DNA of 64,000 bases, taken from positions 502 through 64,501 of the forward strand of contig NZ_AZEE01000028.1 in NCBI RefSeq assembly GCF_001434895.1, given 5' to 3'. The position numbers and the translations under genes were made by a program. This document shows positions 1-64,000 of this stretch, in pieces. The stretch comes from Secundilactobacillus odoratitofui DSM 19909 = JCM 15043 (GTDB taxonomy: Bacteria; Bacillota; Bacilli; Lactobacillales; Lactobacillaceae). The notes under the pieces were generated by a model. That model saw only the letters and a list, made by a program, of their open reading frames with translations. It did no database searches and had not been told where the DNA came from. Numbering within the stretch: the first letter of the stretch is position 1; each line of letters starts with the position of its first letter.

Positions 1-28
1 GTTAATTGAATATTAACAGGCATCATAT

Positions 29-101
29 GGCTCGGTAGCTCAGTTGGTAGAGCAACGGATTGAAGCTCCGTGTGTCGGCGGTTCGATTCCGTCCCGCGCC
101 A
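29..101 (+). tRNA. tRNA-Phe (GAA)
   Basis: The sequence folds as a cloverleaf with anticodon GAA at 62-64, a GTTCGATTC T-loop and A101 as discriminator; CCA is not encoded. The acceptor stem GGCTCGG/CCGCGCC contains a T-C mismatch at the fourth pair. It is the first of seven tRNA genes on one strand, probably the tail of a longer tRNA or rRNA-tRNA operon lying to the left. Confidence 0.95.
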
Positions 102-105
102 TTAT

Positions 106-191
106 GGTTGGGTAGCGAAGTCTGGCTAAACGCGGCGGACTGTAAATCCGCTCCTTCGGGTTCGGTGGTTCGAATCCACTCCCAACCACCA
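106..191 (+). tRNA. tRNA-Tyr (GTA)
   Basis: Acceptor stem GGTTGGG pairs with CCCAACC. The anticodon loop in gcggactgtaaatccgc gives GTA. A long variable arm (ctccttcgggttcggtgg region) marks it as a class II tRNA. The 3' CCA is encoded at 189-191, unlike its neighbours. Confidence 0.95.
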
Positions 192-192
192 T

Positions 193-263
193 AGGGATAT
201 AGTATAATGGTAGTACATCGGTCTCCAAAACCGCTAGTGCGGGTTCAACTCCTGCTATCCCTG
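193..263 (+). tRNA. tRNA-Trp (CCA)
   Basis: Acceptor stem AGGGATA pairs with TATCCCT, with G263 as discriminator. The anticodon CCA lies in cggtctccaaaaccg. It follows tRNA-Tyr by one base. Confidence 0.95.
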
Positions 264-275
264 TTTTAGTATGAT

Positions 276-351
276 GGCGGTATTGGTGAAGTTTGGTTAA
301 CACACCGGATTGTGGTTCCGGCACGCGTGGGTTCGAGTCCCACATACCGCC
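276..351 (+). tRNA. tRNA-His (GTG)
   Basis: The anticodon GTG lies in ccggattgtggttccgg. The acceptor region ggcggtat/ataccgcc allows the extra 5' G that marks histidine tRNAs, so the exact ends are uncertain by one base. Confidence 0.94.
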
Positions 352-360
352 CTTGATGAT

Positions 361-432
361 TGGGTTATAGCCAAGTGGTAAGGCAACGGACTTTGACTTC
401 GTCATGCGCTGGTTCGAATCCAGCTAACCCAG
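361..432 (+). tRNA. tRNA-Gln (TTG)
   Basis: Acceptor stem TGGGTTA pairs with TAACCCA, with G432 as discriminator. The anticodon TTG lies in acggactttgacttcgt, where the anticodon stem holds one G-T pair. Confidence 0.95.
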
Positions 433-460
433 TTTGGGGAGCCCATTGCATCATGATTAT

Positions 461-531
<71 letters not shown>

Positions 532-577
532 TTCCAGATACAGTGGAATGGTTTGGTTACTCATCATATAATATCAT

Positions 578-662
578 GCCGGAGTGGCGGAACTGGCAGA
601 CGCGCTGGACTCAAAATCCAGTGTCCGTTGAGGACGTGTGGGTTCGAACCCCACCTCCGGTA
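578..662 (+). tRNA. tRNA-Leu (CAA)
   Basis: A class II tRNA with a long variable arm (gtccgttgaggac). The anticodon CAA lies in ctggactcaaaatccag. Acceptor stem GCCGGAG/CTCCGGT starts with a G-T pair; A662 is the discriminator. It is the last gene of the cluster and is followed by a terminator. Confidence 0.95.
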
Positions 663-669
663 TAACTTT

Positions 670-698
670 GAACGAGCGGTAGCTTGTTCTTTTTTTTA
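670..698 (+). terminator. Terminator of the tRNA cluster
   Basis: An 8 bp stem GAACGAGC/GCTTGTTC (one G-T pair) with a 4-base loop is followed by eight T residues, eight bases after tRNA-Leu. Confidence 0.9.
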
Positions 699-729
699 GC
701 CTTTTTTAATCATCTAGACCAATATCTAT

Positions 730-757
730 GCTACACTTTGTTTGCAATCTAATTGCA
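730..757 (+). promoter_or_regulatory. Extended -10 promoter and small inverted repeat
   Basis: TG-C-TACACT at 729-737 fits an extended -10 element. Just downstream TGCAAT and ATTGCA (743-748 and 752-757) form an inverted repeat at about the transcription start, which could be an operator. No good -35 was seen. Confidence 0.4.
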
Positions 758-794
758 GGCGCGAGAAAGTGAAGCACGATTAGGAGGTTAAATT

Positions 795-1205
795 TTGCTG
801 TTTAGAGAACCTACACTGACCGAATTAATTGCCACTTACACCAATTTATTACGGAATAGCCGATTATTTTTAAAGGACACGCACCAAATTGAAGTTGTTT
901 TCCAACTGACTGATTTTGCCAATAACCACAAAATCGAAGTTCGTAATGGGCAACTTAAGCAGGCTAGCCAACTACGCATCCGAAAAGGCGTAGCCGCAAT
1001 CAGCGTCACGTACCATGGCACACAACTGAAAACATATCATGGTTTTGATATCACCGACCAACGATTTAAGCCTAAGTACTTTGTGGGTTGGGTAGGTAAT
1101 CAAAAAATGACTAAGGATCACTTTATTAATCACCTGGATGACGAATTAAAACACATTGTGCAACCAACTGCGAATTGTGTGATCTTTCCTGGATTATTCG
1201 TCTAA
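795..1205 (+). CDS. Conserved hypothetical protein, 136 aa
   Basis: The protein is not recognised. It is soluble, basic, without a signal peptide or membrane segment, and has a run of beta-rich sequence in the middle (IEVRNGQLKQASQLRIRKG). The TTG start at 795 is chosen because AGGAGG at 783-788 lies six bases upstream. It stands alone between the tRNA terminator and a terminator shared with the convergent gene to its right, so it has its own promoter (an extended -10 near 732). Confidence 0.7.
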   Translation: MLFREPTLTELIATYTNLLRNSRLFLKDTHQIEVVFQLTDFANNHKIEVRNGQLKQASQLRIRKGVAAISVTYHGTQLKTYHGFDITDQRFKPKYFVGWVGNQKMTKDHFINHLDDELKHIVQPTANCVIFPGLFV

Positions 1206-1252
1206 AAAAGACTTGGTACAAAGCTGAAAATGCTTTGATCAAGTCTTTTTAA
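1205..1252. terminator. Bidirectional terminator
   Basis: AAAAAGACTTG at 1205-1215 pairs with CAAGTCTTTTT at 1240-1250, with a smaller AAAGC/GCTTT hairpin inside. A tracts and T tracts on both sides let it serve both convergent genes. Confidence 0.85.
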
Positions 1253-1611
1253 GATTGTTCTTGTTGTGCAGCTTTGAAGTAATTGATGAGGGCCTGAAAT
1301 AACTCAGCCGGATTGGCGTGTAACAGACTTTGATGTTTAATTGGCAGATAGTTGATTGGCTGTAAAGTGTGGTCACCCACATCAGCGATAATTTGACTAT
1401 CAATAAGATAAAGCGTTGGGTTTGTGTCGGTGTGTTGCATACTGAAGTGATGATCAATATTGACCTCCACCTCTATTCGGTTGGTTGACAACCAGTCCAT
1501 TAGGCGAGTTTTAAATTGATTTAAGAGAGCAGTATCAACAATTCGATTACCTGTTAACGTTGGTTGAAATTTGCCTGACCAAATATCGCCCACAATTCTA
1601 ATCTGATCCAA
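1249..1611 (-). CDS. Hypothetical protein, about 120 aa
   Basis: Not recognised. The reading frame opens at 1650, but no ribosome site precedes that ATG. A strong GGGGAGGT sits eight bases before an in-frame TTG at 1611, giving a protein that begins MDQIRIVGDIW, so the shorter form is preferred. It is soluble, with an alternating beta-strand pattern and a helical C-terminus ending KAAQQEQS. It is convergent with the preceding gene and shares its terminator. Confidence 0.65.
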   Translation of the reverse strand: MDQIRIVGDIWSGKFQPTLTGNRIVDTALLNQFKTRLMDWLSTNRIEVEVNIDHHFSMQHTDTNPTLYLIDSQIIADVGDHTLQPINYLPIKHQSLLHANPAELFQALINYFKAAQQEQS

Positions 1612-1710
1612 AATGGTACCTCCCCAAAGATAAAAGTGCACTTTCATCATAGGTCATCTCAAATCAATTATTGGGATTCGGCGTGAGTCTTTAAAAACTT
1701 TTAAGAGTAG

Positions 1711-2430
1711 TTACCGACTGATTGAAAATAAGACGGTTTGAAGAATTGCTGCAAGTAGCAAACCGCGTGATAAAGAAGGGTGCCAAACGTGTTGAACAAG
1801 AAGCCACGCGCCCAGAATCACCACAGCGACGAGTGCCAATATGAGTGATCGTTGGGTGTAAAATAACCATATTACGGCAATGACTGCAAGGCTTGAAGGC
1901 AGAATCGTGTTTTGAAAATATCGAGTTGGTAAAAAGAAAAAGAAATAAGTTACCATTGGCAAAACCATCGTTGTTAAGTAGCCAGCTGAAAGATAGGCAT
2001 GGGTCAACAAAAAGTTCCCACTAACTTGACTTGCCAATAATAGCGCCAACATGAACATTCCAAATTCATTTAAAAATAAATTGGGCAATACGTACAGTAG
2101 AATCAATACCAGAAGTAGTAGGAGATTGATGACGTTAACCAGAAGAGGTAATTTAATCGTCCCTAGGATTGCAGATAGAATTGTTGCACCAAAGATTAAC
2201 CGGGTCGTCAAGTCAGTACGGTTGTTGGTTCGAATTAAGTAGAGTGTTGTAAACATAAGGGTCAAGATGAAACCGAGCAAACTCAATTGAAGTTGGTGTG
2301 GCTGTGAATACGCCTGAAACGAGTTAGCATTGGCGTACAGGAGTAAGCCGCTCATTTCAACAAAACCGAAGAATAGGGCTTGCAGAAGACGCCGGTGTTG
2401 GACAATTGTGGTTTCAATTTTTTCTAGCAT
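1711..2430 (-). CDS. Multipass membrane protein of unknown function, 239 aa
   Basis: The protein consists largely of hydrophobic segments, about seven or eight by eye, after a short charged N-terminus (MLEKIETTIVQHRRLL). No transporter or enzyme motif is visible. AAGGACG lies a few bases upstream of the ATG at 2430 on the minus strand. It is transcribed away from metK and its function cannot be inferred from the neighbours. Confidence 0.75.
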   Translation of the reverse strand: MLEKIETTIVQHRRLLQALFFGFVEMSGLLLYANANSFQAYSQPHQLQLSLLGFILTLMFTTLYLIRTNNRTDLTTRLIFGATILSAILGTIKLPLLVNVINLLLLLVLILLYVLPNLFLNEFGMFMLALLLASQVSGNFLLTHAYLSAGYLTTMVLPMVTYFFFFLPTRYFQNTILPSSLAVIAVIWLFYTQRSLILALVAVVILGAWLLVQHVWHPSLSRGLLLAAILQTVLFSISR

Positions 2431-2566
2431 AAGTTGTCGTCCTTTTTATGATATAAAACAATCCTACCATTTTTCACTCGTCGGTCAACACTTGAAAAGG
2501 TCAATGGATACTGGAAGAATCGCAGCTTAGCAATGGTGAAAGCTTTCTCCTTACTAAAAATTGTGT

Positions 2567-2572
2567 TAGAAT
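2567..2572 (+). promoter_or_regulatory. metK promoter, extended -10
   Basis: TG-T-TAGAAT ending at 2572 fits an extended -10. It places transcription start just upstream of the SMK riboswitch. The -35 region is weak. Confidence 0.5.
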
Positions 2573-2589
2573 GTTAAAGTTATGAGTCT

Positions 2590-2660
2590 TCATTCCCGAT
2601 AGGATTCACTAGCTTGACTTAGTGAAGATGCCTTGTAACCGAAAAACGAATTGGGGGAAT
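2590..2660 (+). ncRNA. SMK-box (SAM-III) riboswitch of metK
   Basis: The conserved core of the lactic-acid-bacterial SAM-III class is present: CCCGATAGGA, a hairpin TTCACTA/TAGTGAA (2605-2611 with 2620-2626), then GATGCCTTGTAACCGAAA. ATTCCC at 2592-2597 pairs with GGGAAT at 2655-2660, so the closing helix contains the metK Shine-Dalgarno sequence. In the known class, SAM binding stabilises this form and blocks translation. Confidence 0.95.
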
Positions 2661-2668
2661 TTTTTATT

Positions 2669-3859
2669 ATGCAAGAGAAACATTTGTTTACTTCAGAATC
2701 TGTTTCTGAAGGCCATCCGGATAAGATTGCTGATCAGATTAGTGATGCAATTTTAGACGCGATGTTAGCGCAAGATCCTGACGCCCGTGTCGCTTGTGAA
2801 ACATCAGTGACGACTGGGTTGGTGTTAGTGTTTGGTGAGATTTCAACAACTGCTTACGTCGATATCCAACACGTCGTTCGTGAAACCATCAAAGAGATTG
2901 GTTACACAGACGGTAAGTACGGCTTCGATGGCGACAATTGTGCTGTCTTAGTTGCAATTGACGAACAATCACCTGACATTGCACAAGGGGTTGATGATGC
3001 GCTGGAGACACGCGAAGGCCAAACTGATCCGCTAGATCAGATTGGTGCTGGCGACCAAGGGCTGATGTTTGGCTATGCCATTGATGAGACGCCTGAACTA
3101 ATGCCACTGGCAATTTCGCTTTCTCACCAGTTGATGAGACGCATCGCAAAGGTCCGTAAGGAAAACATTTTGGATTACCTTGGACCAGATGCCAAAGCTG
3201 AAGTGACGGTTGAATACGATGATGATGGTCAACCAGTTCGAGTTGATACCGTTGTTGTCAGCACACAACATGCCGAATCTGCAACACTTGATCAGATTCG
3301 TCATGATGTGATTGAACAAGTCATTAAGCCAGTTATTCCAGCTAAGTTCTTGGATGACAACACGCGTTATCTGATCAACCCAACTGGTCGGTTCGTTATC
3401 GGTGGACCTCAAGGTGATGCCGGTTTGACGGGTCGTAAGGTAATTGTCGACACTTACGGTGGTTATGCTCACCATGGTGGCGGTGCCTTTTCTGGTAAAG
3501 ATGCTACCAAGGTTGACCGTTCAGCTAGCTACGCTGCCCGTTACATTGCCAAAAACATTGTGGCAGCGGGATTAGCTCACCAAGTTGAAGTTCAATTAGC
3601 GTATGCCATTGGTGTTGCACAACCAGTTTCTGTTTCAATTAACACCTTTGGAACGAGTGATGTGTCTGAAGCAGCCTTGACGCAAGCTGTTCGTCAAATC
3701 TTTGACTTACGGCCAGCTGGTATTATTCAGATGCTTGACTTGAAGCGACCAATTTATAAGCAAACAGCCGCTTATGGTCACTTTGGTCGGACTGATATTG
3801 ACCTGCCTTGGGAACACACTGATAAGGTGGACGACTTGAAGCAAGCGTTAAACCATTAA
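2669..3859 (+). CDS. metK: S-adenosylmethionine synthetase
   Basis: Makes S-adenosylmethionine from methionine and ATP in the cytoplasm. Family motifs are clear: [16 protein letters not shown] near the N-terminus, [12 protein letters not shown] around residue 115 and GGGAFSGKD around residue 270. The frame is open to a TTG at 2651, but that TTG lies inside the riboswitch. The ATG at 2669, eight bases after the GGGGGA that the SMK box sequesters, gives the usual 396 residues. The gene is monocistronic, followed by a terminator, and is controlled by its own product through the riboswitch. Confidence 0.98.
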
Positions 3860-3889
3860 TTTAACCAATCATTGATTGAATTTTTAACG

Positions 3890-3924
3890 ATAACGATCAA
3901 CTTTCGGGCTGGTCGTTATTTTTG
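3890..3924 (+). terminator. metK terminator
   Basis: ATAACGATCA (3890-3899) pairs with TGGTCGTTAT (3910-3919) and is followed by T residues. Confidence 0.85.
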
Positions 3925-3990
3925 TGGCGAGAGTATTTGACTCTCAAATTGCGTATGGGGGTGCGGGCCAGCGCGAAATGAGGAATTTTT

Positions 3991-5454
3991 ATGACAAAAG
4001 GACGTACAAATGTCCCATTAGTGACTGGTGCCATCTTTATTGCCACCTTTATGAGCGCAATTGAGGGGACAATCGTCTCAACTGCCATGCCGACCATTGT
4101 TGGTGACTTACGTGGTGTGGCGTTGATGAACTGGGTTTTTTCAATTTTTTTGTTGACTAACGCGATTGCCACGCCAATTTACGGCAAGCTTTCTGACATG
4201 TTTGGTCGCAAACGGCTATTTTTGTTTGGACTTGCGGTCTTCATCGTTGGTTCAACACTTTCTGGTATGTCGAACAGCATGGCCGAATTGATCCTGTGGC
4301 GGGCCGTTCAGGGAATCGGCGCAGGTTCAATTATGCCGATTTCATTTACCATCATTGCTGATATCTACCCGTTAGAAAAGCGAGCGAAGGTAATGGGGTT
4401 TAACGGTTCTGCGTGGGGGATTGCTTCGATTGTTGCGCCTCTATTAGGTGGTTTTATTGTCGATCAACTCACTTGGCATTGGATATTTTTCATCAACATC
4501 CCAGTTGGATTGCTTGCAATGGCTGGCATCTGGATTTTTTTGAAAGAAACACCGCGGCAAAGTAGTCAATCACTTGACTTATTAGGCAGTGTATTAATTT
4601 CAATAGCGCTATTAGCGCTGATGTATAGTTTCCAAATCTTGGGTGATACTCAAATTAATTGGCTGGCTTTTATTGTATGCCTGGTTTTGGCCGGTATTAG
4701 CTTTGCGGTATTTGTCCATCACGAAGGACAGGTCGAAAACCCGATTATTCCGTTAACGCTCTTTAAACAACGGACCTTTGTGACCCAAAACTTGGTGGCT
4801 GCGCTTATTAGCGGGTTTTTGATGGGGTTTGAAGTGTATCTGCCAACCTGGACACAAGGATTACTAGGGTTGCCCGCTTCTTTAGCAGGGTTTGCGATTA
4901 CGCCCAGTTCACTGATGTGGATCGTTGGGTCGTTTATTGCCGGCAAATTATTGTTGAAACGAACACCAAAACAGATTATTACGTTTAGTTTGACGTTTAT
5001 CCTGGTTGGTGGCCTAGCCATGGCTTTTGCACCACAAAGCACGCCGTTTGCGCTCTTCTTTTTGATTGCAGCGATTTGCGGGACGGGGTTTGGGATTACC
5101 ATTACAACCACCACCGTGACGGTTCAAAACCAAGTTTCGGCTCAAGATGTTGGCGTGGCCACGTCACTCAATACCTTAGGACGAACATTAGGTCAAACAC
5201 TGATGATTTCAGTGTTCGGGATTATCATGAACATCAGCATGGTGCATGGCGTTAAGACACATCCAGGCACTACCATGAACATGATGAATCAGTTGATCAA
5301 TCCCGAGACAGCCAAGCACCTTGAACCAGCATTACTCAAGCCACTCCGTGAAATTTTATATAGTGGCTTGCACAGTATTTTCCTAGTGGCGTTAGGATTG
5401 ATCATTTTGAGTTATCTGATTAACGGACTTGATCACCGTAAACGCAGACTCTGA
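3991..5454 (+). CDS. DHA2-family MFS multidrug exporter
   Basis: A proton-coupled drug exporter of the EmrB/QacA type, judged by 487 residues, roughly 14 hydrophobic segments, motif A (GKLSDMFGRKRLF) in the loop after segment two, and the WRAVQGIGAGSIMPI segment typical of this subfamily. GAGGAA precedes the ATG. It has no EmrA partner or dedicated regulator beside it, so the substrate cannot be told. Confidence 0.9.
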   Translation: MTKGRTNVPLVTGAIFIATFMSAIEGTIVSTAMPTIVGDLRGVALMNWVFSIFLLTNAIATPIYGKLSDMFGRKRLFLFGLAVFIVGSTLSGMSNSMAELILWRAVQGIGAGSIMPISFTIIADIYPLEKRAKVMGFNGSAWGIASIVAPLLGGFIVDQLTWHWIFFINIPVGLLAMAGIWIFLKETPRQSSQSLDLLGSVLISIALLALMYSFQILGDTQINWLAFIVCLVLAGISFAVFVHHEGQVENPIIPLTLFKQRTFVTQNLVAALISGFLMGFEVYLPTWTQGLLGLPASLAGFAITPSSLMWIVGSFIAGKLLLKRTPKQIITFSLTFILVGGLAMAFAPQSTPFALFFLIAAICGTGFGITITTTTVTVQNQVSAQDVGVATSLNTLGRTLGQTLMISVFGIIMNISMVHGVKTHPGTTMNMMNQLINPETAKHLEPALLKPLREILYSGLHSIFLVALGLIILSYLINGLDHRKRRL

Positions 5455-5515
5455 TATTTCCCGTCAAATGCAGTATACTGTTTAGTAAGATTAACAGGAA
5501 AGTGAGACGATCAAT

Positions 5516-5821
5516 TTGTTTGAAAACAATCGTCCAAGATTTGCAAGTTATGGTGTTGTGAACTCACTACCAGGCGAGATTATCGATCAAGTTTGGTATA
5601 TTATCGACAATAACTTACAGGGCATGTTCCAATTGAATGAAATGATTGGCTTTAATTTGACCAATCAAAAAAATCACCTGACGTTTGAGTTTTTGCAACA
5701 GGACAATGTCGTTGCCAGTTTTGACACGCCGTTTCCCTATGCAGAAAGTTTTCCAGAGGCGCTGTGGGTGTATGATGATGGCAGTAGCCAGATTATTTTG
5801 CTACCAAATGAACAGATGTAA
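5516..5821 (+). CDS. DUF960 family protein
   Basis: A 101-residue cytoplasmic protein of a small Firmicutes family without a known role. The family pattern is seen in RFASYGVVNSLPGEIIDQVW near the N-terminus, followed by a beta-rich half ending LLPNEQM. The start is TTG at 5516, preceded by GGAAAGTGAG. It lies 61 bases after the exporter and may be in the same transcript; a strong bidirectional terminator follows. Confidence 0.75.
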   Translation: MFENNRPRFASYGVVNSLPGEIIDQVWYIIDNNLQGMFQLNEMIGFNLTNQKNHLTFEFLQQDNVVASFDTPFPYAESFPEALWVYDDGSSQIILLPNEQM

Positions 5822-5858
5822 ACGTTAGTTCGATTAGATTTTAAGCGCTAGCTTCAAT

Positions 5859-5895
5859 AAAAGAGTGGTTGCCAATTTGGCAACCACTCTTTTAT
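5859..5895. terminator. Bidirectional terminator
   Basis: A 15 bp perfect stem (AAAAGAGTGGTTGCC at 5859-5873 with its complement at 5879-5893) is flanked by A and T tracts. It separates the convergent DUF960 and mnmM genes. Confidence 0.93.
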
Positions 5896-5910
5896 AATTT
5901 TAATCACCAC

Positions 5911-6477
5911 TTAACGCCGTTGAACAGCGATTAGAAACGGTGGTTGATGAACTTGGTTAATGAAACCATATTGGAGCACTTGAAATTCGTGTTGATCAAG
6001 TTGTTGTACTTCATTAAGGACGGCGGTTTTTTCTGCTTCGCCACCTTCATGACCATAATAAACGACCAAAGCCACAATGCCGCCACGGCGAAGGTGACTT
6101 AAACAACAGTCAAGAGCAGATAGGGTGGTCTGAGCGTGAGTGATAATGGTCTTATCACTACCTGGCAAGTAGCCAAGGTTAAAGATGGCGGCGCTAATTT
6201 GTTGGTCTGGCGCCAAATAATGATCCAAATTTTGATGGCCATCGTGAATGAGTTGGACTTGATGGGCTTGTCCAGTTAATTGTAATTGTAAGGCGGTTTC
6301 GTCAAGTGCCACCTGTTGAACGTCAAAACCGAGTACTTGTCCGGAGTGGCCGACTAACCCGGCTAAAAAAATGGTGTCATGGCCGTTGCCAACGGTTGCG
6401 TCGATCACGGTGTCGCCTGCTTGAATAATCGGTTTGAGGAGCGTGTGACTATACGATAAAGCAGATTCGAGGTTCAC
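5911..6477 (-). CDS. mnmM: MnmM-like (YtqB) tRNA methyltransferase
   Basis: A 188-residue class I SAM-dependent methyltransferase. Motif I is DATVGNGHDTIFLA around residue 25 and motif II GFDVQ around residue 50; FNLGYLPG near residue 100 and the VYYGHEGG segment near 140 are typical of the YtqB family. That family has been assigned to methylation of 5-aminomethyl-2-thiouridine at the tRNA wobble position. It is a single gene, convergent with the DUF960 gene, on its own promoter. Confidence 0.85.
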   Translation of the reverse strand: MNLESALSYSHTLLKPIIQAGDTVIDATVGNGHDTIFLAGLVGHSGQVLGFDVQQVALDETALQLQLTGQAHQVQLIHDGHQNLDHYLAPDQQISAAIFNLGYLPGSDKTIITHAQTTLSALDCCLSHLRRGGIVALVVYYGHEGGEAEKTAVLNEVQQLDQHEFQVLQYGFINQVHQPPFLIAVQRR

Positions 6478-6554
6478 TTCAACACTTCCTTAAATAAGTT
6501 GTACCTTGAGTATAGTTGAAATGATTGGAAACCAAAAGTGTCACCTAGGATACC

Positions 6555-6583
6555 TTGCGTTTTACATGACTATCTGGTACGAT
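6555..6583 (+). promoter_or_regulatory. leuS T-box promoter
   Basis: TTGCGT (6555-6560) and TACGAT (6578-6583) are separated by 17 bases, placing the start just before the T-box. Confidence 0.6.
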
Positions 6584-6589
6584 GAAAGC

Positions 6590-6836
6590 ACTTGAATCTA
6601 TTAAAGACTGATGAGGACTATTAGGTTTAGTGAGCTGTTCAGAAAGCGGATGGTTGTTGTGAATTCGCCAGTTTATTAACCGAACTCGTCTCGGAGTTAT
6701 TTCAACTGAACTGAAGTAAGTTGAAACGTGATTTTCACGTTACGAAATATTGAGCGCCCGTGCAATCGGGAATGTTAGGTGGTACCGCGGAAATTCCGTC
6801 CTACAAGAAACGTTGGTTTCTTGTAGGCTTTTTTAG
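6590..6836 (+). ncRNA. T-box leader of leuS
   Basis: The invariant T-box AGGTGGTACCGCGG lies around 6776-6790. Upstream an AGTGAGC-type motif and a long stem I precede a specifier region in which CTC at 6685-6687 is the likely leucine codon. The terminator is the stem cctacaagaaac/gtttcttgtagg ending in a T run at about 6830. Uncharged tRNA-Leu is expected to favour antitermination into leuS. Confidence 0.93.
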
Positions 6837-7048
6837 TTTTCAAGACAGAAGCAATGGCTTTTTTAACTTTTGAGTGAATCATTCCACGACTAAAGGTCTG
6901 AAGAATCGATTAATTTTTAAGTTATCGGGCTAACGTTTCAGTGTGACCTAAATACCTGCTAGCTTACATAAGCGGGAACGTTGCGGTTTAATTGAATTTC
7001 AGCAGTTATCTAGGTAAAGCATGAATATCAGAAAGGGAGCGTGTTGGT
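6837..7048 (+). other. Long untranslated stretch between T-box and leuS
   Basis: About 210 bases separate the T-box terminator from the leuS start. No ORF and no recognised RNA motif was seen. The only clear signal is GAAAGGGAG just before the start codon. The length is unusual, since T-box terminators normally lie close to the gene. Confidence 0.5.
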
Positions 7049-9472
7049 TTGGCTTACAATCACAGCATAATTGAACGAAAATGGCAGCATTATTGGAAGG
7101 AACATAAGACTTTTAAGACATATGATGATACTTCAAAACCGAAGTATTATGCACTAGATATGTTCCCTTATCCGTCAGGTCAAGGGTTACACGTTGGTCA
7201 CCCAGAAGGTTATACAGCAACTGACATTATTTCACGTATGAAGCGGATGCAAGGCTATAACGTGTTACACCCAATGGGTTGGGACGCCTTTGGTTTGCCT
7301 GCAGAACAATATGCTCTTAAAACAGGGCATAACCCAAAGGATTTTACTGCCCAAAACATTAAAACCTTCAAGCGCCAAATTCGGTCACTTGGTTTTTCAT
7401 ATGACTGGGATCGTGAGATTAACACTACCGATCCAAGCTATTACAAGTGGACCCAATGGATTTTTGAACAACTCTACAAAAAAGGTTTAGCCTATGAAGA
7501 TAAAATTATGGTGAACTGGGCACCTGATTTCATGGGTGGTACCGTTGTGGCTAACGAAGAAGTGATCGATGGTAAAACTGAACGTGGCGGATACCCGGTT
7601 TACCGCGTGCCAATGCGCCAATGGGTTTTACGGATCACGAAGTATGCTGACCGGTTAATTGATGATTTGGATGATTTGGATTGGCCAGAAAGCATTAAGG
7701 AACAACAACGTAACTGGATTGGACGTTCTGAAGGGGCTAGTGTCTTCTTCAAAGTAGCTGGCCAAGATGACAAGCAAGTTGAAGTGTATACCACACGACC
7801 AGATACGCTGTTCGGCGCATCATACATGGTGCTGGCACCTGAGCATGAACTAGTCGACCAAATCACCACGCCCGACCATGCTGAAGAAGTTGCCGCTTAC
7901 AAGAAGCAAATTGAAAGTCGCTCAGATCTTGAACGAACTGATTTAAATAAGAATAAGACTGGTGTCTTCACTGGTGCTTATGGCATCAACCCAATTAACG
8001 GTGAGCAACTGCCAATTTGGATCGGTGATTACGTCTTAGCATCCTATGGGACTGGTGCAATCATGGCCGTGCCTGCACACGATGATCGAGACTACGAATT
8101 TGCTAAGAAGTTCGATTTACCAATTAAACCAGTTATTGAAGGCGGCAACATCGAAGAAGCAGCCTTTACCGAAGATGGGCCCCACATCAACTCTGGTTTC
8201 TTGAATGGGATGGACAAGAAGACCGCCATCAAAGCTGCCATTGACTGGCTCGAAGAACATGATGCCGGTAAGAAGAAGGTTAATTACCGACTTCGCGACT
8301 GGATCTTCTCTCGTCAACGGTACTGGGGCGAACCAATTCCAGTTATTCATTGGGAAGATGGCGAAACCACACTTGTGCCAGAAGACGAATTACCACTGCG
8401 ATTGCCAAAAGCCAAGCAGCTTGAACCTTCAGGCACTGGTGAAAGTCCATTAGCTAACTTGGATGACTGGGTAAACGTTGTCGATGAAAATGGCCGTAAA
8501 GGCAAGCGGGAAACCAACACCATGCCGCAATGGGCCGGCAGTTCTTGGTACTTCTTACGCTACGTTGATCCTACTAACGATAAGATGGTCGCTGATCCAG
8601 AAAAATTAAAGTACTGGATGCCAGTCGACTTGTATATTGGTGGTGCAGAACACGCGGTCCTTCATTTGCTTTATGCGCGGTTCTGGCACAAGTTCCTGTA
8701 TGATTTAGGCGTTGTCCCAACTAAGGAACCATTCCAGAAACTGGTTAACCAAGGGATGATTTTGGGGACTAACCACGAAAAGATGTCTAAATCTAAAGGT
8801 AACGTGATTAACCCAGATGAGATCGTTGATGCTTATGGTGCAGATACGCTGCGGGTGTATGAAATGTTCATGGGACCACTTGATGCAGCTAAACCGTGGA
8901 GTACAGAAGGTATTGCCGGGGCACACCGTTGGCTCGATCGTGTATGGCGGTTAATTGTGGATGACAATAACCACCTTCGTGACCGCGTTACCACTTTTAA
9001 TGACGGTTCGTTAGACTTGATTTATAACCAAACCGTTAAGACCGTTACTGAGGATATGGCTGCATTGCGCTTTAACGTGGCAATTTCTCAGATGATGGTG
9101 TTCGTTAACGAAGCGTTTAAGGCTGACAGTTTACCACTCGTCTACATGGAGGGCTTGGTCAAGATGCTGTCACCAATTGCACCACATATCACTGAAGAAT
9201 TGTGGGCATTGATGGGTCATGACAAGACCATTACCTATGCAACTTGGCCAACTTATGATGAATCAAAATTGGTTGTGGATGAAGTTGAACTCGCTGTTCA
9301 AGTGAATGGTAAAGTTCGTGGCCACGTGGTGGTTGCTGCTAAAGCTACCAAAGATGAGATTCAAGACGCTGCGCTTGCGGATGAAACGGTTAAAGCTTAT
9401 TTGGAAGGCCATGAAGTTAAGAAAGTCATCGTGGTACCAAACAAGATCGTTAACATCGTCGTTGCTGGTTAG
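7049..9472 (+). CDS. leuS: Leucyl-tRNA synthetase
   Basis: Charges tRNA-Leu. The 807-residue protein has the class I signature [16 protein letters not shown] at about residue 40, an editing CP1 domain with the threonine-rich [11 protein letters not shown] segment, the SSWYFLRY region and KMSKSKGNV near residue 578. The start is TTG at 7049, nine bases after GAAAGGGAG. The gene stands alone between a T-box leader and a terminator, so expression should follow leucyl-tRNA charging. Confidence 0.98.
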
Positions 9473-9504
9473 GCTTTGCCAGCTCATCATTAATTAAGCC
9501 TATA

Positions 9505-9548
9505 AAACACAAACCAAAGTGAATTTCACTGAGGTTTGTGTTTTTTTG
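9505..9548 (+). terminator. leuS terminator
   Basis: AACACAAACC (9505-9514) pairs with GGTTTGTGTT (9533-9542), followed by a T run. Confidence 0.92.
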
Positions 9549-9567
9549 TTTAGCACGGAGATTAATA

Positions 9568-9658
9568 CATTCCAGTTCAACTGAAACTGTTGAACGGTAG
9601 ATGAAGCTGTTCTGCTGATTAGTGATGATGTTTGAAAGCTTTAAATGAAACTGGAATG
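9568..9658. repeat. Nested inverted repeats upstream of the purine operon
   Basis: CATTCCAGTT (9568-9577) is the perfect complement of AACTGGAATG (9649-9658). A second perfect repeat, GTTCAAC/GTTGAAC (9575-9581 and 9589-9595), overlaps its left arm, so the two structures exclude each other. The stretch holds no gene and lies upstream of the predicted pur promoter. Confidence 0.55.
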
Positions 9659-9680
9659 ATAATACAAAATTTAATTAACG

Positions 9681-9758
9681 TAAAACCGAACAATAAAAAT
9701 ATTATAGTGTCGATAGTTCGATTTTAATGTTGACAGTTCTACTTTCTGCTGTTAATCT
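9681..9758 (+). promoter_or_regulatory. Two PurBoxes and pur operon promoter
   Basis: TAAAACCGAACAATAAA (9681-9697) and, inverted, TCGATAGTTCGATTTTA (9710-9726) match the PurR box pattern around CGAAC in face-to-face arrangement. Immediately downstream TTGACA (9730-9735), 17 bases and TAATCT (9753-9758) form a strong promoter. In this family PurR responds to PRPP; boxes placed upstream of the -35 suit activation, as described for Lactococcus, though repression by wrapping cannot be excluded. Confidence 0.85.
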
Positions 9759-9789
9759 ATGGGTATCAAAGGCAAAGGAGATTTTGAAG

Positions 9790-10272
9790 ATGCAAGTCGC
9801 ACTTGTTATGGGATCAATTTCTGATTGGCCACAGGTCCAAGCCACGGCCGATTTACTTACTGAACTTCACGTTAGCTTTGACAAACATGTGATTTCAGCG
9901 CACCGTATGCCACAAACATTACAGCATTTTGGCGAAACAGCTAAAGCCGAACAATATCAGGTGATCATTGCCGCTGCCGGTGGGGCCGCCCACTTGCCAG
10001 GAATGTTGGCTGCTAACACGACGTTGCCAGTCATCGGGGTGCCAATCCAGTCAAAGGCGTTAAACGGAATGGATTCTTTACTGTCGATCGTTCAAATGCC
10101 TGCTGGTGTTCCGGTTGCAACAGTCGCAATCGGTAGTGCCGGTGCCAAGAATGCAGCCTTGCTCGCTGCCGAGATTATTGCACTTCAAGATTTAGATGTT
10201 GCCACACAATTGGACGCATTTAGACAACAACAAACAGCGGAGGCTACTAAAAGTAATGAACAATTACAATGA
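9790..10272 (+). CDS. purE: N5-carboxyaminoimidazole ribonucleotide mutase
   Basis: Converts N5-CAIR to CAIR in purine synthesis. The class I PurE signature is present: GSISDWP at the N-terminus, SAHRMP near residue 40 and GGAAHLPGM near residue 70. The frame is open from 9727, but AAAGGAG at 9774-9780 selects ATG 9790, giving 160 residues. It is the first gene of the ten-gene operon and overlaps purK by 17 bases. Confidence 0.96.
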
Positions 10273-11377
10273 GCCCATTTTACCGCCAGCCAACATTGGC
10301 ATAATTGGTGGCGGTCAACTCGGCCAGATGATGGCTTTAGCTGCGAAAGCCATGGGGTATCATGTGGGTGTCTTAGATCCAACGCCCCAGTCGCCAGCAG
10401 GACAAGTCGCTGATTTCCAGATCGTCGCCGAATATGACGACCAAGCAGCGTTGTCGAAGCTTGCAACCCATAGTGATGTGTTAACGTACGAGTTTGAAAA
10501 CGTTGATCAAGAGAGTTTGAGTCAGGTTGAAGCGATGACACGGATTCCGCAAGGGATTAACTTACTCACCATTACTAGTCATCGATTACGAGAAAAGGAC
10601 TTTTGTAAGCAACATCATTTACCAGTAACACCATATGCTTCCGTAAAGTCGATGGCCGATTTGGAACACGCTATTCAACACATTGGCCAACCCGGGTTAC
10701 TTAAAACCGTCGAAGGTGGTTATGACGGCCATGGCCAGTTTGACATTAATGATCAAACTGATTGGCAGTTAATTGAAGCTGAGATTACAAAAACAGAATG
10801 GATCTATGAATTAAAACAAGCTTTCGTTCGCGAATTGTCAGTGATGGTAACGCGTGACGGTCGTGATGAAATTATCACTTTTCCGGTGAGTGAAAATCGT
10901 CATCAGCATCATATTTTGCATACCAGCATTGTACCAGCACAAATCAGTACGACGGTGGCAGCTAGTGCAACTGAGATTGCTCGCCAGACCGCAACAGCAC
11001 TAGACCTACGTGGCGTCCTTGGCATCGAGTTGTTTGAACTGGACTCTGGAGAGCTAATGATTAACGAATTAGCACCGAGACCACATAATTCAGGTCACTA
11101 CTCCATCGAAGCCTGCAACGTTTCGCAATTTGATGCGCACATTCGAAGTATATGTGGCCTACCGATTCCACCAATTCGTCAGTTCGAACCAGCGGTCATG
11201 GTCAATTTATTGGGTGACCACTTGACGGCAGCCCGTCAGGATTGGGTCCATCATCCAGAGTGGCATCTACACGATTATGGTAAAAAAGAGATTCGTGACG
11301 GTCGTAAAATGGGGCACATTACGGTGACCGGACCGTCACTTGAAAGATTGTTAGCATCTGTCAGTCAGTTTAGTTAA
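10256..11377 (+). CDS. purK: N5-carboxyaminoimidazole ribonucleotide synthase
   Basis: The ATP-grasp partner of PurE, making N5-CAIR from AIR, bicarbonate and [24 protein letters not shown] marks the N-terminal nucleotide-fold, and [17 protein letters not shown] near the C-terminus is the ATP-grasp metal region. The ATG at 10256 follows GCGGAGG and gives 373 residues; an upstream TTG would lack a ribosome site. Confidence 0.95.
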
Positions 11378-11398
11378 ACCAGAAAGGATCTGTTGAAC

Positions 11399-12109
11399 GT
11401 GGCAACATTGATTAGTGAAGGTAAAGCAAAGCAATTATTAACGACTGAAAATCCTGAGGAGATTCAAGTTCACTATTTGAATCAAGCAACGGCGCTGAAT
11501 GGAAAGCGTAAGGAACACATTGATGATAAAGGCGTTGTGAATAATCAAATTGATAGCTTAATCTATACGTACCTCGGTCAACAGGGCATCACCACTCACT
11601 TCATCAAACAACTGTCACCCAGCGACCAACTGGTCAAAAAAATGACCATGATTCCACTTGAGGTGGTCATTCGAAACTACGCATCAGGTAGTTTTCAACG
11701 AAAATTCAACACTGACTACTTAATGGCTTTCGAACAACCAGTTCAAGAATTCTATTACAAAAGTGATGAACTGGACGACCCGTTCATCAATGATTCTCAG
11801 ATTCACGCGTTAGCAATCGCAACGCCAGAACAACTGGCACAAATTCGCGATCAGGCCTTCAAGGTTAACGAGGCCTTAACCCGTTTATTTGCCGCCGCAG
11901 ACATCACCTTAGTTGATTTTAAGCTCGAATTTGGTTTTGACGCCCAACAAAACTTGATTTTAGGTGATGAAATTTCACCGGATTCATGTCGGTTAGTTGA
12001 CGCTACGACCCATGATTCACTTGATAAAGACGTCTTTCGAAAGCACACAGGTGACGTCATGGATGGCTATCGCACCGTCCTTTCTCGCTTGCAGGCAACA
12101 GTCAAATAG
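11399..12109 (+). CDS. purC: SAICAR synthetase
   Basis: Joins aspartate to CAIR. SEGKAKQL at the N-terminus, VVIRNYASGSF near residue 95 and LVDFKLEFG and GDEISPDSCRL in the C-terminal half are family motifs. AGAAAGGA at 11381-11388 is well spaced for the GTG at 11399 (236 residues); the TTG at 11393 would also be possible but sits too close to the ribosome site. Confidence 0.95.
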   Translation: MATLISEGKAKQLLTTENPEEIQVHYLNQATALNGKRKEHIDDKGVVNNQIDSLIYTYLGQQGITTHFIKQLSPSDQLVKKMTMIPLEVVIRNYASGSFQRKFNTDYLMAFEQPVQEFYYKSDELDDPFINDSQIHALAIATPEQLAQIRDQAFKVNEALTRLFAAADITLVDFKLEFGFDAQQNLILGDEISPDSCRLVDATTHDSLDKDVFRKHTGDVMDGYRTVLSRLQATVK

Positions 12110-12119
12110 GAGGCCAACC

Positions 12120-12377
12120 ATGTTCTTAGCTCAAGTTCACGTGACTTACAAACCCTCAATCTTAGATCCACAAGCTGTGGCCATTAAAAATGCCATGCAC
12201 CGTTTGAACTTTACCACTGTTGACGCTGTGACTCAGGGCAAGTACTTTGAGTTGACCCTGGACGTCGATTCAGCTGAACAAGCGCAAGCCCAGGCTGAAG
12301 CAATTTGTGATCAACTGCTTGCCAATCCGAATATGGAAACCTACCGATATGACGTAAAGGAGTTGGCACAGTCATGA
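12120..12377 (+). CDS. purS: FGAM synthase subunit PurS
   Basis: An 85-residue subunit that bridges PurL and PurQ in the three-part formylglycinamidine synthase. It has the family layout, with [17 protein letters not shown] at the start and the Q-G-K-x-F/Y-E motif ([11 protein letters not shown]) in the middle. TAGGAGG ends six bases before ATG 12120. The stop overlaps the purQ start, a coupling usual for this complex. Confidence 0.95.
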
Positions 12378-13048
12378 TGAAGTTTGCGGTGATTAGTTTT
12401 CCAGGTTCCAATTGTGATGAGGATCTTTATTACGCAATTACGGACGCTTTACACGAAGATGCAACCATTGTGCCCCATACCGCGACTGATTTGGCTGGTT
12501 TTGATGCGGTCTTAATTCCTGGTGGCTTCTCGTACGGTGACTACCTACGAAGTGGTGCGATTGCCAAATTTGCGCCAGTAATGCCCGCAGTGAAGCAGTT
12601 TGCAGCAAGCGGTCGTCCCGTTTTAGGTATCTGTAATGGCTTTCAAATTCTAACCGAAGCCGGTCTCTTACCTGGTACACTCCAACATAACCGTGACATG
12701 CAGTTTATTTGCGAACCTGAACCGTTAACGGTGACCAATCATAAGACGATGTTTACCAGTCAGTTCGATGCCAATCAAGTTATTACACTCCCAATCGCCC
12801 ACGGCGAGGGGAACTATTATTGCGATGAACAGACTTTGGCATCGCTCAAGGCCAACCATCAAATTGCCTTTACCTATCGTCATAATCCGAACGGAAGTGT
12901 GAATGACATCGCCGGGATTACCAATCAAGCAGGTAATGTGTTAGGCATGATGCCACATCCGGAGCGCGCTGTTGAAACCATTTTGGGTAGCCAAGATGGG
13001 CTGGCAATTTTTGAGTCACTTCGACAATCACAGTTAAGGACGGTGTAA
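12374..13048 (+). CDS. purQ: FGAM synthase glutaminase subunit PurQ
   Basis: Class I glutamine amidotransferase that supplies ammonia to PurL. The nucleophile cysteine is in [14 protein letters not shown], and the His/Glu pair is in [10 protein letters not shown] near the C-terminus. 224 residues is normal. It starts inside the purS stop (ATGA overlap). Confidence 0.96.
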
Positions 13049-13051
13049 CCG

Positions 13052-15268
13052 ATGCAACAAGTAAGAACAGAGCCAACGCCAGAAGAGATTCGCGAACAAA
13101 AGCCCTATGAAGCCTGGGGCCTTTCGGAACAAGAATATGACTATATCTCTCAAAAACTCATTGGTCGTTTACCAAACTACACGGAGACAGGCTTATTTGC
13201 GGTCATGTGGAGTGAACATTGTTCTTACAAAAACTCGAAGCCAATTTTACGTAAATTTTGGAATGACGGCTCACGGGTTATCCAAGGCCCCGGCGAAGGT
13301 GCTGGTGTTTTAGATATTGGTGATGGTCAAGCCGTTGTGTTTAAAGCTGAAAGCCACAATCATCCTAGTTTTGTCGAACCCTTTGAAGGGGCTGCAACTG
13401 GCGTCGGTGGTATCATTCGTGATATTTTCTCAATGGGTGCCAAGCCAATCGCTTCGTTGGATAGTCTTCGTTTCGGTGAGTTAACTGACCCTAAGAATCA
13501 GTACCTTCTCAACGAAATTGTTGCTGGAATTGCCTCATATGGTAACTGCATTGGCATCCCCACAGTTGGCGGTGAAATTGGCTTTGACAGTGTTTATCAA
13601 GGCAATCCGTTGGTCAACGTAATGTGTGTCGGTTTAATGAACCAAGCTGATTTGAAAAAGGGGCGCGCAACCGGTACGGGTAACAGTATCATCTACGTCG
13701 GTGCAAAAACCGGTCGGGACGGTATTCACGGTGCGACTTTTGCTTCTAACGAATTTAGCGAAGAAAAGGAAGCTGATCGTTCAGCGGTTCAAGTGGGTGA
13801 TCCGTTCATGGAAAAATTATTGACAGATGCCTGTCTAGAAATCATTCATGATCACGCTGACATTTTGATGGGTATTCAAGATATGGGGGCCGCTGGGCTA
13901 GTATCATCTTCAGCAGAAATGGCTGCTAAAGCCAAAAGTGGCGTGACGATGAACTTGGACTTGATTCCACAACGAGAACTCGGTATGAGTGCTTACGAAA
14001 TCATGTTGTCCGAATCGCAAGAACGGATGTTGTTATGCGTCAAAAAGGGTGAAGAGCAAACAGTGTTAGATATTTTTGCTCGCTATGACCTAGACGCCGT
14101 CGTGGTCGGTCACGTGACCGATGACCGCCAGTACCGACTCTACCAACACGGTGAACTTGTGACGGATGTACCCGTGACGACTTTAGTGGACGATGTGGTC
14201 GAACATGAGCAACCTAGTCAAAAACCAGCTCGTCTGGATGATCAAGCTGTTGCCGAGACACCAGTGGTGAACGACGTAACTGACACCCTTAAGCAGATGT
14301 TAGCTCAACCAACGATTGCCTCAAAAAAGGCCGTCTTTAAACAATATGATGCGCAAGTTCAAGCAAATACGGTGGTGACACCGGGGAGTGACGCCGCTGT
14401 CGTTCGCGTTCGTCACACTAAAAAGGCGCTCGCGATGACGACTGACTGCAATGGTCGTTACATTTATTTGAATCCGTTTGATGGTGGTCAAATTGCGGTA
14501 AGTGAGGCGGCTCGAAATATCGTTGCTAGTGGTGGCATTCCAATTGGTATCACTGATTGTCTTAATTTTGGTAGTCCTGACGATCCTGAAAGCTATTGGG
14601 AATTAGACCAGTCAGTCCAAGGCATCGCTCGCGCATGTGAACGATTTGATACACCAGTTATTTCCGGTAACGTGTCGATGTACAACGAAACTGATGGTCA
14701 AGCCATCTATCCAACACCAATGATCGGGATGGTTGGCCTGATTGAAGACACACAACTCATTACGACGCAGGACTTTAAACAAGCTGGCGATGCAGTGTAC
14801 GTCATTGGCGAAACTTACAATGACTACGCCGGTTCTGAAATTCAGAAATTAAATGGTAGTTTACCGAAAGGGACGTTGCATTTTGATCTGGATACCGAAG
14901 CTGCTAATCAACAACTGATTCAAACAGCTATTCGAGAGGGACTCCTTCAAAGTGCACATGATTTGAGTGAAGGCGGTCTTGGCGTTGCACTTGTTGAAGC
15001 TTTAGTTGAGCATGAACTTGGGTTTGAGGGTCAAACACAATTGACTAACGCGCAATTATTTAGTGAGACTCAATCGCGCTTTGTGGTGAGTGTCAAGTCG
15101 CAGGACCGCGAAATTTTTGAACAATTGGCTGCCGGTCGGGCGAGTTACTTAGGTCAAACCACTTCGACTGATCACATCTCATTAAAAACTGCTGATGGTC
15201 AAGTGAACGCGTCAAACCGTGACTTAAAAGCCATTTATGGAGGTGCCTTGACATGCCTAATGAAGTAA
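13052..15268 (+). CDS. purL: FGAM synthase subunit PurL, short form
   Basis: Synthetase subunit of 738 residues, the small type that needs PurS and PurQ. Recognisable are [12 protein letters not shown] near residue 50, the ESHNHPS segment near residue 107, and [15 protein letters not shown] near residue 285, with a duplicated second half around TTDCNGRY. The gene starts three bases after the purQ stop and overlaps purF by 16 bases. Confidence 0.97.
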
Positions 15269-16704
15269 AAGGACTCAACGAAGAGTGTGGCCTGTTTGGC
15301 ATTTGGGGGTCAACGAACGCCGCTCAATTAACCTATGACGGCTTGCACAGTTTGCAACATCGAGGACAGGAAGGTGCTGGCATCGTGAGTAATAACCACG
15401 GTGAATTTAAGCGACATCGTGGTCTTGGGTTGCTAGCTGAAGTCTTTGCTGATCCAGCCAAAATGGCACACTTGACTGGTACTGCCGCCATTGGTCACGT
15501 TCGGTACGCAACTGCCGGTAATCATGGTGTTGAAAATATTCAACCCATGTTGTTTGATCACCCAGAAGTGACGCAGTTTGCGCTGGCTCATAACGGTAAC
15601 TTAACCAACGCGGATCAGTGCCGCCAGGAATTAAGTGCTCTGGGCGTTGAATTTCAGGCTACTTCAGATAGCGAGTTACTTGGTGAATTAGTCCAAACCA
15701 GTCAGGCGCCTCAGTTTATTGATCAGTTAAAAGCATCGTTGAATCACGTGCGTGGCGGTTTTGCCTACTTAATGATGACGCCGACGATGATGATTGCAGC
15801 CCTTGATCCAAACGGTTTTCGGCCCTTAGTCATCGGTCGTATGGATGACGGTGCCATTGTGATTTGTAGCGAAACCTGTGCGTTAGATCAAGTTGGTGCG
15901 ACGTTTGTGCGTGATGTTGAACCCGGTGAGTTAATTATTGTGAATGACGATGGGATTTCAGTTGATCACTTCACCACCGATACGCACCTGGCGATTTGTT
16001 CGATGGAGTACATCTACTTTGCCAGACCCGATTCGATCATTCGTGGTGTGAGTGTCCACGAAGCGAGAAAGAGAATGGGTGCCACCATCGCTAAGGAAGC
16101 ACCGGTTGATGCCGACGTTGTGATTGGCGTGCCCAATTCGTCACTCTCAGCAGCGATTGGTTATGCGCAAGCGAGTGGCATTCACTATGACATGGGCATG
16201 ATCAAAAACCAGTACGTTGCTCGAACCTTTATCGAACCGACTCAAGCCAAGCGAGCACGCGGTGTTTCCATGAAACTTTCAGTTGTAAAATCGGTTGTTG
16301 CCGGAAAGAATATCGTGCTGGTTGATGATTCAATTGTACGTGGTACGACGAGTCAATACATCGTACGTTTATTAAAACGCGCCGGGGCGAAGTCAGTGCA
16401 CGTTCGCATTGCCTCACCAGTTTTGAAATTTCCTTGTTATTACGGCATTGACATCCAGACGACTAAAGAATTAATTGGTGCAAATTACACGGTTGATCAG
16501 ATTCGTGACCAAATTGGGGCGGATTCATTAGCCTATTTGAGTGTTGATGGGTTAGTCAACGCGATTGGGCCACTGAATGATAGTGAGAATCATGGGTTAT
16601 GTACGGCTTATTTTGATGGTCAGTATCCGACACCATTGTATGATTATCAAGCAGGATTTGATGCAGAAGTCGCACGATTGGGTTTGTACGAAGGAGCGAA
16701 TTAA
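15253..16704 (+). CDS. purF: Amidophosphoribosyltransferase
   Basis: Commits PRPP to purine synthesis. Cys12 in [12 protein letters not shown] follows an 11-residue propeptide, the pattern of Bacillus-type enzymes that cleave themselves to expose the N-terminal cysteine nucleophile. The PRPP loop is [13 protein letters not shown] near residue 355. GGAGG lies nine bases upstream of the ATG within the purL end. Confidence 0.97.
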
Positions 16705-16705
16705 G

Positions 16706-17743
16706 GTGACGAGTCAATACGAACAGGCTGGCGTAAATATTCAGGCTGGAGAAACGGCCGTTAAAGATATTAAACAAATCGTGAACCAGACCCATGATGA
16801 GAACGTCTTGCACGGCTTAGGTGGCTTTGGTGCCGAATACGAACTGACGGGCTTACTGGGTGGTCTTGAGGCACCAGTTTTGATTTCTGGAACGGATGGC
16901 GTAGGGACTAAGTTATTATTAGCGATTGAGGCTAATCGACATGACACCATTGGGATTGATTTAGTGGCAATGTGTGCCAATGATGTTTTGGCTCAGGGTG
17001 CTAAACCACTGTTCTTTCTGGATTATTTAGGGCTTGGTCAGCTTGAACCTGAGCGCGTGACCACCATTGTTAAAGGCATTGCATCTGGTTGTCAGCAAGC
17101 CGGTTTATCATTAATTGGCGGTGAGATGGCTGAAATGCCAGGCATCTATCAGGGTGAAGACTATGATTTAAGCGGCTTTGCGGTGGGACTGGCAGATAAG
17201 ACGAGTCTCTTAGGCGCTGACAAAGTCGAGGCCGGTGACATATTAATTGGTTTGAGTTCCAGTGGGGTGCATTCAAATGGTTACTCCTTAGTGCGTAAAA
17301 TCATGAAGGATGCTAACCTTGATCTCATGCATGTGTATCCTGAACTTAACCAATCTCTCGCCGATGCTTTACTCGAACCGACTAAGCTTTATTACCAATC
17401 AGTTTATCCATTAGTTGCGGATAACCTGCTTCATGCAGCGGCCCACATTACTGGTGGTGGTTTGGCGGATAATTTAGCCAGAATGATTCCGGCAACTTTG
17501 ACTGCCGAAATTGACGCAGCCAGTTGGACCGTACCGGCAATTTTTAAATTTCTCCAAACGGCCGGAGACGTGACCGTCGATGAAATGCGGCAAGTTTTTA
17601 ACATGGGAATCGGTATGGTGCTCGTCGTATCGCCACGTAATGTTGCTGAGGTTCAGGCAAAATTGACGCAGCAACAAGCAGACTTCCAACTTATTGGTAA
17701 GGTGGTGAATCGACGTGATCGACCAGTCGAATACCGAAGTTAA
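16706..17743 (+). CDS. purM: AIR synthetase (FGAM cyclo-ligase)
   Basis: Closes the imidazole ring. Motifs include ISGTDGVGTKL near residue 60, DLVAMCANDVLAQGA near residue 90 and GEMAEMPGIYQ near residue 135. The frame is open much further upstream inside purF, but AAGGAG at 16691-16696 selects the GTG at 16706, giving 345 residues as usual. It overlaps purN by 29 bases. Confidence 0.96.
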   Translation: MTSQYEQAGVNIQAGETAVKDIKQIVNQTHDENVLHGLGGFGAEYELTGLLGGLEAPVLISGTDGVGTKLLLAIEANRHDTIGIDLVAMCANDVLAQGAKPLFFLDYLGLGQLEPERVTTIVKGIASGCQQAGLSLIGGEMAEMPGIYQGEDYDLSGFAVGLADKTSLLGADKVEAGDILIGLSSSGVHSNGYSLVRKIMKDANLDLMHVYPELNQSLADALLEPTKLYYQSVYPLVADNLLHAAAHITGGGLADNLARMIPATLTAEIDAASWTVPAIFKFLQTAGDVTVDEMRQVFNMGIGMVLVVSPRNVAEVQAKLTQQQADFQLIGKVVNRRDRPVEYRS

Positions 17744-18305
17744 ACCACGCTTGGCCATCTTTGCTTCAGGCAACGGAACCAACTTTGAGGCGTTAATGAC
17801 CGCTGACCTACCAGCTCAAATCTGCGTCGTTGTCTGTGATCAACCGAATGCTGGGGTAATTGAGCGTGCCAATCATCACCAAATTCCCGTGGTCATGTCA
17901 GTTGCCCAAAAAGGGGTTAGCAAAGTGGCGCGTGAACAGCAACTACTGAATGATCTGGCAGAATATCGTGTTGATGATTTAGTGTTAGCCGGTTACATGC
18001 GCATTATTGGCCGTACGCTTTTGGCTGCCTTTCCACGCCACATCATCAACATTCACCCGGCCTTATTACCGGCGTTTCCAGGTCGCCACGGAATCGAAGA
18101 TGCTTATCAATACGGTGTGAAAGTCACCGGGGTTACCATTCACTACGTTGATGGTGGGGTCGATACCGGTGAGATTATTGCACAGGCACCAGTACTACGA
18201 TCCGAGACCGACACCCTGGCCAGCTTAGAAACTAAAATTCATGAAGTAGAACATCAGCTTTATCCTGAAACGATTCGTCATTTAATTCAAAAAGGAGTGC
18301 TCTAA
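17715..18305 (+). CDS. purN: GAR formyltransferase
   Basis: Transfers a formyl group from 10-formyl-THF to GAR. FASGNGTNFEAL is the substrate loop, and the catalytic Asn-His-Asp are in INIHPALLPAFPGRHG and YVDGGVDTGEII. It starts with GTG inside purM and ends directly before the purH start. Confidence 0.96.
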   Translation: MIDQSNTEVKPRLAIFASGNGTNFEALMTADLPAQICVVVCDQPNAGVIERANHHQIPVVMSVAQKGVSKVAREQQLLNDLAEYRVDDLVLAGYMRIIGRTLLAAFPRHIINIHPALLPAFPGRHGIEDAYQYGVKVTGVTIHYVDGGVDTGEIIAQAPVLRSETDTLASLETKIHEVEHQLYPETIRHLIQKGVL

Positions 18306-19835
18306 TTGACTAAATTAGCGTTGTTAAGTGTTTCTGATAAAACAGGTATCGTTGAATTTGCTAAAGCTTTAGTAGAACGAGGTTACCAAGTGATTTCAAC
18401 CGGTGGCACCTTAAAAACCATACTGGCCGGTCAGGTTGAGGCGACCCCAGTCGAAGAAATCACCGGATTTCCGGAGATGCTGGATGGTCGGGTGAAGACG
18501 TTGCACCCACGCATTCACGCTGGTATTTTAGCTAAACGGGACAATCCGGAGCACATGGCCAAATTAACTGAGAATCAAATTCAGCCCATTGATCTGATTT
18601 GCGTGAATCTATACCCGTTCAAAGAAACCATTCAAAAAGACGGCGTCACCGATGCTGAGGCAATTGAACAGATCGACATTGGTGGGCCATCCATGTTACG
18701 AGCAGCCGCTAAGAACTATCATGATGTGACGGTTATTACTGATCAGTCGGATTACGCGACGTTCTTACAACACTTCGATGATGAACAGCTGACAGATGAT
18801 TTTAGACGTGAATTAGCGGCTAAGGTTTTCCGAGAAACGGCTGCCTACGACGCGCTGATTGCCGACTACATGACGACTGAAGAGTTTCCTGAGAAGTTAA
18901 CATTAACCTATGAAAAGGTTGAAGATATGCGTTACGGTGAAAACAGTCATCAAAAAGCCGCCTATTATAAAGATCCAATTCCAGAACCGTACTCACTTGC
19001 TAATGCGACACAGCTTCACGGTAAAGCACTTTCGTATAATAATTTACGGGATGCCGATGCGGCATTGCGGATGATTGCAGACTTTAAGCAACCAGCTGTT
19101 GTTGCCTTGAAACATATGAATCCATGTGGCATTGGTGTAAGTGATTCGCTGTTGAACGCCTGGAATTTAGCTTATGAATCAGACCCAATCTCAATCTTTG
19201 GCGGCATCATCGCGTTGAATCGCAAGGTCGATTTAGCCACTGCTGAAAAGATGCACGCTTTGTTCTTGGAAATCATCATTGCGCCTGCTTTTGATGATGA
19301 TGCCTATGCCATTTTGGCCAAGAAGAAGAATTTGCGGTTATTAACAGTAGATTTTGGTGATGTGAATCCAACCCACCATGATAGCGTAACGGTATTAGGT
19401 GGCGCACTGATGCAAGAAGCCGACACCGCTCATGAAGCTGCCAGTGACTTTAAAGTCGTTTCTAAAGTCCAGCCAACGCCAGATCAATTAGCAGCATTAG
19501 AATTTGGTCAAACGGTGGTGAAGCATGTCAAGAGTAATGCGATCGTTGTGACCACCGCCAACCAAACTCTGGGTGTTGGTGCCGGTCAAATGAACCGGAT
19601 CGATTCCGTTAAAATTGCGATTGATAAAGCTAAGGACAAGCCTAACTATGCCGATGCCATTGTTGCTTCCGATGCCTTTTTCCCGATGGATGATTGCGTG
19701 GAATTTGCCGCTCAAAACGGTATTAAAGCAGTCGTTGAACCCGGTGGGAGCATCAAAGACCAGGCTTCTATCGATAAGGCCGATGAATATGGTATTGCGC
19801 TGGTCTTCACGGGCGTTCGTCACTTTAAACACTAA
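18306..19835 (+). CDS. purH: Bifunctional AICAR transformylase / IMP cyclohydrolase
   Basis: Catalyses the last two steps to IMP. The N-terminal cyclohydrolase has STGGT and DGRVKTLHP; the transformylase domain has KHMNPCGIG near residue 270 and the SDAFFPMDD segment near residue 455. The start is TTG at 18306, directly after the purN stop and eight bases after AAAGGAG. 509 residues fits the family. Confidence 0.97.
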   Translation: MTKLALLSVSDKTGIVEFAKALVERGYQVISTGGTLKTILAGQVEATPVEEITGFPEMLDGRVKTLHPRIHAGILAKRDNPEHMAKLTENQIQPIDLICVNLYPFKETIQKDGVTDAEAIEQIDIGGPSMLRAAAKNYHDVTVITDQSDYATFLQHFDDEQLTDDFRRELAAKVFRETAAYDALIADYMTTEEFPEKLTLTYEKVEDMRYGENSHQKAAYYKDPIPEPYSLANATQLHGKALSYNNLRDADAALRMIADFKQPAVVALKHMNPCGIGVSDSLLNAWNLAYESDPISIFGGIIALNRKVDLATAEKMHALFLEIIIAPAFDDDAYAILAKKKNLRLLTVDFGDVNPTHHDSVTVLGGALMQEADTAHEAASDFKVVSKVQPTPDQLAALEFGQTVVKHVKSNAIVVTTANQTLGVGAGQMNRIDSVKIAIDKAKDKPNYADAIVASDAFFPMDDCVEFAAQNGIKAVVEPGGSIKDQASIDKADEYGIALVFTGVRHFKH

Positions 19836-19864
19836 ATCTATTGAGCATAAGGGAGGAAACACCG

Positions 19865-21124
19865 ATGGAAAACTGGCTAGTAGTTGGTAGTGGCGGTCGC
19901 GAATACGTCATCGCTGAAACGTTGGCAAAAAATAAACAACGACACGTTTTTGTGGCACCTGGTAACCCAAAAATGGCTGATTTGCCTCGTGTTGAACCTA
20001 TTTCAATTGATGAATTAGCGTTTTCAACCTTAGCCGATTTTGCGAACAGCCATCAAGTGACCTGCACTGTGGTGGGGCCTGAACAGCCTTTGTCTAAGGG
20101 CATCGTGGACTACTTTGAAGCACGTCAATTACCAATTTTTGGTCCAAATCAAGTGGCTGCCCAACTGGAATCCTCTAAAACCTTCGCGAAACAGATGATG
20201 GCCGTTAGCGGTGTGCCGACTGCGCAGTACCAGGAGTTTGATAATCAGACTGCCGCGTTACAATATGTGAGTCAGCAAGCATTACCATTGGTGATTAAGG
20301 CTGACGGACTTGCTTCTGGTAAGGGCGTGATTATTGCTGATACAAAGAACGCTGCTGAGCAGGCTGTAGCTCAGTTAATGGCAGGTCCGCAATCAAAATT
20401 ATTGATTGAGGATTATCTGGTCGGCGAAGAATTTTCGTTGTTTGCATTGGTTGATGGGACACGGTTTATAACCATGCCAGTTGCTCAAGATCACAAGCGA
20501 CTAGAGGATGGCGACTTGGGCCCAAACACCGGTGGTATGGGTGCGTATAGCCCGGTACCGCATATCACTGAGGCTTTAAAACAAGAAGCAGTTCAAGAAG
20601 TGGTGATGCCGATTCTCAAAACGATGGTTGATCAAAAGACACCTTTCCGAGGCTTTTTGTACGCGGGTTTAATTAAGACGACTAGTGGAATTAAAGTCAT
20701 TGAGTTTAACGTGCGGATGGGCGATCCCGAAACCCAGGTTGTGTTGCCCCAGCTCCAAAGTGACTTGGGCGAACTCATTTTGCAACTTAAACGTGGTCAA
20801 CAACCCGTTGCCAAGTGGCAAACCGATCAGTATTATTTGGGGACCGTTGTTGCCTCTCGAGACTATCCTCGACAAGCTGTGAACGGTCGACCATTACCCA
20901 ACATCCAAGCGACTGACGTGCAAGTGAGTTTCGCGGGCGTAGTTGAGGAAAATGGTCAAGTTGTCAGTCATGGCGGCCGGGTATTGATGGTGACGGCGAC
21001 AGCTGCCACCATCAGGGCTGCCCAACAGCGGGTCAATCAGGTTTTAGATGATAGCGTTGATCAAACTGCGTATACTTTCCGCCATGATATTGGCTTCCAT
21101 GCGTTAACACCGTCTCCAAATTAA
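19865..21124 (+). CDS. purD: GAR synthetase
   Basis: ATP-grasp ligase joining glycine to phosphoribosylamine. The start MENWLVVGSGGREYVIAETL, the KADGLASGKGV ATP loop near residue 145, and NVRMGDPETQVVLP near residue 285 are diagnostic. GGGAGG lies eight bases before ATG 19865 (419 residues); the longer frame from 19841 lacks a ribosome site. It is the last gene of the operon. Confidence 0.96.
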   Translation: MENWLVVGSGGREYVIAETLAKNKQRHVFVAPGNPKMADLPRVEPISIDELAFSTLADFANSHQVTCTVVGPEQPLSKGIVDYFEARQLPIFGPNQVAAQLESSKTFAKQMMAVSGVPTAQYQEFDNQTAALQYVSQQALPLVIKADGLASGKGVIIADTKNAAEQAVAQLMAGPQSKLLIEDYLVGEEFSLFALVDGTRFITMPVAQDHKRLEDGDLGPNTGGMGAYSPVPHITEALKQEAVQEVVMPILKTMVDQKTPFRGFLYAGLIKTTSGIKVIEFNVRMGDPETQVVLPQLQSDLGELILQLKRGQQPVAKWQTDQYYLGTVVASRDYPRQAVNGRPLPNIQATDVQVSFAGVVEENGQVVSHGGRVLMVTATAATIRAAQQRVNQVLDDSVDQTAYTFRHDIGFHALTPSPN

Positions 21125-21143
21125 TCTAAAATACTTAAGACAT

Positions 21144-21196
21144 AAAACAACACCGTAAATTCCTCATTCACTGGAGTTTACGGTGTTGTTGTTTTG
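21144..21196. terminator. Terminator after purD
   Basis: AACAACACCGTAAA near 21147 pairs with TTTACGGTGTTGTT ending near 21190, in a long interrupted hairpin with T residues on the right. It can also serve the convergent DUF915 gene. Confidence 0.9.
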
Positions 21197-21223
21197 ATTG
21201 GTTGGATTTAACGCTCGTTCAAA

Positions 21224-22141
21224 TTATTTGAATTTTCCGTCCTTCCGCCATAGGTAGTCGATCAAAGCGTCATCGACGAACGGGTTGTTTTCGTGTAGCT
21301 TGCTGTGCTGAGCAGTTGGCCCCTGGACTTGATATTCTTGATAACTGGCGACTCGATTCTTTAATAAATAACCGAGTGATCGAGCTGAAGGCATGGTAAT
21401 CACACCATCAGAATGCGACCCATCCTGCAAATTACCATAGATATTTAAAACGTGTGCTTGAGCAGGAAAATTATTTCGGAGTCGCCACAGTTTTTTAAAC
21501 TCTGGCCGAATGATGGAGGGCTTGCCATTGGCAGCGGACTGCATGAGATTAGGTCCGTCATCCCATAGTCGACTAAGTGGAGGGGTGGTTGGCTGGTTGA
21601 GCTTATGGTTATTGATGATGCCATCATAGGGGCCTGCAATTAGGACCGCTTTTTGTAACGTTGGGTATGCCTTGTTGTTACCAACCAGTAAGTTATAGTA
21701 CGTCCACGCATACGCACCCATTGAATGGCCAACCGCATTGTAATTTTTGATGTGGTAGGTGGTTTTTAAGCGACGCATGATGGTTTTTAACCACATCGCA
21801 TCTTGGATTTCACCGGCCCGATTATTATTAAAGATTACTTCAACGATGGGATTTTTCATGTGTTTCGTTAAATGACCGTGGATTTTGAGGGTGCCGTTTG
21901 TGCGCACCCTAATCGTCATTTTGTGAGTTGCGATGTGAGATGATTCAGCAGCTTGGACCATCTTGACTTCCGATTTTTGCCCACCGGTCCAACCGTGCAC
22001 GAAGATGGTGGGCGTACTATTGAACTGGTAGTTGGCTTTAAGGTAAGCTGCTCGTCTTTGACGAATGACGGCCGCGCTACCAACTAAAATTAATATGATA
22101 AAAAAGCCAATTAAGGCTGAAATCAACCATCTTCGCTTCAC
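21224..22141 (-). CDS. Membrane-anchored alpha/beta hydrolase, DUF915 family
   Basis: A 305-residue protein with an N-terminal hydrophobic anchor (residues about 5-25) and an extracytoplasmic hydrolase domain. FVHGW forms the oxyanion region near residue 47, GHSMGA near residue 140 holds the nucleophile serine, an acidic residue lies in GSHSDGVI near 245, and the histidine is probably in AQHSKLHENN near 282. GTG start with GGGAGG six bases upstream. Substrate unknown; many lactobacilli carry several such paralogues. Confidence 0.87.
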   Translation of the reverse strand: MKRRWLISALIGFFIILILVGSAAVIRQRRAAYLKANYQFNSTPTIFVHGWTGGQKSEVKMVQAAESSHIATHKMTIRVRTNGTLKIHGHLTKHMKNPIVEVIFNNNRAGEIQDAMWLKTIMRRLKTTYHIKNYNAVGHSMGAYAWTYYNLLVGNNKAYPTLQKAVLIAGPYDGIINNHKLNQPTTPPLSRLWDDGPNLMQSAANGKPSIIRPEFKKLWRLRNNFPAQAHVLNIYGNLQDGSHSDGVITMPSARSLGYLLKNRVASYQEYQVQGPTAQHSKLHENNPFVDDALIDYLWRKDGKFK

Positions 22142-22222
22142 GGTGAACCTCCCAAATCAATTGATATCAAATTATTATAACAAATTGTCACTACGATGCG
22201 GCTAAAAGTCCAGAAGGAACCT

Positions 22223-22282
22223 GAATCTTATTAAATTTGCTACTAAATTAAGGTTCTGCTGCTTAAGATTCCGCAAATTTAA
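22223..22282 (+). promoter_or_regulatory. Crossed inverted repeats in the murJ leader region
   Basis: GAATCTTA (22223-22230) complements TAAGATTC (22264-22271), and the adjoining TTAAATTTGC (22231-22240) complements GCAAATTTAA (22273-22282). The order A-B-A'-B' means the two stems compete rather than nest. The function is unknown. Confidence 0.45.
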
Positions 22283-22354
22283 TTGCTCTGTTGCACAAAA
22301 CATATTAAAATAATAAGGAATTTATTGTTGGGTGAAACGAAAGCAGGTTATTAA

Positions 22355-24019
22355 ATGACTGAGATGTCAAATCGTGATGGTGCACAAAACGTCACAAACG
22401 ATTCAAAGGACCAAATGGTGAAAGGGTCCGCTTGGATGACAGCTGGGAGTATCTTTTCCCGGATTTTGGGTGCAATTTATATCATTCCATGGGGTATCTG
22501 GTTTGGCAGTTACTTCTTCCAAGGTAATGCGCTCTATGGGAAGGGGTATAACATCTACAGCTTCTTCCTGATTGCGGCGATTGCGGGGATCCCCTCAGCC
22601 ATTGCCAAACAGGTAGCACACTATAACGCCATTAACGAATATGGCGTGGGGTTTCGGCTGTACAAGCATGGCTTTGTCCTGGCAGCACTGACCGGGATCG
22701 TGTGTGCTGGTATTTTGTTCTTCGGCGCACCACTTTTTGATGGTGGTGATGCTCGAGTCATTCCAGTCCTACATTCGCTGGCATGGGCTGTCTTGATTAT
22801 TCCAGTGATGAGCCTATCACGAGGCTTTTTCCAGGGGTATCAACAAATGGCACCCTCAGCTATTTCACAGTTCGTGGAGCAGTTGGCCCGAGTGCTTTAC
22901 ATGCTGGGTTCGGCCTTTATCATCATGCGCGTTTTACATGGTAGTTGGATCACGGCCGTGTCGCAGTCAACTTTTGCGGCTTGCATCGGCGCAATTGCCG
23001 GGATTCTAACGTTAGTTTGGTACTATCTTAAAAACCGGTCAACTTTTGATGCGTTAGTTGCTGGTAGTGATAATCAAATTGTGGTGCCAGCTAAGCAACT
23101 TTATCAAGAAATCCTGCAACAGGCATTGCCGTTCATCGTGCTTGGTGCAGGCATCACGATTTTTCAATTGATTGACCAGTATACCTTCTTTAACTTTATG
23201 AAGGGTACTGGCATCACCTCAATGAGGACGTTAAACGATTTGTTTGCGATGTTCAGTGTGAATGCTAACAAGCTGATTATGATCACGGTGTCACTGTCCT
23301 CGGCGTTGGCCATTACAGCGGTACCACTGTTATCCGAAGCTTACACCCGTGGTGATAAGCGAGACATTAGTCAGCAATTAACTAACGCAATGCTACTGTT
23401 TGAATTTGTGATGATTCCGAGTGCCTTGGGGATGGCGGCGATTGCCCACCCGTTAAATATTTTATTTTATGGCACTTCACACAAAGACCTGGCAACCGCA
23501 GTGTTGGCCTTTTCTTCCTTTGTTTCCATCATGCTTGGCTTATTCAGTGTTACTTCAGCGATTATGCAAGGCGTCTCGCAAAATAAGCGAGCAGTACGTT
23601 ACTTCGCGGTTGGAACCATCGTTAAGTTAGCCTTGCAATGGCCTTGTATTCACTACATGGGGGTTTTTGGACCGTTAGTCGCCACGACCATTGGATTCAT
23701 TGTGGCCAACTACTTAATTTTGCGCTGGTTAAATCAAGCCTTTGGCGTTGATTTCCAGGGCATTGCCAAAAAAACAAACGGAATTCTAGGCTTTTCAATT
23801 GCCATGTGTATCATTGCTAATCTGGTCGTTGAGGTGTCAAGCAGTCTATTTGGTCACTTTATGGCGGTCGATTCACGGATGGGCAGCTTACTGATTGTGG
23901 TGCTGGCGGTTGGTATTGCCGGCTACCTATACGTCTATATGGTCTTGCACACAAGACTGGCAGACACGGTGATTGGGGAGCGAACTGCGCGATTACGACG
24001 GTTATTACGTATCAAATAA
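22355..24019 (+). CDS. MurJ/YtgP-type lipid flippase (MOP superfamily)
   Basis: A 554-residue polytopic membrane protein with about 14 hydrophobic segments and the family opening VKGSAWMTAGSIFSRILGAIYIIPW. The MurJ/SpoVB/YtgP group moves lipid-linked precursors such as lipid II across the membrane. The hydrophilic first 25 residues are not part of the fold. It is monocistronic, with a terminator behind it. Which member of the group it is cannot be decided without alignment, so no symbol is given. Confidence 0.85.
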   Translation: MTEMSNRDGAQNVTNDSKDQMVKGSAWMTAGSIFSRILGAIYIIPWGIWFGSYFFQGNALYGKGYNIYSFFLIAAIAGIPSAIAKQVAHYNAINEYGVGFRLYKHGFVLAALTGIVCAGILFFGAPLFDGGDARVIPVLHSLAWAVLIIPVMSLSRGFFQGYQQMAPSAISQFVEQLARVLYMLGSAFIIMRVLHGSWITAVSQSTFAACIGAIAGILTLVWYYLKNRSTFDALVAGSDNQIVVPAKQLYQEILQQALPFIVLGAGITIFQLIDQYTFFNFMKGTGITSMRTLNDLFAMFSVNANKLIMITVSLSSALAITAVPLLSEAYTRGDKRDISQQLTNAMLLFEFVMIPSALGMAAIAHPLNILFYGTSHKDLATAVLAFSSFVSIMLGLFSVTSAIMQGVSQNKRAVRYFAVGTIVKLALQWPCIHYMGVFGPLVATTIGFIVANYLILRWLNQAFGVDFQGIAKKTNGILGFSIAMCIIANLVVEVSSSLFGHFMAVDSRMGSLLIVVLAVGIAGYLYVYMVLHTRLADTVIGERTARLRRLLRIK

Positions 24020-24038
24020 ACCATATCTTAGTTAAATC

Positions 24039-24080
24039 AAAAACGGTGTTTGGCCAATTTAGCGCAAACACCGTTTTTTT
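24039..24080. terminator. Terminator
   Basis: AAACGGTGTTTG (about 24041-24052) pairs with CAAACACCGTTT (24065-24076) and is followed by a T run. It separates the flippase gene from convergent nnrD. Confidence 0.92.
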
Positions 24081-24133
24081 GATCAATTATGAGAAGTGCG
24101 AATTTTTATCAGCTTATAAATGAGGATTATCAT

Positions 24134-24964
24134 TTATTTGTGCTGATGATTGTACATATAGCTCGGTAGTTGTTGAATAATTTGAGTGGGTAGTACCACG
24201 TATTGGCGTTTTGCTAACAAGTCGGCAATATCACTGTGTGCGTAGACCGCCGCAAGAATGGCGTCTGTTTGGTTAGTGAACTGGGCCGTGAAACCGGCAA
24301 TCATGCCAGCAAGCGTATCACCCATGCCGCCAGTAGCTTGGGCTGGTGTGCCAGTTGTATTTAAATAACTACCAGTTGGCGTATAAATTTTTGTTTGATG
24401 TGACTTTAAAACAACCGTCCCGTTCATCAATTGAGTTCGAGCCGTCTCATTGGCGTCATCTGTTTGATCCGCAATTTTGATACCGGTTAATCGCTGCCAC
24501 TCCATTTGATGCGGGGTGAATACCAACTGTGCTGAAGGTAGTGCCAAGTCGTGTTTGGCAACTAGCGTAATGGCTGAGCCGTCAATAATCAACGTTTGCT
24601 TCGATGAAACCAGGCGAAATACCTTGGTCAAAATATCAAGACTGGTGGCATCGGTGCCCAATCCCGGTCCAATCACAACGGTGTTGGCAGCCGTTACTAA
24701 TGCTGAAAGGGCTGACTGATCAGTAAAATCGGCAACCATTGCTTCTGGCAAACGGGCATGCAAGCTAACAAAGTTACTTGGATCAGTCAAAGTGGTGTTA
24801 AGCCCGGCGCCACTGTAAACACTAGCTTCGGTAGCCATTAAGATGGCACCACCAAATTGAGCGTTACCGCCAATGAGGCAGACACGCCCATAAGTACCTT
24901 TATGACTCTCCGCCGGTCGAACACGAATAGTTTGGGCCAAGATTGCTTCGGTAAGTTGTTTCAA
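24134..24964 (-). CDS. nnrD: ADP-dependent NAD(P)H-hydrate dehydratase
   Basis: Repairs damaged NADH and NADPH by dehydrating the S-hydrate. The 276 residues cover only the ribokinase-like YjeF C-terminal domain; no NnrE epimerase domain is fused or adjacent. Family motifs are GRVCLIGGNAQFGGA near residue 26, GPGLGTD near 98 and GGMGDTLAGMIAGF near 220. The start is TTG at 24964, eight bases after GGAAGG. Confidence 0.92.
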   Translation of the reverse strand: MKQLTEAILAQTIRVRPAESHKGTYGRVCLIGGNAQFGGAILMATEASVYSGAGLNTTLTDPSNFVSLHARLPEAMVADFTDQSALSALVTAANTVVIGPGLGTDATSLDILTKVFRLVSSKQTLIIDGSAITLVAKHDLALPSAQLVFTPHQMEWQRLTGIKIADQTDDANETARTQLMNGTVVLKSHQTKIYTPTGSYLNTTGTPAQATGGMGDTLAGMIAGFTAQFTNQTDAILAAVYAHSDIADLLAKRQYVVLPTQIIQQLPSYMYNHQHK

Positions 24965-25142
24965 AGTGATCGCCTTCCATTTCTTTGTTTAAGTTGAGTA
25001 TAGCACAGCCCGAGTGATGGTGAGTGGGCGTTGAAGCCTTTGATAGGAAATGACTTCCTATGCATTAGGTGAGAAAATGGCGCCACCAGGCTAATGCTAT
25101 GGCTATCAAAACGTCTTCTTCCGCACTTTGTTGTAAACCTAT

Positions 25143-25150
25143 GCTAAAAT
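25143..25150 (+). promoter_or_regulatory. pepV extended -10 promoter
   Basis: TG-C-TAAAAT ends 31 bases before the pepV ATG. A fitting -35 was not seen. Confidence 0.45.
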
Positions 25151-25181
25151 GAAAGTGATACCAATATTGGAGGGAACTTGA

Positions 25182-26597
25182 ATGTCAGTAGATTGGAAAG
25201 CAGCTGCCCAAGCACATCAAGCAGCTTATTTAGAAGATTTAAGTCAATTAATTGCAATTGAGAGTGTTCGTGACGATTCAAAGAAGACTGCAGAAGCGCC
25301 ACTTGGCCCAGGCCCCGCACAAGCATTACAGGCTTTTTTGAAGATGGCTGAACGAGATGGTTTTAAGACCACCAACTTGGATAATTTGGCTGGGTTTGTT
25401 GAGTACGGTGAAGGTGACGAGACGGTGGCTATCTTGGCTCACGTTGACGTTATGCCCGCCGGTGAAGGTTGGTCCACTGATCCCTTTAAACTCACTCAGC
25501 GTGATGGTAACCTCTATGGCCGTGGTACCTCAGACGACAAGGGACCAGCGTTAGCTTGTTACTACGGTCTCAAAATTTTGAAGGAACAGGGCATTAAGCT
25601 CAATAAGAAAATTCGTTTTATCTTGGGAACTGATGAGGAAAGCGATTGGACTGGGATGACACATTACTTCAAGACCCAGCCAGAACCGACAATGGGTTTT
25701 TCACCAGACGCCGAATTTCCGTTGATCAATGGCGAGAAAGGTAACGTATCATTTACCTTGACAACTCAGGGGACCAACGGCGGTCAATTTAAGCTTAACC
25801 AGTTCAAGGCGGGCTTGCGTGAAAATATGGTGCCTCGTGACGCGACTGCAGTTGTCGAAACGGATGACAATGAAGCGCTAGTGACGGCCTTCACCGCATT
25901 CTTAGACGAAGCACCGGTAACCGGTGACGTTCACATTGAAGGTGACGGTGTTCACTTCCACGTGATTGGCAAAGCGGCTCACGGTATGGAACCTAAGAAT
26001 GGTATCAACGGTGGAACGTTCCTGGCATCATTTTTAAGCCAATATGCCTTTGGCGGCGATGCAGAAGCCTTCTTACAGTTGCTCGCCAATGAGTTGCATG
26101 ATGATTCTCGCGTCACTAAATTAGGGTTGGCATTCACTGATGATATCATGGGTGATTTAACCATGAACGTTGGTGTCATGGCGTTTGAAGCTGGTAAAAC
26201 TGGCAAAATCGTGATGAACTTCCGTTATCCGAAGGGAATGACTGCAGATGATTTAGAGAACAAGCTCAATGATGTGGCAGCTACTCGTCATTTTGAACTT
26301 TCTAAGGGCCGAGAAATGGTACCTCACTACGTTGATCCTAAAGACCCAATCGTCACGACATTAATGGGGGCTTACCACGAATTGACCGGTGATCAAGCCG
26401 CGCAACCTGAAGTGGTTGGTGGTGGTACTTATGGTCGACTGATGAAACGTGGTGTCGCTTTTGGTGCTTTGTTTATCGATCGCACACCTGATACCATGCA
26501 CCAAGTCGACGAATTTCAGCCACTGTCTGATTTGATGTTGGCAATGGCCATTTATGGTCGTTCCATTGAAGCGTTAGCAAACGAACTAGCGGACTAG
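25182..26597 (+). CDS. pepV: Dipeptidase PepV
   Basis: A 471-residue M20-family zinc dipeptidase that completes casein-peptide breakdown in lactic acid bacteria. Metal ligands are visible in ILAHVDVMP near residue 87, GRGTSDDKGPALA near 117 and GTDEESDWTGM near 152; a lid domain occupies the middle and the last ligand lies in the DTMHQVDEF segment near the end. GGAGG precedes the ATG. A short gap leads to the usp gene. Confidence 0.96.
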   Translation: MSVDWKAAAQAHQAAYLEDLSQLIAIESVRDDSKKTAEAPLGPGPAQALQAFLKMAERDGFKTTNLDNLAGFVEYGEGDETVAILAHVDVMPAGEGWSTDPFKLTQRDGNLYGRGTSDDKGPALACYYGLKILKEQGIKLNKKIRFILGTDEESDWTGMTHYFKTQPEPTMGFSPDAEFPLINGEKGNVSFTLTTQGTNGGQFKLNQFKAGLRENMVPRDATAVVETDDNEALVTAFTAFLDEAPVTGDVHIEGDGVHFHVIGKAAHGMEPKNGINGGTFLASFLSQYAFGGDAEAFLQLLANELHDDSRVTKLGLAFTDDIMGDLTMNVGVMAFEAGKTGKIVMNFRYPKGMTADDLENKLNDVAATRHFELSKGREMVPHYVDPKDPIVTTLMGAYHELTGDQAAQPEVVGGGTYGRLMKRGVAFGALFIDRTPDTMHQVDEFQPLSDLMLAMAIYGRSIEALANELAD

Positions 26598-26639
26598 TCA
26601 AACGTCAAATCCGACGAAAACGGTAAAGGAGTGATAGTG

Positions 26640-27134
26640 ATGACGCAACTCAGCAACTATCAACGCATCATTGTGGGTATTGATGGTTCACGTCAATCGA
26701 AACGAGCGGTTCAAAAGGCAATTGCCGTCGCGAAACGAAATCAAGCGACGTTATATATCGTTAGCGTCCTAAACTTGGGTAAGCTTGTTGGACTGGGCAC
26801 GACCCAATTTGGCTTTGGTGCCATTGACCAGGAAGCGTTAGACAGCGTGAAAGAAAAAATTACTAACCTGGCAGCTGGTTATCGAGAATCGGCATTATCT
26901 GCTGGGGTTAAAGACGTGGAAATTCACGTCACTTTCGGTAATCCTAAGTTAGAGTTAGCCAAGAACATGCCACAGCTTTTCAACGCGGACCTCATCGTGA
27001 TTGGGGCCACCGGAGCCAATGTGGTTGAACGGATGATGCTTGGTTCTAATGCGAGTTACGTGGTCTCCAACGCTCAAATTGATGTCTTGATTGTGCGGAC
27101 TGATTTATCGAATGAAGCACTGTCTGCTTTTTAA
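26640..27134 (+). CDS. Universal stress protein UspA family
   Basis: A 164-residue single-domain Usp. VGIDGSRQSKRAVQ opens the fold, and the ATP-binding signature GATGANVVERMMLGSNAS lies near residue 125, so it is probably of the nucleotide-binding type. AAAGGAG selects ATG 26640 over an in-frame GTG nine bases earlier. It lies 42 bases after pepV and may be co-transcribed. Confidence 0.92.
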   Translation: MTQLSNYQRIIVGIDGSRQSKRAVQKAIAVAKRNQATLYIVSVLNLGKLVGLGTTQFGFGAIDQEALDSVKEKITNLAAGYRESALSAGVKDVEIHVTFGNPKLELAKNMPQLFNADLIVIGATGANVVERMMLGSNASYVVSNAQIDVLIVRTDLSNEALSAF

Positions 27135-27147
27135 AGTGATTAACAGC

Positions 27148-27182
27148 AAAAAAGCATTTCCAATTTTGGAAATGCTTTTTTC
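27148..27182 (+). terminator. Terminator after usp
   Basis: AAAAAGCATTTCC pairs with GGAAATGCTTTTT across a short loop, with T residues following. Confidence 0.93.
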
Positions 27183-27269
27183 GTATCATCTTATACTGAT
27201 GGAAAAGTGACTAACATCATGACCTTCGACGCAGATGAGTTAATCGTTATTGTTATTTTAAGCACGCAC

Positions 27270-27301
27270 AAAAGGCACTGGTCAATTGATCAGTGCCTTT
27301 G
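27270..27301 (-). terminator. Hairpin downstream of the deoxynucleoside kinase gene
   Basis: AAAGGCACTG (27271-27280) and CAGTGCCTTT (27291-27300) form a perfect 10 bp stem. Reading on the minus strand it ends in TTTTGTG, a short terminator tail. Confidence 0.7.
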
Positions 27302-27316
27302 ATATCGGAATTAAAC

Positions 27317-27976
27317 TTAAATTGCGTTCGAAATTGAATCGGTTGGCCGAATCTGACTAAGTGCATCATCCACTTGGCCAAGCACGGTTTCAACGTTTTT
27401 GGGATCTTCAAGGTTATATTTTTGTAAGTCAATTTTGATTTTGGGGCTGACATCATATTCGTCAAACCACTTCTGATAAGCTGACCACATCTTATAGTAG
27501 TAAGATTCAAGTTCAGGGTGACTATCAATTTGTTCATAATCACGGCCACGCTTCTTGATTCGGTACAAAATTGTCTCGAAATCACTGTTGGCGTAGACTA
27601 ACAAGTCGGGTGCCTTTTTTGGTAACTGGTCGAGTTCGCTCATCATGTTATCGAGTAACTTTAAGTAGACGGAAAGTTCAGTGTCTGAGATGTTACCTTC
27701 AGCATTGTTCTCTTTCGTGAATAAGGCATCTTCGTAGATTGAGCGGTCCAAGATATTGTTATCATCGGCCAATGCTTGCTTGATCATCGCAAACCGCTTG
27801 TTTAAGAAATAAATCTGCAGTAAAAAGCCGTATTGTTTAGGATCTGAATAGTATAAAGGTAGGACTGGGTTGTCACCAACAGGTTCAAAGAATGCCTTAG
27901 TCCCTAGATGGTCCGCAAGCATTCCTGTTAAAGTCGTTTTCCCAACACCAATCATTCCGGCTGTAATTATCACCAT
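27317..27976 (-). CDS. Deoxynucleoside kinase (dAdo/dGuo/dCyd type)
   Basis: Phosphorylates salvaged deoxynucleosides. Walker A is GMIGVGKTTL at the N-terminus, the DRSIYEDALF motif lies near residue 80 and an arginine-rich lid (RIKKRGRDYEQ) near 145. GAGGGG upstream selects ATG 27976 (219 residues); the frame is open 16 codons further but without a ribosome site. Single gene; the nucleoside specificity is not resolved. Confidence 0.9.
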   Translation of the reverse strand: MVIITAGMIGVGKTTLTGMLADHLGTKAFFEPVGDNPVLPLYYSDPKQYGFLLQIYFLNKRFAMIKQALADDNNILDRSIYEDALFTKENNAEGNISDTELSVYLKLLDNMMSELDQLPKKAPDLLVYANSDFETILYRIKKRGRDYEQIDSHPELESYYYKMWSAYQKWFDEYDVSPKIKIDLQKYNLEDPKNVETVLGQVDDALSQIRPTDSISNAI

Positions 27977-28172
27977 AATAGCCCCTCTTTTAATAAAATA
28001 TGCGCAAGATATAGTGTACCACAATTTGTAGAGATACTACATGTTATTTTAAAACTGATTTAAGTGTTGTTTTGAGCAAGTGATAAAGCGGGTGTAAAAG
28101 CATTCGTGACGCCTGATATGCGGTCATCTGAAATGGGCAAGTCGCCCATCCAGTTTCGCCAAACTTCTCGTA

Positions 28173-28178
28173 GTATAA
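28173..28178 (+). promoter_or_regulatory. Putative -10 of the HAD gene
   Basis: A perfect TATAAT lies 27 bases before the ATG. The -35 region is poor. Confidence 0.45.
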
Positions 28179-28204
28179 TTGAGTCAAAGGAGTGAGGTTA
28201 GTTT

Positions 28205-28975
28205 ATGTATGATGCGATTGTATTTTTTGATTTAGACGGCACGTTATTCGATGATCAAAAAAACGTGCTCCCGGCAAGTATTAATGCCATTAAGCAGATG
28301 TCACAACATAATATTCTCTCAGTCATTTCAACTGGTCGAAATATTTTTGAGATTCAAAACGTGTTGGATGAAACAGGTATCGATTCTGCCGTCAGCGCTA
28401 ATGGTAGTTACGTTCAGTATCAAGGCCAAAAACTGCATCAGGAAGTGATTGATAAAACCGTTTTAGCTGATTTTACTGATTTTGCCAATCAAGAAGGTGA
28501 TGCGGTAGGTTACTTTAACAACCGCGGCTTCCGACTGAGTGAAGCTAATGAATTGACGACCACCAACTTTAAACTGTTGCGGCTCGACGCCAGGGTAGAT
28601 CCAACCTTTTATGAGCATGAACCAATCAATTTTATGAATGTGTTTAATACAGATAAAGAAGCGCAATATCAAGAAAAGTTTAAGGGGGTTTTATCATTAG
28701 TTCGTAATAATCCTCGTGCGCTTGATACCATGAAGGCGGGCGTTTCAAAACGAACCGGTATCGAAATTTTATTAGACGCAGCCCATTTAGCCAATATTCA
28801 CACGTATGCGTTTGGTGATCAATTAAACGACCTCCAGATGTTTGAGATGGTGGATACGCCGATCGCAATGGCAAACGGTCATGACCTGGCCAAACAAAAA
28901 GCGGCTTATGTTACGACTTCCAATATGAATAATGGTATCGTGAACGGGCTGAAGCATTTCAATTTAATTAAGTAA
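28205..28975 (+). CDS. Cof-type HAD-IIB sugar-phosphate phosphatase
   Basis: A 256-residue cytoplasmic phosphatase. FFDLDGTLFDD holds the nucleophile aspartate, STGRN is motif II near residue 43, and AFGDQLNDLQMF near 200 is motif IV with the metal aspartates. A Cof-type cap lies between. GGAGTGAGG precedes the ATG. The substrate is unknown. Confidence 0.88.
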   Translation: MYDAIVFFDLDGTLFDDQKNVLPASINAIKQMSQHNILSVISTGRNIFEIQNVLDETGIDSAVSANGSYVQYQGQKLHQEVIDKTVLADFTDFANQEGDAVGYFNNRGFRLSEANELTTTNFKLLRLDARVDPTFYEHEPINFMNVFNTDKEAQYQEKFKGVLSLVRNNPRALDTMKAGVSKRTGIEILLDAAHLANIHTYAFGDQLNDLQMFEMVDTPIAMANGHDLAKQKAAYVTTSNMNNGIVNGLKHFNLIK

Positions 28976-28987
28976 TCGAATTTCTAG

Positions 28988-29024
28988 ACAGACGAGTGAC
29001 GGATGACGTTGCTGGTCTGTTTTT
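28988..29024 (+). terminator. Terminator of the HAD gene
   Basis: ACAGAC (28988-28993) pairs with GTCTGT (29015-29020), extended by two pairs across one mismatch, followed by a T run. Confidence 0.75.
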
Positions 29025-29092
29025 GTCTGAATGGGGTGTTGAGTAATAGTGTGAATATTGGCCAATTGTGTTGATTAATAAATACGATGAGA

Positions 29093-29280
29093 ACGGAGGG
29101 TTAGCGGGTCGTTTGGGTTGCAGTGATAAGTACCACTTAACGCTGTGCGTTTAGTGGTACTGGACGATATTGAGACCCACGGGGTTTGTGGGGCTCAGTA
29201 TCGAGGTGTAAGACACGTGGTTATCGTGGCTGAAGCCGGTCCCACAGCAGCTCAAACGACCCGTTAACCCGTAGTGGCAT
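29093..29280 (+). ncRNA. Candidate structured RNA, copy A of four
   Basis: The closing helix P1 is 29098-29121 with 29247-29270: 24 pairs, three of them G-U. Inside are P2 (29129-29161, arms AGTACCACT and AGTGGTACT), P3 (29165-29203, arms CGATATTGAG and CTCAGTATCG with one internal A-G mismatch) and P4 (CACG/CGTG near 29214-29228). Between helices lie the conserved AGTGATA, GGA and CCGGTCCCACAGC (29236-29248). No coding potential or poly-T tail was seen. The family is shared with 38730, 56760 and 57270. Function unknown. Confidence 0.75.
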
Positions 29281-29425
29281 TTGCAATACGTACCAATAGA
29301 AATTATTTTGGATTAAATTCACCAAACTGGAATAATATTCCACCACGAGTCAGCCAAAATATTCATATTCAATCTACATAAATTTAATAAAGATATATGC
29401 CATTGAAATCGGATTCAATCAGGCG

Positions 29426-29452
29426 TTATCCTAAGTGAGTAGTCACTATACT
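29426..29452 (+). promoter_or_regulatory. Promoter with palindromic operator
   Basis: TATACT (29447-29452) is a likely -10. The palindrome AGTGA-GTAG-TCACT (29434-29447) fills the spacer and touches the -10, a position typical of a repressor site. The TetR protein encoded after the next gene is the natural candidate. The -35 (TTATCC) is weak. Confidence 0.55.
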
Positions 29453-29501
29453 TAATAGAAAATGATATGAACGAATGAACAGAGAGATTGAGGTGAAGAT
29501 G

Positions 29502-32500
29502 ATGGGAAACACAACGTATTTTGGGGGCATCGACGTCGGGTCAACCACGGTTAAATTAGTCATTATGGATGAAGATAATCAAACGGTCTTTTCACGTTAC
29601 GAGCGACACTACTCTGACGTGAAAGCAGCCAGTGAAAAAATTATCCGTGAGGCCATCGATGAACTTGGTAGCGATATTAAGTTAGCTTGCACGATTACTG
29701 GTTCTGGTGGTATCGGGTTAGCTAATTTATTGAAGCTTAAATTCGTGCAGGAAGTGATTGCTTGTACGAAGACGGTTGAAACCCTGATTCCAGAAACGGA
29801 TGTTGCAATTGAACTTGGTGGGGAAGACGCCAAAATCACCTTCTTTGGTGATTCCTTGGAACAACGAATGAATGGGAGTTGTGCAGGTGGGACCGGTGCT
29901 TTTATTGACCAAATGGCCACGCTACTTAAAACGGATGCCAGCGGCTTGAACGTCATGGCAAAGGATGCGCAAACTATCTATCCCATCGCCAGTCGTTGTG
30001 GCGTGTTTGCGAAGACTGATGTACAACCATTGATCAATGATGGCGCCCACAAGGCTGATATTGCTGCTTCAATTTTCCAAGCCGTGGTTAATCAAACCAT
30101 TTCAGGGTTGGCTGCTGGCCATAAAATTCGGGGGAACGTTGCCTTCTTAGGTGGACCGCTTTATTTCATGGACCAATTACGAGCTCGATTTATTGAAACG
30201 TTAGCTCTAGAGCCAGAACAAGTCATTTTTCCGGCTGACCCGCAGTTATTCGTTGCCAAGGGTGCGGCTTTGTATGCCAAAGACCAACCAGTAACGACTT
30301 TGGCTGACATCTTAGATTTACTACTTAATGGTGATGATGCTGGGATGCACCCAAGTCACAGCCTTGATCCGTTATTTAAAGATGACGACGAGTTACAAGA
30401 ATTCCGCAAGCGACACGCAATGGCTAAAGTGGATACCCGTGATTTAGCGACTTATCAAGGGGTAGCCTTCTTAGGAATTGATGCTGGGTCAACGACCACT
30501 AAAGTCGCTTTGATGAGTGATGACCATAAGTTGTTATATACCTATTATGATAGCAACGACGGTGATCCCCTTGAAAAGACCAAGCAGATTTTACGTGATA
30601 TGTATGCCAAAATGCCGGCTGGCGTAACCATTGGTAAAACAGCCGTAACCGGTTACGGTGAACATTTGATCAAAAACGCGTTGATGGTCGATATTGGTGA
30701 AGTCGAAACGGTGGCACATTACCGTGCAGCGCATTACTTTGAACCAGACGTGGACTTTATTTTAGATATCGGTGGTCAAGATATGAAGGCCATGACGATT
30801 AAGAATGACGCTTTATCGACAATCAAATTGAATGAAGCCTGTTCGTCTGGGTGTGGCTCGTTTCTTGAAACCTTTGCCACTTCCTTGAACTACAAGATTC
30901 AAGATTTTGCGCAAGCGGCCTTATTGGCTAAAAACCCATCAGATCTGGGGTCACGGTGTACCGTCTTCATGAATTCCAAGGTGAAGCAGGTTCAAAAAGA
31001 AGGGGCCACCATTGGTGATATTGCTGCCGGACTGTCAGTTTCAATTATTAAAAACGCGCTTTTCAAAGTGATCAAAATGCGCCGAATTGAAGACATGGGT
31101 CACCACATTGTTTGTCAGGGTGGGACCTTCTACAATGAAGCCGTTTTGCGGGCCTTTGAAAAAATTGCGGGTACCGAAGTCATTCGGCCCAACATCGCCG
31201 GTTTGATGGGTGCTTATGGCGCCGCCTTAATTGCTGAAGATGCGTATCAGACTGGTGATCAAACCACACTGTTATCAATTGATCAAATGGACAACCTAAG
31301 TTTTAAAAAAGAGTATATGCACTGTGGCGCCTGTGAGAATAACTGTGCACTGACCATCACCATCTTCAATGATGGCCGCCGGTTCGTAACGGGTAATCGT
31401 TGTGAACGTGGTGAAGCTCGTGGTATGAAGCAACGGGTGCCAAAGGATAACGGGAAGATCAACTTGGTGGCCGAAAAGTATAAACTGCTCTTTAGCTATC
31501 GACCACTACGAAAGAAGCAAGCTTATCGTGGGACAATCGGGATTCCTCGGGTTTTAAATATGTACGAAAATTACCCATTATGGCAAACTTTCTTCCGTCA
31601 ACTGGGCATCCGGGCACAATTGTCACCCAAAGGGACTGAAGCACAGTATGAAAAAGGAATGGAAACCATTCCATCTGATACGGTTTGCTATCCAGCCAAG
31701 CAAGTTCACGGTCACATTCAGGCGTTAATTGACCGCGGGTACGAAACGATTTTTTATCCAGCTGTCGTCTACGAAGTTGGCGAAAACCAAGATGCTGATA
31801 ATCACTTCAATTGTCCTATCGTACAGTCTTATCCCAATGTCATCCGCAACAACGTAGATGAGATTACATCCGGTCAAGTCCAACTGATTTCACCTTACCT
31901 CAACTTGGCTGATGAAAAGGGTACTGCCAATAACCTGTACGACGCCCTACGCAGTTTTGATATCAGTAAAGCCGAAATTAAGTCGGCGTTGGCGGCTGGC
32001 TATACCGAACTCGAACACTTCAAACAACAGATTCGTAATCGGGGCGAAGATACCATGCGGATGCTGATGACAACTGGCGAACACGGTATCGTGCTGGCTG
32101 GTCGGCCGTATCACTTGGATCCGCAAGTGAATCATGGTATCTCACAGTTGATGACAGCTGAAGGCTTCCACGTTTTGACCGAGGATTCGATTGCCCATTT
32201 AGGTGATGTGAAGGGCTTGCGGGTCGTCAATCAGTGGGTCTACCATTCACGGCTCTATGCAGCTGCACGAGTCGCAGCCAAGACGCCACAGTTGGAATTC
32301 GTTCAACTCAATTCGTTTGGATGTGGGATCGATGCAATCGATACCGACCAAGTCGAAGAGATTATGAGCCAATATAACCGGTTGTACACGTCACTTAAAA
32401 TTGATGAGGGGACCAACATGGGTGCGGTTCGCATTCGGTTACGTTCGTTGAAAGCAGCCGTTAAAGAACGTCAAAATCGTAAAATTTTACCAGTTAAATT

Positions 32501-33785
32501 ACATGAAAATGAAGCACCAGTTGATTTTACCCCTGAAATGCACGAGAAAGGGTACACGTTACTATTGCCAATGATGTCACCAATTCACCAACACGGGCTG
32601 GTTGACGTGGCTTTACAGGCATCTGGTTACAACGTGGTCAATTTACCCATGAATGACCGTGCATCAGTAGATGTGGGCCAGAAGTTCGTGAATAACGACG
32701 CCTGCTATCCAGCCATCATTTCAATCGGTCAAATGGTCGAAGCTTTTCAGAGTGGCAAGTACGACGTTGACCATACCGCAGTGATGATGACGCAGACTGG
32801 TGGTGGCTGTCGTGCCACTAATTACATTCCTTTGATTCGTAAGGCCCTCAAAGACGCCGGTTTTGGGCAAGTACCCGTTGTTTCCCTATCACTTGGTAAT
32901 CAAGGGGTGGAAGAGACACCTGGGTTTAAGATGACGTTACCGTTGTTGCGTCGAGTCGCAATCGCGTTCCTATACGGCGATTTATTCGAGCAGGTCGTTT
33001 ACCGGACCCGACCATATGAAAAAGAGGTCGGCCAAATCGATAAAATGCACGACGATTGGCTGAAACTGGTTAAACCTTCGATTGAAAAGGGTAGTTTTAA
33101 AGAATTCAAACACAATGTCGCTCAAATCGTGAAGGATTTTGATACGGTGCCATTGAATAACGTTGTGAAACCGAAAGTTGGTATCGTTGGCGAAATTTTA
33201 GTGAAGTATTCACCAATTGCAAACAATGACGTCGTTCGCCTGCTTGAAAAAGAGGGCGCCGAGGCGGTTGTGCCTGACATCGTTGGCTTCATGAATTATT
33301 CACTGTACAACCAAATTTATAAGTACCAACACTTAGGCTCTTCGGTGAAGGCAAAATGGTTCGCCGAGTTTGCCCTGCAAGTCATCAAATGGTGTGAACA
33401 ACCGATGCAAAAGGCCTTGAATGCTTCAAACCGCTTTGAAGGCATTGAGGCAATTGAAGCAGTCGCAGACGACGCCAGCAAGATCTTGTCGTTGGGTAAT
33501 CAAACCGGTGAAGGCTGGTTCCTAACGGGTGAAATGATCGAGTTGTTGAAGCGCGGTGTGCCAAACATCATCTGCATGCAACCATTCGGCTGTTTACCAA
33601 ACCACATTGTCGGTAAGGGTATGATCAAAGAAATCCGACGTCAATTTAAGGGTGCCAACATTTCACCGATTGACTATGATCCAGGGACCTCAGTGGTTAA
33701 CCAATTAAACCGAATTCGGTTAATGCTAGCGACTGCCAACAAAAATCTGGCAGCTCAAAATGCTAAAGTAACCGTTAAAGCTTAG
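29502..33785 (+). CDS. Giant acyl-CoA dehydratase activase-related protein
   Basis: About 1427 residues combining the activator and dehydratase-like modules of the 2-hydroxyglutaryl-CoA dehydratase / BadFG family. Two ASKHA ATPase modules open with GGIDVGSTTVKLVIM near residue 8 and LGIDAGSTTTKVALM near 323; each has the cysteine of its Fe-S site (GSCAGGTGAFID, ACSSGCGSFLE). A four-cysteine segment (CGACENNCA... NRCERGEARG) follows near 607, then a DUF2229 region and an HgdB-like region from about 1020. GAGGTG favours ATG 29502 over 29475. The substrate is unknown; enzymes of this type need a strong reductant and low oxygen. Confidence 0.85.
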   Translation: MGNTTYFGGIDVGSTTVKLVIMDEDNQTVFSRYERHYSDVKAASEKIIREAIDELGSDIKLACTITGSGGIGLANLLKLKFVQEVIACTKTVETLIPETDVAIELGGEDAKITFFGDSLEQRMNGSCAGGTGAFIDQMATLLKTDASGLNVMAKDAQTIYPIASRCGVFAKTDVQPLINDGAHKADIAASIFQAVVNQTISGLAAGHKIRGNVAFLGGPLYFMDQLRARFIETLALEPEQVIFPADPQLFVAKGAALYAKDQPVTTLADILDLLLNGDDAGMHPSHSLDPLFKDDDELQEFRKRHAMAKVDTRDLATYQGVAFLGIDAGSTTTKVALMSDDHKLLYTYYDSNDGDPLEKTKQILRDMYAKMPAGVTIGKTAVTGYGEHLIKNALMVDIGEVETVAHYRAAHYFEPDVDFILDIGGQDMKAMTIKNDALSTIKLNEACSSGCGSFLETFATSLNYKIQDFAQAALLAKNPSDLGSRCTVFMNSKVKQVQKEGATIGDIAAGLSVSIIKNALFKVIKMRRIEDMGHHIVCQGGTFYNEAVLRAFEKIAGTEVIRPNIAGLMGAYGAALIAEDAYQTGDQTTLLSIDQMDNLSFKKEYMHCGACENNCALTITIFNDGRRFVTGNRCERGEARGMKQRVPKDNGKINLVAEKYKLLFSYRPLRKKQAYRGTIGIPRVLNMYENYPLWQTFFRQLGIRAQLSPKGTEAQYEKGMETIPSDTVCYPAKQVHGHIQALIDRGYETIFYPAVVYEVGENQDADNHFNCPIVQSYPNVIRNNVDEITSGQVQLISPYLNLADEKGTANNLYDALRSFDISKAEIKSALAAGYTELEHFKQQIRNRGEDTMRMLMTTGEHGIVLAGRPYHLDPQVNHGISQLMTAEGFHVLTEDSIAHLGDVKGLRVVNQWVYHSRLYAAARVAAKTPQLEFVQLNSFGCGIDAIDTDQVEEIMSQYNRLYTSLKIDEGTNMGAVRIRLRSLKAAVKERQNRKILPVKLHENEAPVDFTPEMHEKGYTLLLPMMSPIHQHGLVDVALQASGYNVVNLPMNDRASVDVGQKFVNNDACYPAIISIGQMVEAFQSGKYDVDHTAVMMTQTGGGCRATNYIPLIRKALKDAGFGQVPVVSLSLGNQGVEETPGFKMTLPLLRRVAIAFLYGDLFEQVVYRTRPYEKEVGQIDKMHDDWLKLVKPSIEKGSFKEFKHNVAQIVKDFDTVPLNNVVKPKVGIVGEILVKYSPIANNDVVRLLEKEGAEAVVPDIVGFMNYSLYNQIYKYQHLGSSVKAKWFAEFALQVIKWCEQPMQKALNASNRFEGIEAIEAVADDASKILSLGNQTGEGWFLTGEMIELLKRGVPNIICMQPFGCLPNHIVGKGMIKEIRRQFKGANISPIDYDPGTSVVNQLNRIRLMLATANKNLAAQNAKVTVKA

Positions 33786-33796
33786 TATTTATCGTC

Positions 33797-33822
33797 CAAT
33801 TCCCGGAATTGTTTGGTACACT
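33797..33822 (+). promoter_or_regulatory. Palindrome and extended -10 before tetR
   Basis: CAATTCC-C-GGAATTG (33797-33811) is a perfect palindrome located where a -35 would be, just upstream of TG-G-TACACT (33814-33822). It could be an operator for the TetR gene that follows, but it differs from the palindrome at 29434. Confidence 0.4.
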
Positions 33823-33869
33823 GAGAGTAACTAATGACGATTATTTGAGATGCGAACGGAGAAATGATC

Positions 33870-34532
33870 ATGAAGCACACAAACGTTGAAACACTCTTTG
33901 CTAACGGAATCAAGGCGACCGATTTATCAAAGAAACAACAAAGCGTTTTGCAAGCTAGCCTAACGTTGTTTGCGCAACAGGGGTATGAAAATACCAGTAC
34001 GCAAGATATCGCGCAGTTAGCTGGCGTTTCTGAAGGAACGGTGTTCAAGCATTTTAAAACTAAGGAGGGGTTGTTACAGGCAATTCTGACCCCCTTTATT
34101 CACGATATTTTCCCACAAGTTGCGGGCGAATTTTTAACGGCGCTGGCCGAAAACCCATTTGACGACTTTGAGACCTTCTTACGTTACGCGGTCCACGATC
34201 GTATTTCGTATGCCATGGACAATCGGCGAGAGATGAAGATTTTCATTCAAGAAATGGTCAAAAACCCAACGATTTTAACTAAGTTGACCGAGCGTTTGGG
34301 TGGCTTGCTCCAGAGTGGTATCAACCGCTTATTTGCAGACTACCAACAACGTGGACAACTGGTTGACTGGGATTCGATGCGCATTATCCGCTTGGTGTCA
34401 GGCGTGATGGTGGGTTATCTCATTCCGAACATTATCATGAGTGATCAACCGCTGGATTGCGAAGCCATCACAAATGAAATTTGCGAATTTTTGCTAAACG
34501 GATTACGACCTACCGCCGAAACCGCATCATAA
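33870..34532 (+). CDS. TetR/AcrR family regulator
   Basis: A 220-residue repressor-type protein. The N-terminal helix-turn-helix is within LFAQQGYENTSTQDIAQLAG and VSEGTVFKHF; the C-terminal half is a helical ligand pocket. GGAG is well spaced for ATG 33870; the ATG six bases earlier lies too close. It sits 84 bases after the activase-like gene and probably controls it. The ligand is unknown. Confidence 0.9.
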   Translation: MKHTNVETLFANGIKATDLSKKQQSVLQASLTLFAQQGYENTSTQDIAQLAGVSEGTVFKHFKTKEGLLQAILTPFIHDIFPQVAGEFLTALAENPFDDFETFLRYAVHDRISYAMDNRREMKIFIQEMVKNPTILTKLTERLGGLLQSGINRLFADYQQRGQLVDWDSMRIIRLVSGVMVGYLIPNIIMSDQPLDCEAITNEICEFLLNGLRPTAETAS

Positions 34533-34544
34533 TCACAATTTAAT

Positions 34545-34588
34545 CCGACCGTTACTTTCTAAAAATTGAAAGTAACGGTCGGTTTTTG
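34545..34588 (+). terminator. Terminator after tetR
   Basis: CCGACCGTTACTTTC (34545-34559) and its exact complement at 34568-34582 form a 15 bp stem followed by TTTTTG. Confidence 0.95.
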
Positions 34589-34733
34589 TTATGCAGACTA
34601 AAGAGCACTTTCAGCGGGATATGATTTAGTTACTCCGGGATTCGAGGTGCTACAGAGTCTATCTGTTGGAAAGCCACTATCAGGATTATTTTGTACAACA
34701 ATAAATAATTTGTACCCAAAACGGTAATCAGTA

Positions 34734-34769
34734 TGGTAAAATTTAGACGAAGTCAAGTAATCGCTTTCA
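34734..34769 (+). promoter_or_regulatory. Extended -10 promoter and cre-like site of the surface protein gene
   Basis: TG-G-TAAAAT (34734-34742) is a good extended -10. Downstream, the complement of 34756-34769 reads TGAAAGCGATTACT, one base off the CcpA cre consensus. A cre site just after the start point suits repression in the presence of preferred sugar. Confidence 0.5.
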
Positions 34770-34850
34770 TTGGTACTTGGCCAGGATTTTGACTAGGGGA
34801 TAGGCTACTTTTGGACATCGATTGACGTTGGAAAGTTCGGGGGAATTAAA

Positions 34851-37800
34851 ATGAATAAAAAAATTGTTAAAGCGGCTCGTAAATTAAAGGCTGATCAGGG
34901 GGAAATTACGGTCCGTAAGCGACTCTATAAGGCGGGAAAACTGTGGGTTACAGCTAGCATGACAACATTAGCGTTTGGCGTGGTCGTCTTGGGAAGTGAG
35001 CTCAGTGCTAGTGCGAGCGTCGACACGACAAATACGACGGAAACACCGACAGTGCAATTAGTGAATGAACCACCGAAAAGTGATGTGACAACTCGTCAGC
35101 AAACCGGGGATGTTAGCTCGGGTCAAACACCAGTGGTGCCAGCTGCGAAGACTAGTGCTACAACGGATGTGACTGGTGATGCATCTGCAACCACGTCGGT
35201 TTCGAATGAAGACGTTGATGCGAATCCAACTGCCGATGCATTAGGTGGTTCGAAAACCACAGATTCAAAAATATCACCGGCACTTGATGTTCAGTCATCT
35301 GCCGATACCACTGACCTAGGCGAAGTATCTGATACTGAATTTGAGACGGCTAAAGCTGCGGCGAAGGCTACTTATGATGCAACTAATCGTGCACAAAAGG
35401 TTACACGAGTAGCGGCTGCCGTAGTGGCCCAAAGTGGTACGTTTGGCACTGCTGCGTGGGACTTAGATGCTGATGGGTTATTAACGATTCACGCTGGCAC
35501 CTTTGGCAAAACGAAGGCTCCTTGGACTGATTATAATGACCAAATTAAATCAATTGTGATCGAAGACGGTGCGATTGCGACGCCAGAATCTAACAACGAC
35601 AACTACAACATTCATTTGCTGGGTGACTTGCCTAACGTGACCAGTATTGATGCGAGTGGGTTAGACACCAGTCAGATGACCAGCATGTCTCATATGTTTG
35701 TTTCCGACCCTCAGCTGACTACTTTAGTCATTGATAAGCAAAAATTTAATACGAGCCAAGTCACGGATATGAGTCGAATGTTTTACCATGATGATGCCCT
35801 GACCACCGTTGATGTCACTGGCTTTGATACCAGTATAGTTCAAACTTTTTATGGGATGTTTGAGTATGACGGTAGTTTGACGAACCTTGATGTCAGTGGG
35901 TTTAACACTTCAGCGGCTACTACCATGGATTTTATGTTTGACGGCTTAACGAGTGTGACTAACTTGGACTTGACTCACTTCGATACAAGTCATGTGACCT
36001 CCATGAACACGATGTTGCGTTACGTTGGCATGACAAGTCTTGATGTCAGTCATTTGGACGTGAGCCAAGTCACTAATTTTGAATCGCTATTTCTTGGTGC
36101 TAGTCTTCAAAAACTTGATTTGAGCAGTTGGCAGATGAACCCAACTGCGGATACAACCGCTATGCTAACGCAGATGCACGATTTGTGGTCGCTCACCGTT
36201 GGACCACATACGGTGATGACGAACAGTGGGTTAGATAGTGCGCCTTCAGCGAATACGGTTTTACCGGATGGCTCCAAGGATTCAAAGGGCGAAGATAATG
36301 TGGTTGCTTACGGTCAAGATACAGACGGAAACAAGGTGACTTTTTGGGAAGCAGTTGGAACTGGCACCGAACATGACCCTGAAGGTGAGTTATATGCGAC
36401 CGGTGACGAATTAAGTGCGCTATATACTGGGGATGGTAGCGCCAAATTAGCGACCTACGTTTGGTCCCAAGACGTGATTAATCCGCTGGAGTACCGGGAT
36501 GCAGCGACTGGGGAGGTCATTGATGATCATCATAACGTGAGTTACAACGGTATTTATCAATTTACCAAGGCAAAAACCAATCCGACTGCTTTGAATAAGG
36601 CAGGTTTGTTTCCAACCGGTTGGCACTTCGCAACTGGTGCGGAACTGGGTAGTTATATTCAACCAGAAGCACTAACACTAATTGACCGAAATGGCACGGT
36701 AATCACGATGTACCTTGCCAAGGATGCCCCGACATTTGAGTCCAAAACCATCACGAAAACCGTGCGTTATCAGGATGGTGATGGTCATCAACTGAGTGAT
36801 GATTTCATCGATGCAGTGACGATGACTAAAGCCACCGATGCTGCAACTGGTGAGGTGACTTATTCGCCGGTAGACGCAACTTTTAAGGCACAAGCCAATC
36901 CAACCATTAAAGGTTATACCGTTGTCACCAATCCAGTTGGAGCTGAGGCCACGGATGCGGTGTCGTACGGTGAAGATGATGTTGATTATATCGTTATTTA
37001 TCAGAAGAATGCCCCGACAATCACAGCCAAAACCATTACCAAAACAGTCCACTATCAAGATACTGACGCAACTGAGCTGGCGCCAGATTTTACCGACACG
37101 GCGGTGATTACCCAATCAGTCGATGCAGTGAGTGGTGAACCGACCTACACTGCAACGGATGATACATTAGCCGGGCAAGCGAACCCAGTGTTGACAGGAT
37201 ACACAGTGATCACGAACCCGGCCAATGCAACCACCAGCCAGACGGTAACCTTTGATGATAGTGATGCAGTTTACACCGTTGTTTACCAAAAGAAGGCACC
37301 TGAAACTGCAACCAAAACTATCACCAAAACGATTCATTACGTTGATTTTCAGGGACAAACACTCGCGCCTGATTTTGCTGATACGGCAGTCATCACTAAA
37401 ACCATTGATGCAGTGACGGGAGAAGTGAGCTACACATCACGAGACGATGAGTTGGCGGGTAATCCCACTCCAACGTTTAAAGGGTATCAATTGACGATTA
37501 ATCCAATCCAAGCGACAACCACCCAAACCGTGACATTTGATTCAGCTAATAGTAGCTATACGGTCGTGTATGCAAAACAGATTCCGGCCATGTCGACTGT
37601 GTTTGTCACCAAGACAGTCCATTATCAAGACGCTGATGGCAAAATGATAGCACCAGATTTCACGGATACAGCAGCTTTCAACCGTTCCGTTGACCCAGTT
37701 AACGACGCGGTTACTTACACGGTCATCGATGATGTGCTCGATGGCCAGGTTAATCCAGAAGTGACAGGTTACACGGTGACAACTAGTCCGACCAATGCAA

Positions 37801-38588
37801 CCATGAGTCAAACGGTAACGGCGCAAACATCAGACGTGACCTATACCGTGATTTATTCGAAGGACGCGCCAACGACCACTTCTAAAGTCATCACCAAAAC
37901 GGTTCATTACGTCAATGAGCAGGGCCAACAAATTGCCCCAGATTTTGTGGCTAGTGTCACCTTAACGAAATCAATTGATGCGGTGACTGGTATCGTCAGT
38001 TATTCGCCACAGTCAGCGATTTTGGACGCTCAGGCCAATCCAATGGTAAGTGGTTATCAAATCCTTACTAGCTCGACTGAAGCCACTCAGCAGCAAGTAG
38101 TGACGTTTGCTGATGACAATCAAAATTTCACGGTGATGTATCAAAAAATGACGCCACCTACTGACAGTCAAATTGACAAAGATATCGACACTGGTACGGC
38201 AACCAACACGGTAACCACGGTTGAGACAGGGACTGCAACCAGCACGACGCCAGTCATCATCGACAATGAAACACCACCAGCAACCCCAACGGATACAACC
38301 ATCACAGAAACGGTCACTTCTGAACCAGCCACAGCTGTTTCAGAACCAGTTGGCCAGCCTACCATCAGTGTTAAAGAATCTCAAGACGATAACGCGGTCG
38401 TTGTTGCAGGCGTTGGTGATTCCACAACGGTAAAAACACCCGTTACGACCAAAGAGCAAGTCATAAACAATGGCCAACAACTTCCTCAGACGAGTGAGAA
38501 GCAATCATCGGCAGCTGTTGTTGGACTTGGTCTGATGACCACATTATTCGGATTCATTGGCTTGAAGTTGAAACGAAAAGAAGACTAA
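34851..38588 (+). CDS. LPxTG wall-anchored adhesin-like protein with BspA-type and MucBP-like repeats
   Basis: A 1245-residue surface protein. It has a KxYKxGKxW-type signal (RLYKAGKLWVTASM), cleavage likely after the LSASA region near residue 55, a low-complexity Thr/Ser stretch to about 190, then BspA-type DUF285 leucine-rich repeats (about 205-450; units such as FNTSQVTDMSRMF). Five MucBP-like repeats of about 95 residues begin near 632, 727, 821, 917 and 1011 (core TKTVHYQD). The C-terminus has LPQTS, a hydrophobic segment and KRKED, as sortase A requires. Adhesion to mucus is inferred from the family. Confidence 0.93.
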   Translation: MNKKIVKAARKLKADQGEITVRKRLYKAGKLWVTASMTTLAFGVVVLGSELSASASVDTTNTTETPTVQLVNEPPKSDVTTRQQTGDVSSGQTPVVPAAKTSATTDVTGDASATTSVSNEDVDANPTADALGGSKTTDSKISPALDVQSSADTTDLGEVSDTEFETAKAAAKATYDATNRAQKVTRVAAAVVAQSGTFGTAAWDLDADGLLTIHAGTFGKTKAPWTDYNDQIKSIVIEDGAIATPESNNDNYNIHLLGDLPNVTSIDASGLDTSQMTSMSHMFVSDPQLTTLVIDKQKFNTSQVTDMSRMFYHDDALTTVDVTGFDTSIVQTFYGMFEYDGSLTNLDVSGFNTSAATTMDFMFDGLTSVTNLDLTHFDTSHVTSMNTMLRYVGMTSLDVSHLDVSQVTNFESLFLGASLQKLDLSSWQMNPTADTTAMLTQMHDLWSLTVGPHTVMTNSGLDSAPSANTVLPDGSKDSKGEDNVVAYGQDTDGNKVTFWEAVGTGTEHDPEGELYATGDELSALYTGDGSAKLATYVWSQDVINPLEYRDAATGEVIDDHHNVSYNGIYQFTKAKTNPTALNKAGLFPTGWHFATGAELGSYIQPEALTLIDRNGTVITMYLAKDAPTFESKTITKTVRYQDGDGHQLSDDFIDAVTMTKATDAATGEVTYSPVDATFKAQANPTIKGYTVVTNPVGAEATDAVSYGEDDVDYIVIYQKNAPTITAKTITKTVHYQDTDATELAPDFTDTAVITQSVDAVSGEPTYTATDDTLAGQANPVLTGYTVITNPANATTSQTVTFDDSDAVYTVVYQKKAPETATKTITKTIHYVDFQGQTLAPDFADTAVITKTIDAVTGEVSYTSRDDELAGNPTPTFKGYQLTINPIQATTTQTVTFDSANSSYTVVYAKQIPAMSTVFVTKTVHYQDADGKMIAPDFTDTAAFNRSVDPVNDAVTYTVIDDVLDGQVNPEVTGYTVTTSPTNATMSQTVTAQTSDVTYTVIYSKDAPTTTSKVITKTVHYVNEQGQQIAPDFVASVTLTKSIDAVTGIVSYSPQSAILDAQANPMVSGYQILTSSTEATQQQVVTFADDNQNFTVMYQKMTPPTDSQIDKDIDTGTATNTVTTVETGTATSTTPVIIDNETPPATPTDTTITETVTSEPATAVSEPVGQPTISVKESQDDNAVVVAGVGDSTTVKTPVTTKEQVINNGQQLPQTSEKQSSAAVVGLGLMTTLFGFIGLKLKRKED

Positions 38589-38627
38589 TGCAAGATTAGA
38601 AAATGAATTAGAATCAGTAAACGAATT

Positions 38628-38674
38628 AAAAAGAACTGGGCAGTGACGATTACGTCAATTGCCCAGTTCTTTTC
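38628..38674 (+). terminator. Terminator of the surface protein gene
   Basis: AAAGAACTGGGCA (38630-38642) pairs perfectly with TGCCCAGTTCTTT (38660-38672). Confidence 0.93.
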
Positions 38675-38729
38675 TTGTGCTATCTAAAGATTTCAGTTAT
38701 CTTATCGATTTAGAACTATAACCACCACG

Positions 38730-38910
38730 TCGGCCGTAGCGCGGACGGTCAGGGGTAACCTGTAGTGAAACGACAGGGGGACCCAGTCGGGGACGAAGTT
38801 GAAACGTGCATGGGGTTTGGCACGGTTCAACTTCGAGGTCCGAGACCTAGGCTCGGACCGGCCCCACAGCAGGTTGCCCCTGACCGGGAGCCGAAGGCAT
38901 CTTACGGCTG
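38730..38910 (+). ncRNA. Candidate structured RNA, copy B of four
   Basis: P1 is 38746-38762 with 38870-38886 (17 pairs, one G-U). Then come TAGTGAAA, a short P2 (CGAC/GTCG, about 38771-38789), P3 (GAAGTTGAA with TTCAACTTC, about 38795-38834, again with the A-G mismatch), P4 (GGTCCGAG/GCTCGGACC, about 38837-38859) and GGCCCCACAGC before the closing strand. An outer helix GGCCGTA (38732-38738) with TACGGCT (38903-38909) may extend it. It lies between the terminators of two convergent genes. Confidence 0.72.
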
Positions 38911-38914
38911 TATC

Positions 38915-38946
38915 AAAAAACGCCAGCAATAAAATTACTGACGTTC
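38915..38946 (-). terminator. Terminator of the GH65-pgmB operon
   Basis: On the minus strand AACGTCAGTAA pairs with TTGCTGGCGTT (two G-U pairs) and is followed by six T residues. Confidence 0.85.
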
Positions 38947-38972
38947 ATTTCACAATTATAAAGAAGGTAACT

Positions 38973-39647
38973 CTAACCCATAGCCGCCTTAATATTAGCC
39001 AAAGTCATTTGGGCAGTATCATCAAAGCGAACATCCGCATCAGCAAGGGTTGTCGCGTCACCAACACCGACAGAAACTTCATTGGCAGCGTTGATGGCTT
39101 CAATCCCAGCTGCAGCATCTTCAACGCCAACGCAGGCTTCTGGTGCGAGGCCAAGTAATTCAGCACCTCTGATATAAATTTCAGGATCTGGCTTACCCTT
39201 TGACAAACTGGCAGGATCAACCACTTTAGGGAAGTAGTCAGTCAACTTCAACTGAGTTAAAACGGTTGGCCCATTTTTAGAGGCTGAAGCAAGCGCAATC
39301 AGGTAACCATTGGCACGCAAGTCATCCAAAAATGCTTTAATGCCTGGCAAAATGTTAGCCGGGGTCATTTTCTTGATTTCGTTCACATAGTTGGTGTTCT
39401 TTTCGGTGGCTAACGCAACTTTTTCATCCTGCGTGTACTTATCTTGAATGTTGCCAGCCTTCAAAATCATTTCAAGTGAATCCATCCGCGAAATGCCCTT
39501 GAGACCATCTTCCAAAGTTTTAGTCCAAGTCACGCCCAGCTTTTCGGCAAGTTGGCGCCAAGCCTTAGTATGATAAAGCGAGGTGTCAGTAATGACACCG
39601 TCTAAGTCGAACACGAAACCTTTAATTTGATCAAACGTTGTTGCCAT
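38973..39647 (-). CDS. pgmB: Beta-phosphoglucomutase
   Basis: Converts beta-glucose 1-phosphate, the product of inverting GH65 phosphorylases, to glucose 6-phosphate. A 224-residue HAD protein with GFVFDLDGVITDTS (nucleophile and acid aspartates) at the N-terminus, the ASASKNGP segment near 115 and VGVEDAAAGIEA near 170. AAGGAG selects ATG 39647. It is the last gene of the operon with both GH65 genes. Confidence 0.95.
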   Translation of the reverse strand: MATTFDQIKGFVFDLDGVITDTSLYHTKAWRQLAEKLGVTWTKTLEDGLKGISRMDSLEMILKAGNIQDKYTQDEKVALATEKNTNYVNEIKKMTPANILPGIKAFLDDLRANGYLIALASASKNGPTVLTQLKLTDYFPKVVDPASLSKGKPDPEIYIRGAELLGLAPEACVGVEDAAAGIEAINAANEVSVGVGDATTLADADVRFDDTAQMTLANIKAAMG

Positions 39648-39693
39648 GAAAACCACTCCTTCATAAATTCGTTTCGGTTACCGAGGAAGTTCG

Positions 39694-42411
39694 CTAATAA
39701 TCAACAGTTTTAGTTTGGTTAGCCTTTAGTGCAACCGGTTGCCCTTCTACATTGACGGTCACATCCGTATCGGTGGTCATCTGAATCTGAGATTGGGTGA
39801 TCTCAAATTCGTACCAATGTCCGCGAATGAGTTGTTTAAATTGTAGTTTTGACCACTGGGTTGGTAGGTTAGGGTGAATCGAGATTGTGCGCCCCAAACT
39901 ATCGACACCACCGTAATTACGAGTTTCAATCATTAAAGTTGCACCCATGACGCCAAGGTGGATACCTTCTGCAGTTGTCCCGCCTTGAATGTCATAGTAA
40001 TCCGAGAATAGGGCGGTACTAAACAGTGACCATGATTGGTCCATGTTATCGTCCATTTCGGTCAGGACTGAATAGACGATTCGAGACAGGGTTGACCCAT
40101 GAGTCGTCCGGTTAAGGTAGTACTGAATGTTTTTAGTCAAGTATTCCTGTGGTAACTGATACCCTAATTGTCCCAGAATGTGGTCCACTTCGTCAATGTT
40201 TAAGACGTAATAAGCCATCAAAGTATCGGCTTGTTTTGCAACTTGATAGGCATCAGGTGTTTTACCTTCCGCTTTTAAAAGCCGGTCGATTCGTGAAATA
40301 TCACCGTATTTGCGACGGTAAGCGTCAAAGTTTAACGCAGGCAAATCAAAGTAACCCTCAAATTGAGCCATAATACCATTTTTATTGATATCTAGCTTCA
40401 GCTTGTGGGCGATGTCAGTCATTTTTTCGAATAAGCTTTGGTCAAAATTGCTCGTTTCGGCGACTTTGGCAAAGGTCTTCTTTGGCACTTGTGGTTGTAA
40501 TTCAATGAGGTAATTGAACAACCAAGCCACCATAATGTTAGTGTAGGTGTTGTTGGTTAAGCCTGGCTCGTCCGCGTTAGGGTAGTTTTCGTGAAATTCG
40601 TCTGGCCCCATTACGTGGGAAATGCTGTAACGCTTTTCTTTAGCGTTAAAGGTCGTGGCGCTGATCCAGAACTTCGCAATCGACAGCAACATTTCCAGGC
40701 CATATTGATTCATGAATTCGTGGTCGCCAGTTACTTGGGTGTAATTGATGATGTTAAAGGCGATGGCCAGTGACACATGGCGTTGGAGACGGCTGTTATC
40801 AGGATCCCACTGATGAGATGTTGGATTCAAGTGCAGGAACTGAGATTGTTCATCGCCAGTTTGACCTGACTGCCAAGGATACATCGCACCTTCATAGTGT
40901 TCTTGTTTGGCATAATCGCGGGCAGCATCGAGTCGACGGTACCGGTACATCAAAAGCTGTTTCGTCAATTCAGGATAGTGAAGTGTGTAGAATGGCAAAA
41001 TAAACATTTCGTCCCAAAAAACGTGGCCACGGTAAGCTTCACCATGAAGACCACGGGCGCCAACTGAGGCATCAAGTTTGCCAGAGCCAACTGCTGCGGC
41101 CGAAACCATGGCATGAAAAAGGTTCACCCGGGTTAGTTTTTGGCTGGTGATGTCGGTACTGATTTGAATATCAAAATTATCCCAAGCCGCTTTCCAGTAG
41201 TTAGCGCTTTCTTTTGCAGTTTGGTTAAAGGACGCTTCGCTAATATCGTTGCCAGCCGCTTCAATCAAAGGTTGGTCGTGCGTTTCAAGTGACGTGTAAA
41301 TGGATACATTTTTTTCAAAAACGTAGGTGTGACCAACTGAAACGTCAATGGACATCACTTGCTTAACGTGGTTTTCTTGGTTGCTGACTTCTAATTGTGG
41401 CGCTTTTTTTTGGCCAAGCAATTGCAAGCTGCTACCGATTGCGAATTCAATGTGAGAATTGCGCGTTTCGCCAGTCATGTAAATTTGGTTATCACGCGAG
41501 CTCATACCTGTGATGTGTAAGTGTTGCTGGTCAAAATCTTGATAGCGTTCAACGTTGCCATTAATAACCGATCCATCAATTTCGGAGTAAACCTGTAGTG
41601 TACCTGAGAAATTAATTGGAGTAATGGTGTACTGAATTGCATAATCGTGCCAATTTTTCATGTTAGCAATTTTAGTCGTCGTAACCGCTAAATCGTGACC
41701 AGTTGAAAGCTGAATGTGCATCGTGGTGGTCAGGGTGCCATGTTTGAGGTCCAAACTACGATAGATGTCTTGAATGTCATTGGGATTGATTGTGAACGGC
41801 GTCTGGTGATCAACACCAAAGGTTAAAAATTGTGCGTTAGGTAAGTTAACCAGGTCTTCATTAGTGACATCATGATCCCCAATCTTAGTGGTGAGTTGAT
41901 TGTACACGCCGGCGACATAAGTCCCAGGGTAGTTGTCTTCATCAGCGCGCGATTCAACGTAAGCACCACGCAAACCGAAATAACCATTACCGATGGTCAA
42001 CATCGCTTCTTGACCATAGTTGCGCTTTTTTTCGTATTCACCAAAGTAATCAAGGTGCCATTCGTTGTAGCGTTGCTTCTTCTTAATGGCCTTGGCCAAG
42101 CCGTGCTCTTCCACGTCGCGTTGGCAAACAACTGGAATGTTGAGCATGTTTGTGATGGCTAGTCCGATATCAATTCGGTTGTGGTTAATCCCGATAATGG
42201 TATCTGAAAATTCATACTCCAAGGAGTTCAGCAAAATGGCTGCGTCAATTTGTAGACCAGCTAGAACCACCTTGATTTTTTCTAAATTATCGCCAATTGT
42301 CTGCATTGGGTTATAGGTGATGACAAACCGTCTGTAGGGCGCTTGATTATCGTTGGTTGAGTAGGCGATTTCAATTGAGTCCTGCATGACCCGTAGTGCA
42401 ATTGTTCTCAT
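39694..42411 (-). CDS. GH65 family glycoside phosphorylase/hydrolase with N-terminal extension
   Basis: A 905-residue protein. From about residue 114 it follows GH65: LTIGNGYFGLRG, GHVFWDEMFILPFY near the active site, and HVMGPDEFHENYPN, whose glutamate is the expected catalytic acid; HGSTLSRIVYS fits the phosphate-binding loop of phosphorylases. The first 110 residues are absent from ordinary maltose phosphorylases; the part around LNIPVVCQRDVEEHGLAKA loosely resembles a ROK/ASKHA half-domain, which is only a suggestion. AAGAGG selects ATG 42411. The disaccharide substrate cannot be told from sequence; pgmB next to it supports an inverting phosphorylase. Confidence 0.88.
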   Translation of the reverse strand: MRTIALRVMQDSIEIAYSTNDNQAPYRRFVITYNPMQTIGDNLEKIKVVLAGLQIDAAILLNSLEYEFSDTIIGINHNRIDIGLAITNMLNIPVVCQRDVEEHGLAKAIKKKQRYNEWHLDYFGEYEKKRNYGQEAMLTIGNGYFGLRGAYVESRADEDNYPGTYVAGVYNQLTTKIGDHDVTNEDLVNLPNAQFLTFGVDHQTPFTINPNDIQDIYRSLDLKHGTLTTTMHIQLSTGHDLAVTTTKIANMKNWHDYAIQYTITPINFSGTLQVYSEIDGSVINGNVERYQDFDQQHLHITGMSSRDNQIYMTGETRNSHIEFAIGSSLQLLGQKKAPQLEVSNQENHVKQVMSIDVSVGHTYVFEKNVSIYTSLETHDQPLIEAAGNDISEASFNQTAKESANYWKAAWDNFDIQISTDITSQKLTRVNLFHAMVSAAAVGSGKLDASVGARGLHGEAYRGHVFWDEMFILPFYTLHYPELTKQLLMYRYRRLDAARDYAKQEHYEGAMYPWQSGQTGDEQSQFLHLNPTSHQWDPDNSRLQRHVSLAIAFNIINYTQVTGDHEFMNQYGLEMLLSIAKFWISATTFNAKEKRYSISHVMGPDEFHENYPNADEPGLTNNTYTNIMVAWLFNYLIELQPQVPKKTFAKVAETSNFDQSLFEKMTDIAHKLKLDINKNGIMAQFEGYFDLPALNFDAYRRKYGDISRIDRLLKAEGKTPDAYQVAKQADTLMAYYVLNIDEVDHILGQLGYQLPQEYLTKNIQYYLNRTTHGSTLSRIVYSVLTEMDDNMDQSWSLFSTALFSDYYDIQGGTTAEGIHLGVMGATLMIETRNYGGVDSLGRTISIHPNLPTQWSKLQFKQLIRGHWYEFEITQSQIQMTTDTDVTVNVEGQPVALKANQTKTVDY

Positions 42412-42513
42412 AATTAGCCTCTTTTCTATGAGTAGTGTCTCCCATAAGTTAATCATAAAGCGCAGTCCTACAATCCGCAATGATTGTGACTTGAGCCTAT
42501 TAGAAGACTGAGC

Positions 42514-44808
42514 TTATAGTAATTGACTAATTAAACGATCACTTGTAAGGCTAACTGGCTGATGGTTGAGGTAGAAATGGAATGGTTCGCCACTGAGTAA
42601 TTTCACTGAAATAGCACTTTGCGTGATGGTGATCGCTAACTGGCGATTTTGAAACCAGATATTAAAGCGTAAACTGGTCCATTCTGAGGGGAGTTCTGGT
42701 GAAAGGTTGAGGCTGTCCTTTTCCAATCCTAACCCCGCAAAGCCATAGATTAGGCTTAACCAACTGCCACCCATGTTGGCAGCATGGATGCCATCGCCCG
42801 TATTGCCTTGCGCATTAGTTAAATCCATCATGACGGTTTCCATGAAGTAGCGATAGGCCTCGTCTGACTGATGTAAGCGGTGTGCTAAGATGCCAAAAAT
42901 TGCACGAGATAGGGATGAATCGTGCACCGTGATGGCCTCGTAATAATCAAAGTCGCGACGAAGTTGTTGCGCCGACTGATCATTTGGAAATAAAAAGTCA
43001 GTCATAACGGTGTCGGCCTGCTTATTGACCTGGTAGTGATAAATGGTCATTGGATGGAAGTGTAACAAGAGTGGAAATTGGTTCCGAGGTGTTGTTTTGA
43101 TTGGCCAGAGGGGTTTAGTGGTCGAGACGTCATCTTGCATTTTAATTTGTCGTTGCGTATCAAATGGCAGGTACATGTTGTCGGCGGCCCGGTTAAATTG
43201 ATCGATTTCTGCGGTCGTAACGTCCAAGGCAATTAATTTTTCGGGGTGAGTATGTCTGAGCTGTTTGCCATACTTCACAGCGATACTTAAATTGTTTTGC
43301 GCCATTCGATTGGTAAAGTAATTATTGTTGACCATTGCGGTGTATTCATCTGGACCGGTGACATCGTCGATCACAAACTTGCCAGCGTGAGCAGTATCTG
43401 TCGCCCAGTGACCATAAGCCAGCCAGAAACGTGCTGTTTGAACGATGATTTCGTAACCATACTGCAGTAAAAAGTCTTGGTCGTCAGTGACACGGACGTA
43501 AGTGTCTACGGCGTAAGCAATATCAGCGTTGATATGGACTTGCGCAGTTCCAGCCGGGTAATAGCTGCTGGCTTCTTCGCCATTGATGGTGCGCCACGGA
43601 AACAGGACGCCATTTTTGACGGCCAGTTCACGGGCCCGTTGACGAGCCTGTGGCAGTGTTTGATAGCGATACAACAAAAGCTGTTTGGCTAATTTGGGTT
43701 GGGTGTAGATGAAAAACGGTAACATAAACATCTCGGCGTCCCAGAAGAAGTGCCCTTCGTAGCCAGGCCCTGTGAGTCCCTTGGCAGCAATACTGGTTCG
43801 CCCGTCATTGCCAGCGGCTTGATAAAGGTGAAAGAGGTTAAAGCGGATGCCCTGGGCTAAGGTTGGATCACCCTGTAAGTCAATGTCACTACTTTGCCAA
43901 AATTGAGCAAGCTGTGCCGTTGACGCATTCAACAATTCATTGAACGACTGGTCGGTTAATCGCTGCTTGGCGGAATTGGCAAATTCAGCTTGAGTGAGGG
44001 TCGTATCGAGTAATTGGTGCGGGTAACTGATGGCATAGGCAAAGGCGAAACTTTGCGTGATGCCGGCCGTTAAATCAACAGTTTTGCTATAGCTTGGTAG
44101 GTCGTCGACAATGGTGGGCTGCATGGTGTTTTCGTTCAGCGCTTGTTGCGCAACAATCAGAGCAAGCTGACTTTTTCGAGTACTGATGAGCATCGTTGGA
44201 ATCGGACTATCAATGAAGGTTCGATCAAGCGTTAGGTCCCGTTGCGCTGCCCGCATGTCATCAACGCTCGTTTGAATTTGTTGATCAATGTAGGGGTGTT
44301 GTTTAATGATGGTGATGGGGCCGGTAAAGTTCAGGGCACTGACACTATAATTGATCACAAATAAGTGGGCGTCTGCGTGTGAGGCAAACGACTGCATGGT
44401 TAATCGGAACTGTTTGTTGGAAGGGCTTTGAATATCAAAAATCTCAAAAAGGACTCCGGTTTTCATATCCAGGTTTTTATCAACAACCTTGATGTCAAAG
44501 GGTGTTTCGTCGGAGCGAATGCCATCGATTTCAAAAATAATGAAGCGTGGGTCTGGCAACTGACAAATTGTTTGAGAATGTTGCGCATACCCCGAATAGT
44601 TTTCACCGTAGGAAAGAGCGGTTAAATCATAAAAACCGTTCACAAACATCCCTGGCTGACCATGATAATGGCTGCTGTTACCTTGTAGCGGGTTGGAAGC
44701 TCGTACGCCAAAATGACCGTTTCCTAACGCGTAAATGGTCTCAATTGCAGTTTCATCTTGTCGTGGCAGTTTTTGTAAGTGAATTTGAAAAGCATCAGGT
44801 GTTACCAT
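42514..44808 (-). CDS. GH65 family glycoside phosphorylase/hydrolase
   Basis: A 764-residue protein of standard GH65 layout: ETIYALGNGHFGVRAS at the N-terminus, GHFFWDAEMFMLPFF in the barrel, DVTGPDEYTAMVNNNYFTN with the likely catalytic glutamate, and HDSSLSRAIFG near 630. It is only distantly similar to its neighbour, so the two may act on different glucosides. ATG 44808 is chosen because CGGAG lies nine bases upstream; the ATG at 44817 overlaps that ribosome site. First gene of the three-gene operon; no transporter or kinase is present. Confidence 0.9.
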   Translation of the reverse strand: MVTPDAFQIHLQKLPRQDETAIETIYALGNGHFGVRASNPLQGNSSHYHGQPGMFVNGFYDLTALSYGENYSGYAQHSQTICQLPDPRFIIFEIDGIRSDETPFDIKVVDKNLDMKTGVLFEIFDIQSPSNKQFRLTMQSFASHADAHLFVINYSVSALNFTGPITIIKQHPYIDQQIQTSVDDMRAAQRDLTLDRTFIDSPIPTMLISTRKSQLALIVAQQALNENTMQPTIVDDLPSYSKTVDLTAGITQSFAFAYAISYPHQLLDTTLTQAEFANSAKQRLTDQSFNELLNASTAQLAQFWQSSDIDLQGDPTLAQGIRFNLFHLYQAAGNDGRTSIAAKGLTGPGYEGHFFWDAEMFMLPFFIYTQPKLAKQLLLYRYQTLPQARQRARELAVKNGVLFPWRTINGEEASSYYPAGTAQVHINADIAYAVDTYVRVTDDQDFLLQYGYEIIVQTARFWLAYGHWATDTAHAGKFVIDDVTGPDEYTAMVNNNYFTNRMAQNNLSIAVKYGKQLRHTHPEKLIALDVTTAEIDQFNRAADNMYLPFDTQRQIKMQDDVSTTKPLWPIKTTPRNQFPLLLHFHPMTIYHYQVNKQADTVMTDFLFPNDQSAQQLRRDFDYYEAITVHDSSLSRAIFGILAHRLHQSDEAYRYFMETVMMDLTNAQGNTGDGIHAANMGGSWLSLIYGFAGLGLEKDSLNLSPELPSEWTSLRFNIWFQNRQLAITITQSAISVKLLSGEPFHFYLNHQPVSLTSDRLISQLL

Positions 44809-44922
44809 CTGAATCATCTCCGTTGTCTTATAACTTTTAAGCTATTATAGAACAGTTTTCGGGGGAGTTGGTACATTGTGATTGTAAACAATAAGGGCGT
44901 GAGACAATTCTGGGTTATCATT

Positions 44923-44972
44923 AAAAACAGTCGTGAATCCCAGATTCTGTTGGGATTCACGACTGTTTTTGC
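44923..44972. terminator. Long hairpin terminator
   Basis: A perfect 20 bp stem (44923-44942 with 44951-44970) is flanked by A5 and T5. It lies between mscL and the GH65 operon, both on the minus strand, and most likely ends the mscL transcript. Confidence 0.85.
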
Positions 44973-45053
44973 TGATATGGTCGGGACCTGAGTGTTGTCA
45001 GAGTTTTGGGCGTCATAACAGTTTTGAACTTAAGTCAAATTTTTATTGAATAT

Positions 45054-45117
45054 AAGCTAAGCATCAAGCTTGATGCTTGCCGATATAGACCTTTCTTCGT
45101 CTCGAGTGTTCAGCTTA
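45054..45117. repeat. Perfect 20 bp palindrome in a structured gap
   Basis: AAGCATCAAG/CTTGATGCTT occupies 45059-45078. CTAAGC at 45056-45061 can alternatively pair with GCTTAG at about 45112-45117. The 44973-45128 stretch holds no gene. It has no poly-T tail, so it is not a plain terminator. Confidence 0.5.
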
Positions 45118-45128
45118 GTGGAACGGGA

Positions 45129-45506
45129 TTATTTTTGTTGTTCCTTTAATAAATCGCGGATCTCAGCTAAGTAAGTTTCGCTGGCACTTGGTGTTTCTGG
45201 TTCTTCATCCGGTTCGCTGGACTTAGTGAATTTATTGATCGTCTTAACCATCAAGAAGACAACAAAAGCAATAATCAAAAAGTTGATGATCGCGTTAATA
45301 AACAGACCGTACTTAAAGTGTGCGCCACCAATGGTAAACATCAGCCCTGATAGGTCGATTTTACCGATAAATAAACCAATTAACGGATTGATCAGGTTGG
45401 TCGTCAGGGACTTAACGATGGCTGTAAAAGCCGCCCCAATAATGACCCCAACTGCCATATCAATTACATTACCTCGAGCGATAAACGTTTTGAATTCTTT
45501 TAACAT
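45129..45506 (-). CDS. mscL: Large-conductance mechanosensitive channel
   Basis: A 125-residue membrane channel that opens on osmotic downshock. The amphipathic start MLKEFKTFIARGNVIDMAVGVIIGAAF is diagnostic, followed by TM2 (ALINFLIIAFVVFLMVKTINKF region) and a short acidic C-terminal helix. GGTGGGAG precedes the ATG. Single gene. Confidence 0.96.
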   Translation of the reverse strand: MLKEFKTFIARGNVIDMAVGVIIGAAFTAIVKSLTTNLINPLIGLFIGKIDLSGLMFTIGGAHFKYGLFINAIINFLIIAFVVFLMVKTINKFTKSSEPDEEPETPSASETYLAEIRDLLKEQQK

Positions 45507-45755
45507 GCTCCCACCTCGTTTGTTTGATACCCTTATTTTAGCTAATTCTGATGGTTAGTTGCAATAAAAATGCAAATTGACAACAATTAATTGTTAATGC
45601 AGTTAATAATAAGGTAGCAATAATTTGATGAAAATATTTGAGAAAGAGATAATTTGGCTTGAACTATTGTTTTAAAATTGCTACCTTTAAGATGAGTCAC
45701 TAAAAGCAAAAGTTGAAATTAATTGAATCGGTCGTTTTTACGGAGGACTAACGTG

Positions 45756-46352
45756 ATGGAAACAGTTCGAGAACAGTTGTCAGCAGCCCAGAAACAGGGT
45801 CGTTTAGTTGAGATTTTTCGGTACGGAGACGAACACCATTTTTTAACTGGTAACGTGATTGCAATTGATGAAAAGTTTGTGCTGATTAAGCGAATTAACA
45901 CGAATGGTGCCACAGACGGCGCAATCGTGTTACGAATCAACACGGTATCTAAGGTTGTTGCAACCTCGGATTACTTGAAATCGCTAGTGGCCGTAATTGC
46001 ACTGGCTAGGGAACGGCACTACAACGATATTTGGCACGTTGAAGACTTACTCAGTGAGCTTAACCTCGCCAAGCATTCAATCTTGAAGGCTGCGCTCAAG
46101 TGGGCGTTTAAAGCTGACCAAGTGGCGAGCTTGGGGATTCATCCAGGTAAGTCCGAGAAAACTTACACCGGATTTGTGGCTGAACTTAAGACGCACAAAG
46201 TCCACTTTAATGACGTTAATCCCAGCGACCTGACTGCACGTTGGCAGGTTAAGCTGGCTTACGCTGATTTAAATTACGTGGAGATTGGTAGTTTTAAGAC
46301 TTATAGTACGACGGCCATCTTGGAACGTTACATGGCCGAAGATTTTCATTAA
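45756..46352 (+). CDS. Conserved hypothetical protein, 198 aa
   Basis: Not recognised. The first 75 residues look like a small beta-barrel (FLTGNVIAIDEKFVLIKRI), loosely reminiscent of Sm-like folds; the rest is mixed, with a basic helical stretch (LAKHSILKAALKWAFKADQ). No membrane or signal segment. GGAGG at 45742-45746 selects ATG 45756, although an adjacent GTG is possible. It is followed closely by two membrane-protein genes and may form an operon with them. Confidence 0.7.
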   Translation: METVREQLSAAQKQGRLVEIFRYGDEHHFLTGNVIAIDEKFVLIKRINTNGATDGAIVLRINTVSKVVATSDYLKSLVAVIALARERHYNDIWHVEDLLSELNLAKHSILKAALKWAFKADQVASLGIHPGKSEKTYTGFVAELKTHKVHFNDVNPSDLTARWQVKLAYADLNYVEIGSFKTYSTTAILERYMAEDFH

Positions 46353-46369
46353 ATGATCGGAGTTAAATT

Positions 46370-46615
46370 GTGAAAGGGCTAATCTACTTTATCCTTGGTC
46401 TGGTACCCACCATTATCATTGGGACCACAATGTATTTCGTACGCGATTGGCCGACTAATAGCGCCATCACGATCGTAACGTTATTTATCGTCATGACGGT
46501 GTCAATGCTGTTGGTGACTTACCTGTACGTTAAGTTGATGCCATTCGTCAAGACACTTGAGGATGAGGACCAGGACAACGACGATTCAGATTCGAATTCA
46601 AACAAACAAGCATAA
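46370..46615 (+). CDS. Small membrane protein, 81 aa
   Basis: Two hydrophobic segments (LIYFILGLVPTIIIGTTMYF and ITIVTLFIVMTVSMLLVTYL) are followed by a strongly acidic tail (DEDQDNDDSDSN). GTG start, seven bases after GGAG. It lies 17 bases after the preceding gene and is probably translated from the same message. No function can be assigned. Confidence 0.7.
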   Translation: MKGLIYFILGLVPTIIIGTTMYFVRDWPTNSAITIVTLFIVMTVSMLLVTYLYVKLMPFVKTLEDEDQDNDDSDSNSNKQA

Positions 46616-46659
46616 GCGGTGATGACCGCTTTTTATTTTTGGAAGATTGAGGTGTTGAT

Positions 46660-47367
46660 ATGCAACCAGTGAATTTAGCCGGTCAGCCAGCTAAACCATC
46701 ATTTTGGACGCGGGGATTACTATTTTTAACGTACTTTGTGGCGATTCAAATTGTGCCAATGGTGCTCGTGCTCATTCGTAAAACGGCGATGGATCAGATC
46801 TTGATCAGAAGCGGCCTAGCGATATTATATTTGCTCGGCTATATCGTGATTATTGTGGCGTTAGTATATAGTTTAAAACGGGTGATGAACCGATCGTTTT
46901 GGCACTGGTTATCAAGACGGGATGCGCTGATTCTCGTTGGTTCTTTCTTAGGCTTTTTAATTGCCGAAATTGGGCTGAATCTGCTTAATCAGCAGTTCTT
47001 TGGTCAATCCCAAACTGCCAATAATCAAGCGATTCTGTCTTTGTTAACCAGTGATCGATGGATTTTTTATTTGCTGATGTTTTCGGGCATTATTTTATCG
47101 CCGATTGTTGAAGAACTACTATTCCGCGGTTATTTGATCAATGCTTTCTTTAAACCCCAGCAAACTTGGCTACCGGTAATTTTCAGTGGGGTGGTTTTTT
47201 CACTTGCCCACCTCAGCACCAATATCGTGAGTTTTTTAATCTACGCGGTATTGGGAATGATTCTAGCCACGATTTATCGAGGGACCGATAACCTCTGTAC
47301 CTCTATTGGCCTGCATATGCTGAATAATTTGCTGGCGATGTCGATGATGGCGGTTATGATTCATTGA
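46660..47367 (+). CDS. CPBP family intramembrane metalloprotease
   Basis: A 235-residue polytopic protein of the Abi/CAAX-protease-like family. The active-site motifs are EELLFRG near residue 150 and the histidine-bearing FSLAHLS near 185 and LHMLNN near 222. GAGGTG precedes the ATG. In lactobacilli such genes are often linked to bacteriocin immunity, but no bacteriocin gene is seen here; the substrate is unknown. Confidence 0.88.
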   Translation: MQPVNLAGQPAKPSFWTRGLLFLTYFVAIQIVPMVLVLIRKTAMDQILIRSGLAILYLLGYIVIIVALVYSLKRVMNRSFWHWLSRRDALILVGSFLGFLIAEIGLNLLNQQFFGQSQTANNQAILSLLTSDRWIFYLLMFSGIILSPIVEELLFRGYLINAFFKPQQTWLPVIFSGVVFSLAHLSTNIVSFLIYAVLGMILATIYRGTDNLCTSIGLHMLNNLLAMSMMAVMIH

Positions 47368-47396
47368 TCCTCAGTTGATGATGTGATGTCTTACAC

Positions 47397-47434
47397 GAAA
47401 AAACCTAATTCCATCATGGAATTAGGTTTTTTTA
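47397..47434. terminator. Bidirectional terminator
   Basis: AAAAAACCTAATTCC (47398-47412) pairs perfectly with GGAATTAGGTTTTTT (47418-47432). Confidence 0.95.
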
Positions 47435-47472
47435 GTGAATTTACATTTCAATTAAAAGCTTCAGATTTGAAA

Positions 47473-47946
47473 CTAAGACATTTTTGCGCCAATCAAATGA
47501 TCGTTACTGATGCCATCTAATTCAGTCATGACTTCACGAATCTGATCGAGAAATTGGTTATAATCAATGCCATCCAGGCTGAGCAAGTCAACGCAGTCGT
47601 TAACGCGGGCATAAACTTCATCGCGTTGAGCGGCAGCAAATGGTGTGACGTCAACGTTAACTTGACGTTCATCTTGATCACTACGAGTCCGAGTGATCCA
47701 GCCTTGCTTTTCCAGTCGCTTGAGCAATGGTGTTAAAGTACCGCTATCGAGGTTCAAGTGGTCACCGAGTTCACGAACGGTCATTGGTGACGTCTCCCAC
47801 AGTGCTAACATCGTGATGTATTGCGGGTAGGTTAAGTGAAAAGGTTTAAGTGCATCTTGATAAAAATGGTTAAACTTTTTGCTGGCGCTATAAAAGGCAA
47901 AACATAGTTGGTTATCAAGTAACCGCGGGGTAGTATTTTCTGACAT
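47473..47946 (-). CDS. MarR family regulator, OhrR type
   Basis: A 157-residue winged-helix repressor that closely follows OhrR. Cys15 in LLDNQLCFAFYSASK is the peroxide-sensing cysteine position, and LTYPQYITMLALWE and LDSGTLTPLLKRLEKQGWI are shared. OhrR senses organic hydroperoxides by oxidation of that cysteine. No other cysteine is present outside C15 and one near 118, so 1-Cys or 2-Cys behaviour is open. No ohrA gene lies nearby, so the target is elsewhere or divergent. Confidence 0.88.
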   Translation of the reverse strand: MSENTTPRLLDNQLCFAFYSASKKFNHFYQDALKPFHLTYPQYITMLALWETSPMTVRELGDHLNLDSGTLTPLLKRLEKQGWITRTRSDQDERQVNVDVTPFAAAQRDEVYARVNDCVDLLSLDGIDYNQFLDQIREVMTELDGISNDHLIGAKMS

Positions 47947-47987
47947 GAATAAGCCTTCTTTCGAATTAAATTTAATTAATAAATCGT

Positions 47988-48003
47988 GTACAACTCAATT
48001 GTC
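47988..48003. promoter_or_regulatory. OhrR-box-like inverted repeat
   Basis: GTACAACTCAATTGTC resembles the TACAATT-AATTGTA operator bound by OhrR, with imperfect symmetry. It lies 42 bases upstream of the regulator start, fitting autoregulation. Confidence 0.45.
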
Positions 48004-48082
48004 TCTGCAATACTCATTCTATCGGGTTAAATCACTTTTGTCTACTAACTGGCCGTGATTTTATACGATTAATGTTATTGAA

Positions 48083-48631
48083 TTAGTCGCGTTGGCCAAG
48101 TGGTAAGGCAAGCCGCTGATTTACAATGCGCGCTAAGGCAACAACCATCACGATTTTAAAGATTGCAGGCAGTAAAAAAGGATAAAAGCCCGTTAAAAAG
48201 GCGGTACTGACACTCAGATGATTGCTGATAATCAACCAGACGCTCCCCATCGCAAGCTGCAACATGGCTCCAATAAAATTCGCAACGGTGAGGTTAAGGG
48301 GTGATTTGCGGCGACGTTGCAGCCACCAACTCGTGAAGCTTACATATGCGATAAAGCCCCAAAGATACCCGCCAGTTGGGCCAAAAATGACGGCAAAACT
48401 GGTGGCGCTGCCCGCAAATACTGGTAAACCAATTAAACCAAGGAGTAAATAAAGTAAAATAGCTAGATTACCGGCTACTGGCGTCAAAAGTGACGCAATC
48501 AAGCCCACGGCCAAAGTTTGACCGGTCAGGGGAATTGGACCAAGTGGAATTGTCAGTTTAGAGAAAATTACAAGAATTGCTGCGAACTGGCTAGCAAGCA
48601 CCCAGTTCAATAATGGTTTATTTTGAGTCAC
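48083..48631 (-). CDS. bioY: Biotin transporter substrate-binding component BioY
   Basis: A 182-residue S-component of an ECF transporter with about six hydrophobic segments. GPIPLTGQTLAVGLIASLL and the FGPTGGYLWGF segment near residue 85 are family hallmarks. GTG start seven bases after GGGAGG. It works with the shared EcfAAT module encoded elsewhere and probably supplies biotin to an auxotroph, as no biotin synthesis gene is seen here. Confidence 0.93.
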   Translation of the reverse strand: MTQNKPLLNWVLASQFAAILVIFSKLTIPLGPIPLTGQTLAVGLIASLLTPVAGNLAILLYLLLGLIGLPVFAGSATSFAVIFGPTGGYLWGFIAYVSFTSWWLQRRRKSPLNLTVANFIGAMLQLAMGSVWLIISNHLSVSTAFLTGFYPFLLPAIFKIVMVVALARIVNQRLALPLGQRD

Positions 48632-48648
48632 AACAGACCTCCCAATAT

Positions 48649-48669
48649 GTTTATTTTTTGAGAATAAAC
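48649..48669. promoter_or_regulatory. Palindromic operator candidate upstream of bioY
   Basis: GTTTATT-TTTTGAG-AATAAAC is a perfect 7+7 inverted repeat, 17 bases before the bioY start. It does not match the classic BirA operator well; the binding protein is unknown. Confidence 0.45.
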
Positions 48670-48763
48670 CATAAACTGGAAATTTTCAAGTAATAACTTT
48701 TAGACAATTAATGCAGGTGACGATGATTTTAGTTATAATGGCTCTAGAAGGGAATGGTGCGGT

Positions 48764-49042
48764 GTGTTTATGTCAACGGGGGCGTACAATCAAGCCCATG
48801 TCATTAAAGGAGTCGTTGCGGTGACGTGTTCTACGATGTTACGGTCAGAGCAACCGGACGAATTTTCAAAGTTTGACGGCTTGTTTGATGAAGCCAAGCA
48901 AAAGCTGTTCGAAAAGGCGGAAGAAAAGGGCGGTGACGGTATCGTCGACGTTGCTTTCAACACGGAAGTTGTGCGGATGAGTGTGGCACCGAAGTTTTTG
49001 GTGGTGCATGGGTATGGAACTGTGATTGCGTTGCCACGGTGA
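48764..49042 (+). CDS. YbjQ/UPF0145-like protein, 92 aa
   Basis: A small cytoplasmic protein whose C-terminal half (GGDGIVDVAFNTEV ... VVHGYGTVIAL) follows the YbjQ family, which forms pentamers and is often described as putative heavy-metal-binding. GTG 48764 lies ten bases after AAGGGA; an ATG six bases later is an alternative. A TATAAT at 48734-48739 implies a very short leader. Confidence 0.75.
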   Translation: MFMSTGAYNQAHVIKGVVAVTCSTMLRSEQPDEFSKFDGLFDEAKQKLFEKAEEKGGDGIVDVAFNTEVVRMSVAPKFLVVHGYGTVIALPR

Positions 49043-49117
49043 TCATGTTGACTTTGATTGACTAAAAAAGCCTTTACAAATATAGTCGGAATAGTGTATG
49101 ATTATTCCTGTTGTGAT

Positions 49118-49201
49118 GCCCCGGTGGCGGAATTGGCAGACGCGCAGCGTTCAGGTCGCTGTTTGGGCAACCAAGTACAGGTTCGAATCCTGCTCGGGGC
49201 A
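49118..49201 (+). tRNA. tRNA-Leu (CAG)
   Basis: Class II cloverleaf with anticodon CAG in cagcgttcaggtcgctg, a long variable arm, and acceptor stem GCCCCGG/TCGGGGC ending in a G-T pair. CCA is not encoded. Single tRNA gene followed by its own terminator. Confidence 0.95.
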
Positions 49202-49232
49202 TAAAACTAGAATCGAATTTTTAATCAACAAA

Positions 49233-49257
49233 AACGCCTAGAAATAGGCGCTTTTTT
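49233..49257 (+). terminator. Terminator after tRNA-Leu
   Basis: CGCCTA-GAAA-TAGGCG is followed by a T run. Confidence 0.88.
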
Positions 49258-49346
49258 ATTGCAAAAAACTGTTACGCATACAATATAACGTAACAGTTTT
49301 TCAAATTATTGTGAGTTACAATAGTACCAGATTTACATGTAGTTTC

Positions 49347-49910
49347 TTATTTTGAATAATCGACGTACCAATTACCTTTTTTTGAAAGACGATAGTGAAG
49401 GTAATAACCATCGTAAGAACTACCGTAGTTATACAACCACTCTTGATTTTGATAAACGTGTGTTTTTGCTTTTAACATGATGTAACTGGGGTGAGTTGGT
49501 TTCGATAGCGAAATCAGCTTATGACCACTTCGCCAGGTATTGTAGCGACGAAGGTGGACATCTTTTAAGTTGATATAAAAAACGCGACTGTGGTATTTTA
49601 GGTTTGCTACACGCCCTTTATAGGTCGTATTCTTTTTTGCATAATAAGTTAAATTTCGGTTGGTATCTGACAAAATATTGACGGTATGAAATGGATCTTT
49701 TTCGTTTGCCCCTTTTGCAGTGTCGTACAGCCAGACAAAATCGTCATTATCACCGCCATACATAAACGCTCGTGAATAATGCGTTGTTGAAAACTGATTG
49801 GACTTCGTAACTTTGTAGTGCCAGGTTTTGGCCTGAGCTGTTGAAACGCTGGTTAATCCGCCTAAACTTAAACCAACTACGAGTGCACCCAAAACTGTTC
49901 TGATATGCAT
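49347..49910 (-). CDS. Secreted protein of unknown function, 187 aa
   Basis: A clear Sec signal peptide (MHIRTVLGALVVGLSLGGL, A-x-A cleavage at AQA near residue 27) is followed by a basic, tyrosine-rich mature domain of about 160 residues with many short beta strands. No anchor motif was seen, so it is probably released or wall-bound by charge. AGGGGA upstream selects ATG 49910 over a frame opening 16 codons earlier. The family is not recognised. Confidence 0.78.
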   Translation of the reverse strand: MHIRTVLGALVVGLSLGGLTSVSTAQAKTWHYKVTKSNQFSTTHYSRAFMYGGDNDDFVWLYDTAKGANEKDPFHTVNILSDTNRNLTYYAKKNTTYKGRVANLKYHSRVFYINLKDVHLRRYNTWRSGHKLISLSKPTHPSYIMLKAKTHVYQNQEWLYNYGSSYDGYYLHYRLSKKGNWYVDYSK

Positions 49911-50022
49911 GTTATCATCCCCTAAACAGATAAACTGTAAATTAAAATTTGTACTCATACAAAACTATAGCAGAATTAGCTTTATATGTCTGTGGCGTGA
50001 ATAAATTTTTGTGAGAGTAGTC

Positions 50023-50064
50023 AAAAACGACAAGTACTCAATAAAAGAGTATTTGTCGTTTTGT
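50023..50064 (-). terminator. Terminator after the DASS transporter gene
   Basis: AAAACGACAAGTACTC (50024-50039) pairs with GAGTATTTGTCGTTTT (50047-50062) with one G-T; the minus-strand reading ends in T residues. Confidence 0.88.
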
Positions 50065-50093
50065 ATTTTGTTTGAGTCATCATTTAAAGAATG

Positions 50094-51515
50094 TTAATAC
50101 ATCCCCAACAACTTCCACCAACCCAAACCAATCACCACGTAGACCAAAATTTCAAAAAGCGAAACTAAGAAGCCAATCCGCCACCATTCCCGTTGAGTTA
50201 AAAAGCCGGTTGAAAAATAAATTGAGGCGGTGCCGGTACCATAGTGGGTCGTAGCCGGGGATACACAGGTCAATAACGCAAGTAACATCGTCGTGACTAA
50301 GGGGGATGCACCCAGACCAACTAGGACTAAGGCAAATGGAATAAAGAAGGCTTGGATATGGACGAGGACACTGGTTAAGAAATAGTGAATGTAATAATAG
50401 GCCAAAATCAAAATTAAACCGGCTAGTAGTAGTCCAGCGCCATGGGTTAAGTTGGTTAAATTAAGCTGGATCCACTTGATGACGCCCGAAGTATTCAGGT
50501 ATTCAGTGACTCCAATCAGTGGCGCTAGCCAAAGTAGAATGTTCCAACCTTGTTTTTCATTTAGAACATCATCCACGGAGATGACGTTAAATAAGAGCAG
50601 TAGTCCCAGCCCAATTAGGGCAATTAAGGTGTTGTCCAATTTTGTGATGGCACTGGTTGCCCATAATCCCACTGTGAGCACGAAACTGCCAATCATGAGC
50701 CATTCCTTGACTGACATGCGATCCAGGTCGTGTAGCTCCCTTTCGGCCGTGTCACGAATCAGTTGCATGTTCTTAACTGCGGGACGATGGCACTTTAGGA
50801 CAATCACTGGAATCCCAAGTAGGGCCATCAATGTGGGAACACTCGCATAAAGAAACCACTGTGCCCAAGAGATTTGAATGTGAAAGGCGCTGTTAGCTAA
50901 ACTGACCGCCAGTGGATTGGTGGCCATGGCGGTCAAGAAGAGGCCGCCGACCACCAAGTTTTGGTGAAAAGTAACTAACGTTAAGTATGAACTGAGCGTT
51001 GGCTTAGGTTCAGCTGATTTCTCGTCCAACACATCCGTAATTGATTTATTAATGGGAAATAAGATACCAGCGCCACGCGCATTGGTATTAGGAATAATTG
51101 GCGCTAGAATCAAGTCAACCAAACTCATGGTGTAGGCCAACGTGATTGGTGTTCGTCCAAAGTGGCTAATGAGCGTATAGGCAAGTCGTTTGCCAAGCGG
51201 GGTTCGCTTGAACCCAATGGCGATAAAAAACGCGAATAGTACTAGCCATACTGGACTTAAGCCTAAGAATGAAAAGAGTGTTGGCGCTGGTATGGCGCCA
51301 GTGACACCAAGTAAAGCGACCATAACGAGTGATAATGTCGCTAGTGGGGCGACGTTTAAAACACAACCCAGAATAAAAAATAAGACCAAGATGAAGCTGT
51401 GCCAACCGTTTAACGTAACCCCAGTTGGTACGTGTTGTAACCAAAGTAACCCTAAACCTAACAGGCCAATCGCAAATACAATCAAGTTGACGCGATTGGT
51501 GCGTTTGATTTGCAT
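50094..51515 (-). CDS. DASS-family anion:sodium symporter
   Basis: A 473-residue membrane transporter of the divalent anion:Na+ family, related to bacterial di- and tricarboxylate carriers. It has about 12 hydrophobic segments, with the two family loops around LAPIIPNTNARGAGILFPI near residue 145 and LTCVSPATTHYGTGTASIYF near 425. GGGAGG upstream of ATG 51515 sets the start. It lies 22 bases after menI and is probably co-transcribed with it; a dicarboxylate such as succinate, malate or citrate is plausible but unproven. Confidence 0.88.
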   Translation of the reverse strand: MQIKRTNRVNLIVFAIGLLGLGLLWLQHVPTGVTLNGWHSFILVLFFILGCVLNVAPLATLSLVMVALLGVTGAIPAPTLFSFLGLSPVWLVLFAFFIAIGFKRTPLGKRLAYTLISHFGRTPITLAYTMSLVDLILAPIIPNTNARGAGILFPINKSITDVLDEKSAEPKPTLSSYLTLVTFHQNLVVGGLFLTAMATNPLAVSLANSAFHIQISWAQWFLYASVPTLMALLGIPVIVLKCHRPAVKNMQLIRDTAERELHDLDRMSVKEWLMIGSFVLTVGLWATSAITKLDNTLIALIGLGLLLLFNVISVDDVLNEKQGWNILLWLAPLIGVTEYLNTSGVIKWIQLNLTNLTHGAGLLLAGLILILAYYYIHYFLTSVLVHIQAFFIPFALVLVGLGASPLVTTMLLALLTCVSPATTHYGTGTASIYFSTGFLTQREWWRIGFLVSLFEILVYVVIGLGWWKLLGMY

Positions 51516-51537
51516 AACCCAAATCCTCCCGTGTCGA

Positions 51538-51909
51538 TCAATTTGGCTTGGCGATGGCACTTAAAGTGACCGTGCTAATGCTGGTCAGTGCACCGTCAAG
51601 CGTCGTTTCAGTATACCATGTTTGAAGTGTTCGACCGAGGTGGATGGGCGTCGCTGTGGTTAAAATCGTGCCACTTGCCACCGATTTCAAATGATGGGTG
51701 TTAATATCGACCCCAACGGCCACGTGGGTATCATCTAAATTCTGATTTGCCCCAATCGAGGCGGCGGTCTCTGCCATAACGGCATTGACGCCACCGTGTA
51801 AAAATCCGTACGGCTGTTTGACGGCATCCGTGACGTCGAGTGATATAATAACTTTAGATTGATTAATTTGATTAACTTTTATTCCTAAAAGTTCAATGAG
51901 ATTATTCAT
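51538..51909 (-). CDS. menI: Hotdog thioesterase, probable DHNA-CoA thioesterase
   Basis: A 123-residue PaaI-type hotdog protein. GFLHGGVNAVMAETAAS carries the HGG motif and catalytic glutamate. Its place directly divergent from menB suggests hydrolysis of 1,4-dihydroxy-2-naphthoyl-CoA, the MenB product. Family alone would allow other aromatic acyl-CoA substrates. GGAGG precedes ATG 51909, and only 36 bases separate its start from that of menB. Confidence 0.8.
   Translation of the reverse strand: MNNLIELLGIKVNQINQSKVIISLDVTDAVKQPYGFLHGGVNAVMAETAASIGANQNLDDTHVAVGVDINTHHLKSVASGTILTTATPIHLGRTLQTWYTETTLDGALTSISTVTLSAIAKPN
51841..51849 (+). promoter_or_regulatory. menB promoter inside menI
   Basis: TG-A-TATAAT is a perfect extended -10 pointing at menB, located about 100 bases upstream inside the divergent menI coding region. 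A TTGACG at 51818 is spaced 20 bases away, too far for an ideal -35. Confidence 0.55.
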
Positions 51910-51945
51910 AAATTGAGACCTCCTAATTGGAAAGGATTGATTTGA

Positions 51946-52767
51946 TTGACAAGTGTGACATGGGAACCAGTGAAAGACTATACCGAGATTATCTTTGAGC
52001 GGGCGGGTAAAATTGCTAAATTAACAATGAACCGGCCGAAAAAGTTGAACGCCTTTACACCAGTGACAATTCACGAACTGATCGATGCGTTTAACATCTG
52101 TCGTGATGATAGCACGATTGGCGTGATTATCCTAACTGGTGCTGGCGATAAAGCCTTTTCGTCTGGTGGTGATCAATCCGTGCGTGGTAACGGCGGATAC
52201 GTTGGCCCGGATCACATTGCCCGGTTAAACGTGCTTGACCTACAACATTTGATCCGAATTATTCCCAAACCGGTCATTGCCATGGTCAAGGGCTGGTCGG
52301 TTGGTGGCGGTAATATCTTACAATTGGTATGTGATTTAACGATTGCGGCCGATAACGCGCAATTCGGTCAAACTGGGCCTAAGGTTGGTAGCTTTGATGC
52401 CGGTTATGGCTCAGGTTATCTTGCTCGTGTGATTGGTCATAAACGCGCTAAAGAAGTCTGGTTCTTAAACCATTTTTACACAGCGGATGAAGCATTGGCC
52501 ATGAACTGGATCAATAAAGTCGTACCATTAGCTGACGTCGAGTCGGCAACACTAGATTGGTGTAACGAAATTTTGACGAAATCACCAACTGCGCTCCGGT
52601 TGATCAAAGCAGCCATGAACGCTGACACGGATGGCTTAGCCGGTTTGCAACAACTTGGCGGCGATGCCACTATGCTATTTTACACGACGGATGAGGGGAA
52701 GGAAGGTCGCGATGCGTTTAACGAAAAACGTGACCCTGACTTTGATCAGTTCCCGAAGTTCCCATAA
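51946..52767 (+). CDS. menB: 1,4-Dihydroxy-2-naphthoyl-CoA synthase
   Basis: Closes the naphthoate ring of menaquinone from o-succinylbenzoyl-CoA. A 273-residue crotonase: SGGDQSVRG near residue 72, [21 protein letters not shown] near 120 and [16 protein letters not shown] near 145 are MenB-specific. The start is TTG with AAAGGA nine bases upstream. menE follows after 26 bases. menF/D/H/C and menA are not in this window. Confidence 0.96.
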
Positions 52768-52793
52768 ACTGATTAATAGGAAGTAGGATACAC

Positions 52794-54230
52794 TTGGATA
52801 ATTGGATAAAAAAGCAGGCGGCCATCAATCCTCACCGGTTAGCGGTAGATGATGGCCAGACCCAGTATACGTTTGCACAATTAGCTGATGTGGTCGGCAA
52901 ACTAGCTGGTAAACTGACACGAATTCCTACCAGCAAGACTGGGCGAATCGCCATTGAAACCACTAATTCTATGGCTGGCTACCTCATGGCGTTAGCCGTC
53001 TTGGCCAGTGGTCACACAATTGTCTGGCTGAATAGTCGGTTGGCGTTTGAAGAGCTCCAACGACAACTGGATGATGCACAAGTGGCTGCGTTGTTAGTGT
53101 CAGATGAGTTGTCAGTTGGCCAGTTCAGTGTACCGACTTATCAGTTTGCTACCATATTCGCCATGCCGGTTAGAGACAGTGTGATGGTGCCACGATTTAA
53201 CGACGAGAGCGTTGCAAGCATTATGTATACGTCTGGTACGACTGGCGCACCTAAAGGGGTGTTGCAGACGTTCAAGAATCACTTTTCGTCTGCCGTCGCT
53301 TCGGCTTTGAATCTGGGTTTAACGCCCACTGACGAGTGGCTTTGTACCGTACCGATTTTTCATATCAGTGGCTTTTCAATCATGATGCGTGGCTTGATTT
53401 ACGGCATGGCCGTGCGACTAGTACCAAGTTTTGATGCAGATAAAATTCACCAAATATTGGTGACAGAGCCAGTTACGATGATTTCTGTGGTGCCATATAT
53501 GTTACGTCGACTTTTGAACGTTAGAGAAACCACCCAGCAGGCCTATAATCGTCAGTTTAGGGGTATGCTGCTTGGTGGCGGGCCAATCGACCGACCAACC
53601 CTGCAGCGTTGTACCAAGCTGCAGCTTGAAGTAGTTCAATCATACGGTATGACGGAGACCTGTTCACAGATTATTGCACTGAATAACGCCGATGCGGATG
53701 CAGAGATTGGGTCAGTCGGCAAGCCACTGTTTTTAACGGAGCTAAAGTTGGCTGTCGACGGGGAAGTGTTGCTTAAAACGCCGGCGCTAACCCCTGGCTA
53801 TTTAAATCGGCCAGAAGCCCTTGCCAATAAAATGGTTGATGGTTGGTATCGAACGGGTGATATTGGCCATTTCGATCAGAACGATTTTTTGTTCATCGAC
53901 GGTCGCAAAGACGACATGATCATTTCTGGTGGCGAAAATATTTTTCCAAACGAAGTTGAAGCCGCCTATGCAACTTTTGAGGGTTTGAGTGAAATTGCAG
54001 TGGTTAAGCAATTTGACCCTAAGTGGGATCAGGTTCCAGTTGCGTTTTACGTTGCGGCCAAGGCAATCCCCGAAGCCAAACTAATTGCGTATGGCCGTCA
54101 ACATTTAGCACATTACAAAGTCCCAAAAGCGTTTCATCAGGTTGAAAAGTTACCGGTCAATGCTGGTGGAAAGGTTCAGCGCTATAAACTGATGGCGTTG
54201 CTGGAACAGAAGCCGTTAGATGATGGCTAG
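52794..54230 (+). CDS. menE: o-Succinylbenzoate-CoA ligase
   Basis: Adenylate-forming ligase that makes the MenB substrate. The 478 residues include SIMYTSGTTGAPKGV (P-loop), QSYGMTETCSQI near 287, GWYRTGDIGHF near 350 and GRKDDMIISGGENIFPNEVE, with the catalytic lysine in NAGGKVQRYKL at the end. TTG start. It lies directly behind menB in a two-gene operon. Confidence 0.95.
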   Translation: MDNWIKKQAAINPHRLAVDDGQTQYTFAQLADVVGKLAGKLTRIPTSKTGRIAIETTNSMAGYLMALAVLASGHTIVWLNSRLAFEELQRQLDDAQVAALLVSDELSVGQFSVPTYQFATIFAMPVRDSVMVPRFNDESVASIMYTSGTTGAPKGVLQTFKNHFSSAVASALNLGLTPTDEWLCTVPIFHISGFSIMMRGLIYGMAVRLVPSFDADKIHQILVTEPVTMISVVPYMLRRLLNVRETTQQAYNRQFRGMLLGGGPIDRPTLQRCTKLQLEVVQSYGMTETCSQIIALNNADADAEIGSVGKPLFLTELKLAVDGEVLLKTPALTPGYLNRPEALANKMVDGWYRTGDIGHFDQNDFLFIDGRKDDMIISGGENIFPNEVEAAYATFEGLSEIAVVKQFDPKWDQVPVAFYVAAKAIPEAKLIAYGRQHLAHYKVPKAFHQVEKLPVNAGGKVQRYKLMALLEQKPLDDG

Positions 54231-54363
54231 AAAGTACGGTTTAATTAATTCGTTCAATTCCACGTCGTTAACGGCATGAGTCCGTAGGCGTCAGATTATT
54301 TGGACATAAACAGATTTGTGAAGTGACAATCGGGAATTAAATTATAAATCCTCACTTTAAATC

Positions 54364-54412
54364 AAAACAGCTGTAGTTATGAACATCGAGTTCAATAACT
54401 GCAGCTGTTTTA
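54364..54412. terminator. Bidirectional terminator
   Basis: AAAACAGCTG (54364-54373) pairs with CAGCTGTTTT, and the stem continues through AGTTAT/ATAACT with small bulges. It separates menE from the convergent operon. Confidence 0.88.
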
Positions 54413-54420
54413 AGTTGTGT

Positions 54421-55353
54421 TCAAATTTGGCTATCATCGGCCAGTTGTTGTAACATACCCATTAAACTAGCCTTAATGGCACCTTCGGGTAGGGCATTCG
54501 CATCTAAACGAGTTTGACTGATGAGTTCACCAGCCAAACTAGCAGCAGATTTTTCACCAGCTTGAATCGTAAGTTTTCGAGCCGTATAAAAGGCATCTGA
54601 GGTTGGTTTTTCTTGCGCACCAAAGAAGTGGGTGAACCACTCGGACTCTTCTTCAAACCCAAACAATAAAGATAGGGGATAATCGCCCATCAGCAATCGA
54701 GTTCGAAAATCCAAGCTATCGTGAGTCTGATTGATATCAGTTAAAATTCTTGCAATCACACCGAGGGTCTCACCAATAGTAGCAATGAGATCAATGATTG
54801 CCCGATCCGTCATGCCACCACTGATGGCCGCAAGTCGACTCGTAATTGAAGTTAGAGCGCCATCACGCACCTTGGCATCCTTTAAGTAATCAGCAACCCG
54901 CTCTCGTTGATTGAAATTCAGCTGCAGTCGCGTACTGTGTGACAGCCAGAAATTTTGGGCATCATCAAGTAAATTTTGCCGTTCTTCTGCTTGAATTGAA
55001 CTACCCGCGATATTGATCACGAACTGGCCATAGAGGTATTGCGCATCATAACTCTGAGCTTTACTCATCGCAATATCACTTGGTGTAACCCGACTGGGCT
55101 TAAACGTTGCCGGAATCAGCGCACTAGCAAGGGCTAACAGTTCGGTTGACTGCGCGAAGTTAGCCGCATTTGACAGCGGTTGTTGAGCCGTTTGCTGAAA
55201 AATCGTCCACAAAGCCTGTCTGAACCGGCGATCATTATCTAACGCCAAGTTACTGATTGGTTCACGCACAGAATCTGGTAATTGCTGACACATGGCTTGG
55301 AAATCGTCTTCTAGTGCAACATCGGCAACATAATTATCAGGATCAAACCCCAT
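54421..55353 (-). CDS. Degenerate polyprenyl-synthase-like protein, 310 aa
   Basis: By eye the all-helical sequence follows the trans-prenyltransferase fold. STELLALASALI stands where the first helix normally ends in DDxxD, YLKDAKVRDGALTSI where the lysine-threonine motif lies, LGVIARILTDI where the second DDxxD lies, and DFRTRLLMGDYPLSLLFG where D-x-x-x-GK-x-T-x-P is usual. Both aspartate-rich motifs are lost, so classical prenyl transfer seems impossible. It is the last gene of a three-gene operon. The fold assignment is an inference. Confidence 0.6.
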   Translation of the reverse strand: MGFDPDNYVADVALEDDFQAMCQQLPDSVREPISNLALDNDRRFRQALWTIFQQTAQQPLSNAANFAQSTELLALASALIPATFKPSRVTPSDIAMSKAQSYDAQYLYGQFVINIAGSSIQAEERQNLLDDAQNFWLSHSTRLQLNFNQRERVADYLKDAKVRDGALTSITSRLAAISGGMTDRAIIDLIATIGETLGVIARILTDINQTHDSLDFRTRLLMGDYPLSLLFGFEEESEWFTHFFGAQEKPTSDAFYTARKLTIQAGEKSAASLAGELISQTRLDANALPEGAIKASLMGMLQQLADDSQI

Positions 55354-55367
55354 TGTTAAGCCCCCAG

Positions 55368-56354
55368 TTAGTTTGCAAATTTGTCCAATTCCGTTGAAAA
55401 CTGTTCAGCCACCGGAATGAAGACATCTGTGAAGTAGTGGTTGAGGTCGACAGCTTGTTTGGGTGTCTCTAACGCTTTTTGTGCACGCTGGAAGGCATCG
55501 TTGCGCATGTTGATAATCATCATCTTCTTTTGATGACGAAGATGTTTAATTGCCTTATCAGCATTATCCATGCCGCGAGCTTTTTCGATGAAGTAGTACA
55601 TGATTTCATAAAACGTATTATCCAGCACCCAAAAGAGGGTATTGCGTAATACACGATCATTCATCACTTGGGCAAACAAGTTGTCGCCAACGATTTCATG
55701 TTGGGTGAAACTGGCAGCTGACATGACCACGGCCTGTACTTCGTGCATGTCGGCCATAAAGTGGCTAAAGTGGGTGAGATCCGTATCTTTTAGTGGATAG
55801 CCCAGATTCTTTTCACGTTCATCCGGTGTCATTGTCGAAAAGTTATTGTAGTATTCAGATTGAACGTCCGCAGCATCCGTTAACAAATCACGTTCAATTC
55901 CCAGTAAAATTGCCTGGTTTTGGTCTAAATATTGGTTAACTACGTCCCAAATTTTCGGGAATTGATCATTAAACTGGTCAAATAAGGCGTTGGTCGTACC
56001 GACAACCTCTTTTTGAACTTTCGCTTTTTCAACGTGAGGGGCAAATTGAACCACCATCGGAATGGCATCGTCATCATGATTTAAGCCGGCCTCTTGACGA
56101 TGATTATTTTCGTAATCTTTTAATTCTTCCAAACTCAACAGTCCAAGTGGCATCACGTTAATTTCGCCATTGGTCGTCATAATTTGCAGCGAAAATGGGG
56201 TATCAGCATGTTGATTCATCGTTAAAGACTTTAAGGTCTCAAGTAATTTACTCCGGGTACCCAAAGCATCCTCCGGGTCGGCATAAAACCCAGAGGTATA
56301 AATGGCAATATTATCGTACTTAGATGCTAATTTCTGTTGAACATCCATCTCCAT
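55368..56354 (-). CDS. Unknown protein, 328 aa
   Basis: Not recognised. A soluble, acidic, mainly helical protein: a mixed N-terminal part of about 75 residues (YTSGFYADPEDALGTRSKLL, then short strands), and a long helical part with many paired hydrophobics (VLDNTFYEIMYYFIEKARG). No catalytic signature or signal peptide was seen. It lies 13 bases after the small first gene and 14 before the prenyl-synthase-like gene, so the three proteins probably act together. Confidence 0.65.
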   Translation of the reverse strand: MEMDVQQKLASKYDNIAIYTSGFYADPEDALGTRSKLLETLKSLTMNQHADTPFSLQIMTTNGEINVMPLGLLSLEELKDYENNHRQEAGLNHDDDAIPMVVQFAPHVEKAKVQKEVVGTTNALFDQFNDQFPKIWDVVNQYLDQNQAILLGIERDLLTDAADVQSEYYNNFSTMTPDEREKNLGYPLKDTDLTHFSHFMADMHEVQAVVMSAASFTQHEIVGDNLFAQVMNDRVLRNTLFWVLDNTFYEIMYYFIEKARGMDNADKAIKHLRHQKKMMIINMRNDAFQRAQKALETPKQAVDLNHYFTDVFIPVAEQFSTELDKFAN

Positions 56355-56367
56355 CAGTGTTTCCCCC

Positions 56368-56634
56368 TTATGCTTGTGAAGCTTCGATCAGCGCTTGCAA
56401 TTTCTGCTGACCACTCTCGGTAAGTGTTGCTTGACTTAGATCAGCACTGGCCAGTGAACTACTGTAGCTGTTGTCTAATTTTGCATCGGCGAGATAGCCG
56501 GCTTGATAGGCTGCTTTAATGGTGGTGTAAAGCATTGAATCTGGGTTCAGTTGACGACCCTGATTGAAGCGATGTGCATTGACATCGTTTAAAACGCCCA
56601 TTAGTTCTTCATCTTGACTTACATTGTGTGCCAT
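56368..56634 (-). CDS. Small YjcQ-like winged-helix candidate, 88 aa
   Basis: First gene of the operon. The pattern TTIKAAYQAGYLADAKL followed by ADLSQATLTESGQQKLQAL resembles the helix plus wing and T-x-x-G end of small YjcQ/DUF2513-like proteins, which suggests a DNA- or protein-binding role. This is weak evidence. The ribosome site is AAGGAGTAA just before the ATG at 56634. Confidence 0.6.
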   Translation of the reverse strand: MAHNVSQDEELMGVLNDVNAHRFNQGRQLNPDSMLYTTIKAAYQAGYLADAKLDNSYSSSLASADLSQATLTESGQQKLQALIEASQA

Positions 56635-56759
56635 TAGTGTTACTCCTTCCAGTCGCTGTATTTAGCTTTAATTTTACCTATAATTGCTGGGTTTAAACAT
56701 AGGGGGATAGCCTAAACTTATAAGTTCTCCGTGCAAATACTATGGCAATGTTAGATAAG

Positions 56760-57000
56760 TTAATGGCGCCTTCGGCCGCCAGCAACTTGGTTTTGGGGTG
56801 GTGGCTGTGGGACCGGCTGCAACCGCTTCGCGTTTTCCGCCTCGGGTCCAAGCCTTGCTGAGGTGCACAAGTCTTTGACCCGTCCAATGATGTAAGGGTT
56901 AAGCAACACGAACTGAAAGTCACTGTTCGCATGACTTAACCCCAACATCATTTTTCACTGTCACCACCCCAAAACCAAGTTGCTTTTGGCACTACGGCTA
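56760..57000 (-). ncRNA. Candidate structured RNA, copy D of four
   Basis: Read on the minus strand. P1 is 56962-56983 with 56782-56803, 22 perfect pairs. It is followed by ACAGTGAAA, an enlarged P2 (arms AATGATGT and ACATCATT around an extra GGGTTAAG/CTTAACCC stem), GGA, P3 (GGGTC/GACCC with A-G mismatches), a P4 block almost identical to copy C (AACGCGAAGCGGTTGCAG) and CCGGTCCCACAGC. On the plus strand the left flank holds a CCTTCGGC hairpin. It lies upstream of the unknown three-gene operon but is 126 bases from it. Confidence 0.75.
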
Positions 57001-57130
57001 CTTTTAATGAATTGGCTATGTATGTTTGTTAAAAAGGATTAATGTAACTGTAGAAAACATCATATCATTAATAGATTCGAAGTTTTGATTAATTAAAAAT
57101 TTAGAGATTTGTGTGATTGTAAGCCCAATT

Positions 57131-57268
57131 ATGTTAACAAAAAGGAATTTTGATCATCTCTAGATTGATGTCTTTGCCAACCAAGTTTATTTTGCAGATG
57201 AGAATGATACAGAATTTTCTAAATTGCTACGACTCGGATTTATTGAGCTAGTAACGACTTCTTGGTAA
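57131..57268 (+). pseudogene. Small decayed ORF with internal TAG
   Basis: A 46-codon frame with protein-like composition (IDVFANQVYFADENDTEF, then SKLLRLGFIELVTTSW) is broken by TAG at 57161-57163 after MLTKRNFDHL. No ribosome site is obvious. It may be the tail of a lost gene between two structured RNA copies. The family is not recognised. Confidence 0.35.
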
Positions 57269-57269
57269 C

Positions 57270-57455
57270 GAAAACGGAGGGCTAGCGATCTGGGCTAGTT
57301 GCAGTGACAAGTCAATCTTTGCGCTTCAGCGCTTAGATTGACTGGACAGTTTTGAGACTCGACCTTGAGGCTCAAAACTGAGGTGGAGAACGCAAAGCGG
57401 TCGCAACCGGTCCCACAGCAACTAGCCCAGATCGCTAGCACGTAGTGGTAGTGGG
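57270..57455 (+). ncRNA. Candidate structured RNA, copy C of four
   Basis: P1 is 57281-57302 with 57418-57439, 22 perfect pairs. Inside are AGTGACA, P2 (AGTCAATCT/AGATTGACT, 57310-57343, capped by GCGC-TTCA-GCGC), GGA, P3 (57347-57380, CAGTTTTGAG/CTCAAAACTG with the A-G mismatch), P4 (AACGCAAAGCGG) and CCGGTCCCACAGC (57407-57419). Flanks AACGGAGGG and CGTAGTGG are shared with copy A. It is convergent with the nre operon, whose terminator lies about 40 bases downstream. Confidence 0.77.
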
Positions 57456-57491
57456 CGTTAAAGCAATGTAAACTTTCCCAGAGGAAACACA

Positions 57492-57525
57492 ATAAAAAAA
57501 GCGTACTAGCAAAATGCCAGTACGC
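57492..57525 (-). terminator. Terminator of the Moco-nre operon
   Basis: On the minus strand GCGTACTGGC pairs with GCTAGTACGC around a five-base loop (one mismatch) and is followed by seven T residues. Confidence 0.92.
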
Positions 57526-57546
57526 AAACAAAATGATTGCAAGAAT

Positions 57547-58200
57547 CTATAAATCAATTAATTTGTTATGAATCGCGTAACGAATCAGTTCGGCGCGATT
57601 TTTCAGATGCAATTTCTGCATAATATTAGCCTTGTGGGCCTCAACCGTTTTGGTCGAAATAAACAACTCAGCTGCAATTTCCTTATTAGAGTAGCCAAGT
57701 GTGATTAATGGTAAAACTTCACTCTCACGTTTGGACAAGCCAGCATAACCATCGAGGTTAACAGCGGTGCCATCGGTGTTAATTTTGGCCAAGTCATCAG
57801 TGGTGAGCTTGATGTTTTTATCCACGTACTCTTGACCGTTCATGAGTTGACGTAGCGCTTTGAGTAATTCATCGTCCGAGGAACTTTTCAGCACGTAGGA
57901 CATAGCGCCATTATGCAGTGCTTGATTGATGTATTCCTGTTCTTCGTGCATCGATAGTATCAGAATACGGACGTTGGCAAAATTGTCATGGATTCGCTTG
58001 GTCGTAATCAAGCCACTTTCCCCAGGTGGCATGCTGAGATCCATAATTAAAATATCGATGTCGCCTTGCTCCACTCGTAGATAAGTTTCGGTCCCGTTAG
58101 CGGCCTCGTCAACGACGTTAAACTCAGGTTGCTTATTAACGAGTGTTGACAAGCCATAACGGACCACCGCATGGTCATCTGCAATTAAAACGTTATACAT
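57547..58200 (-). CDS. nreC: Response regulator NreC
   Basis: A 217-residue NarL/LuxR-type regulator. The receiver domain has IADDH at the start and phospho-acceptor Asp54 in LIMDLSMPPGESGL; the C-terminal LuxR helix-turn-helix is LTLGYSNKEIAAELFISTKTVEAH. It is paired with NreB 14 bases upstream and NreA, which together control nitrate respiration genes in staphylococci and lactobacilli. It is the last gene before a strong terminator. Confidence 0.92.
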   Translation of the reverse strand: MYNVLIADDHAVVRYGLSTLVNKQPEFNVVDEAANGTETYLRVEQGDIDILIMDLSMPPGESGLITTKRIHDNFANVRILILSMHEEQEYINQALHNGAMSYVLKSSSDDELLKALRQLMNGQEYVDKNIKLTTDDLAKINTDGTAVNLDGYAGLSKRESEVLPLITLGYSNKEIAAELFISTKTVEAHKANIMQKLHLKNRAELIRYAIHNKLIDL

Positions 58201-58214
58201 TAATTCTGTCCCCC

Positions 58215-59243
58215 TTAAGCAGTCGCCACTGGAAACTTGGCGGTCACCGTAGTACCGTTTCCTGGTTCAGATGTGATTTCAAATGATCCATTGAGCGCCT
58301 TTACCCGTTCGTTCATATTCATTAGCCCCAGTGAACGACCATTGAACTGACGGTGTTTTGGTACATCGAAGCCAACCCCGTTGTCGATAACTTCTAAATT
58401 AATAAAGTGATTGTGAGCGACTAATAACAAGCTAATTTCACTCGCTCGTGCGTGCTTCAATGCGTTATGAATGGATTCTTGGGCAATGCGATATAACACG
58501 CTTTGGACGTTAGTGCTCAGTTGATCGGTGTCTGCGTTGCCAACCACATCGACAGTGACGCCGGAGTTTTCTTCTGTTCGCTGGCCCAAAACACGAAGGG
58601 CAGGTAACAACCCGAAGTTATCCAAAACGGAAGGGCGAATATCCAATGCCATGCCCTTGACTTCAGTTAGCGTATCGTTTAACTGACGTTCAATAATCGA
58701 GGTCAGTTTGGCAACGTTGGCTTCGGAAAGTTCTTCTTCATTTAAGCGCCGGACGCCCATAATCGCGGAGTAGACGCCTTGCGCGATACTATCATGTAAG
58801 TCAGCGGAGATTTTTTTACGTTCCTCTTCATGGGCCCGGTTGACGTACTGGTTAAGTTGGCGTTGTTCAGCAACCTGATCCATGCGCTCGATGATGCCAC
58901 GGCTCTTAAGTGTTAACGAAAAAACGTGATTGTCGGCATCGATGACGTGGTAAATCAAAAAGTACTCAAGCGGGTGAAGTTTGTCATTAGCAAGTGTGAT
59001 TGGAATGGAAATTTCTTTCATCAAGTTGCGAATTGAGCATTTGAAACAATCGTCAGTTGGTGACAGTTTTTGTTTTACTGATGCATCCGCAACCTGAGCC
59101 AAATAGTTTGGATCAATCTTCAGCTCAGCTTGCAGGTCCTTGGCCAACTGATTGCTCACCAATAGGTTTTCTTCTTTAAAGATAAAGACAGCGTCCGTTA
59201 CTTCATCAAAATAACGTTCGATCCAATTCAAAGTTTCCAGCAA
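58215..59243 (-). CDS. nreB: Sensor histidine kinase NreB
   Basis: A 342-residue cytosolic kinase without membrane segments. The N-terminal PAS-like domain (1-115) is followed by an HisKA_3 module with His150 in ISADLHDSIAQGVYS and an HATPase domain (ALKHA near 240, DNGVGFD near 270, GLMNMNERV near 290). In staphylococcal NreB four cysteines hold an oxygen-labile 4Fe-4S cluster; here only Cys66 and Cys69 (DDCFKC) are present. Confidence 0.92.
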   Translation of the reverse strand: MLETLNWIERYFDEVTDAVFIFKEENLLVSNQLAKDLQAELKIDPNYLAQVADASVKQKLSPTDDCFKCSIRNLMKEISIPITLANDKLHPLEYFLIYHVIDADNHVFSLTLKSRGIIERMDQVAEQRQLNQYVNRAHEEERKKISADLHDSIAQGVYSAIMGVRRLNEEELSEANVAKLTSIIERQLNDTLTEVKGMALDIRPSVLDNFGLLPALRVLGQRTEENSGVTVDVVGNADTDQLSTNVQSVLYRIAQESIHNALKHARASEISLLLVAHNHFINLEVIDNGVGFDVPKHRQFNGRSLGLMNMNERVKALNGSFEITSEPGNGTTVTAKFPVATA

Positions 59244-59269
59244 AAAAGCCGACCTCCCAACGCCGCACT

Positions 59270-59704
59270 TTAAAAAGTGGTGAGGTAGTTGGCAAGACGG
59301 CTGGTTGATTCTTGTGAGACTTGCTGATCACTGCGATAGCCGGCTAACAATACGCCATCAACAATACGGATGGCACTTGTGTAGATGGGGATCGCGGCAG
59401 CACTTTGCAGGGCTTCAACTTGAGCGATTGGTGTATAGAGTTGGTTACTATACTCAAACCGTTGTAAGTTATTCTGCCAAAAAGGTTTACCAGTTTTAAC
59501 AACCAGACCGGCAATGCCAATACCACTTCGTAGTACGATTTTTCGAAATTGCTCGTTCTGGTTACCAGCAACGAAGTACCACTTAATGGTGGACTGACCC
59601 GCAGCGGGTAGTGCAACACCAACGAAGTCGAAGTCCGTGCATTGGTAAACGTGATTCACCAAGCTTTGATAGTCGTTGTGTGCATCGAATTTTTCCAGAC
59701 TCAA
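59270..59704 (-). CDS. nreA: Nitrate receptor NreA (GAF domain)
   Basis: A 144-residue single GAF-domain protein. By its place directly before nreB it corresponds to NreA, which binds nitrate and relieves inhibition of the NreB kinase. The LRSGIGIAGLVVKTGKPFW segment and the AAAIPIY strand are typical of the group. TTG start after GGAGGG. It overlaps nothing and is 26 bases from nreB. Confidence 0.85.
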   Translation of the reverse strand: MSLEKFDAHNDYQSLVNHVYQCTDFDFVGVALPAAGQSTIKWYFVAGNQNEQFRKIVLRSGIGIAGLVVKTGKPFWQNNLQRFEYSNQLYTPIAQVEALQSAAAIPIYTSAIRIVDGVLLAGYRSDQQVSQESTSRLANYLTTF

Positions 59705-59741
59705 GTTTATTCCCTCCTATCATAACATTTTTATAAGTAAT

Positions 59742-59755
59742 TGAAAGCGCTTAGA
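59742..59755. promoter_or_regulatory. cre-like site upstream of nreA
   Basis: TGAAAGCGCTTAGA differs from the CcpA cre consensus at one position. It lies about 40 bases before the nreA start, within the gap to the preceding gene, suggesting carbon catabolite control of the sensor genes. Confidence 0.55.
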
Positions 59756-59798
59756 CCTAAGAAATTCTCAAAAATAACATAAAATTGGAATAATGTGT

Positions 59799-60056
59799 CT
59801 ATTCTGAATATTCCTGATCGATATCAAGCTTAAAATTCGGGTCAACATACTGACTGTAATGATCGTAGTCAGCCGCAATGGCTTGGATTTGTAAGTCAAG
59901 CTTATCCAGTCTATCATCTTTTTCCAGTGAACGCATCTCTTGATTGACCTCAGCAATCGTGTTTTCAACGAGTGTGCGACGAATTGTAAGGTCGGTTAGT
60001 GCAACCTGTAATAATTTTTGAAAATCAGGATCAGTCATTTGTGTTTTAGTCAGCAT
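59799..60056 (-). CDS. Small unknown protein in the Moco operon, 85 aa
   Basis: Not recognised. A mostly helical, acidic protein with a possible coiled-coil (TLVENTIAEVNQEMRSLEKD). It starts inside the mobA end (11-base overlap), so it is translationally coupled to molybdenum-cofactor synthesis. A chaperone or adaptor for a molybdoenzyme is conceivable but there is no motif to support it. Confidence 0.7.
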   Translation of the reverse strand: MLTKTQMTDPDFQKLLQVALTDLTIRRTLVENTIAEVNQEMRSLEKDDRLDKLDLQIQAIAADYDHYSQYVDPNFKLDIDQEYSE

Positions 60057-60615
60057 GACGTGTTACCTCCGGGGTATTGTAGTTAATGAATAATTCGGCG
60101 TTAGCAAAAGCAATGGGGTTGCAGCGTTGAACTTCAGTGATAAAGTAACTTAACCGGTAATCATCGAGTAATAAAAAGTCACGAAGTTGCGCGTGGTCGA
60201 GCGTCATATGCGCCAGCGTATAGTGATCTGCAACGGGCGTGCGAGCATAACAGTTTGCGTGATTAGCTAAGGTGGATAACACGTCCACGGAAACCAACGG
60301 ATAATCAACGGCTAATGTCAAAAAATCCTGAGGTTGGTCAAATCGGCAGGCTACGGCATAAAGGCCGCTCAGTGGACCATTCTGGACAAAGGGTGGTTGG
60401 TCAACAATCACGTTAATATTGGCAGAATGAACAAATTGTTCAGTGAGGGCATCAACGTTACGGCTACTGGCACTTACTAGAACCTCATCACATAAAATCG
60501 TGAGCTTGTCGACGGCCAGTTGTGCGTTATTGACCGATTGATTTGGGAACTGATAAAGTGCCTTATCTTGACCAAATCGGCGTGAGCCACCACCAGCTAA
60601 TACAACTCCAATCAT
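60046..60615 (-). CDS. mobA: Molybdenum cofactor guanylyltransferase
   Basis: Adds GMP to molybdopterin to form the bis-MGD cofactor used by nitrate reductase. 189 residues with the nucleotide-binding start VVLAGGGSRRFGQDKAL and a metal-binding VDYPLV near residue 98. It lies 21 bases after the mobB-moaC fusion in the same operon. Confidence 0.92.
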   Translation of the reverse strand: MIGVVLAGGGSRRFGQDKALYQFPNQSVNNAQLAVDKLTILCDEVLVSASSRNVDALTEQFVHSANINVIVDQPPFVQNGPLSGLYAVACRFDQPQDFLTLAVDYPLVSVDVLSTLANHANCYARTPVADHYTLAHMTLDHAQLRDFLLLDDYRLSYFITEVQRCNPIAFANAELFINYNTPEVTRHAD

Positions 60616-60636
60616 GTTTAACGCCTCCCATCAAAC

Positions 60637-61599
60637 CTAGTCTTGGTAAACAAAGTGACCACTTTTACCGCCGTCTTTTTCGACCAAGTGAACTTGGTTG
60701 ATCAACATGCCGCGATCAATGGCCTTACACATATCATAAATCGTGAGTAACGTTGTTTGAACTGCTAGTAGCGCTTCAATTTCGACGCCAGTCACGTGTT
60801 TCGTTTTAACTTTTGCCGTCACAGTGATCGTATCGGTATCGTTATCAGTAAAGTGAATGTCGACGCCAGTTAGCGGAATGAGGTGACACATTGGAATGAG
60901 ACTGCTGGTTTGTTTGGCGGCCATGATGCCAGCAACTTGAGCTACCGCTAACACATCACCTTTTTTGATTTGACCTTCGTGAATCCGGTTAAGGGTGTCT
61001 GGGTGCATCGTAATTTGACCAGTTGCCAGTGCCACACGGTGGGTAACCGCTTTATCCGTTACGTCGACCATTTTGGCACGGTTTTGGTCGTTAAAATGAG
61101 TCAGTTCATCTGACACGTGATCAACTCCTTGATGAATGTAGTTTTTGACCCAGTCGATAATGGCTGGTAAACCATTTAATGACGCGTCCGGGTGCTCAGA
61201 CAGACTAGCAAAGACCTTTACATTGGCAAAATTTTGAAAATCTGACGCCTGATCTTGACTGCGTAACATCACAATTTTGGGGTAAGGGTCTGGTTTAAAG
61301 CCTTCAATCAGTAAAATATCCGATTGATCAGGTAGCCAGTCAGCGATGGCATCAGCACTCGTTGGTGCACCATCAGTTTGGTGATAAAACAAGCCTTGGT
61401 CAGACTGTAAGACCACACTGTGAGCACCGGCTCTGGCAAAACGGTCGGAATCAGTACCTTGGACGTCCATGGCAGCTTGGTGCGCGTCGTGCTTAATCGC
61501 ATTGACGCGGTAAGTTGGACTGAGCGCTTTAATTAACGCTTCAGTAACAGCCGTTTTACCACTTTTTTTATAACCAATTATTTGAAGGGGAGTAACCAT
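60637..61599 (-). CDS. MobB-MoaC fusion protein
   Basis: A continuous 320-residue frame joins two Moco enzymes. Residues 1-155 are MobB: Walker A in [19 protein letters not shown] near 37 and LLIEGFK near 96. Residues 160-320 are MoaC, cyclic pyranopterin monophosphate synthase: [31 protein letters not shown] near 238 and [27 protein letters not shown] near 272. It overlaps moeA by 22 bases. Confidence 0.93.
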
Positions 61600-62798
61600 G
61601 TCGTCACCTCGGCGTTCAACGCAATTGGTTCAGTACTGTGAGGAATTTTAACTAAACAAGTCGTCGTTTGCAGGTTGCCGAGGGCCCCAGATTGGTCAGA
61701 ACCATTAGGATAGACCTTCAAGCCGGTAGCGGCGAACTCAACTGTGCTCCGTAAGACCCGGTCATAACCGTTCGTTTTGTGATACGCCGCAGCCAGAGTA
61801 GCCGTTGTTTTGCGAACTCGCGAGGCTTGGTTTGTGAACCGACGCAGGAGGGGTTCGACGTACAGATAAAAACCAGTAAAGCAAGCGCCCGGGTTACCGG
61901 AAAGGGCCATCACAATGGTGTTGTCCTGAACAAAGGCTGTCGTCACACTACCTGGTCGCATTTTTAGTTTGTTGAATAACAAGTTATCAGCGTTCCGAGC
62001 AGCGTCGGCAACAAAGTCAAAGTCGCCAACTGAAACGGCGCCGTCAGTGATGACCATGTCGTTTTCAGCGATTGCTTTTTTCAGTGCGGCCTTCAACAAG
62101 TCCGTATCATCAATCAGTTGTTCGTAACTCGTAACTTCACCACCAGCTTCTGTGACCAACTGCTTGATCATTGGGCCGTTACTATTGTAGATTTTGCCAG
62201 CTTGGAGTGGTTCATCTGGCTGCATTAATTCGGTACCAGTAGTGATAATTGCAACGCTTGGCCGTTTGTAGACCGTGACATTTTGAATGCCAAAGGCCGC
62301 TAGAATTGCCAACCCGCCCGGATTAAGTTCAGTATCCTTGGCAATTAACTGGGCACCTTCAGCAAATTCAGTCCCCACTTCAGTGATATTCGAGTGTTTT
62401 TCGGTTACTAACATTTTGACGTGATCGGGATCATCTTCTATTTCGCGAGTTTGCTCCAGCATGATTACCTTACCAGCGTTTTCAGGCACAAATGCTCCCG
62501 TCATAATGCGGGCTGTTTCATTTTCACCCAGTGGACCGTCAAAGGTTGCACCGGCTGGAATATTGCCGACCACCTTGAAAACTTTAGGATAATTCTGGTC
62601 ATCTTCGGCTCGAATGGCATAACCATCGTAACCAGAGCGGCGAAAATGTGGGTAGGCATATGGGGCCACTACGGCTTGCGCCAAGACACGGTGGTTCGCC
62701 TCATCGACTGAAATCGTCTCTGTATCAGTGGTCACACTTAATGCGTTTAGTTTTGCTTGTGCTTCGTCAATTGAAATTGGGTATCGTCTAGTTAACAT
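61578..62798 (-). CDS. moeA: Molybdopterin molybdenumtransferase
   Basis: Inserts molybdenum into adenylated molybdopterin. 406 residues with [14 protein letters not shown] near 52, [12 protein letters not shown] near 96, [23 protein letters not shown] near 187 and [14 protein letters not shown] near 298. The stop lies within the start of mobB-moaC, so the two are coupled. Confidence 0.95.
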
Positions 62799-62815
62799 TG
62801 TTGGTCTCCTATTAT

Positions 62816-63283
62816 TTATTTACGTCGTTCAAAGAGAAGGTGTTCGTATTCCGGTAAAATGAGTGCCGTCATCGCAGTTTGGCAAGCGTTGGTGGAACCC
62901 GGCAGACAGTAGCATAGCTGTTGACGTGTGTTAAAACCGGCAATGGCGCGGGAAGCTAACGCACGAGTGCCAACCTCTTTAAAGGATAGTTCACGAAAAG
63001 CTTCACCAAAACCATCAATTTGAGTTGGTATCAGTGGTGTCAAGGCGGGGATGGTGACGTCACGTATTGCAATGCCAGTCCCACCGTTAGTTAAAATCAT
63101 GTCTGGTGATTGTTGTTCAAACAGTAGAAATTGGGTTTGAATGTCAACTGCATCATCGATCACTACTTGGCGGTCCAAGACATTGACACCTTGTGATTTG
63201 AGCGCCGTTTCTAAGTACAGTCCCGATTTATCAGCGTTCAAATCACGGGTATCGCTAACGGTTAAAATCATGGCAGTTGTCAT
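62816..63283 (-). CDS. moaB: Molybdopterin adenylyltransferase (MoaB/MogA)
   Basis: Adenylates molybdopterin for MoeA. 155 residues with ILTVSDTR at the start, NGGTGIAIRDVT near 68 and LPGSTNACQTAM near 125. AGGAGG fits ATG 63283 (ten bases) better than the in-frame TTG at 63289. The start follows the moeB stop by two bases. Confidence 0.93.
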   Translation of the reverse strand: MTTAMILTVSDTRDLNADKSGLYLETALKSQGVNVLDRQVVIDDAVDIQTQFLLFEQQSPDMILTNGGTGIAIRDVTIPALTPLIPTQIDGFGEAFRELSFKEVGTRALASRAIAGFNTRQQLCYCLPGSTNACQTAMTALILPEYEHLLFERRK

Positions 63284-63285
63284 GT

Positions 63286-64000
63286 TCAAATCGCCTCCTG
63301 ATTAATGGTTGATGCCAGAGCCTGTTTCAGACTGGCATAAATGGGTTGCGCTTCATCTAAAGTTGGTACTCCATATAACAGTAGTTTGCCGTTTTTAAAT
63401 AAACTGACGGTGTAGTCTTGCCAGTTGAACGTGGTGAAACTTTTGAACTGACGGTTGGCAAGCTTGCGGTCATTTAACCAGTTGGCTAATTGATTGAGCG
63501 TTGGTGTATTGCTCATCTGGACGCTATAGGTTTGGGTGCCACAAAGCGTTGTCAACTGATCCGTAGTGTCATCAGCATCTAACGACCAATCATGGTGCTG
63601 GCAGACAGGACAATTAGTATTTTTGGTCACTTTAAAGGATTGCTGTGTTAGTTGCCAGTTATCGATTGTTACCAGTTGGTTAAAATTGACGCTTGAACGA
63701 TCAACAAAGTAGTGAAGCGCCAATGATACTTGTAGTCCGGAAATAATCGGAATGAGTGCTGTATTGACGCCAATCAAGTCACAATCAGTTTGCTTGAGCG
63801 CTTCGAGATTGGGGTAAAGGCAGTTTAAACAAGCATGCTGGTTTGGCGAAACGGCCATGACGCTGCCAAAGGTACCCGCACAGCTGGCAAAAATGAAATC
63901 GAACCGATTATTGAGGGCTGCTTTATTAAGTAAATCACGGGTTCGAAAATTATCCAAACAGTCGAGGACTAAGTCAAAGTCTAGGTTAGACAGGTGCTCG
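63286..64000 (-). CDS. moeB: Molybdopterin-synthase adenylyltransferase, 5' part outside window
   Basis: The reading frame runs to the right edge without a start, so the N-terminal ATP-binding part is missing from view. Visible are DLVLDCLDNFRTRDLLN, a MoeB/ThiF signature, and the zinc cysteines in HACLNC and CPVC. A C-terminal extension of about 60 residues (LLYGVPTLDEAQPIYASLKQ) follows. MoeB activates the MoaD C-terminus; the operon and perhaps narGHJI continue to the right. Confidence 0.9.
   Translation of the reverse strand, partial: EHLSNLDFDLVLDCLDNFRTRDLLNKAALNNRFDFIFASCAGTFGSVMAVSPNQHACLNCLYPNLEALKQTDCDLIGVNTALIPIISGLQVSLALHYFVDRSSVNFNQLVTIDNWQLTQQSFKVTKNTNCPVCQHHDWSLDADDTTDQLTTLCGTQTYSVQMSNTPTLNQLANWLNDRKLANRQFKSFTTFNWQDYTVSLFKNGKLLLYGVPTLDEAQPIYASLKQALASTINQEAI

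Follow-up and report, generated by a model that had tools for sequence, protein, structure and literature searches.

A divergent pair of structured repeat arms beside nreC in Secundilactobacillus odoratitofui, probably one copy of a dispersed composite repeat

Why does a single intergenic gap in the genome of Secundilactobacillus odoratitofui hold the same structured element twice, once on each strand? The gap (positions 56635-57546 of the window, the 64,000-nucleotide stretch of DNA that was analysed) separates nreC from an operon of three genes (310, 328 and 88 aa; 54421-56634), none of whose products has a Pfam match. The initial annotation had reported here two copies in opposite orientation, D and C, pointing away from each other on either side of about 270 bases and differing entirely in their closing helices. 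All of this was borne out: D lies on the minus strand and C on the plus strand, their 5' ends face each other across the spacer, and the closing helices differ, yet each stays complementary (Table 1). We consider that D and C are probably one copy of a dispersed, non-autonomous composite repeat, which would move as a whole unit and whose folded strand would be selected.

Table 1. Parts of the D/C unit, its neighbours and the two further copies in the window (window coordinates)
Feature	Position	Strand	Remarks
Composite unit, 695 bp	56765..57459		arm D (type II, minus), spacer and arm C (type I, plus)
Arm D, type II, long-P2 copy	56765..56999	minus	core 56791-56974; closing helix P1 to 56781-56984
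Outer motifs of arm D	56988-56999 and 56765-56780	minus	AGCCGTAGTGCC and GGCGGCCGAAGGCGCC, respectively
Spacer between the 5' ends of D and C	57000..57264		265 bases
Arm C, type I, short-P2 copy	57265..57459	plus	core 57288-57432; closing helix P1 to 57281-57439
Outer motifs of arm C	57265-57280 and from 57440	plus	GTAACGAAAACGGAGG and ACGTAGTGGTAGTGG, respectively
Terminator-like hairpin with T-tract, end of convergent nreC	57494..57525	minus	about 35 bp past the 3' end of arm C
NreC-like response regulator gene, 217 aa, C side	57547..58200	minus	Pfam Response_reg, GerE
First gene of the D-side operon, 88 aa	56368..56634	minus	without Pfam match
Copy A, type I, core	29107..29261	plus	without scored partner
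Copy B, type II, sequence-divergent, core	38749..38883	plus	without scored partner

In a search for ORFs of 80 aa or more, none lies inside the gap, and the decayed small ORF that the initial annotation placed between the arms is thus unconfirmed. A repeat finder recovers inverted arms at 56794-56855 and 57368-57429 that are 79% complementary. The 13-base motif alone, allowing up to three mismatches, occurs 14 times in the window against 10.4 expected, which is not above chance, so what stands out is the fold. In several Secundilactobacillus genomes the 88- and 328-aa genes remain next to nreC. The stretch that separates D from the 88-aa gene contains TAGGGGGATAGCCTA (56700-56714), with the D/C unit just upstream; by eye this sequence fits TAGGGNNNNNRCCTA in four congeners, of which one has an empty site, and in a fifth it is degenerate. 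It resembles what we take to be the NreC box, so the uncharacterised operon downstream may be under NreC control.

D and C are copies of one covarying multi-branched fold. This was confirmed with a covariance model (R1), for which ten short-P2 copies and a structure supplied by hand were the input. In the window it recovers C and A, which were in the training set, at 6.3e-32 and 1.6e-28, and D and B, which were not, at E values of 9.7e-24 and 2.8e-13; it also gives one lower antisense match on C (39.9 bits). The arm is closed by the long helix P1, followed by a GUG:CAC step behind an A mismatch and a hairpin, P2, of two length classes. Further in, a GGA:UCC helix encloses P3 (...GAGAC/GGCUC...) and P4 (GGC-GGA-...-GAA-GCC), with the block CCGGTCCCACAGC. 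RNAalifold applied to 19 copies found 39 pairs, 27 of them showing compensatory change. Among the ten training copies, 96.7% of cells are paired, 32 of the 54 pairs have two-sided changes, and the covariation score of 0.537 compares with 0.167 for shuffles (none of 500 as high) and at most 0.106 for slid controls. For 39 matches from congeners and other genera, in an alignment (A4) that was fitted to the model and includes at least one antisense shadow, two-sided changes occur in 50 of the 54 pairs, and the same type of count gives 538 cells against 149 for shuffles and at most 93 for slid controls. G-U and U-G combinations outnumber A-C and C-A by 148 to 41 in the 94 of 150 aligned rows from this genome that contain CACAGC (the 56 left out being antisense shadows and divergent copies), which indicates that it is the modelled strand that folds, either as RNA or as single-stranded DNA.

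Copies of this fold are numerous. The S. odoratitofui genome has at least 136 model matches, or at least 132 once four overlapping shadows are dropped, and these are lower bounds, 150 of 1201 candidates having been scored. Two arms less than 1.5 kb apart account for 88 of the 132 scored copies, in 44 pairs, and all 44 have the minus copy on the left and the plus copy on the right, as D and C do; the cores of paired arms are 105-365 bases apart. A scored partner was missing for the other 44 copies, two of which gained one when their loci were scanned more finely. Outer motifs set the arm types, which we assigned by text patterns made for this study: type I (GTAACGAGAACGGA … GGAGTGGTAGTGGC), type II (AGCCGTAGYGCC … GGCCGAAGGCGGC) and a near-identical type III, with three of the 44 singles left untyped. 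The 44 pairs comprise 32 of make-up I/II, five II/II, five with a type III arm and two with an untyped arm.

The distribution of the repeat is broad and very uneven. Within the genus, 10 of 15 genomes have matches, with 0 to at least 136 copies each; apart from S. odoratitofui and one congener (G013, discussed below), the other 13 genomes hold 0 to 6. In a sample of the family, 80 of 397 genomes match, in 9 of 40 genera, and full scoring of four family genomes gave at least 150, at least 148, 54 and 32, the counts for genomes G323 and G300 being lower bounds too. A sample of the order yielded matches in 9 of 198 genomes from three families. Six of the loci outside the family were examined: at three of them, streptococcus-like by gene order and with genes recognised by eye, the copy is co-directional between glyQ and glyS, purL and purF, or infB and rbfA-like genes, and in the remaining three loci, copies and neighbouring genes have opposite orientations.

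At D and C no Rfam family reaches its gathering score. RF02616 (SSRC8_2) scores 30.2 bits on a longer stretch containing C and 20.2 bits on a shorter one, against a gathering score of 72; its matches all lie below that score, at 20-52 bits, the best relative reaching 52.2 and none of seven genomes exceeding the threshold. Its model aligns at positions ~145-210 with the P3-P4 core, both in C and in copies from other families of the Lactobacillales. Excerpts of PMC3675131 describe SSRC8 as a Streptococcus pyogenes RNA detected on Northern blots and mapped by RACE, whose homologues in other streptococci match within its positions 142-250. The segment of SSRC8 conserved in streptococci is the part it has in common with the D/C-type repeat. 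The likeness is confined to this core and to sub-threshold scores. SSRC8_2 would be a weak relative, and it is the sole Rfam family that we accept as such. Because only SSRC8_2 recurs in the copies of other families (five matches, from 4 of 12 sources), the other Rfam matches were read as chance. These include sub-threshold matches at D and C to microRNAs, RsaOG, rli61, the L20 leader, snoRNA, atpB and HOTTIP_2, of the kind that long hairpins produce by chance, and the plant microRNA MIR5998, which on the other strand of the shortest stretch scores higher (31.6 bits, E 2.3e-5) than SSRC8_2 does (20.2 bits). A 1.9-Mb genome of another family in the order sample (G510) has 30 sub-threshold SSRC8_2 matches, apparently a repeat family there too.

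The copies in S. odoratitofui sit mainly beside the 3' ends of genes. Of 131 arms, 85 face a gene 3' end, at a median distance near 108 bases, and 14 of the 44 pairs lie between convergent, 27 between tandem and three between divergent genes; these counts use ORFs called by our own script, with no genome-wide baseline computed. By a hairpin-plus-T rule of our own, 59 of the 132 copies have a terminator reading towards the arm beside the arm's 3' end, against four in the control, a shuffle mean of 4.3 and 16 in the opposite orientation. In G013 the figure is 14 of 22 (control 1, shuffle mean 0.6, opposite orientation 4), the 22 being copies from 30 loci that matched the end pattern with enough flank, and the T-tract of the terminator lies 0-12 bases from the arm 3' end. 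This adjacency may reflect targeting or tolerance, which the data do not separate.

The best-surviving alternative is that each arm is a non-coding RNA gene of the host: the two genes of a pair would be transcribed divergently, outward from the spacer, would be retained because they serve the cell, and would have multiplied because the RNA is useful in many transcripts. Such genes would account for the strand-specific pairing, for residues that are invariant outside the helices, for compensatory differences seen by eye at sites shared with congeners, for the co-directional copies between operon genes outside the family and for the weak kinship with an RNA that, according to the excerpts of PMC3675131, has been detected experimentally. 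However, neither arm type has a conserved motif at a fixed distance upstream that could serve as a promoter (48 type I and 67 type II flanks), the terminators found at the 3' ends mostly point the other way, the spacers have no sequence common to all pairs, and empty alleles exist within a genus whose copy numbers vary as widely as described above. We therefore regard this explanation as unlikely.

Less probable still, and to our minds very improbable, is that these are DNA-level chromosome elements which, like BIMEs, act through gyrase, a nucleoid protein or transcription insulation and are selected for their position rather than moving. The preference for gene 3' ends and the rarity of pairs between divergent genes agree with such a role, as does a strand trend along the G323 chromosome: among the 136 matches listed, minus copies outnumber plus copies at 0.3-1.2 Mb and plus copies outnumber minus copies from 1.8 Mb, as if orientation were tied to replication or gene direction. 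The asymmetry of G-U over A-C, in contrast, is that of one folding strand and not of a symmetric cruciform, and elements kept for chromosome function do not sit easily with the near absence of copies from most genomes of the genus or with empty alleles.

The two arms of a pair are inherited together. In a comparison of core similarity restricted to the 88 paired arms, the nearest neighbour is of the same arm type in 78 of 88 cases (shuffle mean 38.2, maximum 54), and in none of the 88 is it the arm's own partner. When one similarity matrix was drawn up for each arm of the 32 I/II units, the two matrices were correlated (Mantel r 0.573), with a permutation maximum of 0.349 and none of 5000 permutations as high. 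By a second, weak statistic, the nearest neighbours of both arms fall within a single other unit in 6 of the 32 cases (permuted mean 1.0, maximum 7), and D/C is among these six, its sister pair being C4:133086-133638 of the same genome. Same-type neighbours and agreeing matrices together argue that the pair spreads as one unit. Exceptions occur elsewhere: neighbours less than 1.5 kb apart among the 136 matches listed for G323 comprise nine minus-plus, two minus-minus and one plus-minus arrangements. At the ahpF site of two congeners, two copies stand in direct tandem ~90 bases apart (L160 4779-5145, L175 4752-5155).

These relationships bear directly on whether the nreC gap is a permissive hot spot that took up two single elements independently, or whether one element made a local inverted duplicate of itself. 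Single copies do exist and, as shown below, the interval has been reused; yet an arm that is never closest to its own partner, two arm types with congruent relationships and 44 divergent pairs out of 44 make either event unlikely, and we give this explanation scarcely any credence. D/C as a single travelling unit also differs from the island suggested in the initial annotation, in which the elements would have been carried: the divergent pair is itself what is repeated, 44 times in this genome.

The same interval varies among congeners, nine nreC loci having been compared, six of which have the 88-aa gene. The distance from the nreC stop to that gene is 912 bp in S. odoratitofui, 1335 bp in S. 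mixtipabuli (G007), 421 bp in G001, 381 bp in G014, 183 bp in G003 and 95 bp in G005, and in four of the five comparable congeners the interval is empty or reduced. S. mixtipabuli has a divergent pair of another subfamily, G014 a single copy like the right arm of that pair, and G001 what by eye appears to be a short deletion remnant. No element is apparent in the intervals of G003 and G005; the whole genome of G003 lacks matches, and the three matches of G005 are on other contigs. So the place seems to have been used more than once, or its occupant replaced. The suggestion that the elements travel thus gains the empty alleles it called for, and the opposite finding, both elements fixed at this place across distant species with no empty allele, was not made. 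Of the proposed hot spot, the reuse of the place stands, and the independent capture of D and C is unlikely. Target duplications, which had been proposed as a check, were not recognised at the borders of the 44 pairs (by longest common word, by eye) or of 11 units from G013 (by eye); common words of four to nine letters at the borders of the 44 pairs were taken as chance. A small ORF on the minus strand of the S. mixtipabuli interval resembles, by eye, a YefM/Phd-type antitoxin.

When the 28 genes flanking 15 low-copy congener sites were compared with 88 element loci of S. odoratitofui, three matched the AhpF locus (80%), all from one shared site (L125), three others matched a relative at 48-49% and the rest matched nothing; most congener sites therefore hold no scored copy in this genome. 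Of 80 loci from an NreC-based scan of named genomes, 39 were searched with the model and gave four copies: the nreC pair of S. mixtipabuli, and one copy each in Companilactobacillus kedongensis and Levilactobacillus koreensis.

The ends of the unit are clearest in the congener G013 (listed as 93% complete and 7% contaminated), which has 80 matches; those examined all belong to one subfamily, and they are a recent expansion. A search for inverted ends recovered 11 units with ends 740-881 bp apart (TTGTGTCCAGCGTAAGCAT … ATGCTTACGCTGGACACAA), the ends being present by construction. The end motif, with at most one mismatch, occurs 157 times in G013 and not once in the 14 other genomes of the genus. 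The 11 units (758-899 bp, GC 0.50-0.54) have no consistent ORF, their longest being 55-129 aa, and in the one that was folded the left arm has a different or very diverged structure, without a model score. No autonomous copy appeared by eye among 100 of the 157 ends, that is, no inverted ends 1.5-5 kb apart. Terminal inverted repeats are not evident in the units of S. odoratitofui, in which type I and type II ends differ.

Units in G013 often abut terminator T-tracts, and at 54 ends the six positions that follow the arm end on its own strand are 59-85% A. Such arms, ending directly before an A-tract and showing no target duplication, recall a retroposed RNA set by target-primed reverse transcription against T-rich 3' ends, but both outward ends of one unit can show the A-tract and a single RNA copy leaves the co-inheritance of an inverted pair unexplained, so that this origin seems most improbable.

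The composite repeat that we favour would consist of two inverted, non-identical arms, I and II, each a multi-branched fold on the outward-reading strand, around a freely varying spacer. It would multiply whole within a genome, presumably by means of an enzyme acting in trans on its ends, and most of its insertions would lie next to gene terminators and few between divergent genes, a placement that may do little harm. Once inserted, the repeat seems to keep its fold through compensatory changes, to judge by eye from a few sites shared between congeners: at ahpF, yhgE and adhE, differences in P1 and P2 preserve pairing, although both neighbouring genes are common only at ahpF, and the left neighbours differ at adhE and partly at yhgE. 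These differences at fixed sites suggest selection on the fold after insertion, or else continued replacement. A fold so maintained would imply that further mobility, or a role in read-through transcripts, requires the folded strand in the form of RNA or single-stranded DNA. Structure kept at fixed sites exceeds what a dead parasite needs, and this is the counterpoint to reading D/C as a repeat. More doubtfully, these features may define a new class of mobile unit, with large folds set head to head, the folded strand as the substrate of mobility, placement against terminator T-tracts without target duplication, and an ancestry in common with dispersed structured RNAs across the Lactobacillales, SSRC8 included.

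Among known systems, the D/C-type repeat appears to behave most like BOX, RUP and SPRITE, and it resembles REPINs in being an inverted doublet. A REP arm is a short, simple hairpin that depends on the RAYT Y1 transposase, whereas the arm here is ~200 nt and multi-branched. The Y1 transposase domain (Y1_Tnp, PF01797) has no match in S. odoratitofui; it is found in 7 of the 15 genomes of the genus, with no evident relation to copy number. Insertion next to terminators is also seen in elements of the group IIC intron kind, whose 5' end abuts the terminator, whereas here it is the arm 3' end that abuts a convergent terminator. The likeness to REPINs, as excerpted from PMC3116915, lies in an inverted doublet that multiplies as a pair, here in the invariably divergent arrangement and the Mantel correlation. 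The sections of PMC3049150 on BOX, RUP and SPRITE of Streptococcus pneumoniae describe high-copy intergenic repeats with a predicted RNA fold, enriched between convergent genes, sometimes transcribed and judged parasitic with slow turnover, and BOX-type families with larger end modules in S. suis. The repeat resembles BOX in being high-copy and intergenic with a predicted RNA-like fold, but BOX, compared by that description, is one composite of boxA, boxB and boxC, whereas two complete inverted folds and a free spacer are found here. Measured against the MITE definition given in the same sections, it is short, apparently non-coding and multi-copy, with inverted ends in those G013 units that were selected by them, but it has a GC content near 0.5 and is not AT-rich, shows no target duplication and carries a large covarying fold. 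As tested, it fits neither the REPIN nor the MITE definition in full. A survey of bacterial stem-loops (PMC2267715) has, in its excerpted text, L. johnsonii as its only Lactobacillus. Our literature search found no description of a repeat family of the D/C type in lactobacilli; it was not exhaustive, and absence is unproven.

Most small repeats of bacteria are plain hairpins. The D/C-type repeat has carried a complex, strongly covarying fold of ~200 nt to more than 100 places in one genome. Two of every three scored copies belong to a pair, always divergent and in most cases made up of two arm types. The copies amount to hundreds of natural variants that preserve the structure, and they allow a direct test of whether selection in a mobile DNA element can act on the structure of RNA (or single-stranded DNA). 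A further consequence is that intergenic 'sRNA candidates' of lactobacilli and streptococci may be copies of the repeat. Elsewhere in the window are a SAM-III (SMK box) riboswitch at 2575-2668 and a T-box leader at 6601-6806.
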